A DNA stretch of 40,108 bases from a virus, in IMG/VR virus record IMGVR_UViG_3300020450_001067, positions 1 to 40,108 of that record; one strand, 5' to 3'. Shown piece by piece: positions 1 to 40,108 of this stretch (positions are counted from its first letter, which is position 1; the number at the start of each line of letters is the position of its first letter). The notes below the pieces were generated by a model, which was not told the origin of the DNA, made no database searches, and saw nothing but the letters and a program-made list of their open reading frames with translations. Made by a program: the position numbers and the translations under genes.

Positions 1-602
1 ATTTCTGTGTTAATTCTTTTTGCCCAGTCTATAAAGTCTGGACGTAATTGTTGTGTACCATTTGTTTCAAATGTCATGCTACCAGGCAAGTTACCTTGGC
101 TTTGTAGTTCTTCATATATTCCTATAGTAGCATTTTGTCCTGTAGTCATTAAAGGCTCGCCACCTGTGATACATAAATGTTGATGAAACTGCGATACAGG
201 ATGTAGGAACTTTCCTTCTGGATTGCTATCGTTTTTTAATATGTCTATAATTTTATTAGCAATTACTTTAGGAGTCTCATTACCCATAAGTCCTTTAAAC
301 TTCTTTGCCCAAGTATATGAACTATCACAACCTTTTTCCCATACAGGAAGATCTTCTACTCTGTTTACACTCTTTGGATCAAATTCTAAAAAAGGCAGTT
401 CATACGTATCAGGGTTAGTTGGATCTATCTGACCAAATCCATTACATTGTAGATTACACAAGAAGTAACGTATCCAAGCAGTAGGAACACCTGTGTAATG
501 ACCTTCTCCTTGAATACTATAAAATATTTCACTGTAATAGTATTTCTTCTCTTTGGTAGTAGTAATACCTCTTTGCCTACCAGTATTTTTGACAAATGTC
601 AT
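1..602 (-). CDS. queE: 7-carboxy-7-deazaguanine synthase QueE, 3' end cut by window edge
   Basis: Radical SAM enzyme that converts 6-carboxytetrahydropterin to 7-carboxy-7-deazaguanine on the preQ0 pathway. About 200 residues are visible. The N-terminal EIFYSIQGEG (25-34), the substrate loop around GVPTAWIRY (38-46) and ITGGEPLM are family signatures. The cluster cysteines are unusual: C49 and C53 are spaced CX3C, but the third, in CDSSYTW, is at residue 92, so about 38 residues separate the second and third ligands. The ATG at 602-600 overlaps the flavodoxin stop (TGATG). The family assignment is clear; the C-terminus is missing. A downstream gene such as queC may lie outside the window. Confidence 0.9.
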   Translation of the reverse strand, partial: MTFVKNTGRQRGITTTKEKKYYYSEIFYSIQGEGHYTGVPTAWIRYFLCNLQCNGFGQIDPTNPDTYELPFLEFDPKSVNRVEDLPVWEKGCDSSYTWAKKFKGLMGNETPKVIANKIIDILKNDSNPEGKFLHPVSQFHQHLCITGGEPLMTTGQNATIGIYEELQSQGNLPGSMTFETNGTQQLRPDFIDWAKRINTE

Positions 603-1108
603 CAATTTAAACTCCAAGTCTCTCTTAGTTTTTCTATCCAAGTATTTAGACGTTCTTGTGTTAACTTTGATTGATTATCTTCGTCAATTGCAAGTCCAAC
701 AAATTTATCACCTCTTGTTGCTTTGCTCTTTTCAAACTTGTGGCCTTCTGTAGTTGTAAAGCCAACAAATGTGCCTCCAAGTTCTTTTATTGTTTCGTAT
801 AGTGTACTCATGCTGTCTTGATATAAGTCACCATAGCCTACTTGGTCACCTAAACCAACTAGTGCTACACTTTTATTCTTCCAATTCACAGTTTTCAATT
901 TATCCCATGCTTCTATGTAATCTTCTTGTAATCCTCCATAGTCCCACGTTGGTGCAACCAATATAACTTTGTTATACTGTTCCAAAACTTCTACACCATC
1001 TTTGATATCATGCAATTCTGTTTCTTTCATTATATCCCAAATAGTTTCCGCAGTGCGTTCACTATTTGCAGTTGTAGAACCAAACATAATACCAATTCTT
1101 TCAATCAT
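602..1108 (-). CDS. Flavodoxin, long-chain type
   Basis: Small FMN electron carrier of 168 residues. The N-terminal beta strand is followed by the FMN phosphate loop GSTTANSE (about 10-17). Later come APTWDYGG, the loop near the isoalloxazine ring, and GLGDQVGYGD. Length and the insertion after strand 5 fit the long-chain class. Its stop overlaps the queE start by one base, so translation is probably coupled. The inference is that it donates electrons to the [4Fe-4S] cluster of QueE, a role known for flavodoxins with radical SAM enzymes. Its start overlaps the preceding small membrane gene as ATGA. Confidence 0.93.
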   Translation of the reverse strand: MIERIGIMFGSTTANSERTAETIWDIMKETELHDIKDGVEVLEQYNKVILVAPTWDYGGLQEDYIEAWDKLKTVNWKNKSVALVGLGDQVGYGDLYQDSMSTLYETIKELGGTFVGFTTTEGHKFEKSKATRGDKFVGLAIDEDNQSKLTQERLNTWIEKLRETWSLN

Positions 1109-1254
1109 CCTGTAAACCGATCATATAGTGCTATTATAACATGATATAGGCCATATGTAAAGAGGCAAAACAGGCAAAACTTTAGGAACTTATTCATTCC
1201 ATCATCTGCCATTACTTCCCAATGTGGTCTATCTTTTTTACTGAACAATCCCAT
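1105..1254 (-). CDS. Small single-pass membrane protein (49 aa)
   Basis: Unrecognised. The gene begins with ATG at 1254 and encodes MGLFSKKDRPHWEV, followed by a hydrophobic stretch (about residues 23-44, rich in F, L, C, Y and I) and a short polar tail. It stops with TGA at 1107-1105, inside an ATGA overlap with the flavodoxin start. Its start lies two bases after the stop of the 61-residue gene upstream. Tight coupling on both sides and a hydrophilic head followed by one membrane span support a real gene. No function can be assigned. Confidence 0.7.
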   Translation of the reverse strand: MGLFSKKDRPHWEVMADDGMNKFLKFCLFCLFTYGLYHVIIALYDRFTG

Positions 1255-1255
1255 G

Positions 1256-1441
1256 TTAGTCACCTAAACTAACCAAAGGTTCATGATGATAACTATCGTG
1301 ATAGTCGCCGCCACTTGTAAAATTACGGATAGTGGTTTCTTTTACTAACATACCATCTTTTTTACGATACGTAACAAACTCTTGCTTGATTACGCCTTCC
1401 GTATCTCTCATAATGTGTTCTTTCATCGGACCTTCTTTCAT
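1256..1441 (-). CDS. Conserved-looking small hypothetical protein (61 aa)
   Basis: Unrecognised soluble protein. It has a core with alternating charged and hydrophobic residues (EFVTYRKKDGMLVKETTIR) and a histidine/tyrosine-rich tail (DYHDSYHH). It resembles short phage proteins of unknown role, but this rests on impression only. The ATG at 1441 overlaps the stop of the upstream membrane protein by one base. An internal ATG at codon 6 is an alternative start. Confidence 0.7.
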   Translation of the reverse strand: MKEGPMKEHIMRDTEGVIKQEFVTYRKKDGMLVKETTIRNFTSGGDYHDSYHHEPLVSLGD

Positions 1442-1668
1442 TACACAATCTCCTCAATTATTCCCAATACTTCTGCCAAAAACAGAACTATTCCTGCACC
1501 CATAAGCAGAGCACCACTGTCTGCTATGAATATGTCTGTGTACTCATTTGCTGACCAAAGTATATATCCTGACCAAATCAAAAGTCCACTTGCGACAAAT
1601 CTAAAAATACTTTTTACTAAACTAACACCAAAATGTCCAGCACCTGGATCTTTATTTGCTATCTTCAT
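1441..1668 (-). CDS. Two-pass membrane protein (75 aa)
   Basis: Unrecognised. Two hydrophobic segments are visible: about residues 19-38 (SIFRFVASGLLIWSGYILW) and 50-70 (SGALLMGAGIVLFLAEVLGI), joined by a short acidic loop. It sits between peroxiredoxin and the 61-residue gene, in one transcription direction and with no gap. It is probably an inner-membrane protein; nothing in it suggests transport or lysis. Confidence 0.7.
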   Translation of the reverse strand: MKIANKDPGAGHFGVSLVKSIFRFVASGLLIWSGYILWSANEYTDIFIADSGALLMGAGIVLFLAEVLGIIEEIV

Positions 1669-1677
1669 TTTAACTCC

Positions 1678-2235
1678 TTAAAAGAATCCAGTGATTTTTG
1701 TTTCCAAGTACTTCATACATTTTTCTGGGGTAGTATTTTCATATGGATCATCGTCCTGTCCATCATTGTTAATGCCAGGCTCTTGCCACCATTTTTCTAC
1801 CACGCCATCATTAATGACAGCCATATATCGCCAACTTCTCATACCAAAACCTCTATGGTTTTTTCCAATCAGCATACCCATATATCTTGTAAAGTTTCCT
1901 GAACCATCTGGAATAACTTTTACGTTTTTAATGCCTAACACTTCTGCCCAAGCATTCATTACAAATGTATCATTAACTGAACAACAATACACTTCGTCTA
2001 CGTCCATCTTCTTAATGGACTCATAATTATTTTCAAAACCAGGAAGTTGATTGCTTGTACACGTTGGTGTAAATGCTCCTGGCAAACTAAAAAGGACTAC
2101 TCTTTTATTTTTAAAGTAGTCATCTGTAGTCTTTTCAGTCCACACACCTTCATCAAAACTGCAACCTTGTTCTAGTACTACATCGCCTTCTCTGACTTTA
2201 AATTTAGTTAAAGGGATTTTAAATCCTTCAATCAT
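1678..2235 (-). CDS. Peroxiredoxin, Prx5/AhpE-like
   Basis: Thiol peroxidase of 185 residues that reduces H2O2 and alkyl hydroperoxides. The active-site motif PGAFTPTCT (52-60) carries the peroxidatic C59 with the conserved T56, and R114 or a nearby Arg completes the pocket. PGAFTPTC with FVMNAW and a C-terminal Glu/Pro-rich extension is typical of the Prx5 subfamily. No obvious resolving cysteine is in the classic position; candidates are C24, the CC pair near 84-85 and C172. It probably protects infected cells or the Fe-S enzymes encoded nearby (QueE). The start overlaps the upstream stop by four bases. Confidence 0.93.
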   Translation of the reverse strand: MIEGFKIPLTKFKVREGDVVLEQGCSFDEGVWTEKTTDDYFKNKRVVLFSLPGAFTPTCTSNQLPGFENNYESIKKMDVDEVYCCSVNDTFVMNAWAEVLGIKNVKVIPDGSGNFTRYMGMLIGKNHRGFGMRSWRYMAVINDGVVEKWWQEPGINNDGQDDDPYENTTPEKCMKYLETKITGFF

Positions 2236-2444
2236 ACTTTTTCTCCTTTTGTAAAATATTTCTTACTGTACCATTTATAAAAGGCTTTGTCCGTAAAAAA
2301 TTCGGCAATGTCCCTCGCTGGTACTTGGTCGCTTCTTATACATTCTGCGAGGCTTTCATATTCCCATGTATCGACCTTACGTGTCATTTTTTTATCTTTA
2401 TAGTTCTCTGCTAATGTTTGAACCATTCTATCTGTTTTATTCAT
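2232..2444 (-). CDS. Small charged hypothetical protein (70 aa)
   Basis: Unrecognised. It is helical and charged, with the motif ESLAECIRSDQVPARDIAEFF (about 30-50) and an aromatic/lysine tail (FYKWYSKKYF). It overlaps the peroxiredoxin start (ATGA) and the end of the preceding membrane protein gene by eight bases. An ATG at codon 7 is a second possible start. No membrane segment or cysteine pair is present. Confidence 0.65.
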   Translation of the reverse strand: MNKTDRMVQTLAENYKDKKMTRKVDTWEYESLAECIRSDQVPARDIAEFFTDKAFYKWYSKKYFTKGEKV

Positions 2445-2652
2445 TTAAATCTTTACACTTGTTACTATCACCTAGACACTCAAAAAATTTATCCATAGCA
2501 CCTAGAGTATTTTCATTTTTAATAGGATTAGCATTAACAGGTTTAGAATTGTTCCATGCCATAACCATACCAAAAGTAAATACAAGTATCACAAAAATAC
2601 TTGGTAAATTATCTAGTATCATCCATTTTAAACTTTTATTTTCTTTAGGCAT
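2437..2652 (-). CDS. Single-pass membrane protein (71 aa)
   Basis: Unrecognised. A basic N-terminus (MPKENKSLKW) is followed by one hydrophobic span (about residues 12-32, ending MVMAW) and a polar domain with two cysteines (C59, C66). Topology is probably N-in/C-out. It is one of three consecutive membrane proteins between folE and the peroxiredoxin, with overlapping ends. Confidence 0.65.
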   Translation of the reverse strand: MPKENKSLKWMILDNLPSIFVILVFTFGMVMAWNNSKPVNANPIKNENTLGAMDKFFECLGDSNKCKDLNE

Positions 2653-2866
2653 AACTTACCCATACCACCCAAGATAGTGTAATAATAAACATTATCAACA
2701 AAGTGTGATTGCCTAAATTCCAAGCACTCTTTCCTACAGTGTTTGGATTTTTAGGATCAATCATTTTAGTTTTAAAGTCTAAATCTTGCTTTACAAGTTT
2801 AGGTCCTTGTATAATATCGTTACCATATTGATCCTCAGTTTCAAATAGTTGTGGCTGATTACTCAT
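2645..2866 (-). CDS. Tail-anchored membrane protein (73 aa)
   Basis: Unrecognised. A polar N-terminal part of about 50 residues contains GPKLVKQDLDFKTKMIDPKN. It is followed by one C-terminal hydrophobic span (LLIMFIITLSWVVWVSYA), so the protein looks tail-anchored. The start overlaps the stop of the 130-residue membrane gene, and the end overlaps the next start. The arrangement suggests co-expressed membrane partners. Confidence 0.65.
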   Translation of the reverse strand: MSNQPQLFETEDQYGNDIIQGPKLVKQDLDFKTKMIDPKNPNTVGKSAWNLGNHTLLIMFIITLSWVVWVSYA

Positions 2867-3251
2867 GCTCCCCTCCTGGGTCGCCTTCAGGCAAATATAC
2901 TTTAATTAATTTGCCATGCTTATCACGATACATAGTATAGTTTCTATTTCTACCTAAACTATGATACCCACTTAAAAAGTTAAAACTAGTAGGACTTCTT
3001 TCTGCTACTTTAAATGTTGCAATAGTAACTACAATACCTGCTACAAAAACAACGTGAGCAATAGCACTTACTCCAAAAGCAAATACTGAATCTGCAATTA
3101 GTATTGCAAAAATTGATGACCACATAAATGCTAAAACCTGCATCACCATGTGGCGTACCTGTAAATCCGGAATGTGTCTTAATGGATTAACCCTATGATC
3201 CATAATTGCATTCCAACTATCAAAGATAAATTGTCTCATAACTAATGCCAT
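2859..3251 (-). CDS. Two-pass membrane protein (130 aa)
   Basis: Unrecognised. An amphipathic N-terminal region (FIFDSWNAIMDHRVNPLRHI) precedes two hydrophobic spans (about 33-58 and 60-84) and a basic cytoplasmic-type tail with many Tyr, Arg and Lys. Two in-frame ATGs (codons 1 and 5) could start it. It lies nine bases downstream of folE and therefore probably belongs to the transcript from the promoter at 3997-4025. It may be conserved in marine T4-like phages. Confidence 0.7.
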   Translation of the reverse strand: MALVMRQFIFDSWNAIMDHRVNPLRHIPDLQVRHMVMQVLAFMWSSIFAILIADSVFAFGVSAIAHVVFVAGIVVTIATFKVAERSPTSFNFLSGYHSLGRNRNYTMYRDKHGKLIKVYLPEGDPGGEHE

Positions 3252-3260
3252 GCCTTTCTC

Positions 3261-3944
3261 CTAACAAGCAAACTGTTGTTGCAGTTTTACGTTATCTATA
3301 AATTCTTTTTTAGTTGCTGGATCATTTTTAAATGCTCCACGTAAAACAGTAGTCTGTGTCAAAGAACTATGTGCCTTAATACCTCTGTTCTCACAACAAC
3401 CATGTGTGGCTTGTACATACACACCAACGTGTTCACTACCTGTTTCTCTTTGTATTGCATCTGCAATCATAACATTAAGTTCTTCTTGTAGTGTTCCACG
3501 TCTTGCACACCATTGTGCAATTCTTGTATATTTGCTCAGTCCTAATAGTTTAGGACCTGCAATGATTCCTATGTATGCTACACCTTTTACAGTTTGATGA
3601 TGATGCGAACATAAACTTGTAAGTTCACTTCTCACAACCAACATACCTTCATAACCACCTTCAATGTAATTAGGAAAGGCACTAGGGTTAGGCATCTTAT
3701 CATATCTACCAGACATAATCTCGTTGATATACATTTTTGCCATACGCCTAGCAGTATCCATACTGTTCGGATCTGTTTCTGTATCTATTAATAATTTTTG
3801 TAAGACATTTTCAAAAGCCGGAATGGCTTCTTCTATTAGTGCTTGTTTATCGCCTTCTTCAAGTACTTCACTGATATTGTCATTTGCCCAATATCGAATC
3901 TTTCTGTCTTTTAACTTTTGTATAATCTCTTTTGTTCTGCTCAA
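3261..3944 (-). CDS. folE: GTP cyclohydrolase I (TTG start)
   Basis: Converts GTP to 7,8-dihydroneopterin triphosphate, the first step toward preQ0 and folate. It has 227 residues. The zinc ligands align with C112 and H115 of LCSHHH and C183 of THGCCENRG. Other signatures are the tunnel motif GLSKYTRI (135-142) and EHVGVYVQATHG. The usual M-T-x-R after the last ligand is replaced by CENRG. The start is TTG at 3944-3942, supported by a GGAG ribosome site at about 3951-3955 and by the promoter at 3997-4025. It heads a transcript and is probably early. With QueD-like, QueE and DpdA it points to DNA base modification. Confidence 0.95.
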   Translation of the reverse strand: MSRTKEIIQKLKDRKIRYWANDNISEVLEEGDKQALIEEAIPAFENVLQKLLIDTETDPNSMDTARRMAKMYINEIMSGRYDKMPNPSAFPNYIEGGYEGMLVVRSELTSLCSHHHQTVKGVAYIGIIAGPKLLGLSKYTRIAQWCARRGTLQEELNVMIADAIQRETGSEHVGVYVQATHGCCENRGIKAHSSLTQTTVLRGAFKNDPATKKEFIDNVKLQQQFAC

Positions 3945-3996
3945 TTTACTTCTCCGAGTTATAGACGAGGATGTCTCGACTTTACTTTTATATTTT

Positions 3997-4025
3997 ACTA
4001 TACAGTCTATTTAGGTTTTTGTCAA
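3997..4025 (-). promoter_or_regulatory. Sigma70-type promoter for folE
   Basis: On the minus strand, TTGACA (4025-4020) is followed by exactly 17 bases and TATAGT (4002-3997). Transcription would start near 3990, giving a leader of about 46 bases before the folE TTG. The leader contains a short imperfect hairpin (GACGAG...CTCGAC, one mismatch). This is the only clear intergenic space in the left arm, which supports its being real. Confidence 0.85.
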
Positions 4026-4037
4026 GTATTTTAACCA

Positions 4038-4244
4038 TTAAAAATACTTTTTGAGCACATCAATCTGTTCTTGATATTTGCCAATTGAATTGATTTCTTT
4101 TTCAATTGTTTCAAGTACATCATTGTGTTCACCGACTCCAACTGCATTGTTCAAAAATATTTCTACGTTTGCTTTGTGTTTTGCAATTTGACCTTCTGCA
4201 TGGGCAATCAATGAGTTGATGATTTCTTCTCTTGGGTATGCCAT
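4038..4244 (-). CDS. Small helical hypothetical protein (68 aa)
   Basis: Unrecognised. It is almost entirely predicted helix: an N-terminal helix (REEIINSLIAHAEGQIAKHK) and a C-terminal one (VLETIEKEINSIGKYQEQI) separated by a GVGEH turn, suggesting a helical hairpin. It is the last gene of its transcript before the folE promoter and follows the SGNH-like gene by two bases. Confidence 0.7.
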   Translation of the reverse strand: MAYPREEIINSLIAHAEGQIAKHKANVEIFLNNAVGVGEHNDVLETIEKEINSIGKYQEQIDVLKKYF

Positions 4245-4246
4245 CT

Positions 4247-5059
4247 TTATGTCCTTTCTTTATCAATTAGCGGAATATATTCTTCCGCAATCAATTTATG
4301 AGTATCAACGTCATAATGTTCATCATCAATGAAACATTGATCTCTGTCCTTTGTCTTTAGAAATTGGTCCACAGTTTGATGGGCCACTGTTGCATATGAA
4401 CAATCTCCAACTATATTTAAGTCTTTTGGCAACCATGTTTGATCGTTAACGGCAAATATTTTCAAAGATGCACCATTTTCTTTACACAATTTATTCCATA
4501 TATACACTTCTTTGAAAAATGCTCTTTGATTAACAATGCCCATGATTTCGTGCCAAGCCTTTATTCTTTGATAACCTTCTGTTTGTAAGTTTGGTTGTTC
4601 CAAATCAAAAGGTTCAAATCTAAGTGCAATAGATGGATCTATTGCATAATCTCCTTTTACTGTGATTCTTCCACCATCAAAACTTTGTTCATCATCTAAC
4701 CACATTTGAATATTCCAGCAATCTATTTTGTCATGGCGTTCTTCTAGCATCATGTGTCTTTCTAACGGAACTAAATTTTCATAATGACAGGGATTGTGAA
4801 AACCTATTCTAAAACGATTCCAGTAGGTTTGTTGTATGATTACTTCATCTATATCGGTATAATTCTTAAAAAGAAATGCTAGTCTTTCACTATAATCATA
4901 CCAACCTCTACCAGGACAAGCAAATATGGCTCCGTCTTTGTTTTGATTGTTTATGTAAAATTTTGCCCAGTTGTTATCATTCCAACGATCACGTGTATCA
5001 TCTTTTTGTGCATAACTATAACCTGCACTATGACTACAACCTATTATAGCAGTTCTCAT
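4247..5059 (-). CDS. SGNH/GDSL-like hydrolase family protein (270 aa)
   Basis: Possible esterase or acyl hydrolase. The N-terminal block IIGCSHSAG replaces the GDS motif with a serine after a beta strand. Near the C-terminus, DEHYDVDTHKL contains the Asp-x-x-His arrangement seen in block V of SGNH enzymes. Blocks II and III are not obvious, so the assignment is tentative. The start is ATG at 5059, in an ATGA overlap with the upstream small gene; a TTG six bases earlier is less likely. Substrate is unknown; a role in cell-surface or exopolysaccharide modification would be inference. Confidence 0.8.
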   Translation of the reverse strand: MRTAIIGCSHSAGYSYAQKDDTRDRWNDNNWAKFYINNQNKDGAIFACPGRGWYDYSERLAFLFKNYTDIDEVIIQQTYWNRFRIGFHNPCHYENLVPLERHMMLEERHDKIDCWNIQMWLDDEQSFDGGRITVKGDYAIDPSIALRFEPFDLEQPNLQTEGYQRIKAWHEIMGIVNQRAFFKEVYIWNKLCKENGASLKIFAVNDQTWLPKDLNIVGDCSYATVAHQTVDQFLKTKDRDQCFIDDEHYDVDTHKLIAEEYIPLIDKERT

Positions 5060-5205
5060 TCGCAACCACCACCGATTGCACCACTACATTTTAAGTTATG
5101 TTCTAACACTTTTACCCATTCTGTTTCTATTGTAAAATACACCGTACCTATAGCAATTACTAATGCTACTAACAAAGGCCCCCATGCATTCCACAAATTT
5201 CTCAT
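5056..5205 (-). CDS. Small single-pass membrane protein (49 aa)
   Basis: Unrecognised. The protein begins MRNLWNAWGP and continues into one hydrophobic span (about 10-27, LLVALVIAIGTVYF). Its polar tail ends in CSGAIGGGCE with two cysteines. Its ATG overlaps the stop of the HIT gene (ATGA) and its TGA overlaps the start of the SGNH-like gene (ATGA), which strongly supports translation. It matches the small membrane protein at 1105-1254 in length and architecture but not in sequence. Confidence 0.72.
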   Translation of the reverse strand: MRNLWNAWGPLLVALVIAIGTVYFTIETEWVKVLEHNLKCSGAIGGGCE

Positions 5206-5612
5206 TGATCAAATAACTCCATTTGTAAAAGATCACTTTTTGTAGTAGTTGGCATAAAATAAGTGTCCTTTGTGTAATTTCCTTTTTCTGGAATAACGTG
5301 TCTAACACCACCTTTAGGATCGTCCATGTCACCTTCACGTCTAGGAATTAAATGAACGTGTGGCCACATAATTGTTTGACCTGCACTAGATCCAACGTTC
5401 TGTCCAATGTTATATCCTGTGCAATATTCTTTATCTACCCAATCATATCCCCAGGCGTATGCCGCCTTGTAACATTTTGCAAGGTCTTCCCAGGTTTGTG
5501 TTTTAGGAACAAAAAGAATGTGTCCTTCCGTTACTGGATATTTGTCTTTAAATACTGTAAAGTCCCTAGTGTCTATTAAGACATCTTTCCAGGGGATATC
5601 TTTGAAATCCAT
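5202..5612 (-). CDS. HIT-family (histidine triad) protein
   Basis: Nucleotide-binding hydrolase or transferase of 136 residues. FVPKTQTWEDLAKCY and YNIGQNVGSSAGQT are typical of the fold. The triad region reads QTIMWPHVHLIPRREG: H85 and H87 align with the second and third histidines, and W83 replaces the first. The catalytic central histidine is kept, so activity is possible. An SD-like CGGAG precedes the ATG at 5612. Natural substrates of phage HIT proteins are not known; AMP-linked nucleotides are the family norm. Confidence 0.9.
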   Translation of the reverse strand: MDFKDIPWKDVLIDTRDFTVFKDKYPVTEGHILFVPKTQTWEDLAKCYKAAYAWGYDWVDKEYCTGYNIGQNVGSSAGQTIMWPHVHLIPRREGDMDDPKGGVRHVIPEKGNYTKDTYFMPTTTKSDLLQMELFDQ

Positions 5613-5630
5613 AAGTGTACTCCGTTATTG

Positions 5631-6164
5631 TTAATATTCACTTACATTTTCCCAAGGATAAACTAACCAAACATCTTCTTCTGCTTTGTTTACTGTGTCT
5701 GAATAATAGTCTACCTGGTCAAATTCACTTGACAAGTTTTCAGTAAGTGTACAAAACCTTACTGACTTACCCCATACTTGATCCCACCACGGATCTTCTG
5801 GTTCACAACTCTTTTGCCAATTTTCTTTTAATGCTTTAAATGTAGCACCAGAGTCGTTTATATCATCTACTATTAATATCTTTTTGCCTCGTGCAGTTGT
5901 AGGCAATAATCTTTCATCATGACCAAATGCAATCTTTGCCAAAGACTCATCTGATTTAATTACTTTATCATCATCTCTTAAACTAATCTTAATTGCATCT
6001 GCAGGAATATCTAACATATTAGATAGAATAGTTGCAGGTACATTACCACCTCTTGTTATGCCTACAATTAAATCAGGCTTCCAACTACTATTGTATAATT
6101 GAACTGTAATTTGATGACACATCTTTTCAATGTCGGACCAACTGTAATATTTTTTCTTAATCAA
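5631..6164 (-). CDS. Phosphoribosyltransferase family protein
   Basis: Type I PRTase fold, 177 residues. The PRPP loop is clear: hydrophobic strand, two acidic residues and a Gly turn in ILIVDDINDSGAT (97-108). GITRGGNVPA (36-44) is the loop that binds pyrophosphate. It most resembles xanthine/guanine or hypoxanthine PRTases by these two motifs, but the base-recognition part is too divergent to name the substrate. Its presence beside the deazapurine genes makes purine salvage plausible. It ends 18 bases before the HIT gene and overlaps the oxygenase end by eight bases. Confidence 0.9.
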   Translation of the reverse strand: MIKKKYYSWSDIEKMCHQITVQLYNSSWKPDLIVGITRGGNVPATILSNMLDIPADAIKISLRDDDKVIKSDESLAKIAFGHDERLLPTTARGKKILIVDDINDSGATFKALKENWQKSCEPEDPWWDQVWGKSVRFCTLTENLSSEFDQVDYYSDTVNKAEEDVWLVYPWENVSEY

Positions 6165-6789
6165 AGTTTTTCTCCACTGTAATAGGTTCGTTGTTATTTT
6201 TATCTACTATAATACTTGTACCTTCTTGATCTGCATTTACAAATTTTAAAGATGGCACAAACCTTGGTGTACTTCTAAAGCCAGTTGCAGTGTGTTGTAC
6301 TTTAGAATTAAACACACAAAATCTACCTGGAATAGGAGCGATACTAACAACTAAATGATCTGGATCACCTTCGATGTCTTTTAATTTGTATCCTTGTAAA
6401 TCTTCTTTAGTAATAAAAAACTTTGTTTCACCCTTTTCGTTTGGTCCCCATTGACTATTGCAATAATACAATAGTGTTCTATCACAATCATCATCGTGAT
6501 AATAAGCATCTTCATTTGTAGAAAAGAAATTTAGATTGCTTCTTTTATATCTGTACCCTTGTAATTCATCTAGTTTATTTGTTTCTAACCAAAGTAGTTG
6601 CCATACATTTGTATCTTCAAAACTAAAACATTGTAAACCTGTAGGAGGATTTTCTGGATTATCTTTTGTCCCCCATTTAAAAGGAACATTTTGTATATCC
6701 TTTTCTAACATTGCAATTAGATTAGGTTTGTATATGTTATCATATGTAACAATAAGATCATTAAAATAACTAGTTCTTACAATGTTCAT
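6157..6789 (-). CDS. 2-oxoglutarate/Fe(II)-dependent oxygenase
   Basis: Jelly-roll dioxygenase of 210 residues. The metal ligands fit H98-x-D100 in YYHDDD and H166 in NSKVQHTATG, and R176 in STPRFVPS is a candidate for binding 2-oxoglutarate. The spacing of the HxD and distal His and the downstream Arg follow the prolyl-4-hydroxylase-like pattern. The substrate is unknown. The gene overlaps the cupin gene (ATGA) and the phosphoribosyltransferase, so it is translated with them. Confidence 0.85.
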   Translation of the reverse strand: MNIVRTSYFNDLIVTYDNIYKPNLIAMLEKDIQNVPFKWGTKDNPENPPTGLQCFSFEDTNVWQLLWLETNKLDELQGYRYKRSNLNFFSTNEDAYYHDDDCDRTLLYYCNSQWGPNEKGETKFFITKEDLQGYKLKDIEGDPDHLVVSIAPIPGRFCVFNSKVQHTATGFRSTPRFVPSLKFVNADQEGTSIIVDKNNNEPITVEKNFD

Positions 6790-7220
6790 ACTACTGCTTT
6801 ATCTCTTTCAGCAAGATAAATTTCGTTGTGTATCCACTTGCCATCTTTGATAAATCCCCACTCTTGTTGTTTTGTCCCCATGTAAAATAAACTCCAGCAT
6901 GGCAGTTCGTTGCCGTTTTCATCCTTGGCAAGTTCTAGCCTATGCAGGTCTGTTGACTTACGATAGCGGAAATGACCTGGTCCTCTCCAGAACTTGCCTT
7001 CAGGGGTATGTTCATAATACCCTCCCTTGAGAATTAAAGTCGCATAATTCCAAGGATGATCATGTAAGTCGTCAAGGTCGCTTACAAGAATCTTATGTAA
7101 CGTTATGTTAAACGGAAAGTTCTTTCTATCTTTAAGGAATACGTACCATCTAACCAAATAAGGTACCTTATTATTCCTATCGTAAATAATCCTTTTTCTG
7201 TTTTTAAAAAAGTCAAACAT
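6786..7220 (-). CDS. Cupin-like protein (144 aa)
   Basis: Single-domain beta barrel. LHDHPWNYATLILKGGYYEH resembles cupin motif 1, with two histidines, a downstream Glu and a Gly. CWSLFYMGTKQQEWGF near the C-terminus is consistent with the second motif, though its histidine is not obvious. It may bind a metal. An ATG at 7220 (MFDFFKNRKR) is preferred; a GTG at 7235 in the same frame is the alternative and would lengthen the overlap with the upstream gene. The function is not known. Confidence 0.75.
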   Translation of the reverse strand: MFDFFKNRKRIIYDRNNKVPYLVRWYVFLKDRKNFPFNITLHKILVSDLDDLHDHPWNYATLILKGGYYEHTPEGKFWRGPGHFRYRKSTDLHRLELAKDENGNELPCWSLFYMGTKQQEWGFIKDGKWIHNEIYLAERDKAVV

Positions 7221-7545
7221 TCTTCTTTTGTCCACTTCTGTAATCGTCTTTTACTAAATTATATATCTCCACAAATTTATCATACTGTATCTTTAAGGCA
7301 GGATACTTTTTACACATATCCTCAATAGTATGCTCGGTAGGCCAATTTCTATCATCATAATGGCCAAAGTTTAAATCTAAACTATGTAGAGTGCCGTCGT
7401 CATTTGTCATGCTATCTGTATCAAAATTGTAAGTATATTCTGTGCCAGTGTCTATACAATGACTAATGTCACCTAGGTCTGATGTTCCTGAATATGTAAT
7501 AGTGTAACTATTGTCTGCTGATGCTATTGTAGAGTTCTTTACCAC
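7213..7545 (-). CDS. Hypothetical protein with GTG start (110 aa)
   Basis: Unrecognised. The N-terminal half is rich in Ser, Thr, Tyr and Asp and probably beta strands. The C-terminal half (YPALKIQYDKFVEIYNLVKDDY) is helical and resembles a short C-terminal motif common in marine T4-like phage proteins. The GTG at 7545 has an AAAGG ribosome site seven bases upstream and overlaps the glycosyltransferase 3' end by 38 bases in another frame. Confidence 0.7.
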   Translation of the reverse strand: MVKNSTIASADNSYTITYSGTSDLGDISHCIDTGTEYTYNFDTDSMTNDDGTLHSLDLNFGHYDDRNWPTEHTIEDMCKKYPALKIQYDKFVEIYNLVKDDYRSGQKKNV

Positions 7546-8581
7546 TGAAGTACCTTTCTTTTAATAATAATCTTTGTTTTTGTACATGAGAAACAAAGTC
7601 TTTGTAGTTTTCCATGTAATTAACTATTCTTTCGATAACAAATTTTTTGTTAAGTTTATATGTTTCAAAGTCTTTTGTCCATTCACTTGGATACTTAAAT
7701 TCATCAATTGCCATTTCTTTGTAACTTAATCTATCTGGAACCATAGGCAAACATTCAACAATGGCACCTTCATACCAACTTATACCTAATGTTTCCTGTA
7801 AGTTTGCACTGAACATAAGTTTTGCTTCACCTAGCAAGTTATGGTATTCATTCTTACTTAATTGCTTTTCTTGACAAACAATAAATTCATATTGTGGTAA
7901 ACTATCTTTTAAATCATAAAATATTTCAGGTTGTTTTTCTGGAGCAATTCTATGAGGAAATAATATAAGGTTTTTCTTTTGCATACCCCTATACATTTCA
8001 AAACTTTTATCTAAGTATTCCATAGGCCAACCAACACGTTGTACTTTTGTTTTATCTGTTGATAGTCCTACATAATTACCTGCTTCTTTAAATGCATCTA
8101 CAAATATGTTTATATGAAAGTCACTTGCAAAAAAGTTATGGTCATAACATTCAAACATAGAACGTTCTGCATTTCTTACCCAAGGCTTATCACCAATCAG
8201 TCTACCTAAAAAGTCCGCAGGATCATAACTGCCGGCGTGCCACAAGCCACCCACTTTAATTTTAACTCCGAGCAGTTCAGCCATATATTTAAGTTGGATA
8301 ACAGTAGGATTCCAAGCATCAGTATAAAGAAAGTAATCGCCATCTTTAATTTCTCCATTGCAAAACTTCTCTCCAATTATTTCTAACTGCTTACTCTTGT
8401 AAACGTTAGTTCCTCCAAAGTTAAGAAACGCCCCAGGTGTTGTTGCCTGAGGCGTATCTCCTCCACTAATGATTTGTACATCTTGATTAGACGCATGACG
8501 TAGTTGCTTTGGAAGATACTCCTTCCATTGCTTTGTGTACCTAGTGTCTACTGCTTCTATATCAACGATGTAAATTGCCAT
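7508..8581 (-). CDS. GT-B glycosyltransferase (GT4-like)
   Basis: Nucleotide-sugar transferase of 357 residues with two Rossmann-like halves. The C-terminal half shows LILFPHRIAPEKQP (205-218), the loop that often opens the donor domain. E263 and E271 in ANLQETLGISWYEG fit the E-x7-E motif of retaining GT4 enzymes. Sugar and acceptor cannot be read from sequence. Some T4-like phages glycosylate modified DNA bases, and this gene sits within the deazaguanine gene set, so DNA or lipid/protein acceptors are all possible. The start overlaps the 85-residue gene end. Confidence 0.85.
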   Translation of the reverse strand: MAIYIVDIEAVDTRYTKQWKEYLPKQLRHASNQDVQIISGGDTPQATTPGAFLNFGGTNVYKSKQLEIIGEKFCNGEIKDGDYFLYTDAWNPTVIQLKYMAELLGVKIKVGGLWHAGSYDPADFLGRLIGDKPWVRNAERSMFECYDHNFFASDFHINIFVDAFKEAGNYVGLSTDKTKVQRVGWPMEYLDKSFEMYRGMQKKNLILFPHRIAPEKQPEIFYDLKDSLPQYEFIVCQEKQLSKNEYHNLLGEAKLMFSANLQETLGISWYEGAIVECLPMVPDRLSYKEMAIDEFKYPSEWTKDFETYKLNKKFVIERIVNYMENYKDFVSHVQKQRLLLKERYFSGKELYNSISRQ

Positions 8582-8838
8582 TAGTTATACCTTCTTTTAT
8601 TAAACTTACGTTTTGGTTTACGTCTTACTGGCCCACGTAAATATGCTTGATAACTTTTGCTAGATTTCTTATACAAGTCTGCTTCATCAAACTTGTAACC
8701 TTCAAATCTACAAAAGTCTGCAAACTTCTCAAGGTCAGTAAAGATTTGGACCACTTCGGGGTTATTGTCGAAATACTTACCCACGACAGTTTCTCCTCTT
8801 CTACTTGTTATACTCGATATGAGCACCATTTTCTCCAT
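8581..8838 (-). CDS. Small basic hypothetical protein (85 aa)
   Basis: Unrecognised. The acidic-aromatic N-terminal half (FTDLEKFADFCRFEGYKF) is followed by a strongly basic tail (GPVRRKPKRKFNKRRYN) that could bind nucleic acid. Two starts are possible. The ATG at 8838 and the ATG at 8829 both lie inside the 3' end of the QueD-like gene; the latter has GGAG just upstream. It lies directly between the QueD-like and glycosyltransferase genes. Confidence 0.7.
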   Translation of the reverse strand: MEKMVLISSITSRRGETVVGKYFDNNPEVVQIFTDLEKFADFCRFEGYKFDEADLYKKSSKSYQAYLRGPVRRKPKRKFNKRRYN

Positions 8839-9247
8839 CTTCAGAAATATCTATATGCACTTCACGTCCAGGATATTTCTCATCGATCTTTTCATAAAGA
8901 TCATCACTCATCATTTCGCATGACTTATAATCAAGTTCTAACGTTTTGTCATCATATAACCTCTCTAACCAACGTTTAAATTGTATAAACTCAATGTCTC
9001 TGTCATTATGTGTAACAGAGATTGCTACTTTAAAATGAAAAATATGTCTATGTGGATAACCTAAAAAACTGACATCGTCCCAATCGCCTGTTTTTAATTT
9101 AGGATCATCTAGTGCCGCTGGATACTTATGGATACCTTCTTTTCTAAAAGTAACCCATATCATTCTCTTTGCAGTATTCATAGTTTTTACTTTCCTATCT
9201 TCTTCCATTTGTTCTTTTAATAATGTATCTGTTATACTCATTAGCAT
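8801..9247 (-). CDS. queD: QueD-like 6-carboxytetrahydropterin synthase family protein
   Basis: Member of the 6-pyruvoyltetrahydropterin synthase fold, expected to act between FolE and QueE. FRKEGIHKYPAA corresponds to the F-x-A-A-H start of the fold, with one zinc histidine. GYPHRHIFHFKV supplies the paired zinc histidines, and IEFIQFKRWLERL aligns with the D-F-x-x-L-K helix. The catalytic cysteine that normally precedes the HGH motif is absent, so the chemistry may differ. Starts at 9247, 9241 and 9181 are all possible. The last leaves a good AGGAAAG site and fits the candidate promoter at 9243-9271. Confidence 0.72.
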   Translation of the reverse strand: MLMSITDTLLKEQMEEDRKVKTMNTAKRMIWVTFRKEGIHKYPAALDDPKLKTGDWDDVSFLGYPHRHIFHFKVAISVTHNDRDIEFIQFKRWLERLYDDKTLELDYKSCEMMSDDLYEKIDEKYPGREVHIDISEDGENGAHIEYNK

Positions 9248-9271
9248 ACTACCTTTTTCCCTATTTGTCAA
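9243..9271 (-). promoter_or_regulatory. Candidate sigma70 promoter for the QueD-like gene
   Basis: TTGACA (9271-9266), 17 bases, then TATGCT (9248-9243) on the minus strand. The -35 box is perfect, the -10 box matches at four of six positions. It overlaps the end of the upstream gene. If used, translation would begin at the ATG at 9181, with a leader of about 55 bases. Confidence 0.4.
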
Positions 9272-9776
9272 CCTCATCTGCAGGATTATCGTTGTTATAT
9301 TTTGTCCAATCTGTAAACTTATCCCTATCCATTAAGTCATGCACTTGATGGATCCAAACACCTGAGTTAGAATGATCAAAGTCGGCATCATCTATTTTAA
9401 TACAAGCATTGTAATTTAATTCTTTAATATGTGGAAGTTTTACACTTATTTGGCTTATAAAATTTTGATTTTGATTAAAGCCTTGTTCAATTACCCATTC
9501 ATGATATTTTACATCATAGTCTAAAGTAACCATATATTTTTTATTTAATAAACCATTTACTAAATCCTCCCAGTCTTCTTTTGGCACGAAACTTTGATTA
9601 GCACCCAAGTAGATATGGTCAACATAATGCTTCTTTGCTTGTTCTAGCACTTCTTCTAAAGGCCTACAACCAACGACAAATAATGTGTCCATATCAAACG
9701 CAGGAGTCTTTTCTACTTCAAAACCTGTGAAGTATGTAACATCATCCTTTGTTCCACTTGAATACTTTCTTTCCAT
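9261..9776 (-). CDS. Conserved-looking phage protein beside queD (171 aa)
   Basis: Unrecognised. Features include VTYFTGFEVEKTPAFDMDTL near the N-terminus, an alternating alpha/beta core (DHIYLGANQSF, YMVTLDYD) and a C-terminal part with VWIHQVHDLMDRDKFTDW. The order of strands and helices suggests a small alpha/beta enzyme, perhaps TIM-barrel-like. It is wedged between the dpdA-proximal gene and the QueD-like gene, and its end overlaps the latter's longest reading frame. It is therefore a candidate accessory gene for deazaguanine synthesis, by position only. Confidence 0.8.
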   Translation of the reverse strand: MERKYSSGTKDDVTYFTGFEVEKTPAFDMDTLFVVGCRPLEEVLEQAKKHYVDHIYLGANQSFVPKEDWEDLVNGLLNKKYMVTLDYDVKYHEWVIEQGFNQNQNFISQISVKLPHIKELNYNACIKIDDADFDHSNSGVWIHQVHDLMDRDKFTDWTKYNNDNPADEVDK

Positions 9777-9777
9777 A

Positions 9778-9963
9778 TTATCCTTGTCCCGCTAATTGAT
9801 CTTTAATTTTGAGTTTTTTCTTTTTTAGATTTACAAGATGTTCTTTTGTACTCCAAGATCTATCACCTTCTCTTTCACGTTGTACTTCAGTTGTTTTATC
9901 ATCTAAAAATCTATGTAAGTTACGTAATTTTTTTTCCGCCTTACTCATTCTTCCTGTTGCCAT
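9778..9963 (-). CDS. Small basic protein resembling YdcH/DUF465
   Basis: 61 residues, helical and strongly charged. LHRFLDDKTTEV followed by HLVNLKKKKLKIKDQL matches the pattern of the YdcH/DUF465 family: a first helix with a Leu-His-x-x-Leu-Asp start and a C-terminal L-K-K-x-K-L-x-x-K-D. Members are small helical hairpins of unknown function. It lies between dpdA and the 171-residue gene with gaps of one to five bases. Confidence 0.7.
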   Translation of the reverse strand: MATGRMSKAEKKLRNLHRFLDDKTTEVQREREGDRSWSTKEHLVNLKKKKLKIKDQLAGQG

Positions 9964-9968
9964 ATATT

Positions 9969-11429
9969 TTATACCTCCTCAAAAAGGTTAGCAAACTGTG
10001 TACTTGCGTTCACAGTCTTTTTCCCTGTTGCTCCTCTAGTTCCTATGATACTCATCCAGAACTTAGAAAACTCTTCTATTACTGCGTTTGCTTCATCTTT
10101 GTTGTCAGTTGCGAATATTGCCTCCACAACATCTCGAAATAATACCCTGTCAAAGGACTCTTCAACAAGCATTGCTGGAAGGATTCCTTTGTCGTATTGT
10201 CTGTTTGCTTCTTGCACTGCATTGATATGACTCCAAACATTATGTCCCATTTGTATAGCATAGGAGAAACTATCCCAACTAGTTTTTCCTTCTTTACCTA
10301 CTTTATTCAAATCACCTGGATTGTAAATACAAATATCTTTTGCAGTTAGTCCTTTTGTTATTGGACTATCTAAGAAACTTCTGTGTTTACCTTCACGTAC
10401 AAATGCTTGACTAAAAGGCGTAGTATCTGTTGCAAGTGCCTTATCATCAATACTTGGCACCATTCGATAAACCCATTTAGTTCTATCACTTGTTTCTAGT
10501 TCGCAATATATTTGTCCGTTTGCAGTTGCCAAGAATGGACTTGCACAATCAAATGTAATTGTAAAGTTTTCATTATGATACTTTCGAACTGCTCTTTGTA
10601 TGTCAGTAAGTAGTGTTGCCCATTCTAATTTACTTGTTCCTAAGAAGTGCATAAAGTCATGCACACCTTTTTCCAACAATCCATCAAAACGTAATGCAAC
10701 CAATCTTTTTAATACTAGATGTACATCACACATATTCTGACCACCCATTGACCAACCATTAAAGTGTGTGCCTGGATATTTCTTAGGATCACAGTAATCT
10801 TTCATCTGTTGATACCAATCTTCAGCATCTGCATGGTTTTCGCCTTGCAATACATTTAAGAACTTACAAGCACCTGTCCTGTTTTGCATAAAGTAATCAT
10901 TGTTTATGCGAGTGGCATTTACGGCATCTTGATAATTTGTTATGCCTGTTGCTTTTTGTCCAGCAGGTGATCTTGATACCCAAGCAGGAATATCAAGTAT
11001 CATACCATAATCCATATATGCGTCCATCCAAGTAAGGACTTGTTCACGTTTCTTTTTTGCTTTAGGGCAGTTAGGATCTTTCCAATCACCTTCCCATACA
11101 CCCTTACCAATCTGGAAACCACCTGAATCACCTAACAACCAAGAAGTGTTACGATCTCTATCTCTGATCATAAGTTCTTTAGGTGCATCTTTGTTTACGT
11201 CCAGTTCTGCATGACCGGCCGAGTAAAGGCTCCAATTATATTCAAAGATGCTTTTACTAGGATTTAACCAATTCATACTTTCTACGTCATTTGGAAAGTT
11301 GCTAGGTATCCTAGTTTTATCTACATATTCCTCACGTCTTTGTTTACCAATAAACGTAGCAAAGAAGCCGCTAATCGCAGGCAGGAATATTGCGTAGTCC
11401 TTTTGTTCTTGTGTTAGGTTTGTATTCAA
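9969..11429 (-). CDS. dpdA: DpdA-like tRNA-guanine-transglycosylase-family DNA base exchange enzyme
   Basis: 486 residues. DpdA proteins exchange guanine in DNA for a 7-deazaguanine. TGT-family landmarks appear in order. LLGDSGGFQIGKG (98-110) has the base-binding D101. VLQGEN (193-198) matches the glutamine-glycine loop, and GWSMGGQN (225-232) matches the GGLSVGE-type loop. TFDCASPFLATANG places D294 at the position of the catalytic nucleophile in FDCVxPTRxARNG. It is longer than tRNA TGTs and lacks an obvious CxCxxC zinc site, as expected of the phage type. The phage also encodes FolE, QueD-like and QueE, which would supply preQ0. The incorporated base is unknown. Confidence 0.88.
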   Translation of the reverse strand: MNTNLTQEQKDYAIFLPAISGFFATFIGKQRREEYVDKTRIPSNFPNDVESMNWLNPSKSIFEYNWSLYSAGHAELDVNKDAPKELMIRDRDRNTSWLLGDSGGFQIGKGVWEGDWKDPNCPKAKKKREQVLTWMDAYMDYGMILDIPAWVSRSPAGQKATGITNYQDAVNATRINNDYFMQNRTGACKFLNVLQGENHADAEDWYQQMKDYCDPKKYPGTHFNGWSMGGQNMCDVHLVLKRLVALRFDGLLEKGVHDFMHFLGTSKLEWATLLTDIQRAVRKYHNENFTITFDCASPFLATANGQIYCELETSDRTKWVYRMVPSIDDKALATDTTPFSQAFVREGKHRSFLDSPITKGLTAKDICIYNPGDLNKVGKEGKTSWDSFSYAIQMGHNVWSHINAVQEANRQYDKGILPAMLVEESFDRVLFRDVVEAIFATDNKDEANAVIEEFSKFWMSIIGTRGATGKKTVNASTQFANLFEEV

Positions 11430-11632
11430 TCTAAGTCCGTCCTTATTATATGTTTTCTTAAAGCACGAACAAGTTCTTCGATTTTATCTATTACTGAGAT
11501 CATATCTTTATCTGTAATATACTTTTGTTTCTCTCTTAACTTGTCATACTCTTTTAACGGTATTGTTACAGTACCGCCTTCGTTTTCATAACTATCGTCC
11601 TGTGATCTAATATTTTCATCAGTCTCTGTCAT
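11426..11632 (-). CDS. Small acidic hypothetical protein (68 aa)
   Basis: Unrecognised. It has an acidic, flexible N-terminus and a C-terminal helix pair (KEYDKLREKQKYI, IDKIEELVRALRKHI) that could form a coiled coil. It is placed between the clamp and dpdA, with its stop overlapping the dpdA start (ATGA). Its Shine-Dalgarno-like GGAG is just after the clamp stop. Confidence 0.7.
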   Translation of the reverse strand: MTETDENIRSQDDSYENEGGTVTIPLKEYDKLREKQKYITDKDMISVIDKIEELVRALRKHIIRTDLD

Positions 11633-11639
11633 AAAACTC

Positions 11640-12371
11640 CTATTTAGATTGAGCAGGAAGTATGTAGTTGTATTCTGTCATTCCAGAATCAACAGTTATC
11701 ATCATAGCACCCTGATCAGATATTTTCATTGATAATTTGCCATCAAGTCCTAATATTGCTTGAACCTGTGCTACTGGCCAACTCCAAGAATGTTTAAGTT
11801 CTCCATTAGCATTTGTTTCAAACACAAATTGACCTGCGTGTGTACTAGCATCACCAAAGTTAAACATTAAGTTTGTACCTTCTGACTTAACAGAAAATAC
11901 TGTTTCTTCTGAGTGTGCTAAACTTTGAAACTTCATTCTTTGAATACTAGCCATTGACGGACTAAACTCTACGTCCCAACTAGCACCTTTAAATTTTACA
12001 GTTTTAAGTTTTTCTTCAATGATTTGTTTATTCATAAAACGATAATCATTTTGGAAGTCACCTGCGGCATTTTCAAAGTGAATATGTGTAGGAACAGTTT
12101 CACCATTACGTTCTGCACTTTTAACTTCAATCTTGCTATCCTTTTGATATTCAGGACACTTTAAGTGAAGTGCAAGTTTATCCAAGTTAGGCATACCAAA
12201 TACGCCTGTAAACTCTCCAACTTTATTTTTTGTTGTAGCGGACATAATCACCGAACGGTCTTCCGCCATACTCTCAATATTTGTAGTTGCGTCATCACTA
12301 GAAACTTTTACTAAATTCAAAAAGCCTAAACTGTGTGTATGTGCAACAACGTCTTGTAAGATATCTTTCAT
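11640..12371 (-). CDS. 45: Sliding clamp (T4 gp45-like)
   Basis: Trimeric DNA clamp, 243 residues, close to T4 gp45 length. It has the N-terminal helix and FLNLVKVSSDDATTNIESMA region, FGMPNLDKLALHLK in the first domain, an acidic-hydrophobic second domain, and the C-terminal strand ending YNYILPAQSK. It tethers the polymerase at 14971-17643 and is loaded by the ATPase at 39195-40108. In T4 the same clamp activates late transcription. A consensus promoter (12393-12421) lies upstream, inside the end of the epimerase gene, with a TAGGAG ribosome site. It is thus probably strongly expressed early. Confidence 0.93.
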   Translation of the reverse strand: MKDILQDVVAHTHSLGFLNLVKVSSDDATTNIESMAEDRSVIMSATTKNKVGEFTGVFGMPNLDKLALHLKCPEYQKDSKIEVKSAERNGETVPTHIHFENAAGDFQNDYRFMNKQIIEEKLKTVKFKGASWDVEFSPSMASIQRMKFQSLAHSEETVFSVKSEGTNLMFNFGDASTHAGQFVFETNANGELKHSWSWPVAQVQAILGLDGKLSMKISDQGAMMITVDSGMTEYNYILPAQSK

Positions 12372-12388
12372 TTGCCTTTACTCCTATA

Positions 12389-13147
12389 TTACATTATATT
12401 TAGATTTTCATCATTTGTCAAGTTCTTTTCTTGGCTGATGTAATCTATGATATCAATTTTTGAACGCCAACCCAACGCCCAAAGTTCTTTTGGATTGCTT
12501 TTATTATCAATCCTCTCGTGTTTGTCCCCGACTGTTTCAATATAATCGGTACAAAACTTTTTGGCAAGTTCTCGGATTGATTTTGACTTGCCTGTTCCTA
12601 AATCAATAACTCCACGTACATCTACGTCAGTATCAATAAGAATTCTAATTGCGTCCATGACATCATTTACATGAACAAAATCTCTATAATGGTTGTTTGC
12701 ATATTTTACTTCGTTCCTAATTAATTTTGGAATGAACATATCTTCTCTGCCTACACCTCCGACAATAGTTGTAAATCTTAAACCAATACTATTTTTTGGA
12801 GCCATTTCTTCTACTATGTGTTTAGAAAGTGCATACGGATTTCTTTCTGGTTCTTTTGCAGTACTTGAAGATGCATATATAATCTTTTTATCTTTGTGTG
12901 TATCAAACAGCCTTTTACTTGCTAACACATTATTTTCCCAATAAATTTTAGGTTGTGTTAAACTTCTACGTACTCCGCTTTCACCTGCTAAATGAATTAC
13001 TAGATCGACATCCCAATCTAGTTTGCAAGTTAACAAGTTGTTTTTTTCTTTTTTATCTAAACCAATAACTACATGGCCATGAGTATTTAGGTATTGTGTT
13101 AACTTCGTACCTAAAAAACCTTTATGACCTGTTAACAATATTTTCAT
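12389..13147 (-). CDS. NAD-dependent epimerase/dehydratase (extended SDR)
   Basis: 252 residues. The Rossmann motif TGHKGFLG (6-13) binds NAD(P). YASSS (91-95) and Y105-x-x-x-K109 (NPYALSKH) form the Ser/Tyr/Lys catalytic set. The C-terminal part (RDFVHVNDVMDAI) is the nucleotide-sugar domain. It is most like UDP-glucose 4-epimerases or nucleotide-sugar dehydratases; the sugar cannot be told. The true start is the ATG at 13147, since the longer in-frame extension is antisense-like and would run into the small upstream gene. Its 3' end carries the clamp promoter. Confidence 0.9.
   Translation of the reverse strand: MKILLTGHKGFLGTKLTQYLNTHGHVVIGLDKKEKNNLLTCKLDWDVDLVIHLAGESGVRRSLTQPKIYWENNVLASKRLFDTHKDKKIIYASSSTAKEPERNPYALSKHIVEEMAPKNSIGLRFTTIVGGVGREDMFIPKLIRNEVKYANNHYRDFVHVNDVMDAIRILIDTDVDVRGVIDLGTGKSKSIRELAKKFCTDYIETVGDKHERIDNKSNPKELWALGWRSKIDIIDYISQEKNLTNDENLNIM
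12393..12421 (-). promoter_or_regulatory. Perfect consensus sigma70 promoter for the sliding clamp
   Basis: TTGACA (12421-12416), a 17-base spacer and TATAAT (12398-12393) on the minus strand. Transcription should begin near 12386, about 15 bases before the clamp ATG, leaving a TAGGAG ribosome site. The promoter is contained within the last codons of the epimerase gene, so it serves both coding and regulation. Confidence 0.88.
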
Positions 13148-13341
13148 ACTTCGTAATCTCCAGCACCAGGAGTTTGAAACCCTTCCGGAGCAACGTATAA
13201 TGTATGGTAGGCATCTATTTCTGCGGCACACTCGGCACAAAAACCATAACCACCTGACAGTATTTCAACTACATGATCCTTTTCGCATCTTCCGACTTTG
13301 CCTGTCCAGTTGTTTAAAGTTTTAGTAACACCTATAGCCAT
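13144..13341 (-). CDS. Small putative zinc-binding protein (65 aa)
   Basis: Unrecognised. GRCEKDHVVEIL and GYGFCAECAAEI give C19, H23 and a CxxC pair (about 35 and 38), a plausible four-ligand zinc site. The rest is short and ends in a Pro/Gly-rich tail (FQTPGAGDYEV). Its stop overlaps the epimerase start (ATGA), and its start abuts the glycosylase stop. Confidence 0.65.
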   Translation of the reverse strand: MAIGVTKTLNNWTGKVGRCEKDHVVEILSGGYGFCAECAAEIDAYHTLYVAPEGFQTPGAGDYEV

Positions 13342-13730
13342 TATACAAATTCTTCCCTGATGTATCTTTTAAGTTCATGATCCCCAACGTTTTCGGGAAT
13401 ACGTTTTTTATAAAATAATTCATAACTATCTGATCCATATTTTCCTATGCCAAATAGTTTAGTTGCATCTTCTCCGTCCCACTGCAAGTAATCTTTAGTC
13501 ATCTTTCTAATAGCATTTTCACGTCTATTATAAAACCCTAAACTTTTTATTACTTTTACAACGTCTTTCTTTTTGCTTTTTAAAAATGCTTCTGCCGTAG
13601 GCCATTTGTCAAAAAATTCAGGCAGTACTCTTTTTACTTGTATTCTTCCTGTTTGATTCAAACATATGACACCTACAAAGTGTTGCCATACATTTTCAAC
13701 TTGTTGTTGTACCATTAAATCTTCTCTCAT
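13341..13730 (-). CDS. MBD4-like HhH-GPD DNA glycosylase
   Basis: 129 residues that align over nearly their whole length with the glycosylase domain of vertebrate MBD4. The order is: CLNQTGRI (first helices), WPTAEAFL, DVVKVIKSLGFYNRRENAI, the helix-hairpin-helix LFGIGKYGSDSY (92-103), then VGDHELKRYIREEF with D117 at the catalytic aspartate position. MBD4 removes T or U from mismatches with G. There is no iron-sulfur cluster motif. It is therefore likely a mono-functional base-excision enzyme. Its role in a phage with modified guanines is unknown. Confidence 0.82.
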   Translation of the reverse strand: MREDLMVQQQVENVWQHFVGVICLNQTGRIQVKRVLPEFFDKWPTAEAFLKSKKKDVVKVIKSLGFYNRRENAIRKMTKDYLQWDGEDATKLFGIGKYGSDSYELFYKKRIPENVGDHELKRYIREEFV

Positions 13731-13930
13731 TAAAAAGCCTCTTCGTATCCTGCCTTAATAGCACTATCATATCTATCATCAGCATCTGATAGACTGCAAA
13801 TGACATCTTCTTTTGTATTTCCCCATGCATAGTGATAGACTATATGAGCAACCTTTTTACGCCTGCGAATACTAAATGCAATACTATCTTTGCCTTTTAC
13901 TAAAATACTACTCTTTGCCTGGTGTCTCAT
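13730..13930 (-). CDS. Small hypothetical protein (66 aa)
   Basis: Unrecognised. It has a basic strand-rich N-terminal half (SIAFSIRRRKKVAHIVYHYAW) and an acidic C-terminal helix (DDRYDSAIKAGYEEAF). The protein overlaps the 3' end of the NifU-type gene by 23 bases and its TAA overlaps the glycosylase ATG (TAATG). The N-terminal MRHQAKSS is consistent with a real start. Confidence 0.6.
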   Translation of the reverse strand: MRHQAKSSILVKGKDSIAFSIRRRKKVAHIVYHYAWGNTKEDVICSLSDADDRYDSAIKAGYEEAF

Positions 13931-14300
13931 CTTTTTTCTCGTTTTGTTCTAGTTCGTCTAACATATCATCGTATGACTTACCAGTGCTATTCCAAGGGTG
14001 GTACATTTCTGGATCTGGTTTGTAGTAAGGATCATTAAAGTTTGGATCGTCCATTCCAGTTACTCTCTTAACTTCTGGAACGTAGTGTTTAAGCATATTC
14101 TCTACACCAAGTTTTAATGTTTGCGAACTAGCCGCACAACCTGAACACGAACCTGACATAAGCATTAAAGCATCACCAGTTTCCATATCAAATTCTTGTA
14201 GTTTGACAACACCACCATGCATTTCTACTCCTGGTTGAATATGTGTTTCAACGATATGATTTATATTATCTACTATTTCTTCTTTTGTTCTATCGCTCAT
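13908..14300 (-). CDS. NifU C-terminal-domain Fe-S carrier (Nfu-type)
   Basis: 130 residues. The NifU-like core (IVDNINHIVETHIQPGVEMH) leads to GSCSGCAASSQT, whose C52 and C55 are the two cysteines that hold a [4Fe-4S] cluster between protein subunits. Nfu proteins deliver clusters to Fe-S enzymes; here QueE, the ferredoxin and host enzymes are candidates. The start at 14300 is chosen because it overlaps the exonuclease stop (ATGA); earlier in-frame codons are antisense-like. A C-terminal acidic tail of about 45 residues is extra compared with minimal Nfu proteins. Confidence 0.9.
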   Translation of the reverse strand: MSDRTKEEIVDNINHIVETHIQPGVEMHGGVVKLQEFDMETGDALMLMSGSCSGCAASSQTLKLGVENMLKHYVPEVKRVTGMDDPNFNDPYYKPDPEMYHPWNSTGKSYDDMLDELEQNEKKDETPGKE

Positions 14301-14833
14301 TTTTTTACTCCAAAGTGTTTGTAAGTTGATTGAATACACTTTGCTTGATAATAACAGTCTGCCAAAGCATTATGTAATTCTTCTTGAATTGCTTTACGTG
14401 GATCAGTTGGCATCATGCTAAAAACTGTTCTACTATCACGTATTTGCCAATAGTTCCAAGGAAAAGGTTGACCCATTTGTTTATATAAATGTTCTAGTAT
14501 TGCATAATCAAACAATGGACCTTGGCACCATAGTTCACTACAACCTACTGTAAATTTATTAAGTTGCTTTAATAGTTCATTAACACTTACTCTATTCTCG
14601 TCACCTAGTGCTTCATCTCTGATCTTAGGGTCTTGCTTACCCCACCATTCTAATGTGTTATCATCGACTGTTCTACCAAGTTCAGTTTGTTCATCTACAT
14701 TGACTCTAAGATATAAACCTGAGTGTGGTTCAGTATCACTGTATGGATCAAATTTAATTGCTCCTACTGTAAGGATAGCACAGTCATTAGTTACACCTAA
14801 TGTTTCTAAATCTATCATTCCATGTGTTGCCAT
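14297..14833 (-). CDS. DEDDh 3'-5' exonuclease (DexA-like)
   Basis: 178 residues of the DnaQ/RNase T fold. The catalytic acids are D8 and E10 (MIDLETLG), D109 (GPLFDYAIL), H154 and D159 (HNALADCYYQ). TLEWWGKQDPK is the region shared with T4 DexA. It is likely to degrade or trim single-stranded or 3'-protruding DNA, including host DNA; RNA cannot be excluded. It ends in an overlap with the Nfu-type gene and follows a 44-residue membrane gene by one base. Confidence 0.88.
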   Translation of the reverse strand: MATHGMIDLETLGVTNDCAILTVGAIKFDPYSDTEPHSGLYLRVNVDEQTELGRTVDDNTLEWWGKQDPKIRDEALGDENRVSVNELLKQLNKFTVGCSELWCQGPLFDYAILEHLYKQMGQPFPWNYWQIRDSRTVFSMMPTDPRKAIQEELHNALADCYYQAKCIQSTYKHFGVKK

Positions 14834-14834
14834 A

Positions 14835-14969
14835 CTATACCAACTTCATTAAAATTACAATTTGTAGAACTAAGACAGCAATCGGCACTATTGTTCTAAT
14901 AAACTCCATAGTGTGATTGTATTCATCTAACTTTCTTTCAAATTTGTTTCTTTCTCTTTTTAGTTTCAT
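14835..14969 (-). CDS. Small membrane protein (44 aa)
   Basis: Unrecognised. It starts with ATG at 14969, one base after the polymerase stop. A basic N-terminus (MKLKRERNKFERKLDEYN) is followed by one hydrophobic span (IVPIAVLVLQIVILMKLV) that runs to the C-terminus. The order basic-then-membrane suggests a peripheral helix and a C-terminal anchor. Too short to be noted by size filters, but its position between the polymerase and exonuclease genes with no spare bases supports it. Confidence 0.65.
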   Translation of the reverse strand: MKLKRERNKFERKLDEYNHTMEFIRTIVPIAVLVLQIVILMKLV

Positions 14970-14970
14970 A

Positions 14971-17643
14971 TTACTCTCCAAAGTCAAATAAACTGTTAAA
15001 TGTATTTTTTTGTTTAGTGCTTTCTAAGTCATAACTTAAAACACCAATTAAATTTCCAAGTTTGTTATCAATAATTGTTTCTTCCATTGCATCACCATCA
15101 AAAGGAAGTTCTTTAAACCATTCTGGCAAATGCAATTCATCAGTTGGGTATGCAACACTTGTATATCCTAATGGATTCTTTTTAAGTTTACATACAACAA
15201 CCTTCATACCATCAACAATTTCCTGCGAGTATCTATCACCATTCATCTTTTTAAGTGTGTTCCAATTAATACTTGCTCTTACGTGTCCTGGCATATTTGC
15301 CTTACCTTGACGTTCTTCTAACTTTTGATAATGTCCAATCTTGTTTGCACGTTTAGGAGATCCTTTTTCATATCCTGGACGTTTCTTAAATTCTGTTCTA
15401 AATTCTGCAATAGAATCTAATATTTCTTTTTCTCCTTTTTCTTGTAATACCATAAGCAATAGTTCACTTAAAAAGTCTTGCATAAACACTGGAGTATCAG
15501 AACGTTTTAGATCAAGACCCATTGCTTTTACTTTGCCCGGCTTGCCTTCAATATCTTTTCTATTTCCTTCTTCATCATACACTAGTGCCGCATATCTTTT
15601 CTTTGTAATATACAATCCGCTTTCTGCTACAATTTCTCTACCTGCCGCAATTACTTCTGCTCTACTCTTAGGACAATGAAATGCATTATGCATAAACTTT
15701 TCAAATGTTGTGTTTGCTTCTTCACATACTCTATCATAAAGTTGTATAACACTTTCTTTAGTCCATGGAATTTGTCCTGCTTCAATTTCTTTTTTAAGTA
15801 TTGGAAATGCACTAAAGTACACGGAGTCTGTATCACCATATATAATACTTTTACCTACGTGATCATAATTTCCTGTTATTACTTTGTTCACTTCTGCCGC
15901 CATGTGTTTTGCAATGGCTCTACCTGTAAGTGTTGTACTTTGTCCAATACGTTTATCAAAGAATCTACAACCTGGATTAAGTATAGCACCATATAAACTA
16001 TTTAGGTTAATCTTCTTAACAAGTTGTCTCTTATCCCAAAATTCTATTTCTGCTTTGTTTTCTGCATCAATGGCTTTCTTTTTCATACCTTGCATTTCTT
16101 TACGTTCACTGTACCAACGTTTAAGTAATCCAGGAATAACACCTTCATGTTCATATGTAAAGATAGTACCATTAGCACTTAACATCCAAGGATTGTTACT
16201 ATCATGTATAACTTTGTAAATTTGTGCACCACTCATTACTTCTGACTCACCATTCTCAAAATCAACTGTAATGCTGACATCTCTACGTTGTTCCATTACT
16301 GCTTCATATTCTAGTGTGCCAAATTTTCCTTCCCATGCACCAGCAAATGATTTCTTTTTCAAACCCATTTGTTCTTGTATAAAGTTGTCTGTATGTTCCG
16401 GACGAAGTTGTCCTATAATAGTTTCTGGAGCCATGTTTAATGCTCTAATAACACTAGGATACAGACTGTTTAAGTCCATTGATCCTATCCACTTATGTAC
16501 TCCAATCTTAGGAAATGCAACATAGGCACCAGCCGCCGCAGTATTTTCATCATCACGTCTTGGTCTGTTAGGAACTTGTAAGCCACGTCTATGTGCTTCA
16601 TTCACAATGGCTTGTTCTGTAACTGCAACCGCACCCATTGTGGTCTGTAGCAAAACAGTGTTCGCGTGTGCTAGTTCATTTGAAAGATCAATGAACTTTA
16701 ATTTTTGGTCCAACTTGTCCAGTAGTGCAACGTCTTGTCTGTTGTACTCAATGAACGTTCTGAAGTCATTGTTATAAAGTTGATCGAGTGTACCTTCATA
16801 CACAGTTTTCTTTTCACCAACTTCCATTTCTCCAATGGCGTCAAGTCGATATGTGTGTCTTTCTTCATATGTGTATTTACGATATAATTCCAAACTATCT
16901 AAATGCACTCTACCTATTAGGTCATAGGTAACAAGTGTTCTTCCAAACTTTTCATATTCTCTTTTCTTAGGAAGTTGATCCCATAAACAAAAACGTCTTG
17001 TATCATTTTTACTCAATACTCTTGCAACACGATTTACACAATAAGGAATATCATAACCTTCACTGTTCCAACCAGATATAATATCTGCATCTTCAATTAA
17101 ATCTAAGAATGTTTTTAACATATCTGCTTCATCAGTAAACAGATGTGTGTTAGGAAAATCTTTTACTTGATCTTGTGCTTCTTCTAATGTCAGTGTCTTA
17201 GGAGGAACTGCAAGTGTTACTAAACTATCAAGCCACTGTAAGTGTACAGTGATTGCAGTAATTGGCATAAATGGATCTGCCGGATCCGCAAATCCTCTAT
17301 CTGGATCAAAGTCTGTTTCAATATCAAAGAATGCTATGTTTAGTTTTGGAGCATCATGATTTAGATAGTTTGTGCTCAAACATTGGAATATAGGATTGAT
17401 ATCGCTTTCAAACAGATCCTTGTTTTTGTTTATTGCTAATTCTTTTCTAAAATCTTTTGTATTTTTACAGGTAATTTTATTTAGAGGATCTCCATAGATG
17501 CTTTTGTATTTGCCTCTTTGGTCACCATAATAAAAAGTATATCTTACTGGATATTCTGTGTAGTGTCTTTTTCCATCTTCACGACGCTCTACTACCTGTA
17601 TCTGATCTGCTTCACGATTAAAAAATGCGTCTACGTAACTCAT
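14971..17643 (-). CDS. 43: Family B DNA polymerase (T4 gp43-like)
   Basis: Replicative polymerase, 890 residues. The 3'-5' exonuclease has FFDIETD (D107, E109), GWNSEGYDIP (191-200) and YNRQDVALL (D304). The polymerase motifs are A, SMDLNSLYPSVI (D390), B, KKINLNSLYGA (543-553), and C, IYGDTDSVYF (601-610). The tail ends TFNSLFDFGE, a clamp-binding peptide like that of T4/RB69 gp43. It works with the clamp at 11640-12371 and the clamp loader at 39195-40108. The leader holds two small hairpins (17661-17703) and an AGGAGAG ribosome site, suggesting translational control. All catalytic residues are present. Confidence 0.97.
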   Translation of the reverse strand: MSYVDAFFNREADQIQVVERREDGKRHYTEYPVRYTFYYGDQRGKYKSIYGDPLNKITCKNTKDFRKELAINKNKDLFESDINPIFQCLSTNYLNHDAPKLNIAFFDIETDFDPDRGFADPADPFMPITAITVHLQWLDSLVTLAVPPKTLTLEEAQDQVKDFPNTHLFTDEADMLKTFLDLIEDADIISGWNSEGYDIPYCVNRVARVLSKNDTRRFCLWDQLPKKREYEKFGRTLVTYDLIGRVHLDSLELYRKYTYEERHTYRLDAIGEMEVGEKKTVYEGTLDQLYNNDFRTFIEYNRQDVALLDKLDQKLKFIDLSNELAHANTVLLQTTMGAVAVTEQAIVNEAHRRGLQVPNRPRRDDENTAAAGAYVAFPKIGVHKWIGSMDLNSLYPSVIRALNMAPETIIGQLRPEHTDNFIQEQMGLKKKSFAGAWEGKFGTLEYEAVMEQRRDVSITVDFENGESEVMSGAQIYKVIHDSNNPWMLSANGTIFTYEHEGVIPGLLKRWYSERKEMQGMKKKAIDAENKAEIEFWDKRQLVKKINLNSLYGAILNPGCRFFDKRIGQSTTLTGRAIAKHMAAEVNKVITGNYDHVGKSIIYGDTDSVYFSAFPILKKEIEAGQIPWTKESVIQLYDRVCEEANTTFEKFMHNAFHCPKSRAEVIAAGREIVAESGLYITKKRYAALVYDEEGNRKDIEGKPGKVKAMGLDLKRSDTPVFMQDFLSELLLMVLQEKGEKEILDSIAEFRTEFKKRPGYEKGSPKRANKIGHYQKLEERQGKANMPGHVRASINWNTLKKMNGDRYSQEIVDGMKVVVCKLKKNPLGYTSVAYPTDELHLPEWFKELPFDGDAMEETIIDNKLGNLIGVLSYDLESTKQKNTFNSLFDFGE

Positions 17644-17660
17644 TGTCTCTCCTATATGTC

Positions 17661-17677
17661 ATTTGTGGCTGACAAAT
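17661..17677 (-). promoter_or_regulatory. Hairpin in the polymerase leader, candidate gp43 translational operator
   Basis: On the minus strand, ATTTGT and ACAAAT pair around the five-base loop CAGCC; one further U-G pair is possible. The hairpin ends just before the AGGAG ribosome site of the polymerase gene. T4 and RB69 gp43 repress their own translation by binding a small hairpin at this position. This one has a different sequence; binding is inferred. Confidence 0.5.
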
Positions 17678-17685
17678 ACCAAATA

Positions 17686-17703
17686 AAACGTTTGTGGCCG
17701 TTT
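17686..17703 (-). promoter_or_regulatory. Second hairpin sharing the GCCACAAA element
   Basis: AAACG and CGTTT pair around the eight-base loop GCCACAAA on the minus strand. The loop sequence recurs in the downstream hairpin (17661-17677). A five-pair stem with an eight-base loop matches the dimensions of the T4 gp43 operator. There is no T tract, so it is not a usual terminator. Confidence 0.4.
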
Positions 17704-17708
17704 GTACC

Positions 17709-18002
17709 TTACTTAAAATATTCTTCTGCATCGATGGCTTTATCATCGATCCACTTATCATAATGTGGTTTGCCTAGTCTTATGCTTGTTGACTTGACAC
17801 CCCATTCGCCTAGTTGCCTTTTAGTAAACTCTGTCCAATCTTTACCAGACTTGGCACCTCGTGCCGTCCAATAGTGTATTTCATTGCCTTCATCATATAA
17901 TTTATTAAGCCTTTCAATACGATCATACCGTGGTTCACTACTTTCATAATTGTTACCATTAGTATAACATATAGTTCCATCAATGTCAACCATGTAAATC
18001 AA
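17709..18002 (-). CDS. Small HAD-superfamily phosphatase-like protein (97 aa)
   Basis: The N-terminal DIDGTI (6-11) is HAD motif I, and YWTARG (44-49) is the motif II region. WIDDKAID near the C-terminus carries the acidic motif IV. At 97 residues it lacks a cap domain, so it is a minimal HAD, similar to phage-encoded predicted nucleotidases or polynucleotide phosphatases. Its substrate is unknown. Its start overlaps the end of the 170-residue gene (ATGA). It directly precedes the polymerase leader. Confidence 0.85.
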   Translation of the reverse strand: MIYMVDIDGTICYTNGNNYESSEPRYDRIERLNKLYDEGNEIHYWTARGAKSGKDWTEFTKRQLGEWGVKSTSIRLGKPHYDKWIDDKAIDAEEYFK

Positions 18003-18511
18003 TATTTGGATCCTTTCGGTGTATCAAAAAAGTGCTTCTTTCCCATTGCTTCTCTTATCTTTCTAAAAACCATATTGTGAGGATAGGTTTTGTAATAATC
18101 CGTTTTATATAGTTTTTCACTTGCCTTTTCTGTTTCTGTTAGCCTTTGTATTATAAACAATCTTATAGTTGGATCATTTAATTCATTTTTATAATGATCA
18201 TAATTATACTCTATAAACAATAAATCTCTTTCTGTAAAATAAGGTGTTTTGCATAATCCAATTAAATCCTGTCCTTCATTTCTATCTGTTACTCCATGTA
18301 ATACTATTAGTAACCCATGAACACCGTCATCATATGGAAAGTTTATCATGTGCTTCATGATATCCATATATTGATCTGTATGAATAATTGGAACCTTTGA
18401 ACTGTATGCCCAAGGACATCTCGCCACTGATCCATCTTCTGGTTTGGATAGTTCTTTTAAATGTTTGTCTAACCAAGTATCTATTCTTTTCTTTTCTGCT
18501 TCACTTACCAT
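17999..18511 (-). CDS. Hypothetical protein (170 aa)
   Basis: Unrecognised. Key features are an N-terminal basic helix (MVSEAEKKRIDTWLDKHL), SVARCPWAYSSKVPIIH (48-63) with a lone CPW, a strand-rich centre (GVHGLLIVLHGVTD) and a basic C-terminus (FRKIREAMGKKHFF). The start at 18511 avoids the in-frame N-terminal extension, which is only antisense to a membrane gene. It overlaps the HAD gene by four bases. Confidence 0.72.
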   Translation of the reverse strand: MVSEAEKKRIDTWLDKHLKELSKPEDGSVARCPWAYSSKVPIIHTDQYMDIMKHMINFPYDDGVHGLLIVLHGVTDRNEGQDLIGLCKTPYFTERDLLFIEYNYDHYKNELNDPTIRLFIIQRLTETEKASEKLYKTDYYKTYPHNMVFRKIREAMGKKHFFDTPKGSKY

Positions 18512-18741
18512 GAAATAATGATTCCGCCTATACCAACTAATGCTAGAATTGAGTTTGTAATAATTAGACTCCATTCTTTCCACATAATTGATACCGCTAA
18601 CCATATAAGTCCACCACAAGCCAGTACTAACGGACCTATAGGATAAAGTTCTTTCTGCGTGTTTATCGCAGTACCGATTATCAACACTAACGTTGCTAAC
18701 CATTTAAGGTAAAAAGTTATATCTTTATTTGTCTTTTCCAA
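18505..18741 (-). CDS. Small three-span membrane protein (78 aa)
   Basis: Unrecognised. It has three hydrophobic spans (about 11-25, 33-52, 57-76) and a short cytoplasmic basic N-terminus. The pattern W-L-A-T-L-V-L-I-I-G, Y-P-I-G-P-L-V-L-A and the GGI ending resemble small bacterial membrane proteins without known function. It overlaps the DsbA-like gene by 17 bases and the next gene by seven. Confidence 0.75.
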   Translation of the reverse strand: MEKTNKDITFYLKWLATLVLIIGTAINTQKELYPIGPLVLACGGLIWLAVSIMWKEWSLIITNSILALVGIGGIIISW

Positions 18742-18985
18742 CGGTCACCACCAATGTTTCGAGATCATCAAAAGCATCAGCATGAGCCTGCCAGTCACCT
18801 TTATGTGCAATCTTAATTGCCTTATTGATAAGTGTAGGTTTGATTTCTAATTCTTCTGCTACTGCCTTTACTGTATCTCTTAAGCCTGTTTGTAAATCTT
18901 CAATTTCTTGCATAACTGTTGCGCCTTCGTTAACCAAACGTTCCAGTTTTGCTTTTTCGTCCGGTCCATAAGTTCTATCAGACAT
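18725..18985 (-). CDS. DsbA-like double-stranded DNA-binding protein
   Basis: 86 residues, helical. KAKLERLVNEGATVMQEIEDL and LINKAIKIAHKGDWQAH match the pattern of T4 DsbA-like proteins, which bind DNA near late promoters and modulate late transcription. The similarity is by pattern, not a computed alignment, so the family is likely but not certain. It has its own perfect promoter (19010-19038) and an AGGAG site, which suggests early strong expression. Confidence 0.7.
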   Translation of the reverse strand: MSDRTYGPDEKAKLERLVNEGATVMQEIEDLQTGLRDTVKAVAEELEIKPTLINKAIKIAHKGDWQAHADAFDDLETLVVTVGKDK

Positions 18986-19009
18986 TGTATTCTCCTAGTT
19001 TATTGTGTA

Positions 19010-19038
19010 ATTATATACTCGTGTACTAATAATGTCAA
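19010..19038 (-). promoter_or_regulatory. Perfect consensus sigma70 promoter for the DsbA-like gene
   Basis: TTGACA (19038-19033), a 17-base spacer and TATAAT (19015-19010) on the minus strand. The transcript would begin near 19003, 18 bases before the ATG at 18985 with AGGAG between. It probably drives the DsbA-like gene, the membrane gene, the 170-residue gene, the HAD gene and possibly the polymerase. Confidence 0.9.
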
Positions 19039-19045
19039 GTTTAAT

Positions 19046-19654
19046 TTATTTAACGTATGCACCAATTCTACCGTGGACATCTGGATCAACCACATATTCA
19101 TAATCTTTTGGTGGCTTTATTTCTTGTCCTTCCCACACAGGAATATATTCCTTTCTATTATTTGGAAAATCAGGGTTTGATCTAAAGTGTGCTTCTATCA
19201 AATTACCTCCTATAAATTCACAATTGATGATTGGCTTTGTTTTGAATTGTTCTAAGACTTTTGGAAACGGTATTTCATCTTCTGTTCTTACCCACTTATC
19301 CCATTTAGTAAATGTATCTTCTTTTTTAAAACCTTCTACACATAATACTTGTTTACCATATGCATAATCTACAGATAGATGTTTTCCTGTAAAAAATTCA
19401 CACCAAAAATATCCAGGTGGAAGGTCTAGTGTATATTGAGGTAAGTGCATTTTACTTGCACCCAAACCTAAACCCATAACGTTCATACAAGGTTTTACAA
19501 TATACCAACCAGGTTCAGGTACATCTATACCTGCAGGTCCACACTTGTAACCTAACTTGCGAGATAAAATTAATTTATCGTAAACCCAAAGTTCATCTGG
19601 GTCAGCATTTTTCCAATAAATGTCTTCAGGGGTATCATCGTATATTGTTTTCAT
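19046..19654 (-). CDS. Hypothetical protein with possible ATP-grasp features (202 aa)
   Basis: Not firmly recognised. WYIVKPCMNVMGLGLGASKM (51-70) resembles the nucleotide-binding loop of ATP-grasp enzymes, and INCEFIGGNLIEAHFRSN (about 142-159) resembles the acidic strand and N-x-x-E-x-R region. If correct it would ligate an amino group to a carboxylate, but the fold's other landmarks are not clear. It is the last gene before the DsbA promoter. It overlaps the 64-residue gene. Confidence 0.75.
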   Translation of the reverse strand: MKTIYDDTPEDIYWKNADPDELWVYDKLILSRKLGYKCGPAGIDVPEPGWYIVKPCMNVMGLGLGASKMHLPQYTLDLPPGYFWCEFFTGKHLSVDYAYGKQVLCVEGFKKEDTFTKWDKWVRTEDEIPFPKVLEQFKTKPIINCEFIGGNLIEAHFRSNPDFPNNRKEYIPVWEGQEIKPPKDYEYVVDPDVHGRIGAYVK

Positions 19655-19829
19655 TTAATTTATTGTAGGCTTCCTCAAATCCTTCTAGATGTAACCATGC
19701 TTCTTCCATGTACCAAACACGTTTGAAATAACTTTCGTAACAATCTAAGATACAAGATTCTGTTGCGTTGAAATGACCTTTAACCATCCAAAAGATTCTG
19801 TATGCATCTTTCTTGTTAACTGGCTCCAC
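19635..19829 (-). CDS. Small hypothetical protein, start uncertain (about 64 aa)
   Basis: Unrecognised. A helical, aromatic-rich protein (DAYRIFWMVKGHF, YESYFKRVWYMEEAWLHLEGF). The GTG at 19829 is chosen because it keeps the overlap with the upstream gene to 14 bases; an ATG at 19862 and an internal ATG at 19784 are alternatives. None has a strong ribosome site. The 3' end overlaps the next start by 20 bases. Confidence 0.55.
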   Translation of the reverse strand: MEPVNKKDAYRIFWMVKGHFNATESCILDCYESYFKRVWYMEEAWLHLEGFEEAYNKLNENNIR

Positions 19830-20469
19830 CTTCTTCGTCCTTTGTCTTGTACTGCCATTCATCTGTGTGACCTACGGACCATTTAGGTGTGTTTTCAACA
19901 GTATAATTTTGTGTGCATACTTTGAAGTCTGGCGTCTTACGATCAGGGTGTACTAAACTTTGATCTGTGAATATTGTTCTATTATTAGGTTGTGCCGCAA
20001 ACTGACCATTATCTAATTTAATAAAATTAAATGATTTATGTTCAGGATCATGTTCAGAAAAGTTTTGATTTAAAACATTTTGATCTCTATGACAAGTATC
20101 TAGGCTAAACATATATTCACCTTTGTGCATTTTTTTATCTTTGCCAAAGAATTCACAATCGCATAATAGAGGTTTCTTTATTACTGTGATATCATAATCA
20201 AAGCAATCCCATATTTGTAAAGTATCTAAAGGAAGTTGATTATCTTTATCATAGTCCTCCTTCCAAACAAATGCAGACAAAGGTAATTTATCATATAATG
20301 CACCATATTCTGTAAGGAGTGTTTCTACGTATAATGCTTTACCCATTATACTTCTAATTGATATCCAAACGCCTGGAGTTAAATCTCCGTAACCTTTCTG
20401 AAGATCGTATAGATACTCTTTTTTTACATATACTTCTATAGGCGGTAAGTTATGTACTAAAAAGGCCAT
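19816..20469 (-). CDS. Hypothetical phage protein (217 aa)
   Basis: Unrecognised. The N-terminus (LVHNLPPIEVYVKKEYLYDL) is a distinctive block. The middle contains many Tyr, Asp and Cys residues (LCDCEFFGKDKKMHKGEY) and the end is acidic. The gene has an AAGGA ribosome site and lies after a variant late promoter box (20502-20509). It may be virion-associated, but only promoter type supports this. Confidence 0.78.
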   Translation of the reverse strand: MAFLVHNLPPIEVYVKKEYLYDLQKGYGDLTPGVWISIRSIMGKALYVETLLTEYGALYDKLPLSAFVWKEDYDKDNQLPLDTLQIWDCFDYDITVIKKPLLCDCEFFGKDKKMHKGEYMFSLDTCHRDQNVLNQNFSEHDPEHKSFNFIKLDNGQFAAQPNNRTIFTDQSLVHPDRKTPDFKVCTQNYTVENTPKWSVGHTDEWQYKTKDEEGGAS

Positions 20470-20501
20470 ATGCGTCCTTGGTTAAAATTAATTAGTACTA
20501 G

Positions 20502-20509
20502 TATTTATT
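20502..20509 (-). promoter_or_regulatory. Possible late promoter (AATAAATA)
   Basis: On the minus strand, AATAAATAC lies 33 bases upstream of the ATG at 20469. It differs at one position from the GATAAATA box found at four other places and from T4 TATAAATA. It overlaps the stop codon of the small basic protein gene, so its function is less sure than the others. Confidence 0.4.
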
Positions 20510-20630
20510 ATTTTTTCTTTTTACGCCCTGCACAATGGGCCTTTTGAGAGAATCCTTTGGGATTAGAACAGTTGATACTTTTCTTATATTTTGCTGACCA
20601 CTTCTCTGGAATTATTTCCTTGGCCCTCAT
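20508..20630 (-). CDS. Small basic Cys-containing protein (40 aa)
   Basis: Starts with ATG at 20630 in an ATGA overlap with the upstream gene. The sequence is mostly Lys, Arg, Ser and Asn and contains INCSNPKGFSQKAHCAGRKK, a motif found as a C-terminal module in many marine T4-like phage proteins. Here it stands alone. The two cysteines and a histidine may bind metal; the basic tail may bind DNA. It ends the long tagged-protein unit. Confidence 0.65.
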   Translation of the reverse strand: MRAKEIIPEKWSAKYKKSINCSNPKGFSQKAHCAGRKKKK

Positions 20631-21553
20631 TTTGTTTTGACGTTCTTTGCTTTACCGCGTCTATTTTTGTTTGGATCTTCACGACGCTTACGACTTGCCG
20701 CTTTTTTACGGCCTTTTTTACCTAATGCGTATGCTTTTGCGGCTGGTAAACACTTTGGTTTACCTTCTTTGCTACTACCTCTAGCACATTGTCCTCTAAC
20801 TTTACCATCTGGACCAAAGCGAACCCACTTTTGTTTAAACCATTTTTTAAGGTTTTCATTTAATTCTACTTCTTCTGAAAATACTAAATTACCACACTTT
20901 ACACAATAATCTACGTGTTCACGTTTCACACAATTAGGTACACGTTTTCCGAACATGGTTTTCATGCCCTTCTTTTCGTAACCCTTCCAGCAACGTGTTC
21001 CTTCGGCTGTAATTTCGTAATTTTCTTTGTAATAAGGATTTTCAGGATCAGCATCACCTGATTCATCTGGCCACCAATCTAACTTGTAACGTTCGCCATT
21101 TGCAAACATTTTTTTCATAGAAATAATTCTGTTTTCGTATTCTTCTTTGACTGGCTCTACTCTACCTGCTTGTACATCTAAACAAAAATTAAGTGTAACT
21201 GCGTTTGCAGTAAGTGATCCACATCTTGCACCTACTTCATTTTTTAAATGATCTATAAGTATTGATCCAGAGCATTTTGCAAGTTCGTCTGATAAGTTTT
21301 CTGGTATTTCTAAGTCGATGTAAGAATAAACAAAGTCATAGTGTGGTTTAGGTGAACCGTGTAGTATGTATTCATCTCTACAAACTACTCTTTTGAATCC
21401 GTCTATATTATGCCATACTGTTTGTTCATTGGTAAACTCATGTGGTTTACCGAAGTGCTTTTCTAAATATTGTGAATATGATACTGCTTCTTTATGATCC
21501 CAGTTATCATAACTTACACTTTTCTCTTCTTCTCGGAATTCTTGATAACGCAT
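20627..21553 (-). CDS. Multi-module basic protein, possible internal head protein (308 aa)
   Basis: The N-terminus MRYQEFREEEKS resembles the short tag shared by neighbours. A folded region follows (about 10-135), then two Cys-rich modules: GTRCWKGYEKKGMKTMFGKR (185-204) and YCVKCGNLVF (216-225). The C-terminus is a Lys/Arg-rich module with CARGSSKEGKPKC and RKRREDPNKNRRGK, as in other marine phage proteins. DNA binding is inferred from charge. It may be packaged in the head; function is unknown. Confidence 0.8.
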   Translation of the reverse strand: MRYQEFREEEKSVSYDNWDHKEAVSYSQYLEKHFGKPHEFTNEQTVWHNIDGFKRVVCRDEYILHGSPKPHYDFVYSYIDLEIPENLSDELAKCSGSILIDHLKNEVGARCGSLTANAVTLNFCLDVQAGRVEPVKEEYENRIISMKKMFANGERYKLDWWPDESGDADPENPYYKENYEITAEGTRCWKGYEKKGMKTMFGKRVPNCVKREHVDYCVKCGNLVFSEEVELNENLKKWFKQKWVRFGPDGKVRGQCARGSSKEGKPKCLPAAKAYALGKKGRKKAASRKRREDPNKNRRGKAKNVKTK

Positions 21554-22488
21554 TACTTACTCTTGTTGCCCCAGTTCTTAGCACCCTTTTTTCTGCACTG
21601 AACTAAAGCACCAGAGGCGTAAGCACTTGGCCAAACTTTATATCTTGATTTTACTTTATGATAACAAGCATCTTTCTTTTCTGCTAGTTGGTCAAACTCT
21701 TCTTCTGTAATTGCTTTACCAACAGACTCTTCTAAAGAACTATATGATTCTTTTTTCTTTTTATTATGCTTGTCTTTGATTTTTCCAATTTCTTCTGCAC
21801 TAGCGCCTTTGCCTGCGGCACTTTGAATCTTTTTCATACCATCTTTACCGTACTTCTTTACACCTGCACGGTACATGATACCACTTTCATCTGTTTCTTG
21901 ATCTTTGCTTTCTTTCTTTGCCATCTTTGTTGCAGTGGCATACATTACTGCGTCAGCATCATCACCATAGCGATCTTTAAAGTCGCCTTTGGCTTTTTTC
22001 ATACCTTTGACGTACTTTTCTTTTTTCTTTTCTTCGCCTTTAGTTAATGAACGCTCAGTCTTTTTTTTAGAAAGGACTCGATTTAATTCTTCTGCTAATT
22101 CGTCTTTGTAGTCTATGGACTCTTTTTTATCTTTTTTTGCTTCTTTGTCCTTGATTGCTTTCTTCATTGGCTCTTTTTTATTGCCATCTTTGTCCATGTC
22201 TAAGAAGTCTGGTTTTGCTTTTGCTTCAGTTTGAACTTGTTCGAACTTTTGTTCGTAATCCATATGATGATATACACTGCTTAGGTAGTCACCTGCTTTT
22301 GTAATTTTAGATTGTACCCAACCTTCTAAACCTTCTTCTTCTGAAACACCTTTAAGCATTTCGTGAAGTTTAATTGCATACTTTCCTATTTTATATAATT
22401 CTGCACGAGCCATTTGCACTTCATGGTCTTTTTCAACCTTGTGTGCCAAATCTGCTAAACCTTCGTTTTTAAGTTCTTTCTCTTTCAT
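21553..22488 (-). CDS. Lysine-rich multi-module protein (311 aa)
   Basis: Unrecognised as an enzyme. Modules in order: a helical region (RAELYKIGKYAIKLHEML), a short motif DFLDMDKDGNKKEPM, a long Lys/Glu-rich linker, YGDDADAVMYATATKMAKK, GIMYRAGVKKYGKDGMKK, and a C-terminal CYHKVKSRYKVWPSAYASGA with a following CRKKGAKNW. Most of these short modules recur singly in marine T4-like phage proteins. Strong basic charge suggests DNA contact, perhaps inside the head. N-terminus MKEKELKNEGL is only a weak match to the tag. Confidence 0.8.
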   Translation of the reverse strand: MKEKELKNEGLADLAHKVEKDHEVQMARAELYKIGKYAIKLHEMLKGVSEEEGLEGWVQSKITKAGDYLSSVYHHMDYEQKFEQVQTEAKAKPDFLDMDKDGNKKEPMKKAIKDKEAKKDKKESIDYKDELAEELNRVLSKKKTERSLTKGEEKKKEKYVKGMKKAKGDFKDRYGDDADAVMYATATKMAKKESKDQETDESGIMYRAGVKKYGKDGMKKIQSAAGKGASAEEIGKIKDKHNKKKKESYSSLEESVGKAITEEEFDQLAEKKDACYHKVKSRYKVWPSAYASGALVQCRKKGAKNWGNKSK

Positions 22489-22496
22489 AACAGTAT

Positions 22497-23219
22497 TTAC
22501 CTCTTTTGAATGGTTCCGCCAAATAGACTTGCACCCTTCATATCTAATGCATTTACGGCCGTTCCTTTAGGAGTTTTCTTTTGATCTGCTTTAGGAACAC
22601 CCTTACCATCTTTTTTAACTTTTGCATAAGCAGTAATAGGATTCGCCACAGTTGCTATTGCACCTGCACTAGTGGCACCTGGTGTTGCCGCTTCATTCTT
22701 TACTGCTTTGATTTCATTACCACAACATTTGCATTTTTTTCCTATTTCTTCTGCCGTATGTTTGTCTCCACAACAGTCTCCGTTTGGATCACAACCGCAT
22801 GAAGCCTTTTTACCTTCTTCAATGCTTTGTGTTTGCATTTGTGGTTGTGCCTGTGCTTGTTTTTGAGCACCTGCTTCTGCTTGTTTTACAAGCATCATAA
22901 ATTTGTTTCTAAGTGTAGTATCTGCTAGTATTGTTGATAATTGTTTGGCGAATGGAGCAATTTGTTTAGATAAATTTCCTGTTAATGCACCGCCTGAGGC
23001 AAGTTTATCTAAGCCTTTAGCCATCATTCCACCAGTGCCTTTTCCACCCATTTTATTTGCGGCCATCTTAGCACCTTGTCCTACTTTTTGTGTATTAGGA
23101 GCAACTGCTTGTTTAACTGCACCAGCGGCCTGCTTAACTGCACCTGCCGCCTTTTGAGCACCGGTTTTAACCGCCGCTAATGGGTTTTCACGTACTGATG
23201 TTATTTCTCTTAGTCTCAT
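22497..23219 (-). CDS. Tagged Ala/Lys-rich protein with Cys cluster (240 aa)
   Basis: The N-terminal tag MRLREITS is the same as in the nucleotidyltransferase at 25098. An Ala/Lys/Gln repeat region follows (AAGAVKQAAGAVKQAV), then helices, a Gln-rich stretch and a compact Cys-rich site (SCGCDPNGDCCGDKH and KCKCCGNE) with seven cysteines and a histidine, likely zinc-binding. The end is SLFGGTIQKR. The composition suggests a virion-internal or DNA-associated protein; no enzymatic domain is visible. Confidence 0.78.
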   Translation of the reverse strand: MRLREITSVRENPLAAVKTGAQKAAGAVKQAAGAVKQAVAPNTQKVGQGAKMAANKMGGKGTGGMMAKGLDKLASGGALTGNLSKQIAPFAKQLSTILADTTLRNKFMMLVKQAEAGAQKQAQAQPQMQTQSIEEGKKASCGCDPNGDCCGDKHTAEEIGKKCKCCGNEIKAVKNEAATPGATSAGAIATVANPITAYAKVKKDGKGVPKADQKKTPKGTAVNALDMKGASLFGGTIQKR

Positions 23220-23223
23220 ACTA

Positions 23224-24684
23224 CTATTTACCTTTTTTCGCCTTACCTCTACGCATATTTAACTGCCATTGGGCCATACGTCGCCTCTCTCCTGAACTAG
23301 ATTTAGCAATTTTACTCAGTTGGCTTATGGATGCTTTCTTTGGTATTCCAACTCTCTTGCTAAGGCCTTTCCGCCCAGGCTTCTTACCGTCCGCAAAATT
23401 TTCGCTCATTATGTTTTCCAAGTATGTGTCTACCATTTTTACCAAAGCATACTCGTGATCTAGCAGACGTAGTGCATCGTATCTATGATGGCCGTTGACA
23501 ATACGTCCTTTGCGGTCAACAACTATAGGATTGTATTCATCTAATTTAATATCCTTATATTGTTTCGCTAGTTTGCTAAAGGACCTGTCCTTTTGTACTG
23601 GTACCATGAGAGCGATCTTCATCTTACCTAGTTTTCCGTCCACATCTTTTGAATGTATTTGTGGAGGTGGATTGCCTTTAGTAGGTTCTGGATCAAAGTT
23701 TGTATCTTGATAACCGTCAACGTTTTGTATATTATAACCTAAACGTCTTAAGTTCTTTACCATATGATTTTTTTCTTTGTCTCCTCCGAAAAAGTTCATT
23801 GCAATACTTGGGTCACCTGCATTTATATCATCTGGATTCATAGATTTTATGTTTGCTATGTTCTTTCCAACTTTAATAAAGTCATAATGACTGTCAGTAT
23901 CTACACTAAAAGTATTTTTCGGATTGGGTATTAAGTCGCCTTCGGTTGCTGGTTTTTCAAAGTACTGTTTAAGATTACTTGCAGTTCTCTCAAACTTATG
24001 ATCTTTATGTTTGAATCCAACACCTCCTGCACTTTCCCACTTCTTCACGTTTTGTCCAAAGTCATCAATAAGAATATTTGGAGTGCCATCTCTTTGTCTT
24101 GCGTATGCTTGTTTGTTTGCAGTTATGATAACCTTCTTAGGCGGAAATGCTTTTAAATATTTCTCTACCCAAGCACGTTTATCTGGTTCTGCTCTTGGAT
24201 CATCTGCTAAAGGCGCCGATAGAATATTATATTCACCTTTTATATCTTTAATGATTGATAATAACTTATCTGCGTTTTTAGTAGGTTTTAATTTAAGCCA
24301 AAAGTCTTCAGTATCTCTTACCTTTTGTAAACCTTTTTCTACATTTTTAATTTGAAACCACTTTTTAACTTTCATTAGTTTAGTCCATGCACCAAAGAAG
24401 TCAACTAACACACCATCCATATCAACATATATTTCAGATGCACTAGATAACTCTCTTACTCTAATTTCGTTTACTTTGCTTTCTGCTAAACCTAAATTAA
24501 ATAGAGTGTTTGGACTAGAATTTTTTCTTGCCTTTTTATTAAGTTCTGGTGGACGACCGTCCTTATCAACTTTGAAGCCAAACTTTCCTGCTTCAATAGG
24601 AATTTGATTTACGCCAACGTCAGGCGTGGTGTTAACACCTTTAACAATCCTACCACCATGCTCATATAGTTGACGTAATTTCAT
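23224..24684 (-). CDS. HAD phosphatase-ParB nuclease fusion with N-terminal tag (486 aa)
   Basis: Begins MKLRQLYEHGG, with LYE resembling a T4 prohead-protease cleavage site. A HAD domain spans about 84-235: VDMDGVLVDF (87-96) motif I, ILSAP motif II region and LIDDFG (205-210) motif IV, as in 5'(3')-deoxyribonucleotidases. A ParB-like domain covers about 355-425 with YNPIVVDRKGRIVNGHHRYD (384-403), the catalytic/CTP region. The C-terminus is a Lys/Arg-rich module (KRVGIPKKASISQ, RRRMAQWQLNMRRGK). A second tag-like IRVRELSS sits at 74-81, so two tagged genes may have fused. The specificity is unknown. Confidence 0.85.
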   Translation of the reverse strand: MKLRQLYEHGGRIVKGVNTTPDVGVNQIPIEAGKFGFKVDKDGRPPELNKKARKNSSPNTLFNLGLAESKVNEIRVRELSSASEIYVDMDGVLVDFFGAWTKLMKVKKWFQIKNVEKGLQKVRDTEDFWLKLKPTKNADKLLSIIKDIKGEYNILSAPLADDPRAEPDKRAWVEKYLKAFPPKKVIITANKQAYARQRDGTPNILIDDFGQNVKKWESAGGVGFKHKDHKFERTASNLKQYFEKPATEGDLIPNPKNTFSVDTDSHYDFIKVGKNIANIKSMNPDDINAGDPSIAMNFFGGDKEKNHMVKNLRRLGYNIQNVDGYQDTNFDPEPTKGNPPPQIHSKDVDGKLGKMKIALMVPVQKDRSFSKLAKQYKDIKLDEYNPIVVDRKGRIVNGHHRYDALRLLDHEYALVKMVDTYLENIMSENFADGKKPGRKGLSKRVGIPKKASISQLSKIAKSSSGERRRMAQWQLNMRRGKAKKGK

Positions 24685-24685
24685 T

Positions 24686-24880
24686 TTATTTTATTAACTC
24701 ACAGGTCTTTGCGTTGGCTGTAAGTTCTTCACCTTTTTTGTGTAACCATACATAAGAATAAACTATTTGTCCATCTTCTGCAACGGTACATTTTTTGCCT
24801 AGTTTAACACTTGGTGGTACAATGTGTCCACTACAAGATGCTAACATTAATCCTGTTAATAATATTGCTATTGTCTTCAT
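24686..24880 (-). CDS. Small lipoprotein (64 aa)
   Basis: N-terminal signal MKTIAILLTGLMLASC ends in a lipobox (LASC, C16), followed by a mature part of about 48 residues with two more cysteines. Probably anchored in the outer or inner membrane. It sits between the HAD-ParB gene and a tagged-module gene, with start overlap of four bases. It is not next to the spanin genes, so a lysis role is not indicated. Confidence 0.8.
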   Translation of the reverse strand: MKTIAILLTGLMLASCSGHIVPPSVKLGKKCTVAEDGQIVYSYVWLHKKGEELTANAKTCELIK

Positions 24881-25095
24881 TTTTTCCTTCCTCTAAAACC
24901 TGGAACGCCCTGCATATATGGTCTACCAAACCATAATTTAAACCACTCACTGTCACCTGGCTTTAAACCAAGTTGTCTTTCTTTTTGTTTGAGTGCAGTC
25001 GCAGTATGACTGATATTGATATCTTCAGCGGTAACCGGACGTGGTCCTTTATATTCTGGGATACCTGCTAATTTTTTTAAATCTGCGATATCCAT
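24877..25095 (-). CDS. Small module-type protein (72 aa)
   Basis: N-terminal MDIADLKKLAGIPEY may be a variant tag. The C-terminus has SEWFKLWFGRPYMQGVPGFR with a final GRKK, a module of unknown role common at ends of marine phage proteins. The gene abuts the nucleotidyltransferase gene and overlaps the lipoprotein start (ATGA). It is likely part of the same late set. Confidence 0.7.
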   Translation of the reverse strand: MDIADLKKLAGIPEYKGPRPVTAEDINISHTATALKQKERQLGLKPGDSEWFKLWFGRPYMQGVPGFRGRKK

Positions 25096-25097
25096 TT

Positions 25098-25991
25098 TTA
25101 CCTCGCTTTTCTTATTTCTGCTTTTAATCCTAAATTTTTAAACAAGTTGTATGCAGTTTGTACACTTGTTAATGCTTTCTTTATTTCATCTATATAGTCG
25201 GGATTATCCTCAACTTTACGCATAAACTTTTTAGCATTTATAGGATCAACAAAAAGTAAATTACCTGAGTATGCCGCTCCTGGTTTGTAGAAACTTAAAA
25301 AATGTTCTTTGCCATCTGTCCTAGCCGCAATCCAATCTAAAACTTTAAGTTTGTTTGGATCTTGCAGTTTAGGATCTGCATTGTCAACTTCTTTACTTTT
25401 AAAAATATTTAATTCTGTTACGTCTTCGTCTTTGCTACCAAGTATTGTTGATAAATTATCAAACATTTTCTTAGCATAAGGCTGTGCTGATTTAGTTACT
25501 CCTTTACTAAAAGCATCAAAGTCTTTATTTTGTACTGCTTGACGCATTTTACTTGCACTCATACCCGTGGCATCTTCCGCATCAGGGTTACGTGATAATC
25601 TTTCGAAACTTATTTCATCAAATTGGAAAAATCCATGTGCAGATTTTTGTCCGTTGTATTTTTCTAATAGTGATCCTAACTTATCCTCACCTTCAAAAAA
25701 CGTTACACTCTTATAACCTCTTGAATGTAATTCAGTTGCCGCGAACATTATATTTTTTGCAAGTTCTATCTTAATATCGGGAAAACTTTTTCTTGCCCAA
25801 TCTAATTTTTCATTTGGGTTTAGAGGATCTGTTGGAAGTTTTGCTGGTCTATCTGTTAAAAACAAAATAGCATCTCCAGGACCTTGTCTTACTGCTTCAA
25901 CTAAAAGTCCGTGACCAGTTGTTGCAGGATTTAATCTTCCTAATGCAAAACTGACACTTTTGTTCGGTGATGTTATTTCCCTTAAACGCAT
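25098..25991 (-). CDS. Tagged nucleotidyltransferase (HxGH superfamily, 297 aa)
   Basis: N-terminal tag MRLREITSPNKS is followed by the adenylyltransferase-type Rossmann start FALGRLNPATTGHG (15-28), where TGHG replaces HxGH. GMSASKMRQAV (about 142-152) matches the S-x-x-x-I-R motif of cytidylyl- and nicotinamide-nucleotide adenylyltransferases. The C-terminal ~100 residues are extra and could be a separate helical domain. The substrate may be NMN, a phosphorylated base or a lipid precursor. The tag suggests packaging in the head. Confidence 0.85.
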   Translation of the reverse strand: MRLREITSPNKSVSFALGRLNPATTGHGLLVEAVRQGPGDAILFLTDRPAKLPTDPLNPNEKLDWARKSFPDIKIELAKNIMFAATELHSRGYKSVTFFEGEDKLGSLLEKYNGQKSAHGFFQFDEISFERLSRNPDAEDATGMSASKMRQAVQNKDFDAFSKGVTKSAQPYAKKMFDNLSTILGSKDEDVTELNIFKSKEVDNADPKLQDPNKLKVLDWIAARTDGKEHFLSFYKPGAAYSGNLLFVDPINAKKFMRKVEDNPDYIDEIKKALTSVQTAYNLFKNLGLKAEIRKAR

Positions 25992-25992
25992 A

Positions 25993-26328
25993 CTAGTATT
26001 CGCCTTTTTTAACTTCTTCTAACTCTTCGTTATATATTTCTTGTATTAAAGCATCCTTATCTTCTTTTGTCAATAGTTCTGTTGGGGATTTGATAATATC
26101 GTATTTTTCACAATAGTGATGGATTGCTTTTTCTACCATTTCTTTGACACCTTCCATATTATGATCACCTTTATCATAACTGTCTTTTAATGATGCCATA
26201 CAAGGGAAGTACATCTTTCTATAGAACATTGGATCGTCACGCATATGACATTTAAGATCATCGATTATATCATAACCCATGTCTTCTTTTTTGTCAATGT
26301 CTATGTCGGTAAACTCTTTAAGTTTCAT
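25993..26328 (-). CDS. Tagged helical protein (111 aa)
   Basis: Starts MKLKEFTDIDID, a tag-like sequence. The body contains MFYRKMYFPCMASLKDSYDK and AIHHYCEKYDI, helical, with two cysteines, and ends EELEEVKKGEY. This body occurs in other marine phage proteins as a C-terminal module. No catalytic motif is visible. One base separates it from the neighbour on each side. Confidence 0.72.
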   Translation of the reverse strand: MKLKEFTDIDIDKKEDMGYDIIDDLKCHMRDDPMFYRKMYFPCMASLKDSYDKGDHNMEGVKEMVEKAIHHYCEKYDIIKSPTELLTKEDKDALIQEIYNEELEEVKKGEY

Positions 26329-26329
26329 C

Positions 26330-26689
26330 TTACCACTTTCTACAAGACCAATATCTTGCTTTTGTTCTAGGACCAGGATTATCGCAGTTGTGTCTTGCTC
26401 TAAATGATCTGCGTCTTGCTGGATTTGATTTTTTAATTTTCATATTTGGATCACCAAAGTTTACTTTTTTAACGTTTTTTGTCTTTGGATCCTTTACGTA
26501 AACCTTAAACTTCTTAACATCGCCTCTCATTGGCTTGCCTAGTTTAACTTTACGTCCTTGATACTCTGCTTCGTCAACTACATCATCTTCGTTGAACCAT
26601 AATTCACCGTATGCTTCATAGAAGTCATCACCGTCATATGTTTCTTCTTTGTATATTGACTCTGAAAGATATTCTTTAAATTTCTTCAT
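26330..26689 (-). CDS. Protein with T4-like capsid-targeting N-terminus (119 aa)
   Basis: MKKFKEYLSES closely resembles the T4 internal-protein targeting sequence (M-K-T-Y/F-x-E-F-x-x-E). LSE at residues 8-10 is a plausible prohead-protease site (L/I-x-E). A Tyr/Asp-rich segment precedes a strongly basic C-terminal module (SNPARRRSFRARHNC, KARYWSCRKW) seen in many marine phages. The chosen ATG at 26689 follows an AAGGGG ribosome site and a late promoter at 26713-26720; a longer frame upstream begins in the leader and is unlikely. It opens the tagged-protein unit. Confidence 0.8.
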   Translation of the reverse strand: MKKFKEYLSESIYKEETYDGDDFYEAYGELWFNEDDVVDEAEYQGRKVKLGKPMRGDVKKFKVYVKDPKTKNVKKVNFGDPNMKIKKSNPARRRSFRARHNCDNPGPRTKARYWSCRKW

Positions 26690-26712
26690 AGCGATATTCC
26701 CCTTATATAGAG

Positions 26713-26720
26713 TATTTATC
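26713..26720 (-). promoter_or_regulatory. Late promoter box GATAAATA
   Basis: Reads GATAAATAC on the minus strand, 23 bases upstream of the ATG at 26689, followed by a ribosome site. It matches T4 TATAAATA at seven of eight positions. No -35 element is present, as for promoters read by gp55. It should drive the tagged-protein unit 26689-20508. Confidence 0.75.
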
Positions 26721-26732
26721 ACTATGTGTGTG

Positions 26733-26999
26733 CTAGGCTGATATTTCTATATCGAAGTTATTGTACCCTAAATCGAAGAATTTGTTGGCAATATGCTCTG
26801 CTAATTTGTTAGATTCGTCTTCATCTAAAGCAAAATGTGTGTCTATTGTAAGCACTGTCTTTCCACCAGTAGTATCATATGCTGAATACGTAGTTTCTTC
26901 TTCTACAAGTGGTAAAGTAGCACCATTAAGCACTGATTCTACTGCTATATCATCTAACTCTTCTTTTTTATCGAATACAATGTTAATAAAATGACTCAT
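26733..26999 (-). CDS. Hypothetical protein (88 aa)
   Basis: Unrecognised. It is acidic, alpha/beta, with no cysteine, starting MSHFINIVFDKKEELDD and ending YNNFDIEISA. It lies between a beta-rich protein and the tagged unit, in the short transcript from the late promoter at 27355-27362. It could be a small structural or chaperone protein. Confidence 0.7.
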   Translation of the reverse strand: MSHFINIVFDKKEELDDIAVESVLNGATLPLVEEETTYSAYDTTGGKTVLTIDTHFALDEDESNKLAEHIANKFFDLGYNNFDIEISA

Positions 27000-27007
27000 A
27001 ATTATTC

Positions 27008-27349
27008 CTAATGGTTTAATAAAACACTCATTACACTACCAGCAGTATATGATAACTTGGCTCTTATGTACGTATAATTGCCTGTAAAGTTAGCATAGAC
27101 GCTCTTTGTAGCACTTGTTTCTGTAAATGTATGCACTGTAAAATAGTCAGCATCTGTAGGGTTAGTTGCAAGTGTGCCTTGTATAGTTATAGACCCTGTA
27201 AAGTCAGTGTACGTTGCTTGTACCGTATGTACACCGTCTGCTCTACCAAAATAACCGTCACCCTTGAACTTATCACCAGTAACAGTTTCTATTGTACTAT
27301 CACCTGGGTGGTTATTTTCTGATAAAATTATTTCACTATTGCTTTGCAT
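27008..27349 (-). CDS. Beta-rich protein, probable virion component (113 aa)
   Basis: Unrecognised. Many Thr, Ser, Gly and Tyr residues in alternating patterns (VQATYTDFTGSITIQGTL, YANFTGNYTYIRAKL) suggest a beta sandwich such as a decoration or tail-associated protein. The GATAAATA box lies only five bases before the ATG and no ribosome site is present, so the message may be leaderless. No name can be given. Confidence 0.75.
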   Translation of the reverse strand: MQSNSEIILSENNHPGDSTIETVTGDKFKGDGYFGRADGVHTVQATYTDFTGSITIQGTLATNPTDADYFTVHTFTETSATKSVYANFTGNYTYIRAKLSYTAGSVMSVLLNH

Positions 27350-27354
27350 AGTAT

Positions 27355-27362
27355 TATTTATC
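27355..27362 (-). promoter_or_regulatory. Late promoter box GATAAATA
   Basis: GATAAATAA on the minus strand in the 18-base gap between the ClpA-like stop and the ATG at 27349. Transcription would start at or within a base or two of the ATG, giving a leaderless message, or the box may be decoration of another signal. Confidence 0.6.
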
Positions 27363-27367
27363 TTAAT

Positions 27368-29608
27368 CTATGCTTCTACAAGTTTTGTTTCTTTGACTTG
27401 TAAGTCTATTTTACCATCAGTTACGTTGATATGCAATTTGCCACCTTTTTTAAGATCACCAAACAATACCATTTTACTTAAATCTGTCTTGATTTCTTTA
27501 TCAATTACTCTTTGCAGTGGCCTTGCACCCATTTTAGCATCAAACCCTTTGTCAACTAGATAATCTATTGCTTGATCATCAATAGTAACATCAACATTTT
27601 TCTCAACAAGCATATTTTTCAATTCTAGTAAGAACTTACCAACAATTTTCATCATTATATTCTTCTCTAATTTACCAAATGCTATTACACCATCAAGCCT
27701 ATTTCTAAACTCTGGGGCAAAGTAACGTTTTAGTTCTGTGTCCTCGTAGCCAACATCTAGATCTTGATTGAAGCCGATCGCATTTTTCTCAGCCTGTTCT
27801 GCACCTAAGTTTGTGGTTAGGATTAATACTGAATTTCTTGCGTCGGCTTCTTTACCGTTGCTACCAGTAATTCTGCCATTATCCATAATTTGTAAAAGGA
27901 TAGTTGAAACATCTGGGTGTGCCTTTTCTACTTCATCAAGTAATAATACACAGTTAGGATGTTCTTGTAATTTTGTAATCAATAGTCCTGCATTTTCTTC
28001 ATATCCAACATATCCTGGAGGAGAACCAATCAGTTTTGCTACTGCGTGTTTCTCTTGATATTCAGACATATCAAATCTAACAAGTTTAACTGATAATTCT
28101 TCTGCAAGTCTTTTAGCAGTTTCAGTTTTACCTACTCCTGTTGGACCCATAAACACAAAAGAACCTATAGGCTTGTTATCTACTTTAAGTCCTGCTTGAG
28201 CAACAAGTATTTTCTCTACAATCTCATCAATTGCTTTCTCTTGTCCAAACACAACCTTTTTAAGATTCTTATCAAGGTTAGCCAAGTTACTTGTTTCTTT
28301 TTGTTGTACTTGTTCTGGCGGAAGTTTAACTGCTTTTGCAAGTTCAAATTGTATTTCTTCTGCATCTACAATTTTTTCGCCTTCAACTTTCTTTAATTTA
28401 AATCTAGCACAGGCCAAATCAATTAAGTCAATTGCTTTATCCGGAAGTTTCTTATCACTTTGATACTTCACTGAAAGTTTAATTGCGTTATGTAATGCAT
28501 CTTCAGTGATGTTTACTGCATGATAATCTTCATAATACTTCTTAATGCCTTTGAGAATATCTAGTGTAACTTCATTTGTAGGTTCATCAACACTTATTCT
28601 TTGGAATCTACGCATTAATGCCCTGTCTTTTTCAAAATACTTTCTATATTCTTCCCAAGTTGTAGAAGCGATAACTTTAATGTCACCTTTACCTAATGCT
28701 GGTTTCAACATATTAGCAAGATCTGTTGAACTATTTTGTCCGCCTGCACCTGCACCACTTATCATATGTGCTTCATCTATAAACACAATAGTTTTACCTT
28801 GTTTTTTAATACCCGCCATTACTAATTTAAAACGTTCTTCAAAGTCACCTCTGTATTTAGAACCAGCCAACATAGCACTTATGTCTAAGTTGTAAACTTT
28901 GTATTCTTGTAAAAATTCTGGAACTGCTTTATTAACAATATTAAATGCTAAACCTTCTGCAATAGCAGTTTTACCAACGCCTGGATCACCTACTAATAAC
29001 ACGTTGCTCTTTTGTCTACGTCCTAATGCTAATGCAATAGATTCTAATTCTTCATTACGTCCAATTACTGGATCAATCTTGTTAGATGTAACTTCTTTGT
29101 TTAAATCTGAAGTATATTCTCTTAAGGCTCTTAAGGCAATACCTCTCAATTCTTCATCTTCGTATTGTGTATCAATTTCGCTACTAATATATTCAGCAAA
29201 CTTTTCTTTTTCCACACCCGACTTGGTCATATGATAGTATGCCCAAGATTTTTTCTCATTCAATACACTAATGAATACGTCTGTAATTTCTATTAAATGC
29301 CTACCACTAAACAAAACCTGCGTAAATGCTCTATTCAAAACTCTTTCAACAGTAGCAGTCTTTTTAGGTTTAAATTTTGTAGCAGTTGTTTTCAAATCCT
29401 CACAGTCTGGACCTTTTAAATATGCTTCGAGGCCAGTTTTCATTGCTTTGACATCAACACCATAACCGTCAACTATCTTTTCAAAGTTGTCTACACACAA
29501 CATTGCATAGACCATATGCTCCAAAGTAACGTATTCGTGTTTTAATTTCTTAGCATCACCTAATGCTTTATCAAAAACTAATTGCAATCCTTCACTTGGT
29601 TCTACCAT
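27368..29608 (-). CDS. ClpA-like AAA+ unfoldase
   Basis: 746 residues, length and order of bacterial ClpA. The N-terminal Clp repeats (1-140) precede D1, with Walker A GDPGVGKT (207-214) and Walker B FIDEAHM (276-282). D2 has Walker A GPTGVGKT (488-495) and LLLDEVEKAHP (555-565). The long middle coiled coil of ClpB is absent. Between D2 helices, IGF (611-613) occupies the position of the IGL loop that docks ClpP. The inference is that it unfolds proteins and feeds host ClpP, since no ClpP is in the window. The start overlaps the deformylase end by seven bases. Confidence 0.93.
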   Translation of the reverse strand: MVEPSEGLQLVFDKALGDAKKLKHEYVTLEHMVYAMLCVDNFEKIVDGYGVDVKAMKTGLEAYLKGPDCEDLKTTATKFKPKKTATVERVLNRAFTQVLFSGRHLIEITDVFISVLNEKKSWAYYHMTKSGVEKEKFAEYISSEIDTQYEDEELRGIALRALREYTSDLNKEVTSNKIDPVIGRNEELESIALALGRRQKSNVLLVGDPGVGKTAIAEGLAFNIVNKAVPEFLQEYKVYNLDISAMLAGSKYRGDFEERFKLVMAGIKKQGKTIVFIDEAHMISGAGAGGQNSSTDLANMLKPALGKGDIKVIASTTWEEYRKYFEKDRALMRRFQRISVDEPTNEVTLDILKGIKKYYEDYHAVNITEDALHNAIKLSVKYQSDKKLPDKAIDLIDLACARFKLKKVEGEKIVDAEEIQFELAKAVKLPPEQVQQKETSNLANLDKNLKKVVFGQEKAIDEIVEKILVAQAGLKVDNKPIGSFVFMGPTGVGKTETAKRLAEELSVKLVRFDMSEYQEKHAVAKLIGSPPGYVGYEENAGLLITKLQEHPNCVLLLDEVEKAHPDVSTILLQIMDNGRITGSNGKEADARNSVLILTTNLGAEQAEKNAIGFNQDLDVGYEDTELKRYFAPEFRNRLDGVIAFGKLEKNIMMKIVGKFLLELKNMLVEKNVDVTIDDQAIDYLVDKGFDAKMGARPLQRVIDKEIKTDLSKMVLFGDLKKGGKLHINVTDGKIDLQVKETKLVEA

Positions 29609-30126
29609 TTAATGTCCACCTTATACTTTTTAAATAATTTCTTTTGCTTCTTCTTTGCCATATCTAATCTCAACTTGCTTACTCTGTCTATAAAGTTAAT
29701 ACCATACAAGTGATCATATTCGTGACCAAAGATTCTTGCATTCCAACCTAACAACTCTATTTTACACTCTTTTTTATCTAAGTCAAGATACTCTACTACC
29801 AAACCTTTGGGTCTGTTTACCTTTAAGTATAAACCTGGGAAACTTAAACAACCTTCTACGCCTAGTTCCATGTCTTCTGTTACGGCCGCAATCTTAGGAT
29901 TGATAATAGCAAATGGTTTATCATCTTCGTGATCCTTTAATCCAGTAGGTTTAATAATAAAAATTTGTGCATCTAGTTCAACTTGATTTGCCGCTAGACC
30001 AACACCATTACTTTTTTCCATAATGCTTATCATTTCTTTACTTACTTCGTGCGGGTCATGTGTGGTAAAGTCAAAAGGTTTAACCTTTTGTTCTAGCCAA
30101 TTATTAGGATGATAAATTAGTTTCAT
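29602..30126 (-). CDS. def: Peptide deformylase
   Basis: 174 residues. The three family motifs are GVGLAANQV (41-49), EGCLSFP (91-97, metal ligand C93) and HEYDH (135-139, with E136 catalytic). It removes the formyl group from nascent proteins; the metal is usually Fe(II). Phage versions occur in marine T4-like phages. It overlaps the DnaJ gene by 23 bases at the start and the ClpA-like gene by seven at the end, forming a protein-maturation unit. Confidence 0.96.
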   Translation of the reverse strand: MKLIYHPNNWLEQKVKPFDFTTHDPHEVSKEMISIMEKSNGVGLAANQVELDAQIFIIKPTGLKDHEDDKPFAIINPKIAAVTEDMELGVEGCLSFPGLYLKVNRPKGLVVEYLDLDKKECKIELLGWNARIFGHEYDHLYGINFIDRVSKLRLDMAKKKQKKLFKKYKVDIKW

Positions 30127-30973
30127 TCTTAATCTTCTGTAATATTCTTTTGTGTTCTTCTGTCAAATTTTTCGGAACCATTCCGTTAATTCTTAAGAAG
30201 ATGTTACCTTTCGCACCAGTGCGGTAGTCAGGAAGTCCTGCACCTGATAAACTCATTGTTGTTCCAGGTTGTGTTCCGGCCGGTACATTAATATTTAACT
30301 CTCTTCCTTCAGGAGTGCTTAGATTTACGACTGTACCCGTCATTAAATCGAATATATTTAAAGTTTTGGTTGTTTCAAGATTCAATCCGTGTACATCAAA
30401 TTCAGGATGTCTTCTGTATCTAACTTTTACAATTAAATTACCTCTTGGTAATTGTGTAATTGAATCATCTCCTAATCCTTCAAATCTAATATTGTCTCCT
30501 GGTTTTGCACCTACAGGAATATCTATATTAACTGTTTGTTCCTTGCCTGTGTTTGTTCTAAAAGTTGCAATAACACCTTTACCTTTATAAACATCTTGCA
30601 AATCAATATCACAAGCAATAGTAATATCTCTGTTCTTTACTTGTCTTTGTCTTTGAAATGGAGAATTGCCTCCGAAAAAAGATGCAAACACATCTTCAAA
30701 ACCCTGTCCATTGCCCATATTAAAATGGAATTGTTGACCTCCCATGTTTGGATTGAATCCTGCCTGTTGTGGATCTGCCGTTCCAAACTGATCATACATT
30801 TGTTTCTTTTCTGGATTACTTAAAACTTGATATGCTTCATTTATTTCTTTGAATTTGGTATCGTCACCTCCTGTTCGATCAGGGTGGTGTTGCATACTTT
30901 GTTTTTTATATGCTTTCTTTATATCAGTTTCTGATGCGTTTCGTGAAACGCCTAAAAGGTCGTAATAATCCAT
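30104..30973 (-). CDS. DnaJ/CbpA-type co-chaperone
   Basis: 289 residues. The J domain has HPD at 30-32 (QHHPDRTGGDD). A Gly/Phe-rich linker (about 68-105) leads to two C-terminal beta domains. No CxxCxGxG zinc repeats are present, so it is class B (CbpA-like). It should stimulate host DnaK for phage protein folding. The ATG is at the expected transcription start of the promoter at 30980-31008, so the mRNA may be leaderless. It heads the unit with deformylase and ClpA-like. Confidence 0.95.
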   Translation of the reverse strand: MDYYDLLGVSRNASETDIKKAYKKQSMQHHPDRTGGDDTKFKEINEAYQVLSNPEKKQMYDQFGTADPQQAGFNPNMGGQQFHFNMGNGQGFEDVFASFFGGNSPFQRQRQVKNRDITIACDIDLQDVYKGKGVIATFRTNTGKEQTVNIDIPVGAKPGDNIRFEGLGDDSITQLPRGNLIVKVRYRRHPEFDVHGLNLETTKTLNIFDLMTGTVVNLSTPEGRELNINVPAGTQPGTTMSLSGAGLPDYRTGAKGNIFLRINGMVPKNLTEEHKRILQKIKNETNLSS

Positions 30974-30979
30974 AGTAAT

Positions 30980-31008
30980 AGTATATACTTATTCTAGGCG
31001 TATGTCAA
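30980..31008 (-). promoter_or_regulatory. Sigma70-type promoter for the dnaJ-def-clpA unit
   Basis: TTGACA (31008-31003), 17 bases, TATACT (30985-30980) on the minus strand. With the usual spacing, +1 falls at 30973, the A of the DnaJ ATG. A second -10 choice (TATATA, 30987-30982) leaves only two bases before the ATG. Either way there is no room for a ribosome site. Confidence 0.85.
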
Positions 31009-31011
31009 CAA

Positions 31012-31368
31012 TTATTTGTCTGACTTTTTACTTGATCCAGTATATAAACCAAACCATGCCGCACCTGCACCAACTACTATTGAAACCAAACCTGATTGTT
31101 CCATTGTTGGTTGCGGTATAGCCATGTACCAAATTACTACTTTGTATAACAAGTAGATATAAGTTGTAATGAATATTCTTGGAAATATTCTCCAACTGTC
31201 TACTGCTTTTGCTAAATGTATTAATTTTGCATATGGATTAGGACCCAAGTCCTTTACAGAAGTGTCAACTTCTAACTCTACTTGTACTTTTTTCTTGACA
31301 TCTGCCACTGGCTTGCCCCCTTCTTTGGTTAATAACTTATCTTCTTTTATGACTTTACTTTTTTCCAT
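31012..31368 (-). CDS. Membrane protein, possible holin-type (118 aa)
   Basis: Unrecognised. A charged N-terminus (1-35) precedes two hydrophobic segments: one around IFITTYIYLLYKVVIWYMAI (65-84) and one around LVSIVVGAGAAWFGLY (93-108). It ends in a basic tail. Holins are short, have two or three spans and a charged tail, and lysis genes lie nearby, but this is only suggestive. The start overlaps the mini-MscS gene by 14 bases. No lysis role is proved. Confidence 0.7.
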   Translation of the reverse strand: MEKSKVIKEDKLLTKEGGKPVADVKKKVQVELEVDTSVKDLGPNPYAKLIHLAKAVDSWRIFPRIFITTYIYLLYKVVIWYMAIPQPTMEQSGLVSIVVGAGAAWFGLYTGSSKKSDK

Positions 31369-31786
31369 TTTTTATTTTTTCTATTTCTTTAATATTATTA
31401 TTAATTTTATCGTTCTGTGCCTGATCGATCATTGCCTGTAGTCTTCTTCCTTTTTCAGCATCACTGTCTAAATGCAAATCCTTATTAATAATTTTTTCAA
31501 GTTTGTGTAATTTTATTCTATCGTTTGAAATGAATCTCCAAACATAACCCTTTTCACTATACACACCAAACACAGTTTCTCTAAGTCCTATTCTTACTAT
31601 GATAGCATCTTCTCCATCTAGTATGATATGGTCGCCTTCATTAAAAGCAGGATTAAATTTAAATTTTAATCCACTCATTAAATTTACTGCAAAGTCTTTA
31701 AACCAAAAGACTGCTGATAGCGATATTAATATTGCTATCCATGGTGCTAGTAAGTCCGCTAGATCTAATCCCAGTTGGTCAAACAT
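31355..31786 (-). CDS. Minimal MscS-like membrane protein (143 aa)
   Basis: One N-terminal span (about 8-28), then an MscS-type beta domain: NPAFNEGDHIILDGEDAIIV (45-64) with the expected F-x-x-G-D-x-I and G-x-V-x-x-I-G-L-R-x-T, and WRFISNDRI resembling the I-P-N strand. The pore helix TM3 and the other spans of MscS are missing. A charged C-terminal helix ends the protein. It might form a small channel or modulate host channels; neither is shown. Confidence 0.75.
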   Translation of the reverse strand: MFDQLGLDLADLLAPWIAILISLSAVFWFKDFAVNLMSGLKFKFNPAFNEGDHIILDGEDAIIVRIGLRETVFGVYSEKGYVWRFISNDRIKLHKLEKIINKDLHLDSDAEKGRRLQAMIDQAQNDKINNNIKEIEKIKNGKK

Positions 31787-31787
31787 T

Positions 31788-32036
31788 TTATTTCTTCTTT
31801 TCTAACTTTTTAATTCTCGATTCCATAGCATCTAACTTATTTTTTAATGCTGGAAATTTCTGCATTGTTTTTTCTTCAGCAGTTAATATTTTAAGATCAT
31901 ATCTTTCAGCCGCCCAGTTGTACCATGATTCCATTTTACCATAAAACCACTTACCCATTGCTGTCTTTTTGAACCAGGCATTGGTAGCCTGTCCTAGCAC
32001 GGCGCCTACTATTGATTTAATTAAGAAAAACCACAT
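31788..32036 (-). CDS. Membrane-anchored coiled-coil protein (82 aa)
   Basis: Unrecognised. A hydrophobic N-terminus (MWFFLIKSIVGAVLGQ) is followed by a basic/aromatic stretch (KKTAMGKWFYGKMESWYNW) and a C-terminal coiled coil ending RIKKLEKKK. The first gene of a late unit, with an AAAGGA ribosome site 22 bases below the GATAAATA box at 32059. Role unknown. Confidence 0.7.
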   Translation of the reverse strand: MWFFLIKSIVGAVLGQATNAWFKKTAMGKWFYGKMESWYNWAAERYDLKILTAEEKTMQKFPALKNKLDAMESRIKKLEKKK

Positions 32037-32058
32037 ATAATATCCTTTGTTATATGTG

Positions 32059-32066
32059 TATTTATC
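32059..32066 (-). promoter_or_regulatory. Late promoter box GATAAATA
   Basis: GATAAATAC on the minus strand, 22 bases upstream of the ATG at 32036 and with an AAAGGA ribosome site between. It should drive 31788-32036, the mini-MscS gene and the 118-residue membrane gene. No -35 element. Confidence 0.75.
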
Positions 32067-32074
32067 TGGGCAGA

Positions 32075-32245
32075 TTAAAAATTACAGGATAGATTTGCTT
32101 TGGGATTGAACTCTATATCAGCGGTTTTAGGTATTGTTTCGGTGGATGATACTTTTAGATCAACGCCTGGATCTAGACGACATTCTGTTTTACCAGCACA
32201 ACCAGTAAGCACTAATAAAACTGCTATGACCACAGTTTTATACAT
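32075..32245 (-). CDS. Small lipoprotein (56 aa)
   Basis: Begins MYKTVVIAVLLVLTGC, a signal with a lipobox LTGC (C16). The mature part of about 40 residues contains C22 and C54, possibly forming a disulfide, and ends NLSCNF. It starts two bases after the stop of the outer spanin. It could be a third component of the lysis region, or an exclusion or envelope lipoprotein. It ends just before the late promoter box at 32059. Confidence 0.7.
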   Translation of the reverse strand: MYKTVVIAVLLVLTGCAGKTECRLDPGVDLKVSSTETIPKTADIEFNPKANLSCNF

Positions 32246-32247
32246 TA

Positions 32248-32643
32248 TTAGTTTTTAGATTTGTTTTTTGGACCGTTTTCTGATTCGTAGTATTCTTTAT
32301 ACGACTTAATTATTTCGTCTTGTTGTAGCATATATGCACGTATCTGTGCAAAGTTTTTACTTAATGCTTCATATCCTTCGTCTGTTAATCCAAACAATAC
32401 AGGATCAATGTTACCTGCTTTTAGTTTAGCAAAGACTTCATCTGCATTATCAGATGTAATTATTGTCCACTTAATTTCTTCTAGTTTAGGAGTTAGTGGC
32501 TCAGGGAGATTCAGAGGTTCTCTTTCAACTTCTGTGCTAAAGATTTCTAATTGCTTAACTGCTGTACCGCAACTAGTGAGGAACGTAGTTAGGGTTAGCA
32601 ATACTAGGACAGATAGAATTGATTTCAGACTTCTTAGTTGCAT
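32248..32643 (-). CDS. Outer-membrane spanin lipoprotein (Rz1-like)
   Basis: A 25-residue signal ends in a lipobox (LTSC). The mature protein is about 107 residues, with a Pro-rich region (REPLNLPEPLTPKLEEIKW, 41-59) as in Rz1 proteins and a C-terminal Tyr/Glu-rich part. Its first 71 bases overlap the inner spanin gene in another frame, the classic overlapping Rz/Rz1 arrangement. It would link to the inner spanin and help fuse the membranes at lysis. Confidence 0.82.
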   Translation of the reverse strand: MQLRSLKSILSVLVLLTLTTFLTSCGTAVKQLEIFSTEVEREPLNLPEPLTPKLEEIKWTIITSDNADEVFAKLKAGNIDPVLFGLTDEGYEALSKNFAQIRAYMLQQDEIIKSYKEYYESENGPKNKSKN

Positions 32644-33058
32644 TTTTCTCTTTCTCCGTTAATGGACTTCCCATTGCAATTTCTTGACATCGCATTGCAT
32701 TGTTACTTCCTTTATTAATTATCTTTTCAACCGATGATGGTCTCTTCGTTGCGAGATCACCAATATCACGTACCTCGCCTTTTCCGTTTATTTTATTGAA
32801 TTTTTGATCCAAAGCCTTAAACTCGGCTTTAAGGATTAAATTTTGTTTTTCTATTTCTGCTTTAATTTTAGTCATTGCTTCAAAGTCTGCTTTCATCTGT
32901 TGAATAACTGCTTTTTGACTATCTATACTTTGTTCCAATTTTAGATTATTTGCTTCTGAGGTTGCCAAGTCTGCTTTTAGATTCTTTACATACATGAATC
33001 CGCCTCCAGCACCTGCTAACACTACTAACATTAATGCAATTTTTATAGAACTAAACAC
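32573..33058 (-). CDS. Inner-membrane spanin (Rz-like)
   Basis: 161 residues. An N-terminal signal-anchor (SIKIALMLVVLAGAGGGFMYV, about 4-24) is followed by a long coiled coil (KADLATSEANNLKLEQSID to LDQKFNK). The C-terminus has RCQEIAMGSPLTEKE and ICPSIANPNYVPH, with two cysteines that could pair. This is the Rz architecture; the overlap with the lipoprotein gene supports it. Its start overlaps the ACP-like end by eight bases. Confidence 0.85.
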   Translation of the reverse strand: MFSSIKIALMLVVLAGAGGGFMYVKNLKADLATSEANNLKLEQSIDSQKAVIQQMKADFEAMTKIKAEIEKQNLILKAEFKALDQKFNKINGKGEVRDIGDLATKRPSSVEKIINKGSNNAMRCQEIAMGSPLTEKEKNATKKSEINSICPSIANPNYVPH

Positions 33059-33275
33059 TCTTTGCCTCCACTAATTTAATAAAGTCGCCAACTGTTTTTA
33101 CATTGGCTTCTTCTTCAGTTGAAATAGTTGTACCTGTTGCTTCTTGTATTGCGATGGTTAGTTCAACTATATCAAATTCGTCAGCACCTAAGTCATCTAT
33201 TAAAGATGCACCTGGTATGACCTTAGACACATCAACGTCTAAATGTTCTGCTATTGCTTTAACTACTTTTTCCAT
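33051..33275 (-). CDS. Acyl-carrier-protein-like protein without phosphopantetheine serine
   Basis: 74 residues with the acidic four-helix ACP pattern (ISLIDDLGAD region, then FDIVELTIAIQEATG). In true ACPs, GADSLD places the prosthetic-group serine at the start of helix II. Here it reads GADEFD (30-35) with E33, so the 4'-phosphopantetheine arm cannot attach. The fold may be retained for protein contacts. It lies among lysis genes, in the late unit, and might mimic host ACP; that is inference. Confidence 0.85.
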   Translation of the reverse strand: MEKVVKAIAEHLDVDVSKVIPGASLIDDLGADEFDIVELTIAIQEATGTTISTEEEANVKTVGDFIKLVEAKSV

Positions 33276-33399
33276 CTTCTTCCTCGTATCTTGCGTGTTC
33301 GCAAACCACTATCTCTATAGGTCTGTTATCACCGTCCTTGAACTCTTCGATTAGTCTACCTTCATGAGCCCTACCACAATTCTGGCAAGTCTTTATCAT
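33259..33399 (-). CDS. Small Cys-rich probable zinc protein (46 aa)
   Basis: Starts with ATG at 33399 in an ATGA overlap with the endolysin stop and ends at 33259 inside the start of the ACP-like gene (17-base overlap). It has a CxxC pair (C5, C8) and C33-x-H35, a likely four-ligand zinc site. TCQNCGRAHEG resembles the start of zinc ribbons. Function unknown. Confidence 0.65.
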   Translation of the reverse strand: MIKTCQNCGRAHEGRLIEEFKDGDNRPIEIVVCEHARYEEEDGKSS

Positions 33400-33920
33400 A
33401 CAAGTTTCAATGCTTCTTCAGTGGTCTCTGTTGTTCTACGTGTCCAACCTTTGCCAAACGTTGCAAATGTACTCAGTCCTTCGTAGTATGCTTGTCTACG
33501 TTTTTGATATTCTTTGATTACTTCAGCAACACCGCCGACTTCTTCTTCATAGTTCGCTAACGCCTTAAGTGTGTTAGGACCTATTCCACCGTCTGCTACT
33601 GTTCCAATCATAGTCTGCAAATACTTTGCGGCTCTACCTGGACCAGCATTAACGCCAAAGTCGAAAATGCAAAGGTCTAAACCTCCTGGAAGGTCATCGC
33701 CTTTAATTGATTTCCAATAGTTCTTCTCATAGATAGGGGCAACATCTTCGGGAGTCAATGCTCTCATATCACTCTCATTAACTTCCTTGCCTACCCATGA
33801 TTCATAAACTCTTTTTGTAACACCCAAGTTTGTCATTCCACCTGGGTCTTTAGGGTGATTAACATAACCACCTTCATGATGTAAAATTATTTCCAAACAA
33901 TGTTTGAAATTATTCGCCAT
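33396..33920 (-). CDS. Endolysin, GH108 (N-acetylmuramidase) type
   Basis: 174 residues. LHHEGGYVNHPKDPGGMTN (13-31) is the GH108 catalytic segment with E16. NLGVTKRVYESW, IYEKNYWKSI and FDFGVNAGPGRAAKYLQ follow as in the family, and the C-terminus (VADGGIGPNTLKAL) resembles a small peptidoglycan-binding domain. It cleaves peptidoglycan glycan chains at lysis. It is in the late unit with the spanins. No signal peptide is present, so it needs a holin. A degraded paralogue lies upstream. Confidence 0.92.
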   Translation of the reverse strand: MANNFKHCLEIILHHEGGYVNHPKDPGGMTNLGVTKRVYESWVGKEVNESDMRALTPEDVAPIYEKNYWKSIKGDDLPGGLDLCIFDFGVNAGPGRAAKYLQTMIGTVADGGIGPNTLKALANYEEEVGGVAEVIKEYQKRRQAYYEGLSTFATFGKGWTRRTTETTEEALKLV

Positions 33921-34441
33921 TATACCATTCCTTTTGCCGCGGCAGTGATTATATCTACACGTGCCTTGAAAGCAGTCTTTTCGGATTCAGTTGCAGACGT
34001 TAATTTATCAATCCATGCTTTTCTATGATCTTGGTATGTATCAATAGTTGCACTGATTCCTTTTTCTGCTACCATATTTTCTAATAATCCTATTGTAATA
34101 GGACCAATCCATGTGTCTCTTTTTGCACCAAGAACATATTGTAATTCTCTTTGTGCAATTTTTGGTTCTCTATATACTGCAAAATCAAATACGCATAAAT
34201 CCATTCCCTTAGGAAGATCATTACACTTCATTAATTCCCAGTACATCTTGTAAACACTCGCTACATCGTTCTCGGTAAATGCTTTTACTTTGTCTTTAGT
34301 GATCACCTTATTCATGTGATCTTCATATTCCTGTTTAGTGATACCTAAGTTGGAACACTTTTGATGGTCTGCATTATCTACAAATCCACTCTCATTTTCG
34401 AGTACAATTTTTAACGAAGGTTTAAAGTTTCCTGTTGCCAT
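33920..34441 (-). CDS. GH108-like paralogue of the endolysin (173 aa)
   Basis: Aligns along its length with the endolysin gene downstream, from LKIVLENESGFVDNADHQ to the C-terminal repeat. E17 of ENESGF may match the catalytic Glu, but the DPGG part is replaced by HQKC, and FDFGVNAGPG by FDFAVYREP. Either activity is altered or the protein binds peptidoglycan without cutting it. It overlaps the endolysin start by one base. Tandem duplication with divergence is the simplest origin. Confidence 0.82.
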   Translation of the reverse strand: MATGNFKPSLKIVLENESGFVDNADHQKCSNLGITKQEYEDHMNKVITKDKVKAFTENDVASVYKMYWELMKCNDLPKGMDLCVFDFAVYREPKIAQRELQYVLGAKRDTWIGPITIGLLENMVAEKGISATIDTYQDHRKAWIDKLTSATESEKTAFKARVDIITAAAKGMV

Positions 34442-34443
34442 CT

Positions 34444-35148
34444 TTATCTCCTTGTTAATACTAATTGATGTCCGTCATTTTCCAGAACAATTTTTGTTCC
34501 GTACTTGGTAACATTGTAATCACCTAGATACTTTGTTAACCAAATTACTTCTGCAAAATCGTTGACATTCAACGCCTCATTGATATTTATACTATCAACT
34601 TTGCCAAAGTCTATTACATTGAAAGAAACTGGATCAGCATATTTGTTCTTAATAGTCAAAATATCTTCCTTCATTTCAATTGATTCTGCATAACTCTTAT
34701 TAAAGAAATTCTTATAGTTGTCCATGTTGTTTTCGTTGACTTTAATACCATATGAGTCAGCGTCTAATGGAATTGCTTCAGAAAATGTCTCTAAGTTTGC
34801 AGGCATACTTCTGAACCCTTTGTAATATCTAAACTTGTAATCTTGATCAGTAAGTTTTGTTACACCATCTAAAAGTTCTACTATGTGTTCTGGTGTTTCT
34901 CTACCTCTTTCAATTTCTACAAATACTTTATATGTGCCATCTGCTTGTTCACCAGATGTGCTGTCTGCATCTAGTACAAAAGGATAACCTTTTTCAAAAA
35001 AGTTTTCTAAGTCTTTTGCACTTTGTTCGTTAATAGTTGAAAAACTTAAAACGCAAATATCTTTATCTTCGCCCATCTTTGATTTGTATGCATCTATTTC
35101 AAAGATGTTTTCAATGCAGTCTTTTAAATCTTGTTCACGTAATCCCAT
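34444..35148 (-). CDS. Conserved-looking phage protein, probably virion-associated (234 aa)
   Basis: Unrecognised. Starts MGLREQDLKDCIENIFEID. The sequence has FRYYKGFRSMPANLETFSEA and a C-terminal strand end (TKIVLENDGHQLVLTRR). It is in the late unit, between a similarly anonymous protein and the endolysin-like genes; a structural role is inferred from this only. No transmembrane or catalytic motif is visible. Confidence 0.78.
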   Translation of the reverse strand: MGLREQDLKDCIENIFEIDAYKSKMGEDKDICVLSFSTINEQSAKDLENFFEKGYPFVLDADSTSGEQADGTYKVFVEIERGRETPEHIVELLDGVTKLTDQDYKFRYYKGFRSMPANLETFSEAIPLDADSYGIKVNENNMDNYKNFFNKSYAESIEMKEDILTIKNKYADPVSFNVIDFGKVDSININEALNVNDFAEVIWLTKYLGDYNVTKYGTKIVLENDGHQLVLTRR

Positions 35149-35681
35149 TATACTGCTCCTGCTTCTGCTTCTGCTGGTGCCGCCGCCGCTATCTCATCTG
35201 CGGGTTGTGCCTCTGGAGTTGGGTTAGGTTGTTGTACTGCTGGATCAAGTGTGTTGTCCATCATTTCATTATAGCCACTGTAAATGTCTGCTACTAGTTT
35301 TTTAGGCATCATAATTTCTACTATCCAAATTGGTTCTCTATCTAATCTACCTTTTTTAGTACCAGGTCTAATATCATCTGGAGTGCGTATTTTACGTGGC
35401 TTAATTATGCTGTCTTTTTTGTATGTTACTTTGCAGTCGTAATCAAGTAATCTCTTCCCGCCCATAGGATCTGGCATTTTTTCTCTTGGCCACATAAAAG
35501 AGCATATAATCCAATGTCTTTTAATGTTAGGGCCGGATACTAGTTCGCCATCTTCCCAGTTTTTATACACATATAAGTCTAGTTCATCTAATACCCTTTC
35601 AAAGTCCTTTAAAACCGTGAAAGAAGTATCGCTATCATATATGTTTTCTACGTTCTTAATTACGTCTAAAATGTCTTGCAT
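35148..35681 (-). CDS. Conserved-looking phage protein, first gene of late unit (177 aa)
   Basis: Unrecognised. The N-terminal helix (MQDILDVIKNVENIYD) precedes a beta-rich region with basic clusters (RKIRTPDDIRPGTKKGRLDR) and a C-terminal Ala/Pro/Glu tail that is probably disordered. The GATAAATA box at 35707-35714 lies about 25 bases upstream. Its stop overlaps the next start (TAATG). A structural role is inferred. Confidence 0.78.
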   Translation of the reverse strand: MQDILDVIKNVENIYDSDTSFTVLKDFERVLDELDLYVYKNWEDGELVSGPNIKRHWIICSFMWPREKMPDPMGGKRLLDYDCKVTYKKDSIIKPRKIRTPDDIRPGTKKGRLDREPIWIVEIMMPKKLVADIYSGYNEMMDNTLDPAVQQPNPTPEAQPADEIAAAAPAEAEAGAV

Positions 35682-35706
35682 AACAGTGATTCCATATTTA
35701 CATACT

Positions 35707-35714
35707 TATTTATC
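35707..35714 (-). promoter_or_regulatory. Late promoter box GATAAATA
   Basis: GATAAATAAG on the minus strand, about 25 bases before the ATG at 35681, in the divergent space between phoH and the late unit. It should drive the two virion-like genes, endolysin-type genes, ACP-like gene and spanins. The phoH side of this gap has no strong consensus promoter; TATAAACT (35727-35734) is a weak plus-strand candidate. Confidence 0.75.
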
Positions 35715-35810
35715 TAGTATTAGAGATATAAACTATGATAACTTGGACCGCTAATCCGGTAAATATTTTTATGAAGAGAAAGTTTAGGCTTCATAAAGGT
35801 ACACACATAA

Positions 35811-35816
35811 AGGAGG
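35811..35816 (+). promoter_or_regulatory. Strong ribosome binding site that fixes the phoH start
   Basis: AGGAGG followed by five bases and ATG at 35822. It is the best Shine-Dalgarno site seen in the window and argues against the in-frame ATGs at 35735 and 35771. Confidence 0.85.
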
Positions 35817-35821
35817 ACTCT

Positions 35822-36544
35822 ATGGGTGCAAAAAGAAGTGCTCGAAAGAGCAGACACCACGGAAACGTGGTTCAAATTCAACAATTCCTACCAAACAAAC
35901 AAAAAGAAGTTAAGATTATTCCAAGAAACAAAAATCAAGAAGATTATATGCTAAAACTACTAGACCTAAAGAAAGACATAGTCTTCGGAGTAGGTCCAGC
36001 AGGAACCGGTAAGACGTTAATAGCGGTACAGGTGGCTATAAAATTGTTCAAGGAAAAAGTGGTAGATAAAATCATAGTAACAAGACCAGTAGTAAGTGTA
36101 GATGAAGATCTAGGATTTTTACCAGGATCGCTAGAAGAAAAAATGGCGCCTTGGACAAGACCTATATTTGATGTTTTACGCGAATACTTTACTGCAAAAG
36201 AAATCAGTGGTATGATAGAAGAAGGTATTATTGAAATATCTCCATTAGCATATATGCGTGGAAGGACTTTCAAACGTGCATTTATACTAGCAGACGAAAT
36301 GCAAAACACGACTGCTAATCAAATGAAAATGCTTTTGACTAGATTAGGTACAGGTTCTTATATGGCAGTTACTGGAGACCTTGCACAGACAGACAGAATA
36401 AAGGATAATGGATTATTAGACTTTATACAATGTTATAGTACGCATAGCGGATCAAGTAGACTAGCGATGACATCATTCAATCATGTTGACATCGAAAGAC
36501 ATAGAGCAGTAAGAGAAGTTTTAGAAATTTATGGTGACGTTTAA
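35822..36544 (+). CDS. phoH: PhoH-family ATPase
   Basis: 240 residues. Walker A GPAGTGKT (58-65) and Walker B ILADEMQNT (155-163) are intact, as is the TRPVVSVDEDLGFLPG (86-101) region. PhoH proteins are cytoplasmic ATPases with proposed RNA roles; the phage copy is a common marine marker whose job is unknown. It is the only plus-strand gene here. Its stop (TAA, 36542-36544) overlaps that of the convergent gene. The chosen start follows AGGAGG; a longer N-terminus from 35735 is possible. Confidence 0.95.
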   Translation: MGAKRSARKSRHHGNVVQIQQFLPNKQKEVKIIPRNKNQEDYMLKLLDLKKDIVFGVGPAGTGKTLIAVQVAIKLFKEKVVDKIIVTRPVVSVDEDLGFLPGSLEEKMAPWTRPIFDVLREYFTAKEISGMIEEGIIEISPLAYMRGRTFKRAFILADEMQNTTANQMKMLLTRLGTGSYMAVTGDLAQTDRIKDNGLLDFIQCYSTHSGSSRLAMTSFNHVDIERHRAVREVLEIYGDV

Positions 36545-37311
36545 TCGCCGGGTAGGTTAGTATCCCGAGCGTCAACAGAATATAATTTTTTTGCTTTTAC
36601 CCATTTGAGCCAGCCTGCATAACTCATTTTGTGTAGGCTGGATATTGCCAACTGACGTTTCCATGCAGTTTCGTCAAGTTCCATAGTACGTGCAACCATA
36701 GGTGTACGTTTGAAAGGAATAGCCTGTACAATAGGTTCCCCCATTTTTATCTCAGTTTTTTCTATCTTCTTTAGCATAATATTAATTGGACTTTGTGGAG
36801 CACCTAAATCATGATCCATTAGACCAGGGACTGCTTCCCAGTTTCTTTCATGATAATACATAGGCAAATATAATGTACTCCAGCCAGGCTTGTTCCAAGT
36901 AAACCACGGATTGTCAAGTTTTACTGCACCACGCACTTTAAACTTACCCTCCATAAATTCTCCAAGTTGTCCATCTGGATGAAATGCGTCATTATATGCT
37001 TCGTCTGAATACCTTGTTATAATATGTTTACCATCTGGTGTTGGCTCAATGGTAATATCACACCAAGCAGGAATTACAAATCCCATGCTCATATAATCTG
37101 TTATTCCAGGGCAGGCTCTTACTGTCTTATGATTGTCTATATTATGTTCTGCCTTACCATCTTCAAAGTAAGGACTCATTTTTTTAAATTTTTCTGGAAA
37201 GAATTTACCAGCAGGTTGTATTGGCGCATACTTTCTTACACCCCAACTTCTACAAGCAAAATTAATCACAGGTTGATCTTTACCAAATAAATTTTTTATG
37301 AAATCAAACAT
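36541..37311 (-). CDS. Hypothetical protein, DUF6065-like (256 aa)
   Basis: Not recognised with confidence. Features include VINFACRSWGVRKYAPIQ, CPGITDYMSMGFVIPAWCDI, DNPWFTWNKPGWSTLYLPM and IPFKRTPMV, with conserved Pro/Trp residues reminiscent of the DUF6065 pattern. It could be a beta-rich enzyme of unknown substrate. Its stop shares TTAA with the phoH stop on the other strand, so the two genes overlap by four bases tail to tail. Confidence 0.78.
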   Translation of the reverse strand: MFDFIKNLFGKDQPVINFACRSWGVRKYAPIQPAGKFFPEKFKKMSPYFEDGKAEHNIDNHKTVRACPGITDYMSMGFVIPAWCDITIEPTPDGKHIITRYSDEAYNDAFHPDGQLGEFMEGKFKVRGAVKLDNPWFTWNKPGWSTLYLPMYYHERNWEAVPGLMDHDLGAPQSPINIMLKKIEKTEIKMGEPIVQAIPFKRTPMVARTMELDETAWKRQLAISSLHKMSYAGWLKWVKAKKLYSVDARDTNLPGD

Positions 37312-37320
37312 ATAATCTAC

Positions 37321-37977
37321 TTATGTTAGAGTTTTAACCAGCGGAAATACTTCTGATATTACTTTGGCACATTCATGAGCAATTTCCATGTGTTCTTTTT
37401 GTGTCCCATTTGCACCACGTAGTTCAATGTAATGCACCCAACTTCTTAAAGTACCATTCATGTATAGGCGTGTTTTAGTTAGTCCTTCTGGCAAAACAAC
37501 ACGAGCCTGTTCTTTAGCAATACCTCTACTTATTGCCCAGTCATATGCTTGTTTAGAAGTTTCAATTACTTTCTTTTGCCAATAACCCCAATCCATTTCT
37601 AATTGTGTGTCTTGCACTTCAATTGAATTTTGTCTATTTTTTGTATCTTGTAATCTAGGTTCTCTATATGTAAATGCTTCTTTCATGTCTTGTGGGTTTG
37701 CATATCGTTGACTGAACTCTTGGAAACTAAAACTTCTATGCCTTACTATTTGATGTGCAATATCTCTAGTTGTTTCTATTTCCAAACAAGCATTAACCAT
37801 TTCTAAAGGAGACCAATGTTTATGTTTAATCAAATAGTTGATTAACTTTTCACTAGTCTCTTTATTCATTTGATTAGCAGGATTACTTACCCTGGCACAA
37901 TAGGCAATAAGTTCCTGGCAATCATATCCGTCCCAGCCTTCTGGTGCTTGACTAAATGATACTAATTTTACTTTCAT
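37321..37977 (-). CDS. thyX: FAD-dependent thymidylate synthase ThyX
   Basis: 218 residues. The ThyX signature RHRSFSFQEFSQRY (79-92) contains the RHRxxSxxxxSxR motif. C-terminal NGTLRSWVHYIELR carries the Ser/Arg residues that bind dUMP. The enzyme makes dTMP from dUMP with FAD, NADPH and methylenetetrahydrofolate. It fits AT-rich phage DNA synthesis. It overlaps the oxygenase gene by four bases. Confidence 0.96.
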   Translation of the reverse strand: MKVKLVSFSQAPEGWDGYDCQELIAYCARVSNPANQMNKETSEKLINYLIKHKHWSPLEMVNACLEIETTRDIAHQIVRHRSFSFQEFSQRYANPQDMKEAFTYREPRLQDTKNRQNSIEVQDTQLEMDWGYWQKKVIETSKQAYDWAISRGIAKEQARVVLPEGLTKTRLYMNGTLRSWVHYIELRGANGTQKEHMEIAHECAKVISEVFPLVKTLT

Positions 37978-38528
37978 TGTTTTTCCTTTACTATAACTTG
38001 TAAATTACCTGATATAGCAATCCTATCGTGTGTACAGGTTTGCTGAGGTACTGTATGGCTCAAATGTCCTGGCCAAATAACTAATTTACCAGGAGCAGGT
38101 TTAACTGAATAGTTTGTTCTGTCAAATATTAATTCTGCACAATTATCACAACCTGCAACATAATAAATCCAACTAAAGGTTGCTGGCCAGTGTGCGTGTG
38201 CAACGCAATGGTCACCGCTTTTGTAACGCATACCCCAACAGTCAATATGTTTAACTTGTAAAACTTTTAATGCTTCTAATGTCATACGTTCGTCCATTAG
38301 TCTTTGATAGATAATTTCTTCTACAAATTTAACAATGATTTTGAAAGTAGGATTACGCAACATTTTGTAATTAGTCATGTCTGCTTTAACATTAGTAACG
38401 TGTTGCATTTCGTCACCTTTGTCTAAAATAATTTGTTGTAGGTCTTTATTGATATTTTTGTAATCAGGATAAACAGATTCTAATATGTTATGATAGTCCG
38501 TGGAAATTATTTCTGTTGTTTCATACAT
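37974..38528 (-). CDS. Putative 2OG-Fe(II) oxygenase (2OG-FeII_Oxy_5-like)
   Basis: 184 residues. VAHAHWPATFSWIYYV gives the metal-binding H-x-H/D region. KPAPGKLVIWPGHLSHTV contains the strand and distal His, and RIAISGNLQ has the arginine for 2-oxoglutarate. This order fits the family with H-x-D/H..H. It may hydroxylate a protein or small molecule; no substrate is known. The second residue of the ligand pair is His here rather than Asp, so the iron site should be checked. It is linked to ThyX by ATGA-type overlap. Confidence 0.8.
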   Translation of the reverse strand: MYETTEIISTDYHNILESVYPDYKNINKDLQQIILDKGDEMQHVTNVKADMTNYKMLRNPTFKIIVKFVEEIIYQRLMDERMTLEALKVLQVKHIDCWGMRYKSGDHCVAHAHWPATFSWIYYVAGCDNCAELIFDRTNYSVKPAPGKLVIWPGHLSHTVPQQTCTHDRIAISGNLQVIVKEKQ

Positions 38529-38863
38529 TAGCCTGTCCTTAAAATTACGTGATATCCGTATTCAGTTTCAATAGGTACACCAAGCATAGTATCTTTTTCC
38601 ATCATGCTTACTGCATTAGCCAAAGGATATTCCATTTCTCCTGGAAAATCAAACCAACCTAAATCACCACCATTTTTTGCAGTTACTCTACAAGCACTAT
38701 GTTCTTTCGCGGCTTGATGAAATGTTAAAAGTCCTTCTGCAATGTCTTGAATAACGTTATATGCTTCTTTTTCTGCAAGTGGTTTGGCACGTTGATTTGT
38801 TGTCCAAGTTGCTTCGCTATGACTTAAAAGAATATGACTTGCTCTATATTTTTTAGGTTCCAT
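38528..38863 (-). CDS. Parvulin-type peptidyl-prolyl isomerase
   Basis: 111 residues, a single parvulin domain with no signal peptide. YRASHILLSH (5-14), AKEHSACRVTAKNGGDLGWF (52-71) and ETEYGYHVIL (99-108) match the family motifs. It speeds cis-trans isomerisation of proline bonds, so it likely helps fold phage proteins. It adds to the chaperone set (DnaJ, deformylase, ClpA-like). Its start overlaps the ferredoxin stop by one base. Confidence 0.93.
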   Translation of the reverse strand: MEPKKYRASHILLSHSEATWTTNQRAKPLAEKEAYNVIQDIAEGLLTFHQAAKEHSACRVTAKNGGDLGWFDFPGEMEYPLANAVSMMEKDTMLGVPIETEYGYHVILRTG

Positions 38864-39198
38864 TAATCTCCACCAGGTTTTTCACTGAATAACTGCTCGT
38901 ACTTATCTGGTTTTTCTGCAAGTTCTTCTGCTTCTGGTAAAGGATCTTTTTTCTCTGTAATGTTTGGCCACTTATTACTGTATTCTAAATTTAAGTGAAA
39001 CCACTTTTGTTCGGGATCTTCTGATTCACTAATTATTGCTTCGACTGGACATTCAGGAACACATACACCGCAATCAATACACTCGTCAGGATTAATAACA
39101 AGCATATTTTCTCCCTCGTAAAAACAATCTACCGGACAAACTTCCACGCAGTCGGTATGTTTGCAACCGATACATTTGTCATTTACGAGATATGTCAT
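38863..39198 (-). CDS. fdxA: 7Fe ferredoxin (FdxA-type)
   Basis: 111 residues. Cysteines C9, C12, C17, C21, C25, C40, C43, C46 and C50 match, with a one-residue offset, the nine-Cys layout of Azotobacter FdI: C9, C17 and C50 for [3Fe-4S]; C21, C40, C43 and C46 for [4Fe-4S]. It donates low-potential electrons and could serve the radical SAM, oxygenase or host pathways. The acidic C-terminal tail is normal for bacterial FdxA. It overlaps the clamp loader stop by four bases. Confidence 0.95.
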
Positions 39199-40108
39199 TC
39201 CATTCTGGATAATCTTATCAGTGTTGCCGCCAAGTTAATTTCTGGGTCAGCAACAAGTGTATGATCTACTAGCCCCTGTTTAATAATTAATATTGCACTT
39301 TCTTGTTTTTGTTCGTCACCGAACAAGTCTATATTATCATATAGCCACTTGTATATATCTTCTATTTCATCTGGTCTTGCCTGGCTACAAACAAGTTTTC
39401 TTGCCTTGCTTATTTCACCTTTTTTAAACAGTTCAACCATTTCTAGTTTGTAGTCAGCATCACCTGTATCGCTTTTTTGTGGCTTTACAAGTTTACCATC
39501 AACACTATTCATTTGCACCATATTAATGCATTTACGTAAATCAGGATAAGTTGCTTTTACGTAAGTGTCTAATACATCAAGATCTGGAGTTATACCTTCA
39601 TCTATTAGTATCTGGGCCACCCTTGCAGTAAATTCAGTTTGATCAATACGTTCTATATGAAAGCCTTGACATCTAGAATGCAATGCAGGAATAATTCTAT
39701 TAGGATAGTTACAAGTTAAAATAAATCTGCTTGTTGTATGATACTCTTCCATCACACCACGTAGTGCCGCCTGTGCATTTGGACTTAGATAATCTGCCTC
39801 ATCTAATAACACAACCTTAAATGGACCAAATGGAATCATTTGTACAAAGTTTACAATTTTGTCTCTTACATCTTCAACAGAGTTTGTTCTACTTGCATTT
39901 ATTTCAAGTATGTCTAAATCATTTATTTCAAGTTCATTAAAAAGAATTTTAGCAAGTGTTGTCTTACCTATACCTGCATTACCGCTGAATAGTAAATGCG
40001 GAATAGTACCTTCCTTGATCCATTGTTTAACCTGTGACTTTTGATGTTCATCTCTGAACACGTATCCTTCTACTGTTTTCGGACGATATTTTTCTACCCA
40101 AAGTTCCT
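39195..40108 (-). CDS. 44: Clamp loader large ATPase subunit (T4 gp44-like), 5' end cut by window
   Basis: RFC-type AAA+ ATPase. The reading frame is open to the window edge and starts upstream ([10 protein letters not shown] just inside). Walker A GNAGIGKT, Walker [12 protein letters not shown] and the sensor/SRC region HSRCQGF are present. C-terminal helices form the collar. With a gp62-like partner (not seen) it would load the gp45-like clamp. A GTG at 40061 also occurs in frame but is not the true start since the conserved N-terminus continues past it. Confidence 0.95.

Follow-up and report, generated by a model that had tools for sequence, protein, structure and literature searches.

The window analysed here, a 40 kb fragment (40,108 nt) of an uncultured T4-like marine phage, contains a late gene unit that is very probably a modular capsid-loading cassette, a variant of the capsid targeting sequence (CTS)/internal protein system of T4. 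We propose that an N-terminal propeptide carries each protein into the scaffold core, where gp21, the T4-type prohead protease, would cut it off after [LI]xE, as for the major capsid protein. The propeptide takes two forms, a T4 register (M-K-x-F-x-x-F/Y-L-x-E↓, the arrow marking the cut) and a shortened register (M-x-L/I-R/K-E/Q-L/I-x-E↓). The freed basic bodies would remain in the head alongside the DNA, some of them perhaps docked on the inner shell by a segment that copies the N-terminal arm of the mature capsid protein. On infection they would probably be injected together with the DNA and be active ahead of phage gene expression, with possible roles in nucleotide or NAD metabolism and in counter-defence. 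The proposal draws on sequence and on published virion data for relatives, from which we infer cleavage, docking, injection and a function in the cell. T4-like phages abound in the sea, and to our knowledge almost nothing is known of what the heads of marine members contain besides DNA. Cyanophage virion studies have repeatedly found enzymes in particles, where cargo and contamination could not be told apart; a cleavable loading tag would provide a sequence rule that predicts cargo proteins and is open to testing. If true, many "hypothetical" marine phage genes would become predicted injected effectors, some possibly acting before host defences.

In line with the original prediction of one late promoter for all genes, a single ATAAATA core opens the unit and the next copy lies at its end (Table 1). 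The heptamer occurs 6 times in the 40 kb window against 22 expected, with 6/6 copies on the coding strand and 5/6 located 6-33 nt from a start codon. The exact T4 late promoter, TATAAATA, is absent upstream of the unit, where the GATAAATA form is present instead. The N-terminus MKKFKEYLSES requires ATG 26689 as start, not GTG 26722, and the ATG is favoured because the promoter falls between the two. No head genes were found within the 40 kb window, which is a fragment. That the genes form a late transcription unit whose products are loaded into the prohead is a reading we hold, as part of the whole explanation, with considerable confidence.

Table 1 Promoters, genes and gene segments of the late unit
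Feature	Coordinates	Strand	Remarks
Late promoter core ATAAATA (gATAAATA; GATAAATA)	26713..26719	(-)	24 nt upstream of first tagged gene; opens unit
119 aa basic protein	26330..26689	(-)	phrog_7595; tag MKKFKEYLSE↓S (26660-26689), T4 CTS register; C-terminal module ARRRSFRARHNC..YWSCRKW
111 aa acidic protein	25993..26328	(-)	Tag-like MKLKEFTD without [LI]xE; weakest member
Cytidylyltransferase/NMNAT-like enzyme	25098..25991	(-)	Tag MRLREITS (25968-25991)
72 aa protein	24877..25095	(-)	N-terminus MDIADLKKLAGI; tag exception
64 aa small lipoprotein-like protein	24686..24880	(-)	Without tag
HAD (5'(3')-deoxyribonucleotidase-like) + ParB-like fold + basic C-terminal module	23224..24684	(-)	Tag MKLRQLYE↓H (24661-24684)
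240 aa basic protein	22497..23219	(-)	Tag MRLREITSVRE↓N (23187-23219)
Capsid-protein N-arm mimic EAATPGATSAGAIATVANP	22638..22694	(-)	Within 22497-23219 gene, residues 176-194
311 aa basic protein	21553..22488	(-)	Tag MKEKELKNE↓G (22462-22488); C-terminal module ACYHKVKSRYKVWPSAYASGALVQCRKKGAKNWG (21556-21672)
308 aa basic protein	20627..21553	(-)	Tag MRYQEFRE (21530-21553); RCWKGYEKKG and C-terminal K/R-rich modules
40 aa protein	20508..20630	(-)	Tag MRAKEIIPE↓K (20604-20630) and CSNPKGFSQKAHCAGRKKKK module
Next late promoter	20502..20508	(-)	Marks unit end

The core M[KR]xx[EQ][FILYVM] begins 7/10 unit genes as compared with 1/56 of those elsewhere on the minus strand (Fisher p=1.2e-6), and an eighth unit gene starts with MKKFKEYLSE↓S, which aligns in register with the T4 capsid-targeting sequence MKTYQEFIAE↓A. 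The six similar N-termini of the original prediction all lie where it had placed them, and two further tagged members, in the 311 aa and 40 aa proteins, had been overlooked. It also counted two L-x-E sites; such sites exist, but a strict [LI]xE is found in three tags, as LSE (gene 26330, genes being named here by their lower coordinate), LYE (23224) and IPE (20508), with H and K following the predicted cut in the latter two. The tags of 22497, 20627 and 21553 match the cleavage motif only loosely. The claim of a T4-like tag holds in that the tag recurs on non-homologous unit proteins, and is weaker for 25098 and 25993, which lack a canonical site. Three genes are exceptions within the unit: 24686-24880, 24877-25095 and, for the cleavage site only, 25993-26328. 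Basic C-termini had likewise been anticipated, and the last 35 residues of unit proteins are indeed more basic than those of the rest (p=4.5e-4), as is their pI higher (p=7.5e-4).

The same pattern extends to related contigs, dozens of which carry the T4-like tag with its gp21-type motif on non-homologous unit proteins, while it is rare elsewhere in those contigs. [LI]xE at residues 6-12 was found in 197/396 unit proteins (50%) versus 49/967 others (5%), with family means of 42% and 7.5%, respectively. Plotted by position, the motif has maxima at Glu5 and Glu8, falling to about zero beyond residue 14 except for one small rise, whereas the profile of other families is flat at about 1%; the residue after Glu8 is mostly A, G, N, D or S. 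On the window and related-contig statistics we reject chance similarity of the N-termini. Identical first eight residues on unrelated bodies (MRLREITS, MRLRQLYE, MLLRELYE) occur in this cassette only, antisense artefacts aside, and the tag can be joined straight to a single module (MRITDVITE↓KCWKGYEKKG, MRIFEITE↓NFADGKKKG).

T4 IPI, IPII, IPIII and Alt are gp21 substrates with a capsid targeting sequence. In common with these, the tag is an extreme N-terminal propeptide ending in L/I-x-E, a short stretch shared by unrelated, basic bodies encoded by late genes, and a T4-type S77 protease is present, here in relatives. Gene 26330 is in the T4 register; the majority of the tags fall two residues short of it and carry R/K as their fourth residue. 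In T4 the targeting residues, aromatic or hydrophobic, are 4 and 7 (PMC9026906). Gene 26330 (F4, Y7) and the cultured relatives have them, and in the short-register tags positions 3 and 6 are hydrophobic instead. The payloads also differ, being multi-domain enzymes and shuffled modules, some with a capsid-arm mimic, and no homology of the unit protein bodies to T4 internal proteins or Alt was seen.

The T4-type prohead protease gp21 (Peptidase_S77) was found in four near-complete relatives that are among the longest related contigs (G002, G003, G015 and G016). The capsid proteins of near-complete relatives have predicted cut sites at LNE↓T, LAE↓A and LSE↓Q, with further predicted sites in relatives at FLSE↓A, FLAE↓A and LLTE↓A; in the cultured Methylophilales phage Melnitz, FLSE↓A occurs in the capsid protein as well as in a cassette tag. 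The capsid protein of relatives is predicted to be matured at the same motif as the tags. Unit proteins also copy the mature N-terminus of their own lineage's capsid protein, sometimes right after the tag cleavage site. A comparable case is phrog_696 (T4-GC426), named "major head protein", which has a 20-30 residue segment in common with the capsid mature N-terminus, as in the 22497-23219 product; the segment sequence varies by lineage, and the window lineage has it in a tagged protein. Since phrog_696 is not the capsid protein, its PHROG name appears to be a misannotation. These copies suggest a second loading or anchoring route, of which no description was found in the literature searched. 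A broader reading, to which we give slightly less than an even chance, is that marine T4-like phages generally load payloads by two signals, a swappable cleavable tag and a lineage-matched capsid-arm copy. With the arm copy in register of the capsid maturation cut, a cleaved payload would have a capsid-like N-terminus and dock on the shell, and enzymes (NMNAT-like, nucleotidase-ParB, superoxide dismutase, S-AdoMet lyase, kinase) would be delivered at infection.

Both enzymes named as tag bearers in the original prediction, a nucleotidyltransferase and a HAD-ParB fusion, were recovered. The former matches phrog_3041 (E=3e-33), with no match in a sequence search of solved structures; its tag has lost the cleavage Glu that homologues keep (MFLRELFE↓AP). 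The HAD part of 23224-24684 exceeds the Pfam cut-off for NT5C (PF06941, 33.5 bits vs 24.8), has invariant VDMDGV (DxDG) and IDD (DD) motifs, and finds its best solved-structure matches in cdN/mdN, so that profile, motifs and fold all place it in NT5C (HAD superfamily). The ParB-like assignment draws mainly on PHROG profiles and an NGHHRYDA motif, fold-search matches having low TM-scores over the whole chain. As had been proposed as a check, the tag is seen on other enzymes in related phages; tagged non-homologous bodies comprise the cytidylyltransferase, HAD-ParB, Fe/Mn superoxide dismutase and short basic modules. The dismutase was identified when nine other tagged bodies were searched with Pfam and PHROGs, which otherwise returned a single weak cytidylyltransferase-like hit and a single marginal DUF hit that stayed under its cut-off. 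An AlphaFold2 model of the 20627-21553 product (mean pLDDT 42) was unusable.

The strongest alternative would make these proteins parts of head assembly, accessory to the core or shell as T4 gp67, gp68 and IPIII are; they would be targeted and cleaved alike and serve morphogenesis only, rather than acting as delivered effectors. Small basic modules, segments that mimic the capsid arm and a LAG motif like that of the scaffold suit such a role (in relatives the scaffold gp22 has the C-terminus DIRRLAGL, to which the N-terminus MDIADLKKLAGI is similar), and T4 IPIII influences head shape (PMC9026906). However, conserved catalytic motifs mark several members as enzymes, namely the HAD protein, the nucleotidyltransferase, the dismutase and an S-AdoMet lyase in S-CREM2, and cassette make-up differs strongly between phages. 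We consider an assembly role unlikely, and it is probable that marine phages ship ready-made enzymes in the head.

The cytidylyltransferase was detected by virion mass spectrometry in the cyanophages S-SM1, S-SCSM1 and S-CREM2, and each of the three enzymes bears a T4-register tag. That of S-SM1 begins MKKFSAFLNE↓A. In S-SCSM1 the NMNAT (MKSFLQFLKE↓A) is annotated as a virion protein, as are its neighbours in the cassette. In S-CREM2, 5/6 T4-register tags sit on MS-detected virion proteins (p=0.003, for a pattern set after some sequences had been seen). These enzymes (T4-GC190) are homologous to that of the window and come from a comparable cassette; the window enzyme differs in that its tag is of the short register and has a degenerate site for cleavage. 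The virion papers give the presence of the enzyme and name no targeting sequence. The NMNAT of S-CBWM1, cited as a virion protein, is without a tag, but this phage is not classed with Kyanoviridae. The authors of the virion lists themselves warn that abundant proteins may co-purify, and the unit could encode late, highly expressed proteins of this kind, their shared N-terminus being fortuitous or serving another purpose. Co-purification would not lead one to expect a cleavable tag of T4-like position and motif that unrelated bodies share and that is rare beyond the unit. In S-CREM2, T4-register tags predict virion presence. We regard this explanation as quite improbable. Carriage in the head is supported by the tag, its motif and sharing, the relatives' protease and the late promoter, along with the homologues in purified virions of relatives.

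Selection acts on the peptide, as MFLRELFE is encoded by 14 different DNA 24-mers, with five Arg codons at position 4, and the two MRLREITS copies of the window differ at 4/24 nt, all synonymous. Although the conserved start coincides with the start codons of genes transcribed together, where an initiation region or RegA-type operator might lie, this codon diversity speaks against an RNA or translation signal in place of a peptide signal, an explanation that we reject as extremely improbable.

PHROG family matches in the 40,108-base virus record include virion structural genes, and DNA and protein similarity leads to cyanophages, pelagiphages and methylophages, of which several are annotated Kyanoviridae; together these identify the source as a T4-like marine phage. 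Almost every gene lies on the minus strand. All six N-termini attributed by the original prediction to the late unit at 20508-26720 were found, and similar N-termini occur on two further unit genes, 21553-22488 and 20508-20630. Of the 10 unit genes, 7 have the core M[KR]xx[EQ][FILYVM], as against 1 of the 56 remaining genes on the minus strand (p=1.2e-6). An eighth tagged unit protein, MKKFKEYLSE/S (slash, predicted cut after Glu), is not covered by this short pattern; it aligns in register with the T4 capsid targeting sequence (CTS) MKTYQEFIAE/A, including the L-x-E, in keeping with the proposed likeness to the T4 internal-protein tag. The C-termini of the unit are, as claimed, unusually basic (p=4.5e-4), and the tag bearers do include a nucleotidyltransferase (cytidylyltransferase/NMNAT-like, phrog_3041 match) and a HAD-ParB protein, whose 5'(3')-deoxyribonucleotidase-like domain has intact motifs and is joined to a ParB-like domain. 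In a structure model of the latter, pLDDT is about 33 for the tag region and near 88 for both domains. A small lipoprotein-like protein (MKTIAILLTGLMLASCSG) also lies within the unit.

The window has far fewer copies of the late-promoter motif ATAAATA than expected (6 versus ~22), and every one is on the coding strand, so the motif can be read as a clean map of the late promoters of this phage; in five of the six cases a start codon follows after 6-33 nt. The first tagged gene is preceded by a copy at a distance of 24 nt, and the next copy falls at the end of the unit, so that a single late promoter driving the unit, as predicted, is well supported, though TATAAATA itself was looked for upstream of the unit and is not there.

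We examined 92 IMG/VR loci related to the cytidylyltransferase and HAD-ParB genes, using a simple gene caller followed by clustering, and took as cassette the region flanked by the ClpB/structural genes on one side and the ferredoxin-like gene on the other. The prohead protease motif [LI]xE occurs with its Glu at residues 6-12 in 197 of 396 cassette-region proteins versus 49 of 967 elsewhere, or by family in 42% versus 7.5% (internal background 5% and 9%); these counts are approximate, because starts are predicted and families are joined through shared modules, but the contrast is still large. The cassette position profile has maxima at Glu5 and Glu8 and is about zero beyond residue 14, with a small rise near 23, while that of other families is flat, near 1%. 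The short-register consensus is M-[KR]-[LIFV]-[RK]-[EQD]-[LI]-x-E, followed by A, G, N, D or S, and the same cassettes also hold T4-register tags such as MKTFQEYLKE/AG. Tagged homologous proteins (MKVHQIISE/S, MKINQIVTE/T) were also seen outside the cassette, in the head-gene region.

No prohead protease, scaffold or capsid gene was recognised within the window, and these were therefore sought in relatives. Of the longest related contigs, four (G002, G003, G015 and G016) encode Peptidase_S77 (gp21 type), and their predicted capsid-protein sites are RKWLNE/TA, RKYLAE/AA and KKYLSE/QA. In Melnitz, the predicted capsid site FLSE/A is the same as that of a cassette tag (MQGFKTFLSE/A). T4 gp21 recognises L/I-x-E and its propeptides span 7 to 65 residues, and in the IPIII tag residues 4 and 7 act in targeting (PMC9026906); the short tags fall within this length range, but off the exact T4 register.

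Antisense artefacts aside, only cassette proteins share their first eight residues across bodies without detectable similarity. Within the window, the cytidylyltransferase and the 22497-type protein both begin MRLREITS; MRLRQLYE is common to HAD-ParB and cytidylyltransferase, and MLLRELYE to two nucleotidyltransferases. The G015 homologue of the 20627-21553 product is 80% identical from residue 8 onward, yet starts MHLRELIKIVE, not MRYQEFRE. Tags are also joined directly to single modules that are C-terminal domains elsewhere (MRITDVITE/KCWKGYEKKG, MRIFEITE/NFADGKKKG, MRATEFITE/KWSKKYKDSINCSNPKGF). The window encodes MRLREITS twice, with 4 of 24 nt changed and every change synonymous, and 14 DNA versions of MFLRELFE exist; it is therefore the peptide that is kept.

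The unit proteins are most probably targeted to the head by a CTS-type propeptide. That they are injected as effectors is also likely, though with less certainty, because they may have a purely morphogenetic role, unlikely as we consider this. If injected, the payloads could plausibly restore or remodel nucleotide and NAD pools and counter defence at entry. A search of related phages for the tag on other enzymes, as originally suggested, yielded an Fe/Mn superoxide dismutase, possibly also carried in the head. For T4-like phages at large, the CTS idea is already in the literature (PMC9026906); "capsid targeting" with "cyanophage" returned one T4 review only, within partial literature coverage, and the novelty of the cassette reading is accordingly provisional.

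Cultured relatives provide virion evidence. Cytidylyltransferase T4-GC190, found in S-SM1 virions (PMC3037559), begins MKKFSAFLNE/A. S-CREM2 virions contain a cytidylyltransferase, a SAM-degrading enzyme, a kinase-like protein and several hypotheticals (PMC10665884); a T4-register pattern, fixed after some of these sequences had been seen, matched 6 of 219 S-CREM2 proteins, 5 of them on the virion list (p=0.003). The S-AdoMet lyase among them would fit an injected anti-restriction enzyme. S-SCSM1, examined only afterwards, offers a cleaner check: among the 71 genes of a 50 kb stretch, the sole match is an NMNAT (MKSFLQFLKE/A), annotated as a virion protein along with neighbouring genes 89, 90, 92 and 93. 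Virion enzymes might co-purify, as the authors of the virion studies themselves caution, but for tagged proteins a cleavable tag speaks against this. CTS-like peptides (KKRTFKEFLEYIE, PKTFRDFLN) were also noted at the C-terminus of virion-listed proteins, recalling the C-terminal processing of T4 Alt.

Locations and tags of features in the window and in related loci (L136, S-CREM2; L246, S-SCSM1)
Feature	Location	Tag or remark
DNA polymerase	window 14971-17643	PHROG family match
Ferredoxin-like gene	window 19816-20469	PHROG family match
ClpB-like ATPase	window 27368-29608	PHROG family match
Capsid-arm segment in 22497-23219 product	window 22638-22694	
Lipoprotein-like protein	window 24686-24880	
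Protein with gp22-like N-terminus	window 24877-25095	
Tagged proteins, head-gene region	G001:9103-9744; G002:30271-30867; G003:109803-110318	
S-CREM2 S-AdoMet lyase (gp6)	L136:3837-5081	MKDFDSFLEE, T4 register; virion-detected
S-CREM2 virion-listed protein		MKDLHSFLTE, T4-register match
S-CREM2 kinase-like protein		MKRFDAFLTE, T4-register match; virion-listed
S-CREM2 virion-listed protein		MQTFSMFFSE, T4-register match
S-CREM2 cytidylyltransferase		MKNFSSFLTE, T4-register match; virion-listed
Fe/Mn superoxide dismutase	L090:9438-9983; L145:1333-1881	MKIRQLFE/A or MKIRQIFE/A
S-SCSM1 ORF93	L246:41626-41835	C-terminal CTS-like peptide
S-CREM2 gp12	L136:7704-10313	C-terminal CTS-like peptide
phrog_696/T4-GC426 protein ('major head protein')	L132:13129-13989	

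The 22497-23219 product contains E/AATPGATSAGAIATVANP, and the capsid proteins of relatives continue after their predicted cut as E/TATAGSTSAGNVATLNR and similar. This arm segment occurs in 36 distinct cassette sequences, nearly all with Glu immediately before it, and in whole genomes of relatives it is found outside the cassette in the capsid protein. In several short proteins the tag cleavage site adjoins it (MLIRELINE/IATAGSTSAGSIAT). The cyanophage counterpart has another sequence, matched to the cyanophages' own capsid proteins, and is present in the phrog_696/T4-GC426 family (S-ShM2 VGTGGFSGSSAATGPVAGFDP) as well as in S-CREM2 gp160 and S-SCSM1 ORF97, both virion-listed. Members of that family, despite the name 'major head protein', are not capsid proteins and share only the mature N-terminal segment of the capsid. 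Arm mimics align better with the capsid proteins of their own lineage, and we infer that they dock on the inner shell. A further, small unit protein has an N-terminus (MDIADLKKLAGI) resembling the last C-terminal residues of gp22, the scaffold protein, in G002, G003 and G015 (..VDIRRLAGLN), possibly a scaffold-binding signal; in some proteins this motif immediately precedes the capsid-arm mimic (EMKALAGIKEVATAGATSAG).
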